In this document: positions 1 through 43,866 of the stretch, one piece after another
Layout of the letters: each line of letters starts with the position of its first letter
Position numbering within the stretch: the stretch's first letter is position 1
From: Acidimicrobiia bacterium
GTDB taxonomy: Bacteria; Actinomycetota; Acidimicrobiia; Acidimicrobiales; UBA8592
Length of the DNA: 43,866 bases
Direction: 5' to 3'
Assembly: GCA_030431575.1 (NCBI GenBank)
Contig: JAUIIS010000006.1
Span: 1-43,866, forward strand
Made by a program: the position numbers and the translations under genes
Notes under the pieces: model-generated
The model's database searches: none
What the model saw: the letters and a program-made list of their open reading frames with translations, nothing else
What the model was told of the DNA's origin: nothing

Positions 1-276
1 ACGATAAACCGGCTCACGAGATCCGCCCGCGACCTGGCCAAGGCGTCCGGCGTATCGCTGTCGCGACGCAATGTCGACTATGTGGTGAAGGCCTTGTTGT
101 CCTCGGGCTCGCCAGAAGTGACAAGCACAAGGCCCACCCCAGACAGCGCCGACCTGGCTGCAACCTTCGCCGATCAGACAGTGCAGCGAATGCTTGACCT
201 TCGCATCATCGACAGCGCCGACTCGCGGGCTGCGGCAAGAGTTGAACGTTGGATCGTGTCCAAGTCTGAAAACTAA
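1..276 (+). CDS. C-terminal fragment of an unrecognised protein
   Basis: The reading frame is open from the first base and ends at TAA (274-276), so about 91 residues of a longer protein are visible. The fragment is soluble and mixed-charge. It starts with a segment that could be a helix-turn-helix-like fold (Leu-Ala-Lys-Ala-Ser-Gly-Val-Ser-Leu-Ser), and the rest is helical with no cysteines or membrane segment. I do not recognise a family. Its stop codon is the first three bases of the inverted-repeat element that follows, so the natural C-terminus may have been altered when that element arrived. The start lies outside the window. Confidence 0.55.
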   Translation, partial: TINRLTRSARDLAKASGVSLSRRNVDYVVKALLSSGSPEVTSTRPTPDSADLAATFADQTVQRMLDLRIIDSADSRAAARVERWIVSKSEN

Positions 277-412
277 GGGGCCTAGCGGATAGGTGAGCGC
301 AGCTGGCCGAGACGCCAGGACCCTGGGCCCGAGCGGCCCGGCCCGCAGGGCCAAGAGCGGGAATGGCCTAAGGACCTGTGCGGTGACGATGGCCTATCCG
401 CGCAGGTCCTAA
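274..412. repeat. Dispersed inverted-repeat-ended element, copy 1 (139 bp)
   Basis: This is copy 1 of a sequence that recurs at 7921-8062. The two copies share a 29-bp identical core (332-360 here) and are similar throughout. The ends form an imperfect terminal inverted repeat: TAAGGGGCCTAGCGGATAG at the left and CTATCCGCGCAGGTCCTAA at the right, pairing with one bulge and G-U wobbles. An internal copy of the left arm (about 369-384, TAAGGACCTGTGCGGTGAC) can pair with the right end instead, giving a compact hairpin. The left end supplies the stop codon of the upstream plus-strand gene, and the right end supplies the TAG stop of the minus-strand dioxygenase. No coding frame is convincing. It may be a MITE-like non-autonomous mobile element or a structured RNA/terminator element. 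Confidence 0.8.
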
Positions 413-1335
413 GGTCGGCGAGGCGGAAGCTGTTCGAGGTGGTAGCCCGTGACTAGCCTTTCGGACGAGTCGGCGACGTGACAGCGAGCCACGCGTTGCG
501 CGTGGGGCGACAGCTTCTTGAAGTCGCCGTGGGAGATGCCAGGCAGCGTGGGCTCGCGGAACCATGGTGCGTAGAACTCGACGTTGGGAATGGCCCTCAG
601 GTCATCGGACACGTTGGGGGTGCCGCCGTGCCAGGCCCGAACATCGCGGATCTGAACGGCTCCTGCAGGGGCCGGGCACACCGTGCTGAGTCGCATCCAC
701 TCGGGTTCTTCGTCGAGTGTGGGGATAGGTGCACGCGAATGCTGAGTGCCGGGGATCTGACGCGTTGGGCCGTTCAGCGCAGTTTGGTCGACGGGTAAGA
801 AGTTGACGCACACGTACGGACAGGGGATGTCTCGCGTGGTCATGGCTCCGGTGGGGTCGTGGAACGAACTGAACGGGGTACGGTCGGCGCTCTTCCAATC
901 ACCCATATCTGAGTGCAAGGGCTGGTAGGTGGTTGCTCCCGGCAGACAGAAGTCACCGCTGGCGGAACGTAGCGAGTAGTCCGAGGATCCAAAGATGGCG
1001 GTGACGATGGCCGTCACCGCGGGTATGTCCACCAGCATCTGCCATTCGGGCCGGTGCAGCATGCTGCGTGTCACGCTTGACCCGCCAAACGAGTATCGGT
1101 GCGACCCGCGGTTGCCTTGCCTTTCGCTGTCAAGGGCGATGATCTCGTCGGCTACTTCCACAACGCCGTTGGCGAGATAGCCGACTTGGTCGGCGTTGAG
1201 AACGTCTTTCACTACAACAAAGCCGTCGCGACGAAAGATCTTTACTGCTCGTTCGACCTCGTTTGGTTGCAGAACCTCAAGACCCTTGAGGCCGTTGTTG
1301 TCACGTAGGTACGTGACTTGTTTCGTGTCTACCAC
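409..1335 (-). CDS. Phytanoyl-CoA dioxygenase (PhyH) family oxygenase
   Basis: This is a probable Fe(II)/2-oxoglutarate-dependent oxygenase of about 308 residues. The metal-binding facial triad is visible: H141-x-D143 in PLHSDMGDW and distal H236 in RAWHGGTPN, followed by R247, the usual 2-oxoglutarate carboxylate ligand. The frame stays open to 1500, but those extra residues overlap the upstream reductase out of frame and look non-native. I chose the GTG at 1335-1333 because a GGAGG lies 7 nt upstream and the start overlaps the reductase stop, as in a coupled operon. Family members hydroxylate acyl-CoAs or small metabolites; the substrate cannot be read here. The stop codon lies inside the 274-412 repeat. 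Confidence 0.85.
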   Translation of the reverse strand: MVDTKQVTYLRDNNGLKGLEVLQPNEVERAVKIFRRDGFVVVKDVLNADQVGYLANGVVEVADEIIALDSERQGNRGSHRYSFGGSSVTRSMLHRPEWQMLVDIPAVTAIVTAIFGSSDYSLRSASGDFCLPGATTYQPLHSDMGDWKSADRTPFSSFHDPTGAMTTRDIPCPYVCVNFLPVDQTALNGPTRQIPGTQHSRAPIPTLDEEPEWMRLSTVCPAPAGAVQIRDVRAWHGGTPNVSDDLRAIPNVEFYAPWFREPTLPGISHGDFKKLSPHAQRVARCHVADSSERLVTGYHLEQLPPRRP

Positions 1336-2321
1336 GCGTATGCCTCCGGTGCGGGTCCTGGTCCTGGGAACAGTTGGTCGAGGGTTTGCAGCGTTCCCTT
1401 GTCGAGCGAGATTTCCGCAGCGGCAAGCGACGAGTCGAGCTGGTTTAGGGTTCGAGGTCCCAGGACCACCGAACTGACCGCAGGTTGATGCAATAGCCAC
1501 GCCACTGCGACGTTCGCTGGAGTTTCACCCAGGTCTGCGCAGAGCTGTTCCCAGGCTGTGAGCTGCTGTTGTCGAGCCTCAACACGTGCTTTGAAGTCTG
1601 CCGACGACCTTCGGTCAGTGTCTTCGGCAGTCACGCCTCCAAGCAATCCTCCCGCCAGCGGGCTCCAGGGGAGCAGCCCAACGCCATATGCCTGGCACGC
1701 AGGGATGACCTCCATCTCGATGGTGCGTTCGGTGAGGTTGTAGAGGCTTTGTTCCGACACCAGCCCGAGGAAGTGACGTGACTTGGCTGCTTCATTGGCC
1801 TGGGCAATGGTCCAACCCGGGAAGTTGCTCGACCCGACATAGGTCACTTTCCCATGGGCGACAAGGGTTTCCATCGCTTGCCACACCTCGTCCCATGGGG
1901 CGGTCCGGTCGATGTGGTGCATCTGGTAGAGGTCAATGTGGTCCGTCTGGAGCCGTCGAAGGCTGGCGTCGCAGGCCAGGCGAATGTGGCGGGCCGACAG
2001 GCCCGCGTCGTTCGGGCGCTCTGACATCGGCTCGTACAACTTGGTGGCCAGTACTATCTGTTCGCGCCGGCCGTTGCCTTGGGATAGCCATCTCCCAATT
2101 ATCGATTCCGTGACCCCGCCGCCGGCCACGCCCCCGTACTGATCTGCGGTGTCCACAAAATTCAGGCCCTGCTCGAGGCCAGCATCGAGCATTTCTCGGG
2201 CGTCAGCCTCTGCGGTGTGCGTCCCGAAGTTCATCGTGCCGAGGCAGAACTGGCTTACCTGGAGCGCAGTGCGACCAAGTCGGTTGTATCTAATGACATT
2301 CCTCCGAGCTCGTCCGAGCAC
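1329..2321 (-). CDS. Aldo/keto reductase
   Basis: This is an NAD(P)H-dependent aldo/keto reductase, a TIM barrel of normal length. The catalytic tetrad is present: D57 in FVDTAD, Y62, K94 in LATKLY and H135 in YQMHHID (numbered from the 2321 GTG). It is the first gene of a two-gene unit with the downstream dioxygenase, which it overlaps by a few bases. The start is uncertain. The 2321 GTG has no clear ribosome binding site, whereas a GGAGG sits 6 nt before an ATT codon at 2294. Starting there would give the family-typical N-terminus (M)RYNRLGRT and would require a rare ATT initiation. The substrate is unknown. Confidence 0.9.
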   Translation of the reverse strand: MLGRARRNVIRYNRLGRTALQVSQFCLGTMNFGTHTAEADAREMLDAGLEQGLNFVDTADQYGGVAGGGVTESIIGRWLSQGNGRREQIVLATKLYEPMSERPNDAGLSARHIRLACDASLRRLQTDHIDLYQMHHIDRTAPWDEVWQAMETLVAHGKVTYVGSSNFPGWTIAQANEAAKSRHFLGLVSEQSLYNLTERTIEMEVIPACQAYGVGLLPWSPLAGGLLGGVTAEDTDRRSSADFKARVEARQQQLTAWEQLCADLGETPANVAVAWLLHQPAVSSVVLGPRTLNQLDSSLAAAEISLDKGTLQTLDQLFPGPGPAPEAYAW

Positions 2322-2418
2322 AAGCTAGTGGTTCCAACGGGCTGCATTGGCCACATCTCCACAAGATCCTCAGATCGTCTTCAAGCTTCTTCTGCGTCGA
2401 TCCTTCAAGGTGATTGAC

Positions 2419-3246
2419 ATGGAACGGACAAGCGACCAGATCACATCCCCGCACTTCGGCAACCCGCAGGCGCGGGCCCGCACCCCGCAACGCCTCTTGG
2501 GCATTTGGGCACACCCCGACGACGAGAGCTATCTCTCAGCAGGATTGATGGCGCGCACCGTCGCAGCCGGAGGCGAGGTCACGGTGCTGACCCTCACCGA
2601 CGGCGAGATGGGGTTCCCTGAGGACGACCCGTGGCCCAAGAACCTGCGGGCCCTCGAACGTCAGAGCGAGCTTCGCACGGCGATGGAACGAGCCGGAGTC
2701 GGCGACATCCGTTCGCTCGGCATCCCAGACGGCGGCGTAGCAGAAGCGCCCTTCGCCCAGACCGTGGCCGCAATCGCCGCGGTCATCGACGGAACCCAAG
2801 CCGAGGTCATTGTGACCTTTGGTCCCGATGGCATCACGGGGCATAGCGACCATGTGGCGAATTGCACCCTGGCAACTGCGGCCTGGCTTCAGGCCGGCCG
2901 TGGGGAGCTTTGGTATGCAGCCAAGACGCATGAATGGCTCGATCGCTGGCGCCAACGACACGACGCTTTTGGGATCTGGATGACCGAGGAACCAACGGGC
3001 GTGTCTCAAGAAGACATCGAAGTCGTTCTCGACCTCCATGGTTCCGCGCTAGCACAGAAGCGCTCGGTCCTCGCTGGTCACCGCAGCCAAACAGAAGCGG
3101 TTTCCGCGCTCTTCGGCGACGACGAATATTTGGATTGGATTGCCCAAGAAACCTTCCGGCGCCCAACCCCAAGCGAACTTGCCTCTGCCGACAAGGCCCT
3201 CAGCGATACGGTTGGCGCGGCACCAGCTTTGGTGGAAGCGCACTGA
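2419..3246 (+). CDS. PIG-L / LmbE-family N-acetylglucosaminyl deacetylase
   Basis: This is a zinc-dependent de-N-acetylase of the PIG-L superfamily (GlcNAc-PI deacetylase, MshB, Mca, LmbE), 275 residues. The zinc and catalytic motif AHPDDE is at residues 31-36, and the second motif GHSDH is at 141-145 with H142, D144 and H145. The frame is open upstream, but the ATG at 2419 has AAGG about 7 nt before it and gives the normal family length. In actinobacteria such enzymes often act in mycothiol synthesis or detoxification, but nothing here fixes the substrate. The stop overlaps the azlC start (TGATG), so it heads a coupled operon with the amino-acid exporter genes. Confidence 0.88.
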   Translation: MERTSDQITSPHFGNPQARARTPQRLLGIWAHPDDESYLSAGLMARTVAAGGEVTVLTLTDGEMGFPEDDPWPKNLRALERQSELRTAMERAGVGDIRSLGIPDGGVAEAPFAQTVAAIAAVIDGTQAEVIVTFGPDGITGHSDHVANCTLATAAWLQAGRGELWYAAKTHEWLDRWRQRHDAFGIWMTEEPTGVSQEDIEVVLDLHGSALAQKRSVLAGHRSQTEAVSALFGDDEYLDWIAQETFRRPTPSELASADKALSDTVGAAPALVEAH

Positions 3247-3968
3247 TGGCTCTCACAGCACGCTTACCCGCGACCGAGGGCGAAAGAACCTCGGGAGACG
3301 CCGCTCGCCACGGGGCACGAGACAGTGTGCCCTTTGCTTTGGCCCTCGTCCCGTTCGCGTTCGCCATCGGAGCCGCGAGCGCTTCGGCTGGACTCTCCGG
3401 GATCGAAGCTGGCTTCGGAACGGCGGCCCTGCTGGCTGGTGCTTCCCAGTTGGCCGCCATCGACCTGATCGACTCCGGCGGGGGCATAGCTATCACCGTG
3501 GTCATGGTGGCACTCATCAACTTGCGGTTCGTGTTTTATGGAGCCGGGCTGGCTCGCTGGTTCTCAGGAGAACCGCTTCGGTGGCGTCTCGCACTGGCAA
3601 TCCCGTTGGTCGACCAGAATTTCATGCTCTGTCAGCAACGCTTCGCCGAGCAGGGCTCACCGACCTGGCGCCGCCAGTACTACCTCGCTTCATCAGCCGT
3701 CCTTGTAGTGACGTTCATCAGCTGCCAAGTAGTTGCGTTCCGGCTTGGCGCTTCGTTGCCAGCGGCCCTGGGACTTCACCTTGCGGCACCCCTTGCGTTT
3801 GTTGGCATGTTGACCATGGCAGCGAAGGGCCAACGTGAACGCATCGCTGGTCTGATCGCAGGAGCGCTAGTTGTTGCGACTGCTGGAGTTCTTGGAGCCG
3901 GCGCGTTGCCGATGGCCGCCATGGCTGGGGTGGGCGCCGGGCTTCGTTGGAACGGGGGACAACGATGA
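3246..3968 (+). CDS. azlC: AzlC-family branched-chain amino acid exporter, large subunit
   Basis: This is a hydrophobic integral membrane protein of 240 residues, the usual AzlC size. Near the N-terminus are a VPFALALVPFAFAIG helix and the conserved Ala/Ser/Gly-rich segment ending GASQLAAIDL, and then the family-typical NLRFVFYGAGLARWF. AzlC and AzlD together form an inner-membrane exporter of branched-chain amino acids or analogues. The ATG at 3246 overlaps the stop of the deacetylase, and the 3' end overlaps azlD by ATGA, so translation is coupled. A second, separate AzlC/AzlD pair lies at the right edge of the window. Confidence 0.9.
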   Translation: MALTARLPATEGERTSGDAARHGARDSVPFALALVPFAFAIGAASASAGLSGIEAGFGTAALLAGASQLAAIDLIDSGGGIAITVVMVALINLRFVFYGAGLARWFSGEPLRWRLALAIPLVDQNFMLCQQRFAEQGSPTWRRQYYLASSAVLVVTFISCQVVAFRLGASLPAALGLHLAAPLAFVGMLTMAAKGQRERIAGLIAGALVVATAGVLGAGALPMAAMAGVGAGLRWNGGQR

Positions 3969-4282
3969 CTGTCCTGTTGACCTTCGCTCTGGGTGGACTG
4001 GTGACATTTGGTCTGCGGAGCACCATGATTTTCTGTGGCGGCCGCCTAAGCACATCGCAGCGAGCTGAGCTCGCGATCGGCCTGATTTCGCCAGCGGTTC
4101 TGAGCGCAATCGTTGCCTCATCGCTGTTCCTCAATCGGTCCGACGTTGCGCTGCCCGCTAGCGCCGACTTTCTGGCAGTGGTGCTGGGCGGCCTCGCAGC
4201 ACATCGAACAAAGAACATCAGCATGGCGCTGCTGGTGGGGCTTCCCACGTACTGGCTCGCGTGCGCCGTTGGGCTCGGCTAG
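3965..4282 (+). CDS. azlD: AzlD-family branched-chain amino acid exporter, small subunit
   Basis: This is a small membrane protein of 105 residues with three to four hydrophobic segments, matching the AzlD family partner of AzlC. A GLRSTMIFCGGRL stretch near the N-terminus resembles the conserved loop of AzlD proteins, and AAHRTKNISMALLVGLPTYWL lies near the C-terminus. The ATG at 3965 is embedded in the azlC stop (ATGA). An in-frame ATG 18 nt upstream exists but would overlap azlC further without a better ribosome site. Confidence 0.85.
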   Translation: MTVLLTFALGGLVTFGLRSTMIFCGGRLSTSQRAELAIGLISPAVLSAIVASSLFLNRSDVALPASADFLAVVLGGLAAHRTKNISMALLVGLPTYWLACAVGLG

Positions 4283-4341
4283 CCGGGCCGGGCAGCCGTG
4301 ACCTCGACCACCCAACCCAAACCATAAACAAAGGAAAAAGC

Positions 4342-4527
4342 ATGCAAACCTCCGAATCACTAGCCCCGATCAGTGCACCCGACGGATGCACCGTGTATCG
4401 GCCATTGGCCGCCGACCCGACTCCAGACGAGCTGGCGGATTGGTGCGCACCCAAGCCCACGCCGCCGTTTGCTTGGTTGGCGCCATACCATGCCGGGACT
4501 ACTGAAGAGGTGGGACTTGCTGCGTGA
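4342..4527 (+). CDS. Small hypothetical protein (61 aa) after azlD
   Basis: This is a 61-residue acidic, proline-rich soluble protein that I do not recognise. The ATG at 4342 has AAGGAAAAAGC directly upstream, a credible ribosome binding site, and it lies 60 nt after azlD on the same strand, so it could be the last gene of that operon. It has three aromatic-rich stretches and two cysteines and no membrane segment. Its last 29 bases overlap the end of the convergent YihY-like gene. It could be a genuine small protein or a chance frame; the ribosome site and the typical codon use favour a gene. Confidence 0.5.
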   Translation: MQTSESLAPISAPDGCTVYRPLAADPTPDELADWCAPKPTPPFAWLAPYHAGTTEEVGLAA

Positions 4528-5347
4528 GTTCGCCGTCTAACTCGGCGCCGAGCACTACCGCTACGGCGGAGAAGTAGAACCAGATCAGCAGCGCTGCGAC
4601 AGCGCCCAGGGTGGTGAACGTCGACTGCAACCGCCCAATGTGTTGGTAGGCAAGGCTGAGCCCGTAGGTACTCAGCATCCAGACGCCAGCAGCAAAGGCG
4701 GTCCCTGCGCTCACGCCCAGGACCCGCCCTCTTTGTCCGGCGACGACCCGGTAGAGCAACGCCAGTGCGGCCACAGAGACAAAGACAACAATCGGCCATC
4801 TGGCGAGGGCTCCCGCTGCTGCCAAAGGACCTGGGAAGCCAAAACGATCCTCGGCAGCTGGGATAGCGACGATCAGCCAGATGCTGACGGCTGAGGCCAC
4901 CACGGCAACAACGCTTAGGCGCAGCGCAAAGATCCGCCCCTGCACCCAATTGTGCGGGCTGGGCTGTTCGTGTGCCACCCGAATCGCGATGACCATCGAG
5001 TTCACGACACTGCTAATTGCCCATGCAGAACCAGCGAGGCCGATCATGAGCCCAATGGTGACTCGTGTCTGGTCGGTGGTGGCCAAGGCCTGAAGTTCGG
5101 TGATGATCAGTTCGGCAGCAGCGTCGGGCAATACATCGGTGAGACCGCCGAGGTTCGCTTCAACATCGGCTGGCGAGGCCACAAGGCCATAGAGCGCAAC
5201 CACCGAGATCAGGGCGGGAACGAGCGCCAGCGCGCTGGTGAAGGCCACGCCCGATGCCAAGAGCAGACTGTGATGCCGTGAGGCCCTTTCTGCCACCGCC
5301 TTGACAAGGCCCCAGAGGCCTCGGGCCGACGCGTCGGCGTTAGTCAT
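4499..5347 (-). CDS. YihY/BrkB-family inner membrane protein
   Basis: This is a polytopic membrane protein of 282 residues with about six hydrophobic helices and the family-typical pattern: HHSLLLASGVAFTSALALVP near the N-terminus, a long loop with VLPDAAAELI, and then helices including GSAWAISSVVNSMVIAIRVAHE. The YihY family was once annotated as RNase BN; its present role is unclear (probable transporter-like membrane protein). The frame stays open to 5470, but the ATG at 5347 overlaps the upstream mechanosensitive-channel stop by 8 nt and gives the standard length. The C-terminal end overlaps the convergent 61-aa gene. Confidence 0.85.
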   Translation of the reverse strand: MTNADASARGLWGLVKAVAERASRHHSLLLASGVAFTSALALVPALISVVALYGLVASPADVEANLGGLTDVLPDAAAELIITELQALATTDQTRVTIGLMIGLAGSAWAISSVVNSMVIAIRVAHEQPSPHNWVQGRIFALRLSVVAVVASAVSIWLIVAIPAAEDRFGFPGPLAAAGALARWPIVVFVSVAALALLYRVVAGQRGRVLGVSAGTAFAAGVWMLSTYGLSLAYQHIGRLQSTFTTLGAVAALLIWFYFSAVAVVLGAELDGELTQQVPPLQ

Positions 5348-6338
5348 CTGGTTGCGACGGTGGCGAGGTTGGGCCGCTGCGTCGCCATCGCGGGGCACGC
5401 ATCCGGCGTTGGGGCGCAACTTGATCGAGCCCGGGGTAGGGGGTCTGGATCTCAGCCAGCGGATCGTCATAGGGCCGCTCAGGTTCGCCGGCGGTCCACA
5501 GGACCATCTGGGGAAACGCGATCGTGATGCCTGCGTCAGCCAGCGCTTGGTGAACGGCGATCACAAGATCGTGACGGGCTGCCAATTCAGCGGGCACTGC
5601 GCTTCCGTGCCAGTACAGGATCGTGAATCCGATACTGGATTCACCAAAGCCGTCGAGGTTGACGGTCGCTGGGGGTGAGTCGAGCACTCGCGGCACGCGG
5701 CTGACTGCGACCGCAAGCGTGTCAGCGGCCGCCTGGAGGTCGCTGTCGTAAGCCACACCCACCGAGAGCGAGCTTCTACGGATGGGTTCGCGGGTGAGGT
5801 TGATAATGGTCGAGCCGGTCACTGACGCGTTTGGAATCCGGATCTGAGTGCCGTCGAGCCCCTGGAGCAGGGTGACGCGAGAATCCACATCAGCAACAAT
5901 CCCCACATGGCCGTCGACCTTGACGGTGTCTCCCACAGTGAATGGCCGCCTGGCTTGAAGGATGACTGATGCCACGAAGTTCTCTACGACGCGCTGAAGC
6001 GCGAGGGCCAAGACCAGACCGCCAAGCCCAAGGGCGCCGAGCAGCGGCCCTACCCGCACCCCGAGACTGGTGAGGGCATAGAACAAGCCAACCAGGAAGA
6101 TGGCGTACCCGATGAGGCGGGAAGTAATGAGCGCGGCGAATCCGGGGCCGAGCCCGTGAGCGATGGCGCGACGCAGCAGCTTGGAGGTGATGATGGCCAC
6201 AAGAATGGCGGCCAGCAGGATCGAACCAGCCCACAACCAATCGCTGCTGGTGAGCGGTCCGTCGGCGAGAACGTCGTCGCTTGACTGTGCGAAGAGTGAA
6301 CCCACCCGTAGTTGGATTGGGGCTATTGATGCATGCAA
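5340..6338 (-). CDS. MscS-family mechanosensitive ion channel
   Basis: This is a small-conductance mechanosensitive channel of up to 332 residues. Three N-terminal hydrophobic helices (about residues 35-56, 70-92 and 97-125) precede the conserved pore-helix end and beta domain: RRPFTVGDTVKV, then IRIPNASV followed by the C-terminal alpha/beta cage. It would sit in the cytoplasmic membrane and release solutes on hypo-osmotic shock. The first codon at 6338 is TTG without a clear ribosome site, and a GTG 33 nt further in is an alternative. It is translationally coupled to the downstream YihY-like gene. Confidence 0.88.
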   Translation of the reverse strand: MHASIAPIQLRVGSLFAQSSDDVLADGPLTSSDWLWAGSILLAAILVAIITSKLLRRAIAHGLGPGFAALITSRLIGYAIFLVGLFYALTSLGVRVGPLLGALGLGGLVLALALQRVVENFVASVILQARRPFTVGDTVKVDGHVGIVADVDSRVTLLQGLDGTQIRIPNASVTGSTIINLTREPIRRSSLSVGVAYDSDLQAAADTLAVAVSRVPRVLDSPPATVNLDGFGESSIGFTILYWHGSAVPAELAARHDLVIAVHQALADAGITIAFPQMVLWTAGEPERPYDDPLAEIQTPYPGLDQVAPQRRMRAPRWRRSGPTSPPSQPDD

Positions 6339-6385
6339 GATGCTGCCAGTCTGTCACTCGCTCAGGCGTTGGTGTGGTTGGGGTC

Positions 6386-7885
6386 CTAGCGAGAACTCTG
6401 GTCGCTAGCGCGGCCGTACTCGGCAATCCGGTCGAGCACGGCATCGATATCTGCGGTAGTCACTGCCGGGTTCATGTAGAGGAGCCGAAAGCTGTTGAGG
6501 CCGTGGACGGGCTGGAAGCCCACCATTGCGGTGCCCTCGGCCTGCATGCGCGCTTTGATCTTTGGGGGCAGCGCGTGCAGCCTGGTGTGCGTCGCAGGTT
6601 CTAAACCTGGGACCCCTTCGGCAGGCCAGGGGCGAAGCTCGCTGGGCACCCATGCAAAGACCACGTTGGTGAAGTCGCCCGGGACAATGGCTGCGAACTC
6701 GCCACCCGATGCCGCAATGCAGCCACGGGTGTAGTCGGCCATCTCGACGGCGTGGTCTACGCGGGATGCATTGCCTTGGTCGCCGTGGTACTTCCAGCTG
6801 AGCCATAGCTTGAGGACGTCGATGCGGCGGGCGCATTGAAAGGTGCGGTCGCCCGAGTCGTAGTCGGCGTAGAGCTTGTCGGGTTGGAAGAGATAGTCGG
6901 CCTGGCCCGCAAAGCATGCGGCGAGTTGAGTTGGATCCTTGACCAGCAGGGCTGTGCACTGTTGGGTCATGCCCATCATCTTGTGCAGGTTCCAAACAAA
7001 GGAATCGGAGCGTTCGACCCCGGCAAGAAGATGGCGGTGCTTGGGTGAGAACAATGCAGATCCGCCGTAGCAGCCATCGACGTGGAGCCAAAGCCCGTGT
7101 TCTTGGCAGATGTCGGCGACGGCGTTGATGTCGTCGAATGCGCTGGTGACGGTTGTTCCTGCTGTGGCGATTACGGCGAACGGGACTTTTCCTGCTTGGG
7201 CCGACCGGGCTACGGCTTCGCGGAGGGCGGCTGGCTCGATGGCGCCATTGTTGTCCGATGCCACCTTCACCACTGCGTTGGTGCCAAGGCCGAGAAGGGC
7301 CGCCGACTTGGTTGCTGCGTAGTGCCCAGCGTCGGACACAAACAAGGTGAGTCGGTCGGCGGAGGCTCCTGTGGTCACGATGTCGGGTTGGCGGCGATGC
7401 CGGGCGAGTTGGAGGGCGTAGAGCGTTGCGGTTGATCCACCTGGACAGAAGAGTCCGGGCGGGAGCGTTGGCAGCTGGTCGGCGGCGGGCTCGAGGTAGC
7501 CGGCGAGTCGGCCCAGCTTGGAGAGGGTTGCGCTTTCCATGAGGGTGAAGACGGGCGCCGCTTCATACGTTGCGCCGGTTGTGTTGAGTGCGGCTCCAAG
7601 CCAATCACCGACCACCGAAATGGGGTCTGGCCCGGCAAAGTTCTGATTGAGAAAGCGCGGGTGGCTGGTGTGTATGGAATGTTTGACCACGAGGTCGACT
7701 GCGGCCATGAGCGCTTGATTGTCGGCGGCGGCAACGTCGTTTTCGAGACCAAGCGCGGTGGCAGTTTGGAACGCAGCGACGAGTTGATCGGGGCTTGCGT
7801 AACGGACGACGTCGTTTGGCGCGCTGGGTGGGTTTAGCACATAAGCCAGGGCCCGCTTCGCGACTTCTTCTTCTAACCGTGACAT
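6386..7885 (-). CDS. PLP-dependent group II amino acid decarboxylase (glutamate / cysteine-sulfinate type)
   Basis: This is a pyridoxal-phosphate enzyme of 499 residues, the size of group II decarboxylases. The key residues are H189 (SDAGHYA, ring stacking), D270 (HVDGCYGG, pyridine nitrogen) and K302 in WNLHKMMGMTQQC (Schiff base). The lysine motif closely resembles that of the animal GAD65/cysteine-sulfinate decarboxylase branch (NPHKMMG-x5-C), so a substrate such as glutamate, cysteine sulfinate or aspartate is more likely than an aromatic amino acid; that is inference. The frame is open to 8002, but the extra 39 residues would be encoded by the 7921-8062 repeat, so I start at the 7885 ATG. 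Confidence 0.88.
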   Translation of the reverse strand: MSRLEEEVAKRALAYVLNPPSAPNDVVRYASPDQLVAAFQTATALGLENDVAAADNQALMAAVDLVVKHSIHTSHPRFLNQNFAGPDPISVVGDWLGAALNTTGATYEAAPVFTLMESATLSKLGRLAGYLEPAADQLPTLPPGLFCPGGSTATLYALQLARHRRQPDIVTTGASADRLTLFVSDAGHYAATKSAALLGLGTNAVVKVASDNNGAIEPAALREAVARSAQAGKVPFAVIATAGTTVTSAFDDINAVADICQEHGLWLHVDGCYGGSALFSPKHRHLLAGVERSDSFVWNLHKMMGMTQQCTALLVKDPTQLAACFAGQADYLFQPDKLYADYDSGDRTFQCARRIDVLKLWLSWKYHGDQGNASRVDHAVEMADYTRGCIAASGGEFAAIVPGDFTNVVFAWVPSELRPWPAEGVPGLEPATHTRLHALPPKIKARMQAEGTAMVGFQPVHGLNSFRLLYMNPAVTTADIDAVLDRIAEYGRASDQSSR

Positions 7886-7920
7886 AGCTGCGGACGCCTT
7901 TGTTGTGTGCGACCGAGAGC

Positions 7921-8062
7921 TTAGGGGCCTGGCGGATGAGTAAGCGAAGCTGGCTGAGACACCAGGACCCGGGGACCCAAGCGGCCCGGCCCGCAGGGCC
8001 AAGAGCGGACAACAAGCGTAAGGACCTGTGCGGTGACCATGGCCGATCCGCGCAGGTCCTTA
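7921..8062. repeat. Dispersed inverted-repeat-ended element, copy 2 (142 bp)
   Basis: This is copy 2 of the element at 274-412, in the same orientation. The 29-bp identical core is at 7980-8008. The terminal inverted repeat is TTAGGGGCCTGGCGGAT at the left and ATCCGCGCAGGTCCTTA at the right, and TAAGGACCTGTGCGGTGAC (about 8019-8037) can form the competing inner hairpin. The right end gives the TAA stop (8062-8060) of the minus-strand winged-helix gene, exactly as copy 1 gives the stop of the dioxygenase. The element lies between two minus-strand genes and so could also act as a terminator of the regulator or a leader of the decarboxylase. Confidence 0.8.
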
Positions 8063-8371
8063 TGTGTCGTCGGGCTGGGTTTGGTGCGAGACCGCGTCGA
8101 GAAGAGCGCCAATGTCATGATGTTCTTCCAGCGGGTGACGGAGCGGGTGGCCGTACTGAATGTGGTAGCGGTTGCGGCGGCCTTCGCGTTCACGGGTGAC
8201 GTAGCCGCCATCTTCGAGGTCGTCGATTATTTGCATGGCGGTTCGTTCTGTCACCCCGACGAGCTGGGCGAGGTCTCGGACGCGCAGGTTGGGTGTTTGT
8301 GCGATCGCCAGGAGCACGTGCGCGTGGTTGGTGAGGAAGGTCCAGGAACGCTTTGTGGGTTCTCCTGCCAT
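8060..8371 (-). CDS. Winged-helix transcriptional regulator, divergent from dabBA
   Basis: This is a 103-residue DNA-binding protein consisting almost entirely of one winged helix (about residues 12-72). Helices LLAIAQTPNLRVRDLAQLVG and TERTAMQIIDDLEDGGYV are followed by a basic wing REREGRRNRYHI. It belongs to the MarR/ArsR-like group with no visible metal-binding cysteines or ligand domain. It is transcribed away from the carbon-uptake gene across an 86-bp AT-rich gap that holds a perfect palindrome, so it is the obvious candidate regulator of that gene. Its own start has a TAGTAT hexamer 6 nt upstream, consistent with a leaderless transcript. The stop codon comes from the adjacent repeat. 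Confidence 0.82.
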   Translation of the reverse strand: MAGEPTKRSWTFLTNHAHVLLAIAQTPNLRVRDLAQLVGVTERTAMQIIDDLEDGGYVTREREGRRNRYHIQYGHPLRHPLEEHHDIGALLDAVSHQTQPDDT

Positions 8372-8377
8372 GCACCA

Positions 8378-8383
8378 ATACTA
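8378..8383 (-). promoter_or_regulatory. Candidate leaderless -10 box for the winged-helix regulator
   Basis: Read on the minus strand, TAGTAT is followed by 6 nt (TGGTGC) and then the ATG at 8371. A TANNNT hexamer at this distance would place transcription start at or next to the first base of the start codon, the arrangement known for leaderless mRNAs in actinobacteria. No ribosome binding site is seen. The transcription start has not been measured. Confidence 0.45.
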
Positions 8384-8433
8384 CCGAATCGCAACACACT
8401 TCACGAAATTTGATACATAAGTTGCAACACATG

Positions 8434-8452
8434 AAACATAATGCATATGTTT
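8434..8452. promoter_or_regulatory. Palindromic operator overlapping the leaderless -10 box of dabBA
   Basis: This is a perfect 7-bp inverted repeat with a 5-bp spacer, AAACATA-ATGCA-TATGTTT, ending 5 nt before the ATG at 8458. Its right arm contains TATGTT (8446-8451), a TANNNT hexamer exactly 6 nt from the ATG, so the same bases could serve as -10 box and operator. Upstream, GCAACACA occurs twice (8391-8398 and 8424-8431) 33 bp apart, about three helical turns, and the second copy overlaps the palindrome GTTGCAAC (8421-8428). Binding by the divergent winged-helix protein would block transcription; this is inference from position and symmetry. Confidence 0.5.
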
Positions 8453-8457
8453 AGGTC

Positions 8458-11400
8458 ATGTTGTTGCTTGTGGGAATCCTGAGCCACCTCGTTGGTGGCG
8501 TCATCGCGCTGACTCAGAGGGGCCCCCTCCGCGCTGGCCGCGCCCTCACCATTGGAGGCGCCGCGTCGACGGCCGCAGCGGTGTGGCTTCTTGTCCTCAG
8601 CGCCGCGGATAGCGGCGGCGTTGCCGCAACGCTCGACACCTTCGACATGACTCTCGGTCGCGTCGGGGCGCTTCTTCTCGTGGTGATCACCGCCACCGCC
8701 ACCGTCGTGGCTGCGTTCTCTGCGAGAAGCCTGGACAACGACGGCCGCGCCCCCCAGTACTTCTTCCTTATCGGCGTAGTAGCAACGGGATCGGCCCTGG
8801 TAGTCGTGCCCGCAACGCCGGTATTGCTAATCGTCGGATGGTTGGTGTCGGGCTGGGCCCTTGTTGGGCTTGTCGGCTTCGAACGGGCGCTAAAGGCAAC
8901 CAAGCGCGCCCAACGCCGAATCCTGACCACTCTTGCCATCGGCGACGCTGCCCTGATTGGTGCCGTCATTGCGGCCACAGCAACCAGCGATGGACTGTTC
9001 ACCGGCAATGCCACAAACGCTGTGGCCGAGCTTGAGGATTCGACCGTTGCTGGCGTCGCCTGGCTGCACGTCGTTGCCCTTCTCGTCGTAGTGGCCGGAG
9101 CCTCTCGCTCGGCGCTTGTCCCATTCCATCGCTGGCTGATCGGCACCCTTGCTGCACCAACGCCAGTATCGGCGTTGGTGCACGCCGGCTTAGTCAGTGG
9201 GGCTGGCCTGCTACTTCTCCGATTTGCCCCGGCGTTCGTTGCCTCTGAGGCAGCGGTCATCTTGGCATTCGTCCTGGGCGTCATCACCGTGATAGTCGCT
9301 TCGTCGGCTTCGATCTTGCGCTCAGACATCAAAGGAAGCTTGGCCTGGTCGACCGTGGCCCAGATGGCGTTCATGGTGGTGCAGTGTGCGGTTGGTGCCT
9401 TTAGCAGTGCGGTGTTCCATATCGCAGGCCATGGCATGTACAAGGCAACGCTGTTCCTTGGCTCTGGCGATACCGCCGCTGGCGGTCTGCGTGCCAAACG
9501 GCGTGCCATCGGCCACCCCGCGCCAACCCCTGCCACCCGGCTCGCGTTGTCAGCCCTAGCGGCAACAGCGTCGGTGGCGCTGGCCATCTGGCTCATCCCA
9601 CCAGAAGTATCCGACGCCGGCCGCGTCCTGGTCGTGGTGTTTGCGTGGCTGAGCATCGCCTTTGGCATATCCGGCTGGCTTCAGCGCGGCCCCTTGCCAT
9701 TCGCCGCCTCAGCGATCACCTCGGTTGTCCTCGCTTTGGCAGGCGCCTTCGCCTACGTGGGCAGCCTTCGGCTCGTCGAAGAGTTCCTCAAGCCATCCTT
9801 TGCAGGACTCTCCTTGGACACCGTCGTTGGTGCCACCGAACTGATCATCGTCCTCGCCGTGCTTGCGGCCGCGTTGCTGGGTTCAGCGCTCATCGGGACA
9901 GCACCGCAGCAAACCCTCAAGCAAGCTTGGATTCGTACCACCGTGGCCCTTACCAGCACTGCGGCACCCCCGGTGCACGCCACGACCACTTCCCCGCCCA
10001 CAACAACGGCACCCGGAGCCAAAACGCCAGCGACCTCGGGTACTCGCCGCGCAGAAATCAGAGCAGAAGTCGCTCGCGCCAGCCGGATCGTGGCGCCGCA
10101 GTGGCCGCTGGCATCGTTCGTCGCCGTTAACCCGCTTGGCGGCTTGGAGTCCATGGGCTTTGAGGAAGCTGCGGCGGTGGCACGCAAGTGGCTGGGCGCC
10201 AAGACACACCTCAGCCTCGACGAGTTCCGCAAAGACCACCGGGCTGGGTTAAGTCGGGCGGCCGACCTCGAGCACGTCGTCTACTACCACTTCACCGAAC
10301 TGTGCGAGCAGCCAGCGCTAATGATCGACGGCCACACCGTCTCGCCGGTCGACATCATCGTTGCCGACCTTCTGCACGGCCCAGAAGCTCAGCCGACACC
10401 TCACGCTGGTACGACTTTGCAGCGTCATGGGCCCCTATCAGAACCTTTCACAGCATTGATCGACAGCGTCTTGGCGTCTTGGTTGGCCGCATTCGTGGAG
10501 CAGTCTCAAGTGGCGAAGGCATCGAAGGCCAAAACGTTCGTCGGGATGTGCCTGCGCCTCATGGCCGAGGATCCAAGGCTCAGCGCCATCACCAAGCGCA
10601 GCGATACGACATGGTTGGCCCCCCTTGCCAAACAACCTGCCGCGGTCATCGACATCTCCTTGCAGCGCTGCGGCGTCGTCGACGAGGATCGGCCCGACGA
10701 ACTGCGAGGCCACCTAAGCCAGCTTCCCGGCTGGACGGGTTTGGCCAAATGGCGGAACGAATGGGCACAGCCCGATGAGGGTCGACCCCCACTGGCACCC
10801 ATCGAGGTTGTGGCTGTTCGCGCTGCGCTCGAAGCCGTGGTCATTGGATCGGGTCTCGTTCCTCGCACTGCTCCCACGGACCAGGCTGCCACCGATGGTG
10901 AAGTACTGGACGCGCGGGTCGATGCCGTTGCTAAAGCTCTGGCGCCCACGGGGACACAGCTCGACCGTGACGCAATCTCGAGCGTGATTGCCAAGGTGCC
11001 TGCCGCCAGTCGTCCATCGTTGTGGCTTGCCGCCCAAGAACGCAACATGGACGAGCGGTTGCTCAGCATGATCGACCGGCTAGACCCTGGCCCCAGCGTC
11101 AACAAGCCCGACGCGCAACTCGTGTTCTGTATCGATGTTCGCTCCGAAGGGCTGCGGCGCCATCTCGAAGCAATCGGCAACGTAGAGACCATTGGTTTCG
11201 CAGGCTTCTTTGGTGTGCCGATGCGCATCCGGCGTGTCGGTTGGGAGCACACCGAAGCCCGCTGCCCGGTGTTGGTTTCGCCAGCAATCGAAGCAACAGA
11301 ACACCCTCGACCCCAGACCATTGACTCGGTAGCCAAACGGCTGACCCAAGAGCGGGTGCTTGCCAGCGTCCAGAGCGCTCATAAAGCCGCGAAGTACGGA

Positions 11401-12573
11401 GCGGGCGCTCCGTTTGCCCTGGCCGAAACGGCAGGTTGGTTGGCGGGCCCAACTGCGGCCTTGAAGACGCTGGTTCCCCCGAAGGCCTCACCCCCGAGTG
11501 CGCCAGCGACCAGAATGGTCCTCGACGACGATGAGGTGTTGTTGGAGCAGCGGGTGTTCTTTGCCGAAGCGGTCTTGAACACCATGGGGCTGACCAAGAA
11601 CTTCGCTGCCCTCGTGATGCTGTGTGGTCACACCAGCAATACCGTCAACAACCCACACGCGACAGCCTTGGAATGCGGCGCTTGTGCAGGCGCGTCCGGC
11701 GACGACAACGCCCGGGCGGTGGCAGCCTTGCTGAACTCCCCCGATGTGCGCCACGGCCTTGTGGGCCGGGGCATCACCATCCCGGACGAGACATGGTTTG
11801 TTGCTGGGCTTCACGACACCGCCAGCGATCACGTTGCCCTTCTCGACACTGTCGATGCGCCCGCAGAGTTTCAACCCAACATCACCGACCTTGCGTCCTT
11901 GCTGGCCGAGGCCAGCGCCCGGAACTCCCACGACCGTTCGACCCATCTACCCGGACCAAGCACCAAGGTGCGCGACCGGGGAAGCGACTGGGCCCAAGTT
12001 CGGCCCGAGTGGGGCCTGGCCCGCAACGCCGCCTTTGTGATTGGCCCGCGCTCAGTGACCGCCGACCTCGACCTCGAAGGCCGGTGCTTCCTGCACACCT
12101 ACAACGCCGAAGACGACCCAACGGGCCGAGTGCTCGAGACCATCATGACTGCGCCGCTGGTCGTGGGACATTGGATCAGCTCGCAGTACTACTTCTCAAC
12201 TGTCGATCCCGAAGTCTTCGGGGCGGGCAACAAACTGCTCCACAACCCGTTGGGCACAACCGGCGTCGTCACCGGCGATGGCGGGGATCTGCGGGTGGGG
12301 CTCCCCTTACAAAGCACCCATGTCGACGGACAACGTTTCCACCAGCCCGTTCGGCTGCTGGCCGTCATCCAGGCCGACCTGGAACGCATCGAGAGTATTG
12401 TCGCGGCCAACCCAGTCCTTCAGGCCCTGACCGAGGGTTCGTGGCTGCGGCTGGCTGCCCGGTCACATCCTCATGAACGCTGGTCTACCCGCACCCCGAA
12501 GGGGACCTGGGTTGCCAGCCCCCGACCACTTGACCCGCAGCCAACCCTTACCCCGAACACGGAGATGACATGA
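8458..12573 (+). CDS. dabBA: Fused DabB-DabA inorganic carbon uptake protein
   Basis: This single 1371-residue chain has two parts. Residues about 1-500 form a multi-helix membrane domain of the NuoL/MrpA proton-channel family (DabB), with FHRWLIGTLAAPTPVSALVH near 222-241 and HIAGHGMYKATLFLGSG near 320-336. After a Thr/Pro-rich linker (about 500-528), residues 530-1371 form a DUF2309 domain (DabA). The DabA zinc and active-site residues are all present: C891 and D893 in VFCIDVRSE, H1058 in LCGHTSN, and C1073 in LECGACAG. In known DAB systems the two subunits are separate and use a cation gradient to drive one-way hydration of CO2 to bicarbonate. Here they are one gene, followed with ATGA overlap by a PII-like gene. 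No Rubisco or carboxysome gene is in the window, so bicarbonate for anaplerotic carboxylation is a plausible use. Confidence 0.9.
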   Translation: MLLLVGILSHLVGGVIALTQRGPLRAGRALTIGGAASTAAAVWLLVLSAADSGGVAATLDTFDMTLGRVGALLLVVITATATVVAAFSARSLDNDGRAPQYFFLIGVVATGSALVVVPATPVLLIVGWLVSGWALVGLVGFERALKATKRAQRRILTTLAIGDAALIGAVIAATATSDGLFTGNATNAVAELEDSTVAGVAWLHVVALLVVVAGASRSALVPFHRWLIGTLAAPTPVSALVHAGLVSGAGLLLLRFAPAFVASEAAVILAFVLGVITVIVASSASILRSDIKGSLAWSTVAQMAFMVVQCAVGAFSSAVFHIAGHGMYKATLFLGSGDTAAGGLRAKRRAIGHPAPTPATRLALSALAATASVALAIWLIPPEVSDAGRVLVVVFAWLSIAFGISGWLQRGPLPFAASAITSVVLALAGAFAYVGSLRLVEEFLKPSFAGLSLDTVVGATELIIVLAVLAAALLGSALIGTAPQQTLKQAWIRTTVALTSTAAPPVHATTTSPPTTTAPGAKTPATSGTRRAEIRAEVARASRIVAPQWPLASFVAVNPLGGLESMGFEEAAAVARKWLGAKTHLSLDEFRKDHRAGLSRAADLEHVVYYHFTELCEQPALMIDGHTVSPVDIIVADLLHGPEAQPTPHAGTTLQRHGPLSEPFTALIDSVLASWLAAFVEQSQVAKASKAKTFVGMCLRLMAEDPRLSAITKRSDTTWLAPLAKQPAAVIDISLQRCGVVDEDRPDELRGHLSQLPGWTGLAKWRNEWAQPDEGRPPLAPIEVVAVRAALEAVVIGSGLVPRTAPTDQAATDGEVLDARVDAVAKALAPTGTQLDRDAISSVIAKVPAASRPSLWLAAQERNMDERLLSMIDRLDPGPSVNKPDAQLVFCIDVRSEGLRRHLEAIGNVETIGFAGFFGVPMRIRRVGWEHTEARCPVLVSPAIEATEHPRPQTIDSVAKRLTQERVLASVQSAHKAAKYGAGAPFALAETAGWLAGPTAALKTLVPPKASPPSAPATRMVLDDDEVLLEQRVFFAEAVLNTMGLTKNFAALVMLCGHTSNTVNNPHATALECGACAGASGDDNARAVAALLNSPDVRHGLVGRGITIPDETWFVAGLHDTASDHVALLDTVDAPAEFQPNITDLASLLAEASARNSHDRSTHLPGPSTKVRDRGSDWAQVRPEWGLARNAAFVIGPRSVTADLDLEGRCFLHTYNAEDDPTGRVLETIMTAPLVVGHWISSQYYFSTVDPEVFGAGNKLLHNPLGTTGVVTGDGGDLRVGLPLQSTHVDGQRFHQPVRLLAVIQADLERIESIVAANPVLQALTEGSWLRLAARSHPHERWSTRTPKGTWVASPRPLDPQPTLTPNTEMT

Positions 12574-12914
12574 CCACCTGGCCCGGACTTACCCCAATGG
12601 CACGCATAGAAGTCGTCATCGACGGCGAGCACGTGCCCACCATTCGAGACCTGTTTCTCAGCTCTGGAGCGACGGGATACACCGCGCTCCACGGCGTGTC
12701 GGGTTTCGGACACGGTGGCCAGCACGAAGGGCGACTCCTGTTTAATGACAGAAACAGCCTGTCGCTACTGATCAGCATTATCCCTATCGAAATCGCAGAG
12801 CCGCTCATCGCTGGCGTACGCAAAGTCCTCGAAGGACAAGCTGGTGTGATGTTTGTGTCCGAGACTCACGTGAGCCGCCCCGAGTACTTCCGCCCCGGAG
12901 ACACAGACGAATAG
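12570..12914 (+). CDS. PII-like (CutA/PII-fold) regulatory protein of the Dab locus
   Basis: This 114-residue protein has the ferredoxin-like PII pattern: strand ARIEVVIDGEHV, helix TIRDLFLSSGATGYT, a T-loop-like Gly/His segment GVSGFGHGGQHEGRL, and strands around SLLISIIPIEIAEPLIAGVR and VMFVSETHVS. PII-like proteins are repeatedly found next to bicarbonate transporters (for example SbtB) and DAB genes, where they sense nucleotides or bicarbonate and gate the transporter; I infer the same role here. The ATG at 12570 overlaps the dabBA stop (ATGA). A second in-frame ATG at 12597 is an alternative start nearer the first strand. Confidence 0.8.
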   Translation: MTTWPGLTPMARIEVVIDGEHVPTIRDLFLSSGATGYTALHGVSGFGHGGQHEGRLLFNDRNSLSLLISIIPIEIAEPLIAGVRKVLEGQAGVMFVSETHVSRPEYFRPGDTDE

Positions 12915-12952
12915 ACGGCAAACGAGTCTGGGTGTCCGTTCGGGCACGCACC

Positions 12953-12958
12953 TACCCT
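12953..12958 (+). promoter_or_regulatory. Candidate leaderless -10 box for the ATP-grasp gene
   Basis: TACCCT is followed by 6 nt and then the ATG at 12965. It overlaps an 8-bp palindrome CCCTAGGG (12955-12962). The spacing fits a leaderless transcript. If real, the ATP-grasp gene has its own promoter in addition to read-through from the dab operon. Confidence 0.4.
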
Positions 12959-12964
12959 AGGGAC

Positions 12965-13804
12965 ATGCCCAAGCTCCATTTCGTTACCGACGGCGGGCCG
13001 CCCGCAACGCGAGAGTTGTTTCGCTCGGCTTGCCTAGCCCGTGATCTCGAGTTCGTGACGCATCGTGCCCGTAGCTACGAGTTCTTGGGGGAATCGGTCG
13101 AGCGCCCGGGGGAAGTCTTCTACCAAGCCGGGGTAAGCGGGTTGGCATCTGCTGTGGCCCGAGAGCTGGCGGGTCAGGGAGCGACCGGGCTTCGCGATGG
13201 GCGTTTGGCCGGAGGCCCCGCTGCGAGCGTGCACCAGATGCAGCAGGCAGGTGTTCCCGTCCTCGCATGCTCGCTCTGCAGCGGCCACAACCGCGGTGCG
13301 GTCAACCGAACGGTAGAACGCCTTGGCGGCCTACCCGTTGTGGTGAAGGTCCCAGGAGGCGAGGGCGGCATCGGCGTCATGCTGGCCGAGACGAAGCCAG
13401 CTCTGTTTGGTCTCATCGACTACCTAACTGCCGCCGGCGTAGTTCCGTTGCTGTCCGCGTTTGTGCCCGACGCCATCCACTGGCGTTGCATTGTTCTGGG
13501 CGAACGCGTGTTGTTGTCATATCGCAACGAGATGGTCCCGGACGACTTTCGTACCCATGCACCCACCACCGCTGCGGGCTACGTCGAAGATGCGCCCGAG
13601 GATGTCTCCGTTGCGGCCGTGCGCGCTGTCATCAGCCTTGGCTTGGATTTCGGGGGTGTCGACGTGCTGGTTGGTAAAACCGGCGACATGCACGTTCTGG
13701 AGGTCAACTCGCCGTGCAACTTCGCTGAGGCGCAACAGTTGGCTGGCGTGGATGTCGCCGGCGCAGTGGTTGACCAACTTGTTGCCCGCGTGACGCAGCG
13801 TTAG
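12965..13804 (+). CDS. ATP-grasp ligase-like protein (RimK type)
   Basis: This 279-residue protein carries the ATP-grasp fold. Residues 123-140 hold the lysine and glycine loop of the nucleotide site (VVVKVPGGEGGIG, K128), followed by a metal-binding strand and the C-terminal motif LEVNSPCNF with the Glu and Asn that bind Mg. ATP-grasp enzymes join a carboxylate to an amine, thiol or hydroxyl through an acyl phosphate; RimK-like members modify peptides or proteins. It lies 50 bp after the PII-like gene on the same strand. Its stop overlaps, tail to tail, the stop of an 89-residue peptide gene, which may be its substrate or merely a neighbour. The ATG at 12965 is preferred because it gives the family N-terminal strand. 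Confidence 0.8.
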   Translation: MPKLHFVTDGGPPATRELFRSACLARDLEFVTHRARSYEFLGESVERPGEVFYQAGVSGLASAVARELAGQGATGLRDGRLAGGPAASVHQMQQAGVPVLACSLCSGHNRGAVNRTVERLGGLPVVVKVPGGEGGIGVMLAETKPALFGLIDYLTAAGVVPLLSAFVPDAIHWRCIVLGERVLLSYRNEMVPDDFRTHAPTTAAGYVEDAPEDVSVAAVRAVISLGLDFGGVDVLVGKTGDMHVLEVNSPCNFAEAQQLAGVDVAGAVVDQLVARVTQR

Positions 13805-14070
13805 CGCAGTTTGAAACCCAAAGCGTCTGCGATCCGAGTCGCTCCGACGCTCAAGTCGAGCGGCTTGGCTTTGCGTTCTCTCTCGGCGACTGGAGCTGCA
13901 GCCCCAGCACCTGGACCGGCAGCCAAGTTCGCGAAGCCTTCTACTTCGTCGCCGCCATCGGCCGCTCGGTCGATGATGGCGTCCAAGGCTGCGCGTTCAT
14001 CACTGGCCAGCTGCAAGGCGTCCAACTTTGCGGCGAGCCGATTAATGGTGTCTGAATCAAATGGGTGCAT
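13801..14070 (-). CDS. Small protein (89 aa) with leader-peptide-like N-terminus, convergent with the ATP-grasp gene
   Basis: This is a small soluble protein on the minus strand with a good ribosome site (GAAAGG about 8 nt before the ATG at 14070). The N-terminal half is a predicted amphipathic acidic helix (INRLAAKLDALQLASDERAA) followed by GGDEVEGF, then an Ala/Gly/Pro-rich hinge, then a basic patch (RERKAKPLD) and a short C-terminal helix. Helical leader, Gly-Ala break and short core are features seen in RiPP precursors, but no conserved core motif or family is recognised. Its stop codon overlaps that of the ATP-grasp gene. It could also be an ordinary small regulatory protein. Confidence 0.65.
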   Translation of the reverse strand: MHPFDSDTINRLAAKLDALQLASDERAALDAIIDRAADGGDEVEGFANLAAGPGAGAAAPVAERERKAKPLDLSVGATRIADALGFKLR

Positions 14071-14190
14071 CGTGAGACCTTTCGTTCTAGGTACGGGACG
14101 CTCGGGTGCCGGGGTGGTTACACAGGGTCGCTTGCTGGCAGGGGCACGTATCAGTACCGTTTCGTTGATCCCGGCCAGAACTGAGATGCC

Positions 14191-15993
<1,803 letters not shown>

Positions 15994-16015
15994 CCCCCCC
16001 CCCGGCCAGCTCCCC

Positions 16016-17296
16016 CTAGGCGGTTGGCGTGGCGGCGAAGGCTGTGCGGAGGGCATCAAGAGCTAGGTCAATGTCGGCCTCGGTGTGAGCTCCCGAGATG
16101 AACCAGTTCAGGAACGGGTGAATCAGCACGCCGTTCTCTGCCGCGTGGCGACAGAAGGTGCGGACCCGGCCGTGGTTTGGGTCGTCGCCGAACTGAAGCG
16201 TCGGCATGGTGGGCGGACCGGACAGCACCACCTTGTGACCAGTGGCGGTGGCAGCTGAGGCAATGCCGTCGCAGAACTGCTGGCCCACCCGTTGCATGTG
16301 GTCGAAGACCGCGTCGCGTTCGTAGATGTCCAACGTGGCCATGGCTGCTGCCATCGGTGGCGCTTCGAACATGTAGGTGGACGTGAACATGATCTTGCGG
16401 GCGGCGCGCCGGGCGTGGTTGCGTCCCATGAGCGCAGAGATTGCGTGGCCGTTCCCGAGGGCCTTGCCTAAGGCGACAAGGTCGGGTTCGAGTCCGTAGA
16501 GGTGGTGCGAACCGTTGGGGTGCAGTCTGAGACCGTGGCGGACGTCGTCGAAGACCAACAGCGCGCCGAACTGATCCCTCGCCTGTTCGATAGCTGCCAA
16601 GAAGTCCTGGGAAGGCGCCGTGGTGGCCACCAATGGCCGTTGGTCCAGCGGGTTCAGCAAGATGGCGGCGACATAGTCGCCGTGAGTGGCCATGTGGTTG
16701 ACCAATGCCTGCGGGTCGTTCCACGCAATGCGCTGCACATCGGAGGTGATGTGGGTGAGTGGCCCCTCGGGCGCACCGACGGCAAGTTCGGGATCGTTGC
16801 CGTGGTAGGCGTTGGTGAAGCCAACCACTTGGGTGCGTCCGGTGTGTTGGCGGGCAACTCGTACCCCGAGGGTCACGACCTCGGAGCCGTTCTTGGCCAC
16901 CACACCCCAGCCCATATCGGTCCAAGTGGCCAGAATCCGTTCGACCACCTCGACGAGCTGGGGCGGGAGCATGCTGGCTGTGGTGAGCTGCGCACGTGTT
17001 GCCTCAGCTGCGGCTTCTACCTCGCGGTGGCGGTAGCCCAGCAGGTTGGGACCGTTCGCGGCGAGGAAGTCGATGTAGGTGCGGCCATCTGCATCGACAC
17101 AACGACAGCCCTGCGCTTGGGCAATGAACCCGGGCAGCACCCCGCGTCCGGCCATGTCGGCGCTCCTTGTCCGGTACACACCACCACCGGGCAGCACTTG
17201 GTCGGCCCGCTCCCAAAGAGCGTGGCCTACTGGACCATCGACTGCGTCGTCTTCGGCGGTCATGGTCGGCGACCCTACTACGGCGACTGTGGCCAT
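16016..17296 (-). CDS. Class III PLP aminotransferase, glutamate-1-semialdehyde aminomutase-like
   Basis: This 426-residue protein of the class III aminotransferase family is closest in pattern to HemL. The N-terminal LWERADQVLPGGGVYRTR is the typical GSA-aminomutase opening. The PLP-lysine is K278 in ALGKALGNGHA, the aspartates D250/D251 lie in VFDDVRHG, and YHG is at 164-166. The usual NGSEA motif reads NGSEV here. A true haem-pathway HemL would normally sit with other hem genes, and none are present, so a role on a secondary amine or aminoketone is equally likely. The start could be the ATG at 17296 or at 17263; the latter has TAGGGT 8 nt upstream. It is convergent with the monooxygenase, 22 bp away. 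Confidence 0.87.
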   Translation of the reverse strand: MATVAVVGSPTMTAEDDAVDGPVGHALWERADQVLPGGGVYRTRSADMAGRGVLPGFIAQAQGCRCVDADGRTYIDFLAANGPNLLGYRHREVEAAAEATRAQLTTASMLPPQLVEVVERILATWTDMGWGVVAKNGSEVVTLGVRVARQHTGRTQVVGFTNAYHGNDPELAVGAPEGPLTHITSDVQRIAWNDPQALVNHMATHGDYVAAILLNPLDQRPLVATTAPSQDFLAAIEQARDQFGALLVFDDVRHGLRLHPNGSHHLYGLEPDLVALGKALGNGHAISALMGRNHARRAARKIMFTSTYMFEAPPMAAAMATLDIYERDAVFDHMQRVGQQFCDGIASAATATGHKVVLSGPPTMPTLQFGDDPNHGRVRTFCRHAAENGVLIHPFLNWFISGAHTEADIDLALDALRTAFAATPTA

Positions 17297-17434
17297 CGGT
17301 CGTGTGGTCTCCCCTTCGGGTTGTTCGGCAAGATAGCCAGAAGTAGTGTCTGGCCATCCTCACGTGTCCCACCAGACGTGGGTTGTTCCTAGCTACAAGC
17401 CTGCGGTGGGTCCCCTACGCGCAGGCGGGATCTC

Positions 17435-17842
17435 GTGGGCACCAAACCGGGCAAACTGACAAATTGGTTTATTGCGCTCGCCGCAGTTGCTGCAATGGTT
17501 TCAGGCGCGGTCGCGCTTGATCGCATCTTGGGCGAATCGAGCCCGCCGGCTGCTGAGCCGCCGGCGACCACAAGTTCCCCAGTTGGCCCCGATGACAGGC
17601 CGCCGCGGACCACAGGAGAGCGGTCATCGAGCGAGTCGAGCCCATCTGCGGCAGGGCGGGATATACAGCGTGAACCGGTACCAACACCGTTTGGTGCCAA
17701 CCGTCGGGTCGATGATTCAACAGTGTCGAGGACCCCCAGCACAGGCTCGGGCGGTGGGCCAGGTATCTCGATTGTGATCGAAGAAGGCGGCCTTATTGAC
17801 GAGGTGGCCGATGGTGTCGAAATCTCTCGGGCCTCTGACTAG
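17435..17842 (+). CDS. Small membrane-anchored, Ser/Pro-rich hypothetical protein
   Basis: This 135-residue protein has one N-terminal hydrophobic helix (about residues 11-29, WFIALAAVAAMVSGAVAL) and then a low-complexity Ser/Pro/Thr/Arg-rich region of about 80 residues, ending in a short acidic segment (ISIVIEEGGLIDEVADGVEI). No cysteine, so it is not a lipoprotein. The N-terminus has two lysines before the helix, which predicts the tail outside the cell. The start is a GTG with GGCGGGA about 5 nt upstream. No family is recognised. An opposite-strand frame at 17389-17742 looks like its shadow. Confidence 0.65.
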   Translation: MGTKPGKLTNWFIALAAVAAMVSGAVALDRILGESSPPAAEPPATTSSPVGPDDRPPRTTGERSSSESSPSAAGRDIQREPVPTPFGANRRVDDSTVSRTPSTGSGGGPGISIVIEEGGLIDEVADGVEISRASD

Positions 17843-17869
17843 CCAGATAAGCCTTGCTGAGACAGCGCG

Positions 17870-18508
17870 CTAGCTACCGATGCTGATTTCGTAGGCGCAG
17901 CTGTGGGCGCCGGCGGTCTTGTGGGTGACCCGCCGCACGGTGGCGTCGGGGATGAGGTCTTGGATGAAGGCCAGCTCGCTTGTGCATGCTTGCTTGTAGT
18001 GGCTGGCCACCTCCCACATGGCGCAGTTGTGGAGTTTGATGCGGTAGTGGCCTTGGTCGACGTGCTCGAAGTCGGCCAGGTAGCCCTGGGCATCGAGGAG
18101 TTCGGTGAGCGCATCGATACGTTCACCGATTGGCTTGTCGGCCAGCCGCTGTTTGGCATCGGCCGCGAGTTGCTGACGGCGGCGCTCGAACACCCGGTCG
18201 ACTAGTTCCGGGTCTTCGTCTTGCATGTGGCCGAGGAGCTCGACGGAGAGGTTGGCGTCGGAGGCGACGAAGAGCGGTTCTGTAAGCAGGGTGGCGTGAT
18301 AGCGATCCGCTGGCCTACCTGGCTGGCCTCGGTCTTGGCGGGCCTCGACGAACCCAGCCGAGCGCAAGGCGCTGAGGTGTTGGCGGGCCGCACTGGCAGA
18401 GATTTCTAGCGCCTCCGCTAGCTCGTCGGCGGTGACCTCGTCGAGGCGTTTGACCGCAGCCAGCACGCGGCGCTGCGTGGTTGAGAGTGCAGCGATCGCG
18501 GTGGCCAT
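17870..18508 (-). CDS. sufR: SufR-type iron-sulfur transcriptional repressor
   Basis: This 212-residue protein has an N-terminal winged helix (about residues 24-72, ADELAEALEISASAARQHL then a basic wing) and a C-terminal sensor domain. Three cysteines, C162, C175 and C204, are spaced C-x12-C-x28-C, which fits the iron-sulfur ligands of SufR with the optional middle cysteine absent. SufR with a cluster represses the suf operon and releases DNA when the cluster is lost. The gene is divergent from sufB across 230 bp with a palindrome between them. The ATG at 18508 has TAGCCT 6 nt upstream and no ribosome site, suggesting a leaderless transcript. Confidence 0.9.
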   Translation of the reverse strand: MATAIAALSTTQRRVLAAVKRLDEVTADELAEALEISASAARQHLSALRSAGFVEARQDRGQPGRPADRYHATLLTEPLFVASDANLSVELLGHMQDEDPELVDRVFERRRQQLAADAKQRLADKPIGERIDALTELLDAQGYLADFEHVDQGHYRIKLHNCAMWEVASHYKQACTSELAFIQDLIPDATVRRVTHKTAGAHSCAYEISIGS

Positions 18509-18514
18509 ACACCA

Positions 18515-18520
18515 AGGCTA
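18515..18520 (-). promoter_or_regulatory. Candidate leaderless -10 box for sufR
   Basis: Read on the minus strand, TAGCCT is followed by TGGTGT and then the sufR ATG (18508). This is the same TANNNT-N6-ATG layout seen at four other genes in the window. Confidence 0.45.
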
Positions 18521-18542
18521 CACCGATGTAGGCAGTTTTTGT

Positions 18543-18561
18543 AGTTTCGCAACTTGAAACT
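18543..18561. promoter_or_regulatory. Putative SufR operator between sufR and sufB
   Basis: This is a perfect 6-bp inverted repeat with a 7-bp spacer, AGTTTC-GCAACTT-GAAACT. It lies in the sufR-sufB divergent region, 35 bp from the sufR start. Its right arm overlaps TTGAAA (18554-18559), which could be a -35 box for the sufB direction with TAACGT at 18575-18580 as -10 (15-bp spacer). A regulator bound here would cover both promoters, which suits autoregulation by SufR. No footprint exists; the assignment is by symmetry and position. Confidence 0.5.
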
Positions 18562-18574
18562 GTCGAAATATTGC

Positions 18575-18580
18575 TAACGT
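18575..18580 (+). promoter_or_regulatory. Candidate -10 box of the sufB operon
   Basis: TAACGT lies 15 bp after TTGAAA (18554-18559). A start near 18587 would give the suf mRNA an untranslated leader of about 150 nt, which is long for this genome and carries the direct repeats and the small frame listed below. The spacer is shorter than ideal, so the call is tentative. Confidence 0.3.
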
Positions 18581-18606
18581 AGCGAGTGTTGACCAAAGCA
18601 CACCTC

Positions 18607-18643
18607 GCACCTCAACAGCGCACCGCAAACATGCACCTCAACA
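18607..18643 (+). repeat. Pair of 11-bp direct repeats in the suf leader
   Basis: GCACCTCAACA occurs at 18607-18617 and again at 18633-18643, 26 bp start to start, between the candidate suf promoter and sufB. A possible 30-codon frame begins with an ATG at 18631 that overlaps the second repeat and ends at TGA 18721-18723, 15 nt before the sufB start. The repeats could bind a second regulator, or the small frame could be a leader peptide. Neither is proven. Confidence 0.4.
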
Positions 18644-18738
18644 ATGCGGCCGTAGACTGCAACGCAGCCGCCCCCCCAAGAACATCGCGAGCACCCAATT
18701 ATGTCGACCGAGACGTTCGCTGACGGAATGGAAATTCG

Positions 18739-20180
18739 ATGAGTGAATCACTACGAGAAATCGAAGAGCTCACCGAGGCGAGCTACGAGTACGGCTTCAG
18801 CACCGACCTCGACACCGACATCGCGCCCCCGGGTCTCACCGAAGACACCGTCCGGCTCATCGCCGCCAAGAAGAACGAGCCCGATTGGCTGCTTGAGTGG
18901 CGGCTCAAAGCCTTCGAAGCCTGGAAGACAATGGAAGAGCCCGACTGGGCCAAGCTCGACATCGAGCCCATCGACTACCAGGCACTCAGCTACTGGGCAG
19001 CACCCAAGCAAAAGCCCGTCCTCGACAGCATGGACGATGTCGACCCCGAGATCCGCGACATGTTCGACAAGCTCGGTATTCCGTTGCACGAACAGAAGAT
19101 GCTGTCCAACGTGGCCGTCGACGCCATTGTCGACTCGGTGTCAGTAACCACGACATTCAAAGAGACCTTGGCCGAGGCTGGCGTCATCTTCTGCTCGTTC
19201 TCAGAAGCTGTGCAGGATCACCCAGACCTCGTGCGCGAGCACCTGGGCTCGGTTGTTCCGGTGCGCGACAACTTCTTTGCCGCCCTCAACTCGGCCGTGT
19301 TTTCCGACGGCTCGTTCTGCTACATCCCCAAGGGTGTGCGCTGCCCGATGGAGCTGTCCACCTATTTCCGCATCAACTCCCAAAACACGGGGCAGTTCGA
19401 ACGCACGCTCATCGTGGCCGAAGACGACAGCCACGTGTCCTACCTCGAAGGCTGCACGGCCCCCCAACGCGACGAGAACCAGTTGCACGCCGCGGTTGTC
19501 GAACTTGTTGCTAAAGACCGCTCCGAGATCAAGTACTCCACGGTGCAGAACTGGTACCCGGGCGACGAGAACGGCCTGGGTGGCATCTACAACTTTGTGA
19601 CCAAGCGTGGTCGTGCGCACGAAGACGCCAAGATCTCCTGGACCCAGGTCGAGACTGGTTCGGCCATCACCTGGAAATACCCCAGCGTCATCTTGCAAGG
19701 CGATCGTTCGGTTGGCGAGTTCTACTCAGTGGCGCTGTCCAGCAAACGCCAACAGGCCGACACCGGCACCAAGATGATCCACATCGGTGCGGACACCACA
19801 TCCAGCATCATCTCCAAAGGCATCTCGGCTGGCCGTGGCCAGAACACGTACCGCGGTTTGGTCAAGGTCCTGCGTTCTGCCGAGAACGCCCGCAATTACA
19901 CCCAATGCGACTCGTTGCTGTTGGGTTCGGACTGCGGTGCCCACACCATTCCCTACATCGAAGCCAAGAACCCCACAGCCCAGATCGAGCACGAAGCCTC
20001 AACGTCAAAAGTTGGCGAAGATCAGCTGTACTACTGCCGCCAACGTGGCATGTCCGAAGAAGACGCCATGTCCATGATTGTCAATGGCTTCTGTCGCGAA
20101 GTATTCAACGAACTCCCCATGGAGTTTGCTGTCGAAGCTCAGCGCCTGTTGAGCGTAAGCCTGGAAGGAAGTGTCGGCTG

Positions 20181-20181
<1 letters not shown>
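18739..20181 (+). CDS. sufB: Fe-S cluster assembly scaffold protein SufB
   Basis: This is the scaffold subunit of the SufBCD complex, 480 residues, standard length. Family-typical stretches include [16 protein letters not shown] near the N-terminus, [40 protein letters not shown] in the middle, and [25 protein letters not shown] in the C-terminal beta-helix region, followed by [14 protein letters not shown]. SufB accepts sulfur and iron on the beta-helix together with SufD, with SufC supplying ATP hydrolysis. It is the first gene of the operon, divergent from sufR, and overlaps sufC by TGATG. Confidence 0.97.
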
Positions 20182-20956
<775 letters not shown>

Positions 20957-20960
<4 letters not shown>

Positions 20961-22147
20961 GCACGGCAACCGTTCCCCTGGCGCGCCCCACCCGGCGCGA
21001 CGAGGCCTGGCGCTACGCACCCCACAAGGTGCTCGACCAGTTGGTGCTCGAGCCTCAGGCCAACGCCGACACTTCGGTGGCAGACGATGTGTTGGCGCAG
21101 CTTCCAGAGCTCGACGGTGCAAAATTGGTCATCGTCAACGGCATCGTCAACGCAGAGCTTTCCAACTTCGACGAGCCAGCGGGTCTGTCGCTTTCCACGC
21201 TGGCCCAGAAACGCAACACCAACGCTTCCGCGATAGCGGCGCACTTTGGGGGCCAGCCCGCCGACGTGTTCGAGGCCACCAACCAGGCCAGCGCCGCCGA
21301 CGGTGCCGTCATCACCGTTGCAGACGACGCCCAGGTCACCCAGCCCATCCAGGTCGTGCACATTGCATCACCGGGCTCGGCCAACGCCACCAGCTATGCC
21401 GGCGTGGTCATCCACGTTGGGCAGGGCGCCTCGGCCTCCGTTGTCGAGACCCACGTTGGCAACGCAGCCAACGCTGGCGGCTCGCACGTGTTGACCACCG
21501 TCACCCTGGGCCAGGGTGCAACACTCAACCATCTGGTGCTCCAAGATGCACCCAGCAACCATGTCGTCATTAGCCAGGTTTCGGTAAGCCAGGAAGCCAA
21601 CAGCACCTACAACGCGCACGCCTTCAACTTGGGGGCCAGCTACGGGCGCCTCGCCTTCGACGTTGCGCTCAGCGGCAATAGCGCCCACACCGATCTGTCG
21701 GGTCTGTACTTCGGCTTTGGCGACCAAACGCTTGATCAACAGGTCACCGTCACCCACGACGCCACCAACTGCACCAGCCGCCAGTCATTCCGCGGCGTGC
21801 TGGATGATCAAAGCGCGGGCATCTTCAACGGCGGCATCGACGTCCGGCCCGGCGCCGACGGTACCGACGCCGAACAAGCCAACGACAACCTGATCCTCAG
21901 CGACCGGGCCGAAGCAAACAGCCAGCCCCGCCTCGAGATCTTGGCCGACGACGTTGCCTGCAAGCACGGCTCTACCGTGGGCCAGCTGGACGACACGGCG
22001 CTGTACTACTTGCGTTCGCGCGGCATAGGTGCCACCCAAGCACGGCGGCTCCTGATCGATGGCTTCGCCCACCAAGTGCTCGACACCGTAGAAATCGAGG
22101 CCGTCCGCACCTGGGTTAGCAAGCGAATTGGACAGAGCGATGCGTGA
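20957..22147 (+). CDS. sufD: Fe-S cluster assembly protein SufD
   Basis: This 396-residue paralogue of SufB forms a heterodimer with it. The N-terminus has the RRDEAWRYAP motif, the middle is a beta-helix, and the C-terminus has the family signature DDVACKHGSTVGQLDDTALYYLRSRGI (shown here in part by DVACKHG and YYLRSRGI). C-x2-H in ACKHG includes the histidine thought to bind iron with the SufB cysteine. The GTG start overlaps the sufC stop (GTGA), so translation is coupled. Confidence 0.95.
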
Positions 22148-22706
22148 ACAAGCCGTCGGCATTGGGTCCACCAAAACCTTTGTCCTCCCGAAGGACTGCC
22201 ACGTAACCATCGTGCCCGCAGGTCATGCCAAGGTGCTACCCGAAGGCGAGCGGGTAACGCTGCTCCAAGCATTGGGCGGCACGGCCACGGTCAACACCAA
22301 AGAGGGCGAGATGGCTCGCCTCAGCCCGGCCGATTCGGTTGAGTTCGGGTTTATCGAACAACGCGAAAAGCGCGAGAGCGCCGACGGCGAGCAGTACAGC
22401 GAAGACCTCGTGTGGGAAGCCGCCGCCACGGTCTATGACCCCGAGATCCCTGTTGACATCGTGGAGCTGGGCCTTGTCTACAAGGTCGAATCCATCGAAC
22501 TGCCCGACGGGACCTGGCAGGTAGAAATCGACATGTCGGTCACCGCCCCGTTCTGTGGCATGGGCGATATCTTGCGCCAAGACCTCCACGACGCAGTGGC
22601 CGAACTCCCCGGCGTCAGCTTCGTAGAAGTCAAACTAGTCTTCGACCCGCCTTGGGACGTCTCCCGCCTCTCCGACGTTGCCCGCCTCGAACTGGGCATG
22701 ATGTAG
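22140..22706 (+). CDS. sufT: SufT-type Fe-S assembly protein (DUF59/MIP18)
   Basis: This 188-residue protein has an N-terminal beta-rich extension (about 1-85) and a DUF59 domain (about 90-185). DPEIPVDIVELGLVY at 100-114 and the cysteine motif TAPFCGMG (C139) match the SufT group, which is used in cluster maturation and delivery. The ATG at 22140 overlaps the sufD stop (ATGCGTGA); a longer frame starts at 22128. It is the last gene of the visible suf operon. Unlike the usual actinobacterial arrangement, no sufS (cysteine desulfurase) or sufU lies between sufD or sufC and sufT. Confidence 0.88.
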   Translation: MREQAVGIGSTKTFVLPKDCHVTIVPAGHAKVLPEGERVTLLQALGGTATVNTKEGEMARLSPADSVEFGFIEQREKRESADGEQYSEDLVWEAAATVYDPEIPVDIVELGLVYKVESIELPDGTWQVEIDMSVTAPFCGMGDILRQDLHDAVAELPGVSFVEVKLVFDPPWDVSRLSDVARLELGMM

Positions 22707-22711
22707 CGCAG

Positions 22712-23272
22712 CTAGCTGGCAGGGTTGCGGCCCACCAGGGCTAGGTAGCGGTCGACGATGGCGGCATCATCGGCAACTGGTGTTGCCTCGCCAATAAGCC
22801 CCATCTTGGCGAGGCCGTCGCGCATGGACGACACGGTGTCGAACGCACTTTGTGCCAACCCGGCGTCCAGCTTGGGGTCCACGCCAGTGGCGGTACCGAC
22901 GTCCCAGGCGTGGGTGAGCGGGTCCCACAGCACGACGCTGATCAACTGGTCGACCGACATGGGCCCAAACCAGAAGTTGCCTTCGCGTTGCAGCGTGTCT
23001 GGTGTGTCTAGGGCAGCGAGCATCTTGTCTCGAGCCGACGCCCACACCGCTTGAGGGTCGGGCACATCTTGGACGGGCCTTGGCGGCACCATCTCGCCGC
23101 TGGCGATCATGTCGGCGCCGGCGTTGAACACCCCAGAGATGTGACCGACAACATCGCGAGCGGTCCAACCCTCGCACGGCGAATCGTTGTCCCATGCGTC
23201 TTGAGGCACGCGGTTGACCACAGCGTCCATGGTGTAGACGGCTTTGGTGAAGTCGCGAAGGTTCTTGCTCAT
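22712..23272 (-). CDS. TIGR03086/DinB-like metal-binding family protein
   Basis: This 186-residue four-helix-bundle protein is of the actinobacterial TIGR03086 / mycothiol-dependent maleylpyruvate isomerase N-domain group. Recognisable parts are the N-terminal NLRDFTKAVYTMDAVVNRVP, CEGWTARDVVGHISGVFNAG with a likely metal-ligand histidine, and the later histidine in WDPLTHAWDVG. Members bind a divalent metal and some use thiol cofactors such as mycothiol, but most are uncharacterised. The ATG at 23272 has GGAG 7 nt upstream; the open frame extends to 23335 without support. It is convergent with sufT, 5 bp away. Confidence 0.82.
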   Translation of the reverse strand: MSKNLRDFTKAVYTMDAVVNRVPQDAWDNDSPCEGWTARDVVGHISGVFNAGADMIASGEMVPPRPVQDVPDPQAVWASARDKMLAALDTPDTLQREGNFWFGPMSVDQLISVVLWDPLTHAWDVGTATGVDPKLDAGLAQSAFDTVSSMRDGLAKMGLIGEATPVADDAAIVDRYLALVGRNPAS

Positions 23273-23418
23273 GGCGCAGCTCCTGGGGCTGGGTGTCCGG
23301 GCACCGAGCGTTGCACAACCGCCCCAAACGAGCAACCGCCGCGGGTGCTACCCCAGTAGTACGAGCTGTGTTAGCCCACCGGCTGGGAACGCTGCGGCAT
23401 GCTCATAGCCTTGGCCTC

Positions 23419-24438
23419 ATGATGAGCCAGGCGCGACAACGCGCGACCCGAGCTATGCGATCTGCTTTGCGCTTTGGTGCCGAACGGGTGGCATCTAGCC
23501 CCACGCTGATGAATGTGGTCTACGACCTCATGAACGAGACCAACTTTGCGGGCTTGTCAGAGCACGAAGAGATGCTCAGCGACAGCGTCCGAGTGAACGC
23601 CTACCACCAAGCCATCCATCGCAACGTGAAACCAGGCGACGTGGTGGTCGATCTTGGCACCGGCACCGGGTTGCTCGCGTTTATCGCTAGCCGCGCTGGT
23701 GCCAAGAAGGTCTATGCGGTTGAGCACTCCGACTTCATCGAAGTTGCCAAAGAGATCGCGCAGATCAACGGCTTTACCAACATTGCGTTCATGCAGGCCA
23801 ACAGCCGCGAGTTCAGCCCACCTGAACCCGTAGACGTTCTGCTCCATGAGCAAATGGGAGACGAACTCTTCAACGAGAACATCTTGGCCAACGTCGTCGA
23901 TCTCCGAGACCGTGCCCTGCGCGGCGGGGGACGGATCTTGCCCGGTTCGTTCGCGCTGTTTGTCGAACCCGTTTCGTTGCGCGAAGACATGCGCGTTCGC
24001 CGTTTCTGGAACATCGACCTGCCAGACGACATCTCGTTGCACGAGATGGAACAATCAGCGGTCGCGGCCCGGTTTGACCACGGACGCATGGATCAGCTCT
24101 GGGCTCGCCCCGGCTCGGTTGACGCAACCATTGGCCAGCCAGCTCCGCTCGTTGAGATCGATCTCGCCACCGTGGACGCTGATAGGCCCATCGCTCAAGA
24201 CCATCTGGTCGAACGTGTGGCCGAAACCGACGGTATTGTCGACGGCGTGTGCGTGTGGTTCGAAGCACGCTTCGATGAGCAAACCACGCTTTCCACCTCT
24301 CCCCTAGCGCCACACACAAGCTGGGGCAACCGGCTGTTCCGCCTGGATCACGACATCGCCGCAGGCGAACAGATTCGCCTCCACGTGCACTTGGCCCAGA
24401 CCGAAGACCCCAACACCTGGACGGTCGAGCGGCTGTAG
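23419..24438 (+). CDS. PRMT-like class I SAM methyltransferase
   Basis: This 339-residue protein has a Rossmann methyltransferase domain followed by a beta-barrel-like C-terminal domain, the layout of protein arginine methyltransferases. The SAM site VVDLGTGTGLL is at about 77-87, with acidic E102 closing motif II. HEQMGDEL (E144 and E149) sits where PRMTs have their double-E loop, followed by GGGRILPGSFALFVEP. Bacterial PRMT-like enzymes are uncommon, and the substrate is unknown. The start is the first of two tandem ATGs; TAGCCT lies 7 nt upstream, so the transcript may be leaderless. A longer frame from 23293 lacks support. Confidence 0.8.
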   Translation: MMSQARQRATRAMRSALRFGAERVASSPTLMNVVYDLMNETNFAGLSEHEEMLSDSVRVNAYHQAIHRNVKPGDVVVDLGTGTGLLAFIASRAGAKKVYAVEHSDFIEVAKEIAQINGFTNIAFMQANSREFSPPEPVDVLLHEQMGDELFNENILANVVDLRDRALRGGGRILPGSFALFVEPVSLREDMRVRRFWNIDLPDDISLHEMEQSAVAARFDHGRMDQLWARPGSVDATIGQPAPLVEIDLATVDADRPIAQDHLVERVAETDGIVDGVCVWFEARFDEQTTLSTSPLAPHTSWGNRLFRLDHDIAAGEQIRLHVHLAQTEDPNTWTVERL

Positions 24439-24458
24439 CCCATTCCCGTGCGCTACGC

Positions 24459-25898
24459 CTACATCCAAGACAGGCGATCGGTCTCCACCGCAGCCAAGAT
24501 GAGGTCCCGCAGAGCGTGGGCTTCTTCCAACGCCAGCATGCCAATAGACACCGTGCCCGCGGCAGTAACCACGTCGACCTGAGCCAAACTGCGGCGACGC
24601 TGGAAGATGGTTTGGGTGACCGACACCACGTTTGTTTTGCGCAACGAGGTTTGGCGGGTTTCGGTGCTGACAACCTGCTTGGTTAGCGCCAGTTCCGAAC
24701 CGATGCCCCAACGCGTGGTCCGCACCTCTCGGCGGCTGACCAACCACACCGCTACGGCCAGGAGGGGCAACGCCGCGACGAACGGATTGAGGAACAGCGC
24801 TCCTACAACGGCCACCGGCACCAAGACCACCAGCGCATTGCGAACCGCCAGATAGGTCTGCGCCGGGTGGATGCGGCGATCCAACGCAGCAAGGTCTCGG
24901 TCTACGTGGGCCAGGCGGCGAACGGTGGCTAGCTGCTTATCGTCGCAGCCAACCAAGATCAGGTCGCCATCGCCAATAGTGGAAAGTTGCACCTGGCGTA
25001 TCCCGGCCCGACGTTGCAACGGATTCTGCGTGCTGGACACCACCTGCACTCGGGCAACGGTGCTGGCTTTGCTCGTGCGAGACAACAAACCCGACGTTCG
25101 GCGGAGACTGGTTGCGGTGGCTCGGAGTGTCAGCTGCCACTCCCCCAGGAACACCTGGGCGATGTTCAAGGCCACGCTGATGGCAAGCACACCAAAGATT
25201 GCGGCCGGAACCCACCACCACTGGAAACCACCAGGGTCGATATCAGGAACGTCGTCACCCAGTTCGTCTCGGATCTGATCGCCAAAGGCAAACAGCGGAG
25301 CCAAAAGCACGAGCGCTGCCAGCGGCCAGACGGTCAGCGCAGTGATCAGCAATCGCTTGGGCGGATGCGTGAAGATCACGCGTTCGGCAGCTGCTCGGGC
25401 GTCGACGGATACGGCGGCCGCTTCGGCTTCTGGCCGTATCGCAGCGTGCTGCGGCGCGGCAGTCACCACTTGCCGTTGCAGCTCTTCTGCCAGCGGCCGA
25501 GCAATGGCATCGATGGTGAACTCGGCCTCGGCCGTTCCGGCCGTGTCGACACTGACCTTCACCAGCCCGGTGAGGCGATGCAGCAGCTCCTGGTCGATGG
25601 CCAAGCTCTGGATGCGGTCCGCGGAAATGGTGAGCCGGTCGGCTCGCAACACCCCCTTGTTAACCACAAGCTCGCCGTCGATCACCTGGAACGTGTAGCG
25701 CCACCACGCCAGCACTGAGACAACACCAAACAACAGCACTACGACGGTGGCCAGCACGGCCACGCCATTGAGTGGCGAGCGCAGCAGAAAGAAAGCAGCA
25801 ATGGCCAGCTGCACCAGGCCAATGTTGCGCAGGATCCGCACCCCCAAGAACACCACGGCCAGCGGCGACTGACGCTGCGGCGTTGACAGGTCAACCAT
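24459..25898 (-). CDS. Bacterial PH-domain membrane protein (YdbT-like)
   Basis: This 479-residue protein has several hydrophobic helix pairs separating three bPH2-type PH domains (about 50-130, 245-320 and 395-475). Repeating cues are GVLRADRLTISADRIQSL, RTSGLLSRTSKASTVARVQ and TETRQTSLRKTNVVSV, each followed by QxxxQR-like motifs. YdbS/YdbT proteins are membrane proteins of unknown job, often linked to envelope stress. The ATG at 25898 overlaps the stop of the upstream gene (ATGGTTGA), so the pair is coupled. A frame open to 26225 overlaps the partner gene and is not real. Confidence 0.85.
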   Translation of the reverse strand: MVDLSTPQRQSPLAVVFLGVRILRNIGLVQLAIAAFFLLRSPLNGVAVLATVVVLLFGVVSVLAWWRYTFQVIDGELVVNKGVLRADRLTISADRIQSLAIDQELLHRLTGLVKVSVDTAGTAEAEFTIDAIARPLAEELQRQVVTAAPQHAAIRPEAEAAAVSVDARAAAERVIFTHPPKRLLITALTVWPLAALVLLAPLFAFGDQIRDELGDDVPDIDPGGFQWWWVPAAIFGVLAISVALNIAQVFLGEWQLTLRATATSLRRTSGLLSRTSKASTVARVQVVSSTQNPLQRRAGIRQVQLSTIGDGDLILVGCDDKQLATVRRLAHVDRDLAALDRRIHPAQTYLAVRNALVVLVPVAVVGALFLNPFVAALPLLAVAVWLVSRREVRTTRWGIGSELALTKQVVSTETRQTSLRKTNVVSVTQTIFQRRRSLAQVDVVTAAGTVSIGMLALEEAHALRDLILAAVETDRLSWM

Positions 25899-26586
25899 CG
25901 AGATGCGGAGGCAACGACCCCGGTGGCTGGTGGCCTGGAGGGCTTGACGAGCTCGGAGGGCTTGGGTAGGGCAGAGCTTGCTCTGGCGTGGCCGGCGGTG
26001 CCTGCCGTGGTGTGACCGGCGGTGGAGGCGAAGGTGCCAGCTCGTCGAGAAGGCCGGCGTTCGTGGGCGGCTGGTCATCCTCTTGCACATCAGCACGTTC
26101 GGTGATGAAGACCTTGATGCGTTGGGCTTCGGCCTCGGTGAGCCCGGGAATACCAATGTTTGGTCCCGCAGAACTAACCGCCAACGACGCCAAACCAAAC
26201 AGCCGTTCCAGGGGGCCGCGCCCAATATTGATGTGTTGCACCCGGCTATAGGGCAGCGAAGCCACCCGATGCTGAATCACGCCGCTGCGCAGCGAAAGAT
26301 CGTGTTCGCGAAGCTGGTAGCCCAGTCGCCGTACTTCGGCTACGGCCAACGCCATGAGCGCTGCCACATACAGGATCGCGATACTCATCACCACCGTTGC
26401 TACGACGCCGTCCTTCACAGCAACCGCCAAAACGGCCGCACCGGTCAAGACCAAGACACCAAAGATGGAACGACCCACAAGCCGTACTCGCAGGTAACGA
26501 GGGTGAACACCGGTGAATGCTTCGTCAGCTAGCTGCGGGAGTGTCGACACATCCAGTGGTTCGTTGGTGAACCGGTCGTCAGGCAT
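25891..26586 (-). CDS. Bacterial PH-domain membrane protein (YdbS-like)
   Basis: This 231-residue partner of the downstream PH protein has two hydrophobic helices (about 38-60 and 62-82), one bPH2 domain (about 90-165, with LREHDLSLRSGVIQHRV and LPYSRVQHINIGRGPLERLFG), and a proline-rich cytosolic tail from about 175. The domain and the GPLERLFGLASL motif are classic YdbS. It and the next gene form an operon. Its start at 26586 lies 46 bp from the NUDIX gene end, also minus strand, so it may be read through from it. Confidence 0.85.
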   Translation of the reverse strand: MPDDRFTNEPLDVSTLPQLADEAFTGVHPRYLRVRLVGRSIFGVLVLTGAAVLAVAVKDGVVATVVMSIAILYVAALMALAVAEVRRLGYQLREHDLSLRSGVIQHRVASLPYSRVQHINIGRGPLERLFGLASLAVSSAGPNIGIPGLTEAEAQRIKVFITERADVQEDDQPPTNAGLLDELAPSPPPPVTPRQAPPATPEQALPYPSPPSSSSPPGHQPPGSLPPHLDG

Positions 26587-26633
26587 AACTCTTGTCTACC
26601 GGAGTCCAAACAGGCTGCGGCGCGGTGTGCGTC

Positions 26634-27494
26634 CTACTCCACCCAATCGAGGGAGGCGTAGTGCGGATCGTCCAACGCAATGAGGTCGTAGTCGTCGTCG
26701 GTTGGCAGCGAGATGCCGGTTATGGCACCCTCGGCGTCGAAGCGCAGTTTGGGCAAGATAGGGGCAACTTGGGTCCGGGCCGCAGCAGCCGCCAGAGCAC
26801 CGTCGGCAGTGGTGTACTGGGCTAGCCATTTGAGGTTTGCCACGGTTGGGGGCATCACCTGTAGCTCACCGGCTTCGGCCATCTCTAGCGCCACGGTGGG
26901 GCGAACCCACAGGCTGTCGACGGTCTCTTTGTCGTCGTGCACCCCGTCCTGGTCTTGGGGAGCGCGGGTCACAAAGAACCGGGTATCAAAGCGGCGCTGC
27001 TCACCCGCTGGGGTCACCCAATGGTCTACGTATTCGGTGCTGGTGAGATCAAGAAGCAGGTCGTTTTGTTGGCACAGCTCCAGCATGGACAAGGTGCCAT
27101 CATGCACTGCGTGCCGGGCTTCGTCGTCCACAGCGGGCGCAGACCCATCGCGTCGGAGGGCGATCAAGATGCCCGCCTCTTCGAAGCACTCGCGTACCGC
27201 AGCTACCCAGAATGCCAAGCCCCCGGCCTTCAGACCCATCTGGGCGGACGCCTCGGCGTCGGTCATGCCCGAACAGTAGGGCTCGAGCTCTGTGGCGCCA
27301 TCGACATCGTCGACCCGACCACCCGGAAACACATACATACCGGCGCCAAACGCTGCGCGGCCAGTGCGCTGGAGCATGAACACCTCAACCCCACCACCAT
27401 CGACGTTGCGAACCGCCATCACCGTGGCTGCGGCTTTGATGGGTACGTCACGAGGATCAAGCTTGCTGGTCATGACCGCCGACGATAGTCCCAT
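26634..27494 (-). CDS. NUDIX hydrolase, NUDT7/NUDT19-like
   Basis: This 286-residue hydrolase has FPGGRVD at 56-62 and the core NUDIX motif RECFEEAGI at 101-109, whose glutamates bind Mg. The glycine and the acidic residue before the core are shifted by an insertion, as in the CoA-type NUDT7/NUDT19 group, so hydrolysis of CoA or an acyl-CoA is a reasonable guess. I start at the ATG at 27494 because CGGAG lies 6 nt upstream; an ATG 21 nt further in is an alternative, and the frame open to 27584 is unsupported. It probably heads the operon with the two PH-domain genes. Confidence 0.87.
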   Translation of the reverse strand: MGLSSAVMTSKLDPRDVPIKAAATVMAVRNVDGGGVEVFMLQRTGRAAFGAGMYVFPGGRVDDVDGATELEPYCSGMTDAEASAQMGLKAGGLAFWVAAVRECFEEAGILIALRRDGSAPAVDDEARHAVHDGTLSMLELCQQNDLLLDLTSTEYVDHWVTPAGEQRRFDTRFFVTRAPQDQDGVHDDKETVDSLWVRPTVALEMAEAGELQVMPPTVANLKWLAQYTTADGALAAAAARTQVAPILPKLRFDAEGAITGISLPTDDDYDLIALDDPHYASLDWVE

Positions 27495-27666
27495 GTCAAT
27501 CTCCGAGAACAAGAAGAACGTCGATCGAGTCATGGCGTTGCTCAAGGCGCAGCTGGCGGGCGACAGTCCCGAGCTTGGGGTCATGCGGCAATCGTGCAGG
27601 ACGGAACCCGATCAGCAGACAAAGTGCGCTCGGCGCGAACCTAGTGCTGTGCTGTCCCGGTTCGGG

Positions 27667-30600
27667 TCACGAACCCAGACCGGTCAGGACTTCCTCGAGT
27701 GACCGCAGGCCTTCGGCTAGCGAGGCGGCAAGGGTGGCCAGTTCGGTTTCGCCGACTTCGATGGCGATAGGGAGGTCCAGCTTGACGGGAACGTTGGCTT
27801 CGATAGGGATGGTTTCGTTCACCGCAATGTCAAGCTCGAGGTTGACCGGAACCTCGATGTCGACGGGCACGGTGACATCAACGGGGACCGAGAATCCCAA
27901 CGGGGTGTCGACTTCGATGCGCGTATCGAAGCTTTCCTTGATGGGCAGGGTCTCATCGATGGGGACAACGAGTTCACGGTCGAGGACTACCTCGGTTTCG
28001 ATGTTCACCTGCTCGTCAATGTTGACCTCGAACTCGATGGTGGAGTTGGCGAACTCTTCCAGCCCCGAGATGGCCTCTTCTAGCCCGGCGCTGATCGTGG
28101 GTTCGAGCTCCACGATCTGTTCCTGGAAGCCAGTGACCTGCGACGCGTACAACGCGGCCCCAGCCTCGACGCGTTCTAGCTCGCTTTGGGTCTGGGCCAA
28201 ATCGTCTTGGGTCGAGGACAGCTGACTAAACAGCACCCCCATCAGCACGAAGCCCAGCAATATCAGCGCGCCAAGCGCACCAACCACTGCGGCCGAGTGT
28301 CGTTGTAGCCACGACATGGGAACTCCTGTCTCTAAGACTTCGGTGTGGTCACCAGCAACGGAGGCGGTGACGGGTTCTCGTTCTTGGGTTGGGTCCGCCC
28401 CAACGGGCCCCCAGCCTTCGGGCACCTTCAAAGGCACGGCAATCGGTGGGCTGCCAGCAGCACTGCCGCTGGTAGGCGAGGTGCCACTGGTTACCAGCGG
28501 CTCGGCGGCCTTGCGTAGCGCGAACGCCAAGGCGAGGCCGATGGCGGTGATGACGCCGGCGGCCAGGAAGGTTTCGGCAATCGCCTGGGCAGTCAACGAC
28601 CCTTGCGCTTCGATAACGGCGGATTCGAATCCCGGGTCGTCCAGAGGTGGCAGCTCGATATCGCCACGTAGGGCATTGAAACGGGCCAGGCCCCATGCAG
28701 TCAGCAGCGAAAGGCCCACGCTGAGGCCCATCAGGCGGATGACCATCAGCGTGGCTGCGGCTGCGCCGCGTTTGTCGGGTTCGGTGCTGTCGACCACCGC
28801 GGCCGAGGTAGGCGCAGACACCAAGCCCAGGCCGGCGCCCAGCAAGCCAAGTTGGGCGGCGAAGGTCCAATACGAACTATCGGCTTCCCACGTGAACCCC
28901 ATCAGCAGGTAGGCCGCGACCGCGGCCCCCATACCCATGATGACGGGCAGCCGGTAACCCCAGTTGGTGGTGAGGCGTCCGCCAACGTAGGACGTGACCG
29001 CCATGGCCGCGGTCAGCGCCGAAAGCACCCAACCGGCAGCAACCGCCGAATCTTCGACATCGATCTCGATGGCGTTGATGAAGATTGGCACGTCGACCAT
29101 GGAGATAATCAGCGCTGCCCCCACGATGAAGTTCACAGCCAACGCCACTTGGAGGGTTCGGCCCCGGAACACAGATGGGTCAATCAACGGATCTGGCGAC
29201 ACTCGCTGGTGCCACACAAACAAGGCCCCAGACCCGACAGCCACCAGATAGAGCCAAGCGAAGTTGAAGCCCCCGCCGCCGGTGAGTTCTTCGAAACCAC
29301 TAACCGACTGAATCTCAGCGTCACCAAGCAAGGCCAGGTTCAGCGTGACAATGCAGGTGGTTAGCAGCCCCGCGCCGCGCCAGTCGACCGTGGTGGCACG
29401 AGGTCCCTGGTCATGATCGGTTAGCGCCCACCACACTGCGGCCATGCCAGCCAGGGCCAGGGGAACATTCAGCCAGAACTGCCATTCCCACGACAAGAAG
29501 CGCACCAGCACTGCGCCATACATGGGACCCCACACCCAGCCCATCGTTTCGATAGCAGCGAGGGTGCCTAGCGCCCGGGCCCGCTTGGCCTCCGGGTACA
29601 CATCGGCCACCACCGCCAACGCCACCGGCACCATAGCCCCGCCACCAATGGCGGTCAGCACTCGAGCAAACAGGAACGGCCCCAACGAATCCATCAGCGG
29701 TATCAAGATGGTGCCCAACAAGAAGATGGCGTACGCACCAACAAAAGTGTTACGCCTGCCGATGACGTCGCTGAGGCGCCCAGCAATGGGCATGATGGCT
29801 ACGAACGCAATGAGGTAGACGTTGACTATCCACGCGGCGTCGTCGAGGCCGTCGGGCAGTACCAAGCCCAGGTCCAAGATGATTGGCCGCAACATGGTGG
29901 AGACAACCGTCAGGTCGTCGGCGGCAACGAACACGCTGAACGCCACGGCGATGAGGACGGCCCTAGGCGAGACACGCCTGGGCCCAGCCGCTTGCGTGGT
30001 TGGGGCGGACGTCGGTGTCCGTGTCGGAACGGCAACTACCGCTTCACCGTCGCTTGTCTGTGCTCCAGCCAGCAGCGGTTTAACCACCAAGGCCACTCCA
30101 ACAAGGCCACCTAACACCAGACCGATGGTCGCTACGGTGCCCCACGGTGACCCGCCACCCGCAGCGGGTTCGCCGTTGTACTCGGTGAGGTCGAGAGTCC
30201 ACGAAGCCACATCGTCGCCAAACGCCGTGTCGAACTCCACGGCGGTCACCAAGCCCGTGACCGGGTGAATCCACAGGTCGATCACGACGTCCTGGTTGCG
30301 AACAAGGCCCGCGGTCACGCCCTCGATGCGCTCGGGCGGGGCTGTGCCGCGGTAGTGATAGCGGGGTCCGTCGCGATCCTCTTCGCCCACAAACTCCACG
30401 TCTTCGAGACCCACAATCAAGGGCTTCCAGCCGTTGACGGGGTCGAAGAACGTTCTCGGGTCGAGGTCATAGCCCGACGGCAACGGCTCGAACTCGCCGG
30501 TCACGGGGTTGCTCAGCAACGTCTCTCCATCGCTGGCAATGGCACCCAACTTGGTACTGAGTGACCCATCGATGGTGACGGTGAGGAGCGCTTCGGCTTC

Positions 30601-30855
30601 GTCGGGGACAGTGACAGTGCCGGTCACCTCGTCGACAGCAATGCTCTCGACTTCGTCGATGTACACAGGCGCGCCGCTGCGCACCAAATGAAAGCGAACA
30701 CTTTCAACCTCGCCCATAGCCTCGGCCGCTGCAGGCAACGCCGTCGCAGGATCGGTGTCCAAGACATCGCCATCAAGGCTGGCGCTACCACTGCAGCCTG
30801 CGACAACAAGGGCAGCCAGAAGCAGTAGCCAGGCTGGAAAGGTGGGTCGATGCAA
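27667..30855 (-). CDS. Fused LprG-like lipoprotein / P55-like MFS exporter with coiled-coil VP-rich tail
   Basis: This single 1062-residue chain starts with a lipoprotein signal: hydrophobic WLLLLAALVVAG followed by lipobox cysteine C21. Residues about 30-230 resemble the LprG/LppX lipid-binding domain. A helix (240-262) and linker lead to an MFS permease (about 298-800) with motif A GRLSDVIGRR and a large loop between the last helices (LARFNALRGDIELPPLDD), as in mycobacterial Rv1410c (P55). Another membrane helix (about 855-876) starts a tail of coiled coil and VP-rich repeats. In mycobacteria LprG and P55 are separate operon neighbours that export triacylated lipids. The TTG at 30855 is chosen because GAAGGA lies 6 nt upstream and it starts the signal peptide; the frame is open to 31113 in the opposite-strand promoter region. 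Confidence 0.88.
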   Translation of the reverse strand: MHRPTFPAWLLLLAALVVAGCSGSASLDGDVLDTDPATALPAAAEAMGEVESVRFHLVRSGAPVYIDEVESIAVDEVTGTVTVPDEAEALLTVTIDGSLSTKLGAIASDGETLLSNPVTGEFEPLPSGYDLDPRTFFDPVNGWKPLIVGLEDVEFVGEEDRDGPRYHYRGTAPPERIEGVTAGLVRNQDVVIDLWIHPVTGLVTAVEFDTAFGDDVASWTLDLTEYNGEPAAGGGSPWGTVATIGLVLGGLVGVALVVKPLLAGAQTSDGEAVVAVPTRTPTSAPTTQAAGPRRVSPRAVLIAVAFSVFVAADDLTVVSTMLRPIILDLGLVLPDGLDDAAWIVNVYLIAFVAIMPIAGRLSDVIGRRNTFVGAYAIFLLGTILIPLMDSLGPFLFARVLTAIGGGAMVPVALAVVADVYPEAKRARALGTLAAIETMGWVWGPMYGAVLVRFLSWEWQFWLNVPLALAGMAAVWWALTDHDQGPRATTVDWRGAGLLTTCIVTLNLALLGDAEIQSVSGFEELTGGGGFNFAWLYLVAVGSGALFVWHQRVSPDPLIDPSVFRGRTLQVALAVNFIVGAALIISMVDVPIFINAIEIDVEDSAVAAGWVLSALTAAMAVTSYVGGRLTTNWGYRLPVIMGMGAAVAAYLLMGFTWEADSSYWTFAAQLGLLGAGLGLVSAPTSAAVVDSTEPDKRGAAAATLMVIRLMGLSVGLSLLTAWGLARFNALRGDIELPPLDDPGFESAVIEAQGSLTAQAIAETFLAAGVITAIGLALAFALRKAAEPLVTSGTSPTSGSAAGSPPIAVPLKVPEGWGPVGADPTQEREPVTASVAGDHTEVLETGVPMSWLQRHSAAVVGALGALILLGFVLMGVLFSQLSSTQDDLAQTQSELERVEAGAALYASQVTGFQEQIVELEPTISAGLEEAISGLEEFANSTIEFEVNIDEQVNIETEVVLDRELVVPIDETLPIKESFDTRIEVDTPLGFSVPVDVTVPVDIEVPVNLELDIAVNETIPIEANVPVKLDLPIAIEVGETELATLAASLAEGLRSLEEVLTGLGS
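28315..28327 (-). promoter_or_regulatory. Strong internal ribosome binding site inside the exporter gene
   Basis: On the minus strand AGGAG lies 5 nt before an in-frame ATG at 28317, at the junction between a disordered linker and the tail of the exporter. Translation from it would give a separate 216-residue protein (27667-28317): one membrane helix, coiled coil and VP-rich segment. This is one of the best ribosome sites in the window, which suggests that two products may be made, or that the fusion is recent and kept the old start. Confidence 0.5.
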
Positions 30856-31018
30856 AGAGCGTCCTTCGTTCGGCTCTACCAACGCAGATACTACTTCCCA
30901 CATTCCCGACGCCATCTTCGCCCCACCTCCCAGCTGCGGCACGCGAGCGAGCTGGGCTGCACCAAGGGGACAACGAGCGCATAGCCTCAGACGGGAGCCC
31001 AACAACCCGCTGGACACC

Positions 31019-32014
31019 GTGACGCCAACAACCGACTCAGTACCCGATGACTCATGGATCCAGGCCTCACGGGTAGTCGTCACCGCAGGCAAAGGCGGGG
31101 TTGGATCAAGCACCCTTGCCGCAGTGACCGCGTTGGCAGCCGCTCAACAGGGTGCCAAGGTCTTGTTGGCCTCGGTCGATGGCAAGCCGAACCTGGGGCG
31201 CCTGTTCGACGGCAGCCCACTCACCTCGCGCCAACGCGACCTCTATAGCGACCCTTCCGGCGGCCAGGTCCGCGGCCAGAGCATCTCGCCAGAGCAAGCA
31301 TTTGGCGACTATCTCGACCTCCGCGGCGTGGGCGGGCTGATGCGCAGAGTCGTCAAGGCTGCGTCGCTTGACGTCGTTGCCGCTTCGACACCGGGACTGG
31401 AACATCTGCTGGTCTTAGGCAAGATCAAAGAACTCGAACGAGCAGACGACGCCGACCTCATCGTGGTTGACGCTCCGCCAGCGGGCCACGTCACGCCCTT
31501 CCTGGCATCGGCAACAACCGCACTGGAAGCTGTGGCCCCCGGCCCGCTCCGAACGCAAGCCGAAGAAGTCCACGCCATGCTGAGCGACCCCCAACGCACC
31601 CAAGTCGCCATTGTCACCCTTCCCGAAGAGACTCCCGTCAACGAAGCGATCGAGCTCCACGCAGATGTCTGCGCACTGGGCTTGTCGGTTGCCCCTCTTG
31701 TCGTCAACGGCTGCTGGCCCGAACAACCCGGTCTTCACCAACCGGTCACCGCCGCGGCACGCGAGGCCGGCGTGACCTTGACGTCGCGACAGCGGACGGC
31801 ACTGGTGGCTTCCAGTCGGTTCGGCGCTGCCCGACTAGATCTTCAAGCACACCAACTTGATCGACTGGATGCTGCGCTGCCCCTCGCTCGGATCCTGCTT
31901 CCGCGTCTGCCAACGCCCCGTCTTACCTGGAGCGACCTCGAGGTCTTGGCCTCAGCCCTACGCGGCGCTCCCCAATCGTCAAGCCAGCACCAGCCAGACG
32001 GGACAACAACGTGA
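31019..32014 (+). CDS. Get3/ArsA-like ATPase, subunit lacking the P-loop lysine
   Basis: This 331-residue ATPase is of the SIMIBI ArsA/Get3 type. The deviant Walker A reads AGKGGVGSST: the signature lysine K25 is kept, but the P-loop lysine is S30. Switch II-like LIVVDAPPAGHVTPFL is intact. It probably pairs with the next gene, like mycobacterial BagA/BagB (Rv3679-Rv3680), to form one composite site. The start is a GTG at 31019 with only a weak GGA before it; the frame is open upstream but would cross the divergent exporter promoter. The stop overlaps the next start by GTGA. Confidence 0.85.
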   Translation: MTPTTDSVPDDSWIQASRVVVTAGKGGVGSSTLAAVTALAAAQQGAKVLLASVDGKPNLGRLFDGSPLTSRQRDLYSDPSGGQVRGQSISPEQAFGDYLDLRGVGGLMRRVVKAASLDVVAASTPGLEHLLVLGKIKELERADDADLIVVDAPPAGHVTPFLASATTALEAVAPGPLRTQAEEVHAMLSDPQRTQVAIVTLPEETPVNEAIELHADVCALGLSVAPLVVNGCWPEQPGLHQPVTAAAREAGVTLTSRQRTALVASSRFGAARLDLQAHQLDRLDAALPLARILLPRLPTPRLTWSDLEVLASALRGAPQSSSQHQPDGTTT

Positions 32015-33120
32015 CAGCCGATCCCGCCGCTGCCACCTTCGCAGAGCTGGTAGACACCAGCGCGCTGGTAGTCACCTGCGGCCCAGGCGGCGTTGGCAAG
32101 ACCACGACCGCTGCGGCCATTGGACTCCTAGGTGCAAGGGCAGGCCGTCGTGTCGTTGTGGTGACCATCGACCCTGCCCGTCGCCTGGCCGACGCGTTGG
32201 GCATTCCGGCCGAAACCGCCGACGATCCTCACCGCGTCCGAGGCCTTGGTCGCATGAAAGGCACACTGGACGTACTCATGCTCGATGCCGAGCGCACCTT
32301 TGACAGGCTCATCCTGGACAAGGCTGGCAAACAGGCCGAGGGCATTCTCAACAACCCGATCTATCGCAGCATCGCCGGCTCGTTGTCCGGGGCCCAGGAA
32401 TACATGGCCATCGAACGCCTGCATCAACTGCACGAGGCCGGTGAGCACGATCTCATCGTGGTGGACACGCCACCGTCACGCCACGCAGTCGACATCTTGA
32501 CTGCGCCAGACCGACTGGCGTCCTTCTTTGGCCACCCCGTGTACCGCACGCTTGTTGGTCCAAGCCGCGCAATGGCCCGGGTGACCTCGACGGCCACGGC
32601 GGGGTTTGCGTGGGCAGTCAAACGCCTCGCTGGCCCGCAGATTGTCGAGGACACGTTGGACTTCTTCAGCTCTATTTCAGGTATGGAGGACGGCTTGCGC
32701 AAGCGGGCCGCCGCCGTCTCGAAGCTCCTACGGAACCAAGACACCAGCTTTGTGTTGGTCACAAGTCCTCGGGCCGAAGCCATCGACGAAGCGCTGCACC
32801 TCAACGAAGCACTGCAAGACGGCGGCTATCCCATGCGGGCCGCCGTGGCGAACCTGGTGCATCCCCTGCCGCCGGCCTGCACTATTGATCCCGCGCTTGT
32901 CCGTGCCGGATCGGCCCTTGACGATCAGCTCCGTCACCACGGTGAGCTCACCGCGCTCGCCGTAGCAGAACGAGCCGAGTTGGCGACGCTCGTCGACGTC
33001 ATCGAGTCAACCAAACACGACGATGTGGTGTTCTGTCAGGTAGAGCTGCTGGCCCAAGACGTCCACGCCCTCGACACCCTGGCCCAAATCGCCGACGCGC
33101 TCTCGGCACCAGCCGCTTGA
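32011..33120 (+). CDS. Get3/ArsA-like ATPase, subunit lacking the signature lysine
   Basis: This 369-residue ArsA/Get3-family ATPase has a Walker A that reads CGPGGVGKTTT: P-loop K30 and T31 are present, but the signature lysine position is P25. LIVVDTPPSRHAVDIL is the switch region, and TIDPARRLADALGI matches the family's first conserved strand. The lesion is the mirror image of the first subunit. In Get3 the signature lysine reaches across the dimer to the partner's nucleotide, so a heterodimer would have one complete site. The GTG start is inside the upstream stop (GTGA). Convergent with the glutamine-synthetase-like gene. Confidence 0.88.
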   Translation: MTADPAAATFAELVDTSALVVTCGPGGVGKTTTAAAIGLLGARAGRRVVVVTIDPARRLADALGIPAETADDPHRVRGLGRMKGTLDVLMLDAERTFDRLILDKAGKQAEGILNNPIYRSIAGSLSGAQEYMAIERLHQLHEAGEHDLIVVDTPPSRHAVDILTAPDRLASFFGHPVYRTLVGPSRAMARVTSTATAGFAWAVKRLAGPQIVEDTLDFFSSISGMEDGLRKRAAAVSKLLRNQDTSFVLVTSPRAEAIDEALHLNEALQDGGYPMRAAVANLVHPLPPACTIDPALVRAGSALDDQLRHHGELTALAVAERAELATLVDVIESTKHDDVVFCQVELLAQDVHALDTLAQIADALSAPAA

Positions 33121-33127
33121 GGCGCGG

Positions 33128-34480
33128 TTAGATCCGCTCGAAGTAGCGACGCTTTTCCCAGTCGGTGACGGCGGCCTCGTAAGCCTCGCACTCTTTGGTG
33201 AGGAAGTGGCTGTAGTGCCCAACTACGTCTTCGCCTAGGAGCCGCCGGGCATCGGCACTGTTCTTAAAGCGGTGCAGCGCGGCCGGCAATGTAGTCGGGA
33301 CGGTGGGCACATCGCTGGAGGTGTAGGCGTCGCCATGGAGCTCGGGAGGCGGTTCGATCTGATTGGCGATGCCATCGAGGCCACTGGCCAGGGCAGCAGC
33401 ATAGGCAAGGTAGGGGTTGACGTCGCCGCCTGGGATACGGCATTCGATCCGCAATGCCTGACCCGAGCCCACGATCCGGAACCCGGCGGTGCGGTTGTCG
33501 GTGCTCCAGGCCACCTTCGTTGGGGCCCACGATTGGCTCTGGTAGCGCTTGTACGAGTTGACCGTGGGGGCGTAACAGACCATGAGGTCGAGGGTGTGCT
33601 GCATCCAGCCACCCAGGAACCATCGGAACGTGTCGGACTGAGCGCCGTTTGCATCGAAGACGTTGGTAGAGCCGCTTTCGCCAGCCGACCACAGGCTGAG
33701 ATGCATGTGGCAGCTGTTGCCTGACTGACCTGGCTCGGGTTTGGCCATGAAGGTAACCGCTACACCCTGCTGCTCGGCAAGCTCTTTCATGGCGTGTTTC
33801 AGCACCACGTGACGGTCGGCCATGGTCAACACGTCGGCGTACCGCACGTTGATTTCGTGCTGGCCAATGGCGGCCTCGCCCTTGGTGTTCTCGACCGGGA
33901 TCTCCGATTCGCGAAGCACTCGACGAGCAGCACCCACGTAGTCCTCTACCCGACCGCCTTGCAGAAGGTGATAGTCCTCGTTGTACCAACCGGCCGGTTC
34001 CAGATTTGTGTAGCCCTTGTTGTGCGCGTCGCGGTACGAGTCTCGATACAGGAAGAACTCCAGCTCGCTGGCAGCCTTCGGGGCCAAACCTGCCGCTGTG
34101 GCTTTTTCTAGCTGGGCGCCAAGAATAGAGCGTGGTGCCACCCCAACGTTGCGGTGGTTGGCGTCTTCGTGCACATCGCACAGCACGATGGCGGCGTTGG
34201 CGGCCCAGCCGCAACGGCGCAGGGTGGCGAAGTCCGGCACCAAATGGAAGTCACCGTAGCCGCGTTCCCAGTTGGCGAACTCGTAGCCGTCGACGGGTTC
34301 CATCTCCATGTCGACCGTCAACAGGTAGTCGCAGGCATGGCTCCCGGCGTCGATGCTGTCGAGGAAGAACTGGGCGTCGTAGCGCTTACCCATGGTGCGT
34401 CCGTAGTGATCGGTGAACGCGACAATCACCGTGTCGATGACGCCAGAGACCACCTCGTGTTCAAGCTCGTCTGGGGTCAT
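33128..34480 (-). CDS. Glutamine synthetase-like ligase (gamma-glutamyl-amine ligase type)
   Basis: This 450-residue protein has the GS fold. Visible motifs are ASELEFFLYR, GEAAIGQHEINVRY (ammonium and metal glutamates), FMAKPEPGQSGNSCHMHLSLW (nucleotide and metal site), YAPTVNSYKRYQ, and NRTAGFRIVG and RIECRIPGGDVNPYLA (arginine flap and glutamate). The adenylylation tyrosine motif of GlnA1 is absent. This resembles the GlnA3/PuuA-type enzymes that attach glutamate to amines or polyamines for catabolism. It lies 33 bp after a flavin monooxygenase on the same strand, so the pair may act on the same amine. Start: ATG with AGGA about 8 nt upstream. Confidence 0.87.
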   Translation of the reverse strand: MTPDELEHEVVSGVIDTVIVAFTDHYGRTMGKRYDAQFFLDSIDAGSHACDYLLTVDMEMEPVDGYEFANWERGYGDFHLVPDFATLRRCGWAANAAIVLCDVHEDANHRNVGVAPRSILGAQLEKATAAGLAPKAASELEFFLYRDSYRDAHNKGYTNLEPAGWYNEDYHLLQGGRVEDYVGAARRVLRESEIPVENTKGEAAIGQHEINVRYADVLTMADRHVVLKHAMKELAEQQGVAVTFMAKPEPGQSGNSCHMHLSLWSAGESGSTNVFDANGAQSDTFRWFLGGWMQHTLDLMVCYAPTVNSYKRYQSQSWAPTKVAWSTDNRTAGFRIVGSGQALRIECRIPGGDVNPYLAYAAALASGLDGIANQIEPPPELHGDAYTSSDVPTVPTTLPAALHRFKNSADARRLLGEDVVGHYSHFLTKECEAYEAAVTDWEKRRYFERI

Positions 34481-34513
34481 CTTGCCATCCTGACTGATCG
34501 AGAACTGGTTGCG

Positions 34514-36331
34514 TCAGTCACGGGTGAAAATGAAGCGTGAGTCCATGTCAGCTTCAACATCGGCGATGTGGTCGATGTAGGCGGGGAAGCCGCCGTTGTA
34601 GTTACCGTCTTGTCGGCGGTTTTCTTGGCCTTCAAAGTTGTAGTAGCCAGGCGTACACTCTTGGTTGCGGGTGGTCTTGCCCCGGTGAGCAATGACCTCC
34701 TGGACCCACCACTCCTCGGCCTCGGGAGTGACGTCAATGGTGTCGTAGCCGTGCGAGCGCACGTGGTCGATGCAGGTTGCTATGTGATCGCCTTGCACTT
34801 GGAGGAGGTCGGTCAGGTTGAACTGGAAGCTGGCCTGGTAGCCACCCATGATGAACATGTTGGGGAACCCGGCCGTGTGAATGCCGAGCATGGTGCGGAT
34901 ACCGCTGGCGTACTTGTCGTTGAGCTCTACGTCGTGCTCGCCAACAATGCGGTTGTAAATGCCGGTCTGTTGCACTTCGAAACCGGTGGCATAGATCAAC
35001 AGGTCCACCTCGTACTCAACACCATCGAAGATGGGGCCCTTTTCGCCAATCTCGGTGATGCCCTTCCCCAAGGTGTCAACCAGGTGCACGTTTGGGCGGT
35101 TGAACGTGGGCAGGTAGTCGTTATGGAAGCACGGCCGCTTGCACATCATCATGTACCACGGCTTCAGCGCATCGGCAGTCTCGGGGTCTTCGACGGTTTC
35201 GTCGATGCGTTTGTGGATCCGCATCATGAGATCGATGTTGTTGTTCTCTTGGCGACGGATCTTCTCTTCGCGAGTAATGCCGCCTCGCAGTTCTTTGCTG
35301 CGTTCGGCCATAGCCCGTTGCTTCGAGATGATCTTGGCTCGCCGCTTGGCCTGCCAGCCAGGTTGAAGCTTGGCGGCCCATTCTTCTTGGGTTTCCCAGT
35401 CGTCTCGGATGTCGATGGACGACGGCGTGCGTTGGAAGACGTAAACCTCCTTGGCGTTGGCCCCCAAGTTGGGGACGATCTGGACGGCACTAGCACCGGT
35501 ACCGATGATGCCAACCCGCATATCTCCGAGCTTCTCGAGATCCTGACCGGTGAAGTCGTAGTCCCAGCGCGAGGTGTGGAAGGACTTGCCCTTATAGGAC
35601 TCCATGCCATCGATTCGGGCCAGGCGCGGTTTTGCCAACGTACCGTTGGCGCAAACCACGAACTTGGCGCGCATCTTGTCGCCGCGATCTGTGGTGACGT
35701 CCCAGTGTTGAGCTTCAGTGTTCCAAACGGTTGAGGTGACCGTGGTCTGGAACACCGCATGGTTGTACAGCTCGTACTTGCGAGCAATGGCCTGGCAGTG
35801 GGCAAAGATCTCGGGGCCCTCGGCGTAGTGTCGCGTAGGGACGTAGTTCATCTCGTCAAGCAGCGGCAGATAGTCGTAGGCGACCACGTCGCACGCCACG
35901 CCGGGATACCGGTTCCAGTACCAGGTGCCACCCACGTCGGCGCCACGTTCGACAATGCGAATGCTCTCGACACCCTTTTCGCGTAGACGGGCCGAGGTCA
36001 GCAACGCCGAGAAGCCTCCGCCAATAAACAACACGTCCACGCCGTCGTCATCACCGTCGATGATGGGGTCTCGTTCTTCCCAGCCCTCAGCGTAAGGGTC
36101 TTGTTCCAGCTCGGCCATGGCGCCGTCGAGCTCACGGTATATCTCGGTCCCTGGCGGGCGGTAGCCCAGCCGCAGGTCGCGCTCTTCGGCGAACTTGGCC
36201 TTAATGGCGTCGTAGTACTCCTGAGGGCGGCGCTCCTTGCGCTCGCTTGGGTCGAAGCTCATCACAAACTTGTCGGCCTTTTCGCCTTTGGCTTTGGCGT
36301 CTGGTTTGTCGGAGTCGGTTGGAGCGGACAT
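34514..36331 (-). CDS. Flavin-containing monooxygenase, Baeyer-Villiger type (second copy)
   Basis: This is a 605-residue paralogue of the enzyme at 14191-15993, with the same signatures: FAD site GGGFSA at 104-109, [11 protein letters not shown] at 134-144, a fingerprint around YKGKSFHTSRWDYDF, and NADPH site GTGASAVQ. It has a longer N-terminal lysine/aspartate-rich segment (about 95 residues before the first fold). It is the first gene of a unit with the glutamine-synthetase-like ligase and is divergent from the SDR/CoA-transferase operon across 151 bp, an arrangement that fits a catabolic cluster. Its substrate could be a ketone or an amine. Confidence 0.92.
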   Translation of the reverse strand: MSAPTDSDKPDAKAKGEKADKFVMSFDPSERKERRPQEYYDAIKAKFAEERDLRLGYRPPGTEIYRELDGAMAELEQDPYAEGWEERDPIIDGDDDGVDVLFIGGGFSALLTSARLREKGVESIRIVERGADVGGTWYWNRYPGVACDVVAYDYLPLLDEMNYVPTRHYAEGPEIFAHCQAIARKYELYNHAVFQTTVTSTVWNTEAQHWDVTTDRGDKMRAKFVVCANGTLAKPRLARIDGMESYKGKSFHTSRWDYDFTGQDLEKLGDMRVGIIGTGASAVQIVPNLGANAKEVYVFQRTPSSIDIRDDWETQEEWAAKLQPGWQAKRRAKIISKQRAMAERSKELRGGITREEKIRRQENNNIDLMMRIHKRIDETVEDPETADALKPWYMMMCKRPCFHNDYLPTFNRPNVHLVDTLGKGITEIGEKGPIFDGVEYEVDLLIYATGFEVQQTGIYNRIVGEHDVELNDKYASGIRTMLGIHTAGFPNMFIMGGYQASFQFNLTDLLQVQGDHIATCIDHVRSHGYDTIDVTPEAEEWWVQEVIAHRGKTTRNQECTPGYYNFEGQENRRQDGNYNGGFPAYIDHIADVEADMDSRFIFTRD

Positions 36332-36482
36332 AGGTCAGTGCCTCAGTAGCGGACAGCCGGGGAGAGGTCGGGGGTCCCGCATCAATGTGCCGCGGACCAC
36401 CGGCCAAGAAAACAGTAGGTTAGGCAAACACGGGAGTCGCCGCTGGTTCGCTTGTCCGACACCCACCAAGGGGGAATCAAGA

Positions 36483-37358
36483 ATGAGTGACAACGAGCTC
36501 GCGTTCGAGCCGCACGACAAGGTTGCGGTAATCACCGGTGCCGCTGGAGGCATTGGCCTCGGCATGGCTCGTGCGTTTACCGACGCAGGCATGTCTGTGG
36601 TGATGACCGACATAGACGCCGACCGGGTTGAGGCCAGTGCCGCCGAATTGCGCTCGGCTGGCCATGACGCCATTGGCATCCAGACCGACGTCTCCAAACT
36701 GGACGAAGTCCAAGCACTTGCCGACGCGGCCATGGACACCCACGGCCGCGTCGACGTGCTGTGCAACAACGCTGGCGCCGCCATCTTCGCCAAGCTCTAC
36801 AACGTAAGCGTCGAAGACTGGGAATGGACCCTTGGTGTGGACCTTTGGGGGCCCATCTACGGCACCAAAGTCTTTCAGCCGCTCATCCAACAGTCGCCCG
36901 ATGGCGGTCATATCAACACCACCTCGTCGGTCTCTGGATTGATAGCGGGTGCCGCGGCAGGGCCATACAACGTGGCAAAGAGTGGCGTGATTGCCCTCAT
37001 GGCCACCCTCGAACGCGAATTCCGCATCGCCAAGTCGCCGCATCGGGCGTCGGTGCTTTGCCCAGGGCCCATTAACACCAACATCAATCGCAACAGCGTC
37101 AACTACCGGCGCGCCGCCAAGGGCGATAGCGAGGCCGGTAGTGCACGACCAGATAAGGCCGGCAAGAAGCTTGGGTCCAAGATGGGCGACTTCCTCGCCA
37201 ACGGTATGGACCCTGACGAGGTTGGCCGCATTGTGCTGGATGGCATTGTGCACGGCAAGTTCTGGATCTTCACCCACCCCAAAATCTTGCGGCTCTACCA
37301 CGAACAGATTGCGATGATGGATGCCGACGGCTCACTCTCCCAAGGGAGGCTCGCATGA
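36483..37358 (+). CDS. Short-chain dehydrogenase/reductase
   Basis: This 291-residue SDR has the cofactor motif TGAAGGIG, structural NNAG, and the catalytic Ser-Tyr-Lys in TSSVSG, then PYNVAKSG. DIDADR after the second strand has an acidic residue, which favours NAD(H) over NADP(H). The ATG at 36483 has AGGGGGA about 7 nt upstream; the frame is open from 36237 without support. It ends in an ATGA overlap with the CoA-transferase gene. Probably oxidises or reduces a hydroxyl in the same pathway. Confidence 0.92.
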   Translation: MSDNELAFEPHDKVAVITGAAGGIGLGMARAFTDAGMSVVMTDIDADRVEASAAELRSAGHDAIGIQTDVSKLDEVQALADAAMDTHGRVDVLCNNAGAAIFAKLYNVSVEDWEWTLGVDLWGPIYGTKVFQPLIQQSPDGGHINTTSSVSGLIAGAAAGPYNVAKSGVIALMATLEREFRIAKSPHRASVLCPGPINTNINRNSVNYRRAAKGDSEAGSARPDKAGKKLGSKMGDFLANGMDPDEVGRIVLDGIVHGKFWIFTHPKILRLYHEQIAMMDADGSLSQGRLA

Positions 37359-38530
37359 GCAGCGCACCTAAACCACTAGAGGGCATCAGAGTTCTCGACC
37401 TCACGCGGGTCTTTGCTGGGCCCATCGCCGGCCGAACGTTGTCGGACCTCGGCGCCGACGTTGTGAAGGTCGAGCCGCCCGATGGCGATGTCACCAGGCT
37501 TTGGGGCATCAAGACCGCCGGGTTGTCCACCTATTACACCCAACAGAATTGCGGTAAACGCAACGTCTGCGTGGACCTCAATGCCCCCGATGGGCCCGAG
37601 CTGGTGGCTCGGCTGGCCGAACATGCCGACATTGTGTTGGAGAACTTCCGCCCCGGTGTCATGACCAAGTTTGGTCTGGACTGGGATGCGTTATCGCAGC
37701 GCAAGCCCGACCTCATCATGTTGTCCATCAGCGGTTTCGGCCAAGTTGGCCCCGAGTCTCAACGCGCTGCCTATGCATCCATCATCCATGCCGAAGCTGG
37801 CATCTTGCCTGCGCCTCCCCCTGGCGAAATGCCCGTCGACCTCACCCTCAGCGCCGCCGATGTGCTGTCTGGCATGCACGGCGTTGTCGCCGTCCTCGCA
37901 GCCTTGCGCACTCGAGATGCAACAGGCATCGGCCAACACATCGACATGGCCATGATGGACGCCATGACGTTCTCGGCGGACATCATCATGGACGCGTTGG
38001 ATGACCGCCGGCCGCCCGAAATGATCAACGGCGAAGCGTGGCAGACCGCCGACGGCCCCAAGATCTTGACTGGCGGCCTGCGCTGGATCTGGCACCAGAT
38101 CTCCAACACCCAAGGCCTAGTGGACCCCACGCCTAAGGAAGCCGACCTCAGCGAGAAGGTGGCGTCACGAAAACGCATCATCACCGAATTCCTGTGCGGG
38201 CTGCCGGACCGCGCTGCTGTAGTTGAGGTCTTCGACAAGGCCAACCTGGCGTGGGCCGACTTTCGCCAGTGCGGCGAGGTCCTGGAATCACCCACGCTCA
38301 AACATCGGGGGACGGTGGCCGAGGTCGACGACCGAGCCGGGGGAACCCGCAAGGTCATCCGCAACCCGTACCGGATGTCGGGCACCGACCTCTCAGACAT
38401 TGGCGTGCCAGCCTTCCGCGGAGAACACAACGAACAGGTCCTCGACGAGTGGCTGGGCATAGGCACCGACGGCATCGGCGCTCTAGACACCGACGAATGG
38501 GCACAAAACGATCAGGGGGCACAGCAATGA
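37355..38530 (+). CDS. CaiB/BaiF family (class III) CoA-transferase
   Basis: This 391-residue CoA-transferase has LEGIRVLDLTRVFAGPIAGRTLSDLGADVVKVE at its N-terminus (shown partly by VLDLTRVFAGP and LGADVVKVE), then NCGKRNVCVDL, ENFRPGVM and the DMAMMDAMT region. The family moves CoA between carboxylic acids with an aspartate nucleophile, here probably the Asp in DMAMMDA. It is the middle gene of a three-gene coupled operon with an SDR and a SnoaL-like protein. It may activate a carboxylic acid made by the neighbouring oxidation steps. Confidence 0.93.
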   Translation: MSSAPKPLEGIRVLDLTRVFAGPIAGRTLSDLGADVVKVEPPDGDVTRLWGIKTAGLSTYYTQQNCGKRNVCVDLNAPDGPELVARLAEHADIVLENFRPGVMTKFGLDWDALSQRKPDLIMLSISGFGQVGPESQRAAYASIIHAEAGILPAPPPGEMPVDLTLSAADVLSGMHGVVAVLAALRTRDATGIGQHIDMAMMDAMTFSADIIMDALDDRRPPEMINGEAWQTADGPKILTGGLRWIWHQISNTQGLVDPTPKEADLSEKVASRKRIITEFLCGLPDRAAVVEVFDKANLAWADFRQCGEVLESPTLKHRGTVAEVDDRAGGTRKVIRNPYRMSGTDLSDIGVPAFRGEHNEQVLDEWLGIGTDGIGALDTDEWAQNDQGAQQ

Positions 38531-39021
38531 GTGAAGCGCAACTGCAACGGCTAGTAGACGAGTCTGAATTGCGCGACCTCATCCATCGTTATGCGTTTGG
38601 CCTAGACACCCAAGACTGGGAGCTTTGGCGATCAGTGTTCGCCGACAGTGTGGTGATGGATCTCAGCGACTATGACCCCGACTTGAAGCCTGTACCTACA
38701 ACCGCAGGCAAGCTTTTGCGTGGCGCCGTGGTGACATTTGCGGGTTTGGACCGGTCCCAGCACTTCATTGGGTCGCACCGTTACAGCATCGACGGCGATA
38801 CCGCCACGGTCACCGCACACATGCGCGCCGAACACTGGATGACCACCGGCAAGGGTGGCGACCGCTACACCATGTATGGCACCTACGAGAACGAGGCCAC
38901 GCGCACGTCCGATGGCTGGAAGTTCACCCGCGTCAAGCTGCGCCTATTGCGAGAAGAAGGCAACCGATTCCTCATGGCCGAGGCCGGCCGGGTCGGTAAG
39001 GCCAAGCTCGCCGACGGCTGA
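38527..39021 (+). CDS. SnoaL/NTF2-like protein
   Basis: This 164-residue alpha+beta cone-fold protein has an LRDLIHRYAFGLDTQDWELW opening, a SHRYSIDGDTATVTAHMRAEHW strand pair and a C-terminal GWKFTRVKLRLL. These are typical of the ring-dehydratase/isomerase-like SnoaL_4 group found in steroid and aromatic degradation clusters. Catalysis, if any, cannot be read from the sequence. The ATG overlaps the CoA-transferase stop (ATGA); the longer frame from 38251 runs inside that gene and is not real. Confidence 0.85.
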   Translation: MSEAQLQRLVDESELRDLIHRYAFGLDTQDWELWRSVFADSVVMDLSDYDPDLKPVPTTAGKLLRGAVVTFAGLDRSQHFIGSHRYSIDGDTATVTAHMRAEHWMTTGKGGDRYTMYGTYENEATRTSDGWKFTRVKLRLLREEGNRFLMAEAGRVGKAKLADG

Positions 39022-39024
39022 CGT

Positions 39025-40422
39025 TTGGACACCACCTCGGTAGGCACGGGCAGAGCGACACGCCCCAAGCTGGCTCTGGCCATAGCGGCCACATCCATGC
39101 TGTTGGCCGCGTTCGTGGGCACCGCTACCAACATTGCGGTCCCCATCCTTGAAGACGAGTTCGATGGCTCGGGGCTGGCGCAGATCTCGTGGGTGGTTTC
39201 GGCTTTTGCCATTACCCAAGTGACCTTCATGTTGCTAGGTGGGCGTCTGGCCGACCGCATTGGCCGGCGGCGCATCTTCATCACTGGCCTGTCGGTCTTT
39301 GCGCTTGGGGCGGGGTTGTCGGCAGTTGCCCCAACCATCAACCTGATCATTGCCGCCCGTGTGGTGCAGGCCATCGGCGTGGCCATGATGATCCCGGCCT
39401 CGCTCTCCGCCGTGCTGCCTCTCTACCCGAAGGACCAGCACGGGTCTGTGGTTTCGCTGTGGTCGTCTATGGGCGTTCTCGGGGCTGCGGCCGCACCAAC
39501 CGTGGCGGCTGGCCTGTTGGAGATCTCAAGCTGGCGCTTCGTGTTTGGCATCGGGGTTCCCATCGCGGCTGCGGGCGCGTTGCTGGCCATCATGTTCATG
39601 CCCGACGACGCCGTTGCTGAGCGACCACCGCCGCTAGATCTGCTCGGCACCTTCACCGGCACGGTCGCGCTTGCGAGTTTGGCGCTGGTGATCGTCCAAG
39701 GGCGGGTGTGGGGTTGGCAAGACACACGCATCCTGGCCGCGTCGGTGGCCGTGGTTGTCGCGTCATGGATATTCATCAGGTCATCGCAAACCCACAGCGA
39801 ACCTTTGCTGGATTTTGAGCTGCTGAAGAACTCCGGCTTTCGAACAGTCACGATCGCCAGCGCAATGCTGTCCATCTCTACCTCAGCCACCTGGTTCCTG
39901 TATCCGCTCTTCCTGAGCGACGTCTGGGGTTACTCGAACTTTCAGATCGGTCTCGCCATGACCCCAGGGCCGCTTGTCATTGTGTTTGTAGCCCCAGTCG
40001 CTGGACGCATGGTGGACAAGTACGGCTACCGCGAGCTGCTCATTGGCGGCGCCACAGTGGCCACGCTGGGAACCGCGTGGATGGCCTGGCGGCTGGGTCC
40101 CGACGGCGTCTACGCCACTGCCTTCCTGCCCGGCACCTTCTCCATTGGGTTGGGCATGGCGTTCATGTTGGGCCCCGCCAATGCCGCCGCGCTACGAGAC
40201 GTCGACGAGGCCGAACTCGGCGCAGCCAACGCCGCCTACAACACCGCCAGAACCGCCTGCTCAGCGTTCGGCGTCGCCATCACCACCGCCATCATCGGCA
40301 CCGCCGCGGTGGGTAATCGCATGGACGAGTTCCGCATTGGCTGGTGGTCCATGGTCGCCCTCATGAGCGTCAGCCCAATCGTCCTCACCCTCTTCTATAA
40401 GGGGTCAGACCCTCAACGTTGA
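39025..40422 (+). CDS. MFS transporter, DHA2 (EmrB/QacA) type
   Basis: This 465-residue membrane protein has about 14 hydrophobic helices, motif A GGRLADRIGRRR after the second helix, and the antiporter motif near GVLGAAAAPTVAAG. Members expel drugs or metabolites in exchange for protons. The TTG start lies 3 nt after the SnoaL-like stop, so it is probably the fourth gene of that operon. The last codons (SDPQR) and the stop lie inside a 21-bp inverted repeat, so the native C-terminus may have ended differently. Confidence 0.9.
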   Translation: MDTTSVGTGRATRPKLALAIAATSMLLAAFVGTATNIAVPILEDEFDGSGLAQISWVVSAFAITQVTFMLLGGRLADRIGRRRIFITGLSVFALGAGLSAVAPTINLIIAARVVQAIGVAMMIPASLSAVLPLYPKDQHGSVVSLWSSMGVLGAAAAPTVAAGLLEISSWRFVFGIGVPIAAAGALLAIMFMPDDAVAERPPPLDLLGTFTGTVALASLALVIVQGRVWGWQDTRILAASVAVVVASWIFIRSSQTHSEPLLDFELLKNSGFRTVTIASAMLSISTSATWFLYPLFLSDVWGYSNFQIGLAMTPGPLVIVFVAPVAGRMVDKYGYRELLIGGATVATLGTAWMAWRLGPDGVYATAFLPGTFSIGLGMAFMLGPANAAALRDVDEAELGAANAAYNTARTACSAFGVAITTAIIGTAAVGNRMDEFRIGWWSMVALMSVSPIVLTLFYKGSDPQR

Positions 40423-40488
40423 CGCCGTGACCACGCGGCAGCCGCTAGGCAACAGAGCGCTGGGGGGCAACGTTGAGGGTCTGACCCC
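40401..40488. repeat. Perfect 21-bp inverted repeat (REP/MITE-like)
   Basis: The left arm at 40401-40421 begins GGGGTCAGACCCTCAACG. The right arm at 40468-40488 is its exact complement, read in reverse. A 46-bp spacer lies between them. The left arm overlaps the last codons and stop of the MFS gene. Arms of the type GGGGTCAGACCC are known from many genomes as scattered REP-like palindromes, some linked to IS200-type transposases. It could also end transcription, though no T-tract follows. Confidence 0.75.
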
Positions 40489-40522
40489 CAGCAGCGGGCG
40501 GCCTGAGGTGAGAAAGTGAGGC

Positions 40523-41380
40523 ATGACCGATGCAACTTCTGACAACCACGATCATCTAGCAGGCAAGGTAGTCATCATCACCGGCGCCGCCGGTGGCTTT
40601 GGCCGGCTCACTTCCGAACGGGCTGCGGCACGCGGCATGCATGTTGTGGCCACCGACATTGACGAAGCCGGTGCAACCAGCCTGGCTAACGACATCGTCT
40701 CGGCAGGCGGGTCGGCCGTGGGGGTTGGGGCAGACGTGACCCGCCTAGGCGACATGCATGAGGTGGCCGCGCTAGCTGTCGACCAATTTGGGTCGATCGA
40801 CGCCATTGTGAACAACGCCGGCATCATGCCGCTCGCGTTCTTCAGCGACCACGAACAAGCCAGCGATGCCTGGGACCGCTGCATCGACATCAACATCAAG
40901 GGCGTGTTGAACGGCATGATCGCCGTGTACGACCAAATGATGAGCCAAGGCCGCGGCCAGGTAATCAACCTCTCATCGATCTATAGCAACCATCCCGTTG
41001 CGGGTGCTGCGGTGTATGGCGCAACCAAGGCCGCGGTAAACACCATGTCTGAGGCTTTCCGAGTGGAGACCCAAGGCGTCATCAAGGTCACCATCGTGAA
41101 ACCGACCGGGGTCCCAGGCACGGGCCTGGGAAGCGGAGTCATCAACCCTGCGGCGATCACGGGCATTTTGGGCCAGAACACCGAGGAGTACCTCGGCACC
41201 ATGCAGGCAGCAATGACCGGCACCGCCGACCCTTCGCTGGTGGACCCAAACGATCCGCGCTATGCCATCTTGGCACCAGACCACATCGCAGACACGATCA
41301 TCCACGTGCTCGACCAGCCCTGGGGTGTGTCTCTCGGCGACATCACCGTCCGAGCCACCGGCGACCGCTACATCCTGTAG
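40523..41380 (+). CDS. Short-chain dehydrogenase/reductase
   Basis: This 285-residue SDR has TGAAGGFG at the cofactor site, VNNAG, and catalytic SSIYSN... then YGATKAA (Tyr and Lys). DIDEAG has an acidic residue after the second strand, suggesting NAD(H). The long loop VPGTGLGSGVINPAA near the C-terminus differs from the other SDR here, so it is not a recent duplicate. The ATG at 40523 follows a GTGAGG sequence. Separated from the MFS gene by the inverted repeat, it may have its own promoter. Confidence 0.9.
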   Translation: MTDATSDNHDHLAGKVVIITGAAGGFGRLTSERAAARGMHVVATDIDEAGATSLANDIVSAGGSAVGVGADVTRLGDMHEVAALAVDQFGSIDAIVNNAGIMPLAFFSDHEQASDAWDRCIDINIKGVLNGMIAVYDQMMSQGRGQVINLSSIYSNHPVAGAAVYGATKAAVNTMSEAFRVETQGVIKVTIVKPTGVPGTGLGSGVINPAAITGILGQNTEEYLGTMQAAMTGTADPSLVDPNDPRYAILAPDHIADTIIHVLDQPWGVSLGDITVRATGDRYIL

Positions 41381-41391
41381 TCCTGGGCTAC

Positions 41392-41397
41392 TACGGT
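41392..41397 (+). promoter_or_regulatory. Candidate leaderless -10 box for the GST-like gene
   Basis: TACGGT is followed by 6 nt (GCTGCC) and then the ATG at 41404. It lies in the 23-bp gap after the SDR. No ribosome site is visible, which fits a leaderless start. Confidence 0.4.
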
Positions 41398-41403
41398 GCT
41401 GCC

Positions 41404-42444
41404 ATGCAATCTGAGCTTTCCGAACACCCGCTCGTTCTTGCAGGCCAATACGGCTCGCCGTACAGCTTGAAAATGCGGGCCGTACTGCGGTACCGCCACA
41501 TACCGTTTCGTTGGGTGCTGCGCGACTCGAAATGGGATGACCTACCGAAACCGCCGGTTCCCATCATTCCGGTCATCGTGTATCCCAACGAAGACGGCAG
41601 CCATGGCGAAGCAACCGTCGACTCGTCGCCCCAGATCACCCGTCTCGAAACCGAATACAGCGGCCGCAGCCTTGTGCCCACAGATCCTGCTCTGGCATTC
41701 ATCGACTGGCTCATCGAAGACTACGGCGACGAATGGCTCACCAAAGCCATGTACCACTACCGCTGGGCTTATCAGGACGACATCACCAAGGCCGGGCGTC
41801 TGCTCCCCATTTCGCGCAACTTGCAAATGTCTAGTGACCAACATCAGCAAATGGTCGACTTCATCACCGAGCGCCAAATTGGGCGGCGCGAGCTGGTGGG
41901 TTCTACCGAGCTCAACCAGCCCATCATCGAGGGCTCCTACCAGCGGCTACTCGACATCATGCAGGAGCAACTCGCCACGCAAGACTTCTTGTTGGGCGAT
42001 CGCCCCGGTCGCGGAGATTTTGGCATCTACGGCCAGCTGACCCAGCTGGTGAAGTGGGACCCAACACCCATGGCGCTCACCGCCGAACGCGCCTTCAAAG
42101 TCGTCAACTGGGTGGATCGCATGGATGACCTCTCCTGGCTTCCCGTCAACGATGACGAAGGCTGGGCGACCCTAGAGGCGCTGCCGGGCGGAACCACCAA
42201 GTTGCTCCACGAGGTCGGACGCACCTACGCGCCATTCATGGTGGCCAACGCCGATGCGTTGATGTCTGGAGCAGACGAGATGGCGTGCGAGATAGACGGG
42301 CAGACCTACCGGCAGGGGCCCTTTGGCTATCAGGGCAAGTGCTTGCAGTGGCTGCGCGAGCAGTACGACGCGCTCAGCGAAACTGATCGTGGCCGTGTGG
42401 ACGCTGTTCTTGATGGCACTGGGTGCGAGGTGTTGTTCATCTAG
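41404..42444 (+). CDS. Glutathione S-transferase-like protein
   Basis: This 346-residue protein has an N-terminal thioredoxin-fold domain (about 9-95, GQYGSPYSLKMRAVLRYRHIPF and IIPVIVYPN) and a mostly helical C-terminal domain, longer than ordinary GSTs. SPYS sits where GSTs have their catalytic Ser/Cys. Actinobacteria generally use mycothiol rather than glutathione, so the thiol partner is uncertain, and the protein might have no transferase activity. It follows an SDR by 23 bp and is convergent with the nitroreductase. Confidence 0.8.
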   Translation: MQSELSEHPLVLAGQYGSPYSLKMRAVLRYRHIPFRWVLRDSKWDDLPKPPVPIIPVIVYPNEDGSHGEATVDSSPQITRLETEYSGRSLVPTDPALAFIDWLIEDYGDEWLTKAMYHYRWAYQDDITKAGRLLPISRNLQMSSDQHQQMVDFITERQIGRRELVGSTELNQPIIEGSYQRLLDIMQEQLATQDFLLGDRPGRGDFGIYGQLTQLVKWDPTPMALTAERAFKVVNWVDRMDDLSWLPVNDDEGWATLEALPGGTTKLLHEVGRTYAPFMVANADALMSGADEMACEIDGQTYRQGPFGYQGKCLQWLREQYDALSETDRGRVDAVLDGTGCEVLFI

Positions 42445-42458
42445 GGCGCTATTAGGGA

Positions 42459-43139
42459 CTAGTCGTCAAAGCCGATGAAGCTCGCGACTTCATCGTTGGG
42501 GGCGCGGCGTGACACCACATCGTTGGCCACGAACTCATCGTTAGGCCAACCCATGGCAACGCAGGTCATGATTACTTCGTCCTCGGGGATGTTGGCGTGC
42601 TCGCGCACCACCGAGGACTGCATGATGCCCTGGCCGTTGATGACACAGCCAAGCCCCTTCGAGGTGGCGGCCAACACCAGGCCATAGGTGGCGGCGCCAC
42701 AGTCGAAGTGGCCAATGGTGTCTTCGGCTAGCTCTTTGTCGATTGTGACCACCACCGATACGGGAGCGTCGAACTGACGGAAGCCACGCATGACCCAGTC
42801 TTGCCGACGGTCTTTGTCGTGACGCTCAATGCCCATAGCTTCAAAGAGCTGCACCGCGATCTCGATTTGACGGTCACGATGCACGCCTTGGTAACCGTGG
42901 CCGCTCATCTTGATCTCGCGATCAACCGCAGCGCCGGCCAACATGCGCTCGGTGTTGCCTTCGCGCACCGACTCAAGGGGCGCGCCGGTGAGGACATGGA
43001 AATTCCAGGGCTGGGTGTTCATGGACGACGGCGCCCGCTTGGCCACCGAAATGATCTCTTCCATGAGTTCTCGCGACACCGGGTCTGGCTTATAGCCACG
43101 AATACTGCGACGAGACGCGACCAACTCTTCATATTCCAC
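42459..43139 (-). CDS. Nitroreductase family flavoprotein
   Basis: This 226-residue FMN enzyme has RRSIRGYKPDPVSRELMEEII at the N-terminus (FMN phosphate contact by the arginines), APSSMNTQPWNFHVLTG, and the C-terminal FDCGAATYGLVLAATSKGLGC and MGWPNDEF. Members reduce nitro groups, quinones or enones using NAD(P)H. The start is a GTG at 43139 with GAGG about 8 nt upstream. Convergent with the GST-like gene, 14 bp away. It may be in the same detoxification or catabolic set. Confidence 0.9.
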   Translation of the reverse strand: MEYEELVASRRSIRGYKPDPVSRELMEEIISVAKRAPSSMNTQPWNFHVLTGAPLESVREGNTERMLAGAAVDREIKMSGHGYQGVHRDRQIEIAVQLFEAMGIERHDKDRRQDWVMRGFRQFDAPVSVVVTIDKELAEDTIGHFDCGAATYGLVLAATSKGLGCVINGQGIMQSSVVREHANIPEDEVIMTCVAMGWPNDEFVANDVVSRRAPNDEVASFIGFDD

Positions 43140-43175
43140 GTGCGTTTCCTCTCGAAGAATTCGCCGGTCAAGGTA

Positions 43176-43484
43176 CTACAGCACCGAGCGCAGCGCCGCA
43201 GTGGTCGCGGCAGCAGCGACCACCACAACAATGAACGACGCTCGCCGCCAAACCAGTACTGCAGCGACGGCCATCCCGGCCAACCGCTCATCGATCACCA
43301 ACGACTTGCCATCGGCAACAGTCAGCGTCACGATGACCGCCATCACAACTGCTGCCGGAATCAGCCCTGTGGCCCGCGCCAGCAACGGCCGCTTAGTGAG
43401 GAACGGGCCCACAAGAAACGCTCCCACCAGGCGCTGGCCCCACGCGCCGATGGTCAACATGACAATGGCCAGCGTGCCCATCAT
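43176..43484 (-). CDS. AzlD-like small membrane protein
   Basis: This protein of about 102 residues has three hydrophobic helices and an arginine-rich loop (GAFLVGPFLTKRPLLARATGLIPAAVV). This matches AzlD-family partners of AzlC exporters, and the upstream gene is AzlC-like. The ATG at 43484 overlaps the AzlC stop (ATGA). A longer frame to 43592 lies inside that gene. The sequence differs clearly from the AzlD at 3965-4282, so the pairs are not recent duplicates. Confidence 0.75.
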   Translation of the reverse strand: MMGTLAIVMLTIGAWGQRLVGAFLVGPFLTKRPLLARATGLIPAAVVMAVIVTLTVADGKSLVIDERLAGMAVAAVLVWRRASFIVVVVAAAATTAALRSVL

Positions 43485-43866
43485 GAGGCACCGACCTTTC
43501 GCCGCTGCTCCCAGAGCAGGGCAACACCCACGCCAAGCACGCTCAAAATGATGGACATGCCTGCCGGGGCAATCGGGATCAGGACGAGACAAATAACTCC
43601 GCCCGCAATGCCAGTGGTGAAGCCTCCCGGCTGGCGCAACAGGTTGCCAATAATGGCCAGCAAGGCGGCAGGGAATACGGCATCGAACCCAAAGCGATTG
43701 GTGTCGCCCAAGACGTCTCCCAGGAACGTGCCCACCGCGATGCCCAAGAACCAGCCAGCCATCATTGCTGCGGTGGTGCGCCAGAACTCGCGCTCTACCG
43801 ATCGCTCATCCTCTTGTTGGACGGCAATGGCGACCCCTGGGTCCAACCCGCTGAGTGCGGCCAGGG
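43481..43866 (-). CDS. AzlC-like exporter, C-terminal part (5' end beyond the window)
   Basis: The frame is open to the window end, giving about 127 residues of a larger membrane protein. The visible part begins around GLDPGVAIAVQQ, then has EFWRTTAAMMAGWFLGIAVGTFLG, AVFPAALLAIIGNLL and a final helix pair. Length, helix spacing and the following AzlD-like gene fit the second half of AzlC. Probably exports an amino acid or analogue. The true start is outside the window. Confidence 0.75.
   Translation of the reverse strand, partial: LAALSGLDPGVAIAVQQEDERSVEREFWRTTAAMMAGWFLGIAVGTFLGDVLGDTNRFGFDAVFPAALLAIIGNLLRQPGGFTTGIAGGVICLVLIPIAPAGMSIILSVLGVGVALLWEQRRKVGAS

Follow-up and report, generated by a model that had tools for sequence, protein, structure and literature searches.

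The locus examined here raises the question of whether one long reading frame in an Acidimicrobiia genome encodes an authentic single-chain DAC, and, if it does, how the fusion arose and what purpose its bicarbonate would serve. In the 43,866-bp stretch of DNA that was analysed (the window), the frame at 8458–12573 runs uninterrupted from an ATG start over 1371 aa with zero internal stops. The sequence-only reading had recognized in it a NuoL-like membrane domain and a complete DUF2309 domain, and the Pfam searches agreed: PF00361 matched residues 123–339 (E 9e-27), while PF10070 (DabA) matched residues 538–1330 (E 1e-216), covering positions 1–747 of the 747-position model. The top PDB matches were DabB2 (9rd0_B, E 8e-32) for the first half and DabA2 of the same Halothiobacillus DAB2 complex, 9rd0 (E 1.5e-109), for the second. 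DabB and DabA thus lie in one frame with DabB first, which is the single-subunit DAC architecture. The Thr/Pro-rich stretch of about 30 residues already described between the domains proved to sit inside a linker of about residues 481–532. The features of the region are the following.

6386–8002, minus strand: pyridoxal-dependent decarboxylase gene, divergent from dabBA
8458–12573, plus strand: whole dabBA fusion gene, 1371-aa open frame
8458–9897, plus strand: DabB (NuoL/MrpA-like, PF00361) half, residues 1–480, by Pfam and DabB2 match
9898–10053, plus strand: Thr/Pro/Ala-rich linker, about residues 481–532, 27% identical to the linker of the fused orthologue L002
10054–12570, plus strand: DabA (PF10070/DUF2309) half, residues 533–1371, by Pfam and DabA2 match
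12570–12914, plus strand: CPII-like P-II protein gene, 114 aa, PF00543, ATGA overlap with the dabBA stop
12932–13804, plus strand: RimK-like ATP-grasp gene, 17 bases after the P-II gene

The approximately 455 bases between the decarboxylase gene and dabBA are predicted to hold the dabBA promoter.

Catalytic site and proton path

In the HMMER alignment, the window protein was identical to DabA2 at all 11 positions checked: C351, D353, R355, S356, A376, and E444 correspond to C891, D893, R895, S896, A915, and E990, and H524, C539, H585, D590, and L658 to H1058, C1073, H1119, D1124, and L1187. The active-site set C891, D893, H1058, and C1073, previously picked out from the sequence, therefore coincides with DabA2 C351, D353, H524, and C539. 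The ligands of the Cys2His zinc site (C891, H1058, C1073) are present, D893 and R895 form the Asp–Arg dyad, and the protein also has the finger glutamate (E990, DabA2 E444) and L1187 (DabA2 Leu658) in place of the canonical Gln/His. The proton path of DabB2 was likewise retained, S256, H260, K310, S316, H339, H343, and K347 being identical in the window at S238, H242, K292, S298, H321, H325, and K329 (7/7). DabB2 D185 is also kept, I151 is replaced by L, and two ion-pair positions differ, K235 conservatively (R217) and R182 by A160 in the alignment used. Mutation of the catalytic, finger, and proton-path residues of DAB2 abolished or reduced its function (PMC13144422). The window protein shares its zinc ligands, Asp–Arg dyad, finger Glu, Leu658, and proton-path residues with DAB2 (DabB2–DabA2) of Halothiobacillus neapolitanus, of which the cryo-EM construct 9rd0 is an artificial fusion with the same subunit order; natural DAB2, in contrast, is encoded by two genes and supports Rubisco-based carbon fixation. 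The earlier suggestion that the enzyme is active is strengthened by the intact site, and activity is predicted; unlike the frame, domains, and residues, which can be read directly, the activity and the coupling ion are what we infer.

Considering these residues, we regard it as highly probable that the window protein is a one-chain DAC acting as a proton-motive-force-driven one-way carbonic anhydrase, with a proposed tuning by P-II and delivery of bicarbonate to PEP carboxylase and biotin carboxylases. Protons would enter via the DabB half and pass to the finger helices of DabA (E990), and this flow would open the buried zinc site, where cytoplasmic CO2 would be hydrated to bicarbonate with the back-reaction prevented. 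The linker would merely tether the two subunits, the co-translated CPII-like protein would probably tune the complex by the bicarbonate/adenylate state, and the product would probably go not to Rubisco but to PEP carboxylase and biotin carboxylases.

An MpsAB homologue has been argued to be sodium-coupled, so the fused chain might instead be a Na+/HCO3− symporter of this kind. The chain retains every zinc-site, dyad, and finger residue of DAB2 together with the DAB2 proton path, which argues against a symporter; since MpsAB relatives may keep the same residues, this discriminates weakly, and the coupling ion and direction lie beyond what sequence can tell. All things considered, a symporter appears unlikely.

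The linker and the integrity of the frame

The linker evolves fast and contains a few in-frame GTG codons, including those at residues 496 and 506, which would be compatible with a chain that is made as one and then cut, or with an additional internal start of DabA, either of which would yield separate DabB and DabA. However, neither ATG codons nor a clear Shine–Dalgarno sequence before the GTG codons were found in the linker. The 2026 DAB2 cryo-EM paper moreover reported that growth yield did not change significantly when DabB2 and DabA2 were fused by engineering, while the two-subunit complex dissociated in sample preparation (PMC13144422); as a direct fusion works, neither cutting nor an internal start is needed, and we consider separate products very unlikely.

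An assembly or sequencing artefact that joined two genes, conceivable given that the source genome is a draft in 518 contigs and that dabB and dabA overlap in unfused relatives, was rejected as having next to no probability, because L002, an uncultured Acidimicrobiaceae MAG from a separate assembly recovered in the GTDB genome scan, has the same uninterrupted fused frame at 61–66% identity and the same downstream P-II overlap. A missed frameshift or stop near the linker, which the sequence-only reading had named as fatal to the fusion, was looked for via this related genome; the frame of L002 is intact, which rules out an overlooked frameshift in the window, and the fusion stands. Identity between the two proteins was 69% for residues 61–340 and 76% for residues 861–1340, whereas the linkers (481–532) share only 27%. 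Nucleotide differences amounted to 0.59 and 0.55 at third codon positions in the two halves but to 0.26 and 0.18 at second positions, and this concentration at third positions indicates that both halves are under coding constraint. The linker drifts yet stays open, while both halves keep this constraint.

Separate origins of the fusions

In the surveys, 60 relatives, 395 genomes from the class, and 396 from the phylum Actinomycetota were examined. Among the Actinomycetota dab loci read, dabB and dabA occupied different frames in 39 and were fused in only three: the window, L002, and G050 (L016), presumably the Acidimicrobium ferrooxidans genome, where DabB and DabA share a 1409-aa frame. Frames of 1117–1575 aa in seven further genomes (G002, G370, G395, G028, G301, G136, and G024) were rejected as fusions, as their dabB lies in another frame; they are long because the DNA upstream of dabA is open.

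In the DabA tree (42 rows), the window and L002 grouped with the two-gene loci L105, L017, L109, L080, L020, and L023 (support 99), and the A. ferrooxidans fusion with other two-gene loci, L018, L081, and L082 (support 99). Forcing the three fused rows into one clade cost 374 log-likelihood units (AU p = 3e-67), and the DabB tree concurred, two changes being needed. Common descent of the window and A. ferrooxidans fusions was therefore rejected: the architecture is the same, the event is not. Because the fused rows fall into different clades, fusion happened at least twice in this taxonomic order. The A. ferrooxidans fusion resembles that of the window in its DabB–DabA order within one frame, its taxonomic order, and its catalytic motifs, but it is only about 33% identical and belongs to a different DabA/DabB clade, and a P-II gene was not found at its locus.

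The unfused relatives suggest how the genes became joined. In five of the six nearest, the end of dabB and the start of dabA overlap as ATGA or GTGA; in the sixth (L017), the dabB stop comes a few bases ahead of the dabA start. Most of the DabB proteins of the six end in a Ser/Thr/Pro/Arg-rich tail. The fusion would most likely have arisen by loss of the dabB stop; a small indel would join the genes and leave the tail as the linker. Two-gene Actinomycetota loci of the nearest unfused clade, such as G047, G002, G028, and that of the Mycolicibacterium aubagnense plasmid NZ_CP122998, show about 46% DabA identity to the window, the same B–A order, and the dabB stop at the dabA start; they differ from the window in keeping the two genes in separate frames.

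Other variants of the locus were also seen. A clade of other Actinomycetota (rows L099–L104, L106, L108, and L110–L112; genomes G783, G582, G497, G507, G634, G620, G714, G562, G679, G643, and G625) has an enlarged DabA of about 1300–1390 aa, over about 1200 residues of which the 747-position model is spread, and dabB, where seen, is downstream (order A then B). On the 23.7-kb Mycolicibacterium aubagnense plasmid NZ_CP122998, typed as mobilizable, dabB, dabA, a P-II-sized small regulator, and carbonic anhydrase follow in a row (L121, 3999–9010).

The novelty that the sequence-only reading had implied for the fusion did not hold, as a passage of the DAB2 paper, crediting Schmid 2021, mentions a natural single-subunit DAC in A. 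ferrooxidans, and the engineered DAB2 fusion is described there as well (PMC13144422). The fused architecture is thus already known in kind; what is new here is its separate origin and its link to a CPII-like P-II gene. Judged from these sequence comparisons, the window protein is a genuine and independently evolved single-chain DAC that is probably active.

The P-II gene and the use of bicarbonate

In the PDB, the P-II gene matched just two sequences, 5d4n and 5d4l (E 4e-19), which we take to be CPII. CPII is said to have been described by Wheatley in 2016 as a bicarbonate-regulated, carboxysome-associated P-II protein; the window P-II differs in this respect, as no RuBisCO was found in its 83%-complete genome. 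The P-II gene that overlaps dabBA in L002 is clearly homologous (phmmer 197 bits), and P-II genes of a similar kind also follow dabA in some two-gene loci (L105, L017, L107, L019, L087, L085, and L092), which makes the P-II link a feature of the family and not of the fusion. The RimK-like ATP-grasp gene was not found in L002 or in the other dab loci read.

The window had been noted to lack Rubisco, and this was extended to the organism's own genome, which is 83% complete: a RuBisCO large chain was not found in it, though one could sit in the missing 17%. The genome does encode a beta-carbonic anhydrase, PEP carboxylase, and five biotin-carboxylase C-domains, and taken together these results make ordinary carboxylases a likelier use of the bicarbonate than a CCM; most likely, they are what it serves. 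In contrast to the P-II overlap and the separate origin of the fusion, we infer this use and the control by P-II.

The conceptual gain is modest, since natural fusions were already known, and the interest lies mainly in a second fusion within one taxonomic order and in the CPII-like gene that overlaps dabBA. It is possible, and we suggest it only tentatively, that DabB–DabA fusion has been selected repeatedly as an adaptation in Acidimicrobiia, with at least two events in the same orientation, here combined with CPII-type P-II control and with bicarbonate supply to the ordinary carboxylases of a Rubisco-less organism. The overlapping P-II gene and dabBA form a testable regulator pair, and structure work or CO2-uptake engineering gains a DAC that is encoded by a single gene and may be more stable. 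As a second independent natural DabBA fusion, it indicates that function can be maintained over long evolutionary times with the two subunits covalently tethered.

Follow-up and report, generated by a model that had tools for sequence, protein, structure and literature searches.

The mycobacterial pair of the lipoprotein LprG and the MFS pump Rv1410 is the closest described system to the locus presented here. Knock-out and overexpression experiments provide evidence that this pair exports triacylglycerides (TAG), and TAG binding, a TAG export phenotype and a role for the segment between TM11 and TM12 have been reported (PMC4709180, PMC10576003). A stable LprG-Rv1410 complex was not demonstrated in mycobacteria by cross-linking or purification, and the partners are interchangeable between species (PMC10576003). 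For this reason a natural fusion of the two proteins is valuable.

Such a fusion was examined in a stretch of 43,866 nucleotides (the window), which belongs to one contig of a single MAG of an uncultured Acidimicrobiia bacterium (83% complete, 518 contigs). The reading frame 30855..27667 on the (-) strand runs without interruption over 1062 codons from a TTG start, and its modules follow each other in the order lipobox Cys21, LprG-like domain, Rv1410/P55-type MFS and C-terminal tail.

27667..30855, (-): complete fusion ORF of 1062 aa, from the TTG start at 30855 to the stop at 27667
30862..30867, (-): Shine-Dalgarno (SD)-like GAAGGA ahead of the TTG start (from the sequence)
30793..30855, (-): signal peptide and lipobox VAGC, Cys21 being the predicted lipidation site (from the sequence)
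30175..30753, (-): LprG-like lipid-binding domain, residues 35-227 (Pfam; PDB profile; AF2 and Foldseek)
30070..30144, (-): extra transmembrane helix predicted in the insert between LprG and MFS, residues 238-262 (hydropathy; no confident AF2 structure)
28486..29964, (-): Rv1410/P55-type DHA2 MFS transporter, residues 298-790 (Pfam, PDB search, alignment)
28567..28683, (-): extended periplasmic segment between TM11 and TM12, residues 725-763 (alignment; compared with PMC10576003)

The presence of the LprG-like domain, the P55-type MFS and the tail in one frame is thereby confirmed. A first-pass annotation of this DNA had given the same coordinates and domain order, which agree with the open frame and with the order of the Pfam domains, and the covalent joining of LprG to the MFS that it had described is seen as a continuous frame across the join. 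The lipobox that it had called intact reads LVVAGC by eye from the translation, with the Cys, whose acylation is predicted, at residue 21. A chance origin of the arrangement was set aside because the same three modules recur in dozens of Acidimicrobiia, mostly as an LprG gene followed by an MFS-tail gene. Around the fusion gene, two ArsA-type ATPases lie side by side at 31055-33120 (+), divergent from it, and downstream on the same strand (24459-26586) there are two adjoining bPH_2 (bacterial PH) genes and then a NUDIX gene.

Residues 35-227 matched Pfam PF07161 (LppX_LprAFG) with an E-value of 4.6e-13 and 49.9 bits against a curated cut-off of 24; a separate search of the same protein gave 54.4 bits. 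A profile built from 35 homologues and run against PDB sequences ranked LprG first (3mh9, 7.9e-13), followed by LppX (3.8e-5) and LprF (1.8e-4). Structure prediction with AF2, performed on the LprG part and on the tail separately, yielded a block-mean pLDDT above 90 across nearly the whole LprG domain. When this model was submitted to Foldseek the top match was 3mh8 (E 5.1e-12, TM-score 0.81 by target length) and the second was the TAG-bound LprG 4zra. A half-barrel fold of the LprG type, with LprG itself as the closest relative, is thus supported for the modelled domain, for which lipid binding is predicted. The half-barrel had been proposed earlier for residues 30-230, its absence being named there as a refutation; the assignment to LprG is supported by Pfam, by the PDB profile and by the fold match to 3mh8 alike.

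The MFS module matched Pfam MFS_1 at residues 305-583 (4.5e-36). Its best solved relative is 8pnl, a 'putative triacylglyceride transporter' that corresponds to MHAS2168, the Rv1410 homologue of M. hassiacum. With the single sequence 8pnl was found at 5.9e-45 versus 5e-20 for EfpA, and with a profile of 34 MFS sequences at 3.9e-87 over almost the full length versus about 1e-35 for EmrB/EfpA. Motif A is present as GRLSDVIGRR at residues 359-368, and alignment to 8pnl showed that the Asp of TM1 (D314), the Arg of TM4 (R398) and the ion-lock Arg of TM11 (R707, which aligns with R426(MH)) are kept. The ion-lock Glu of TM5 (E157 in MHAS2168) is not: Thr437 aligns at its position, and a Glu/Asp conserved across the family stands one residue before it (E436). 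Proton coupling may therefore differ from that of Rv1410. The ion-lock Glu is described for mycobacterial homologues only (PMC10576003). The TM11-TM12 segment ('LPPLDDPGFESAV') has about 39 residues and is well conserved among the relatives; it measures 31-38 residues in mycobacterial homologues (PMC10576003). The sequence comparisons support an Rv1410-type pump for which TAG transport is predicted. That the pump resembles P55, with motif A and a long periplasmic loop, had been noticed before, and the assignment stands with 8pnl far ahead of any other pump.

Which lipid would be handled by this pair was considered in the setting of the genome. Five matches to WS/DGAT enzymes were found in this 83% complete genome, in which neither an Emb arabinosyltransferase nor an MCE/MlaD domain (PF02470) was detected. 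Because Emb and the MCE domain were not found, a mycomembrane of the known kind is not expected as the destination. Whether there is an outer lipid layer had been left open by the first-pass annotation, and these markers, together with the WS/DGAT matches, answer it in part. WS/DGAT enzymes occurred in 27/30 genomes that bear the tail against 237/365 others (Fisher p 0.003, kinship and genome size being uncorrected). Class-wide, the association of LprG with DGAT is weak (49/67 versus 264/395), so that an argument for TAG cargo from class-wide co-occurrence was dropped, the association being confined to the tail-bearing subset. A TAG or related neutral lipid is favoured as the cargo, other multi-acyl lipids being possible. 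The same hand-off might serve a different lipid, such as a glycolipid, a phosphatidylinositol mannoside (PIM) or lipoglycan-like molecule, or a wax ester. This is conceivable, given that triacylated PIM and lipoarabinomannan are further ligands of mycobacterial LprG (PMC4709180, PMC10576003), that WS/DGAT enzymes produce wax esters as well as TAG and that the genome carries no mycomembrane markers, but with TAG-bound LprG among the closest structures we consider it rather unlikely.

The tail (residues ~847-1062) gave no credible Pfam or NCBIfam family; its matches to Prefoldin and GspM were far under the cut-offs and were discarded as coiled-coil noise. The following features were assigned to it:

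28048..28317, (-): residues 847-936, predicted as a single unbroken helix that combines the membrane segment with the coiled coil (AF2)
28225..28287, (-): transmembrane helix within the tail, residues 857-877 (from the sequence)
27757..28041, (-): predicted beta-hairpin, each of its two strands (939-983 and 989-1033) 45 residues long, hydrophobic on one face (AF2)
27673..27744, (-): predicted C-terminal helix, residues 1038-1061 (AF2)

In the AF2 monomer model (pLDDT 88.7, pTM 0.45) a helix of 90 residues leads into the hairpin, which is followed by the short helix. The hairpin would be about 15 nm long at 0.33 nm per residue. On its hydrophobic face 73% of the residues of strand 1 and 91% of those of strand 2 are Val, Ile, Leu, Phe or Met; the opposite face is polar and contains prolines that are mostly spaced every six residues and share one edge parity. 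Hairpin length was 94-95 residues in 37/37 homologues, whereas the preceding helix ranged from 44 to 113. A fold search of the tail against the PDB returned no significant fold (best E 4.5e-3, probability 0.2). Matches to viral structures were mostly to long fibrous phage proteins at low TM-scores and were taken as a coincidence of shape.

Good-scoring matches to a tail profile were obtained in 30/395 Acidimicrobiia genomes. Among 337 genomes sampled from the phylum, only Acidimicrobiia were found to carry the tail, and the plasmids searched yielded none. Within the LprG-MFS loci the tail belongs to the same operon. MFS and tail were fused in 20 of the 26 loci placed on a tree of the MFS, and in the other six a separate tail gene stands behind the MFS. 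The tree, in which deep support is limited and several branches are long, contains one supported clade of split genes nested within the fused ones, so that some of the splits are probably secondary. There are also Acidimicrobiia lineages in which LprG, MFS and tail are all separate, and lineages that have no tail. The tail had been described as an added part, with no use assigned to it. It belongs to a family that is conserved in Acidimicrobiia and is as a rule fused to the MFS, and the fold predicted for it is very unusual. In some families standalone tails occur away from LprG and MFS, and the rod is consequently not exclusive to this pump. At two loci (L090 6417-9478 and L091 6130-3078) an ABC exporter (ABC_membrane and ABC_tran) follows a standalone tail gene at a distance of about 550 bases, and the rod may therefore serve another exporter too. 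One genome (G371) has two loci with an LprG gene followed by an MFS-tail gene (L081 and L082).

Between the MFS and the tail the sequence offers a second place for translation to begin:

28323..28327, (-): AGGAG, a ribosome-binding-like site within the ORF, 5 nt ahead of the ATG of codon 847 (from the sequence)
27670..28317, (-): predicted second product, a free tail protein of 216 aa from the ATG at 28317 (codon 847; inferred)

At least one in-frame ATG preceded by an SD, scored as GGAG, AGGA, GAGG or AAGGG at normal distance from the ATG, was present at this junction in 21/22 MFS-tail fusions, the one in the window included; for two of the 21 the site scored may be a wrong one, and genomes that are kin do not count as independent cases. 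In other parts of these genes only 8/297 in-frame ATGs were preceded by an SD (Fisher p 2e-25 against the junction). Counted per ATG the junction gave about 21/56, still far above 2.7%. The conserved SD-ATG at the MFS-tail junction, like the conservation of the tail family, is an observation that the first-pass annotation did not contain. Since the SD-ATG is kept, the tail is probably also made as a free protein. A fused product is unavoidable whenever the MFS is translated to its end, and the free tail is a prediction. The earlier description as one polypeptide thus applies to the single continuous frame, whereas the locus likely gives two products because the tail probably has its own internal start.

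The hairpins of several tails, one fused and several free, could assemble into an oligomeric beta-barrel or needle that passes through the wall as a tube or a solid spike, shaped like pore-stem hairpins or MCE needles. The long stem hairpins of the lysenin and aerolysin pores were among the nearest PDB folds, the tail contains a coiled coil and the internal start would make extra subunits available. However, those fold matches are not significant (E 0.02-0.09), and the prolines of the polar face, with their single edge parity, should disfavour an unbroken hydrogen-bond network from one hairpin to the next; we regard such an oligomer as possible but not probable. Somewhat more doubtful is the proposal that the tail would be a membrane-anchored, envelope-spanning lipid slide, a hydrophobic track of fixed length (15 nm) along which acyl chains would travel from LprG through the cell wall in bacteria that have no mycomembrane; it would be made both fused and free by way of an internal start kept since an old fusion.

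The reading that we consider fairly probable for the locus as a whole is that of an LprG-Rv1410-type exporter of neutral lipid (triacylglyceride-type), in which carrier and pump form one chain that is extended by a rod reaching into the wall. The MFS would take a triacylglyceride or a similar multi-acyl lipid out of the core of the cytoplasmic membrane and present it, by proton antiport, at its outer opening next to the long TM11-TM12 segment. The lipid on Cys21, together with a linker of about 10 residues into the extra membrane helix, would hold the LprG domain above this opening, so that this domain could accept the exported lipid without diffusing off. The rod, consisting of membrane helix, coiled coil and 15-nm hairpin with its continuous hydrophobic face, might stand in the wall beside the pump and guide or shield the lipid on its way outward, or else keep the assembly fixed in the wall; additional rod subunits would come from tail translated separately at the internal start. 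Cargo, direction, hand-off, rod function and internal-start translation are what we infer in this scheme. Counting against it are that only one MAG contig is known to carry the three-way fusion and that the tail was modelled as a monomer with a pTM of 0.45. The direct hand-off from pump to lipoprotein proposed in the first-pass annotation is reasonable as a domain-fusion argument, for which one genome is the support.

The module could instead be a DHA2-type efflux pump for drugs or toxic compounds, in which LprG and the rod provide stability or wall anchoring and lipids are at most a secondary cargo. Most DHA2 pumps export drugs, the best NCBIfam match of the MFS was the EmrB-type TIGR00711 (below its cut-off) and the first description of Rv1410 was that of a drug pump (PMC10576003). 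Against this, the E-value of 8pnl is 25 to 50 orders of magnitude better than that of any drug pump, the lipid-binding partner LprG is conserved and the mycobacterial lipidomics point to lipids (PMC4709180), which makes drug efflux improbable as the main function.

At the join between LprG and the MFS there is an insert of 42 residues that carries the extra transmembrane helix and that was present in 0/34 separate LprG proteins. Its hydrophobic stretch, TVATIGLVLGGLVGVALVV, has a mean hydropathy of 2.39, and a Lys and several Arg follow just after the helix on the predicted cytoplasmic side. In the window protein the insert replaces the last LprG segment, which reads FxIxPP in relatives. AF2 did not place the helix confidently because no homologue covers the insert. 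The domain of a lipoprotein is located outside the membrane and the MFS chain begins inside. A fusion of LprG to the MFS consequently needs an additional membrane crossing, and the predicted helix fits this topology. In codons 258-303 no ATG, GTG or TTG was found, and no MFS product that lacks the linker is therefore expected; the next start-type codon, 304, falls within TM1 of the MFS and has no ribosome site. Because the insert is new sequence with a predicted transmembrane helix and there is no internal start, the join is very probably real in the organism, so far one genome, and an origin by frameshift or missed stop was rejected.

Elsewhere a separate LprG gene precedes the MFS gene, as observed in 24 loci of GTDB genomes and in the LprG-bearing ones of 20 further regions. 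Besides the window, no PF07161 match with an open frame of at least 700 codons was found across 395 genomes from the class and 397 from the phylum. Two genomes with long open frames, G084 and G045, had been candidates for further three-way fusions and were rejected, as the DNA shows a separate LprG gene in both. The former is a single-contig genome (C1, 4830181 bases) with an LprG gene followed by an MFS-tail gene. In G045 an unknown ORF of about 160 residues (L004 1013-1501; the same locus as L025) lies between LprG and the MFS-tail gene, and the MFS seems to start at a CTG that overlaps a stop (CTGA). At another locus (L038 7776-8615) the LprG gene occupies two frames, a possible frameshift or pseudogene. 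The first-pass annotation had suggested searching Acidimicrobiia for the same architecture: an LprG gene followed by an MFS-tail gene is widespread, and the three-way fusion has so far been seen in this genome only. It had also held that separate genes in relatives together with a frameshift-type error here would speak against the fusion; the relatives do have a separate LprG, and a frameshift-type error was not borne out. That the organism has two genes like all its relatives and that the join arose as an artefact of assembly or base calling, as the single fragmented MAG, the separate LprG of every relative and the lack of a second long LprG-containing frame might suggest, is very improbable, the insert being neither a lost stop nor a shifted frame and a separate MFS having no start codon.

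Neither a fusion of this kind nor the tail was described in the papers searched, although a description may exist elsewhere. With LprG tethered near the pump, carrier and pump can act side by side, and the fusion provides one polypeptide on which structure and transport can be studied, as well as a direct test of how lipid leaves the membrane. The conserved rod suggests a third component, absent from the mycobacterial work, in bacteria that seemingly have neither arabinogalactan nor a mycomembrane. The conserved internal start predicts two products per gene, which is testable.

When the locus is compared with known systems, its LprG domain resembles LprG of M. tuberculosis (Rv1411c, P27; PF07161) in its lipobox, its predicted half-barrel fold, its best profile and fold matches and its position directly before an Rv1410-type MFS. 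It differs in being joined to the MFS by way of an added transmembrane helix and in the replacement of the FxIxPP segment by the linker. The MFS shares with Rv1410c (P55) and MHAS2168 (8pnl) a near full-length profile, motif A, the Asp of TM1, the Arg of TM4, the ion-lock Arg and the extended TM11-TM12 segment, whereas its ion-lock Glu is shifted by one residue and LprG and the rod are fused to its N- and C-terminus. To MCE (MlaD/PqiB) needles and the stem hairpins of beta-pores there is a likeness in broad shape only, that of an elongated amphipathic element beside the membrane; sequence and significant fold matches are lacking, the tail has no Pfam match and no MlaD domain was found in the genome. 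Pairing of LprG with the MFS is conserved through Acidimicrobiia and extends to Dehalococcoidia: in loci of the SAR202 group of Chloroflexota (L041-L045), outside Actinomycetota, a gene for an LprG-like lipoprotein is followed directly by the MFS gene, without a tail. Close counterparts are the operons of Ilumatobacteraceae and other Acidimicrobiia, which have the same modules in the same order, a mostly fused MFS and tail and the internal SD-ATG, and in which LprG is a separate gene; fusion of MFS and tail is thus usual among the relatives, and the join of LprG to the MFS is special to this genome.
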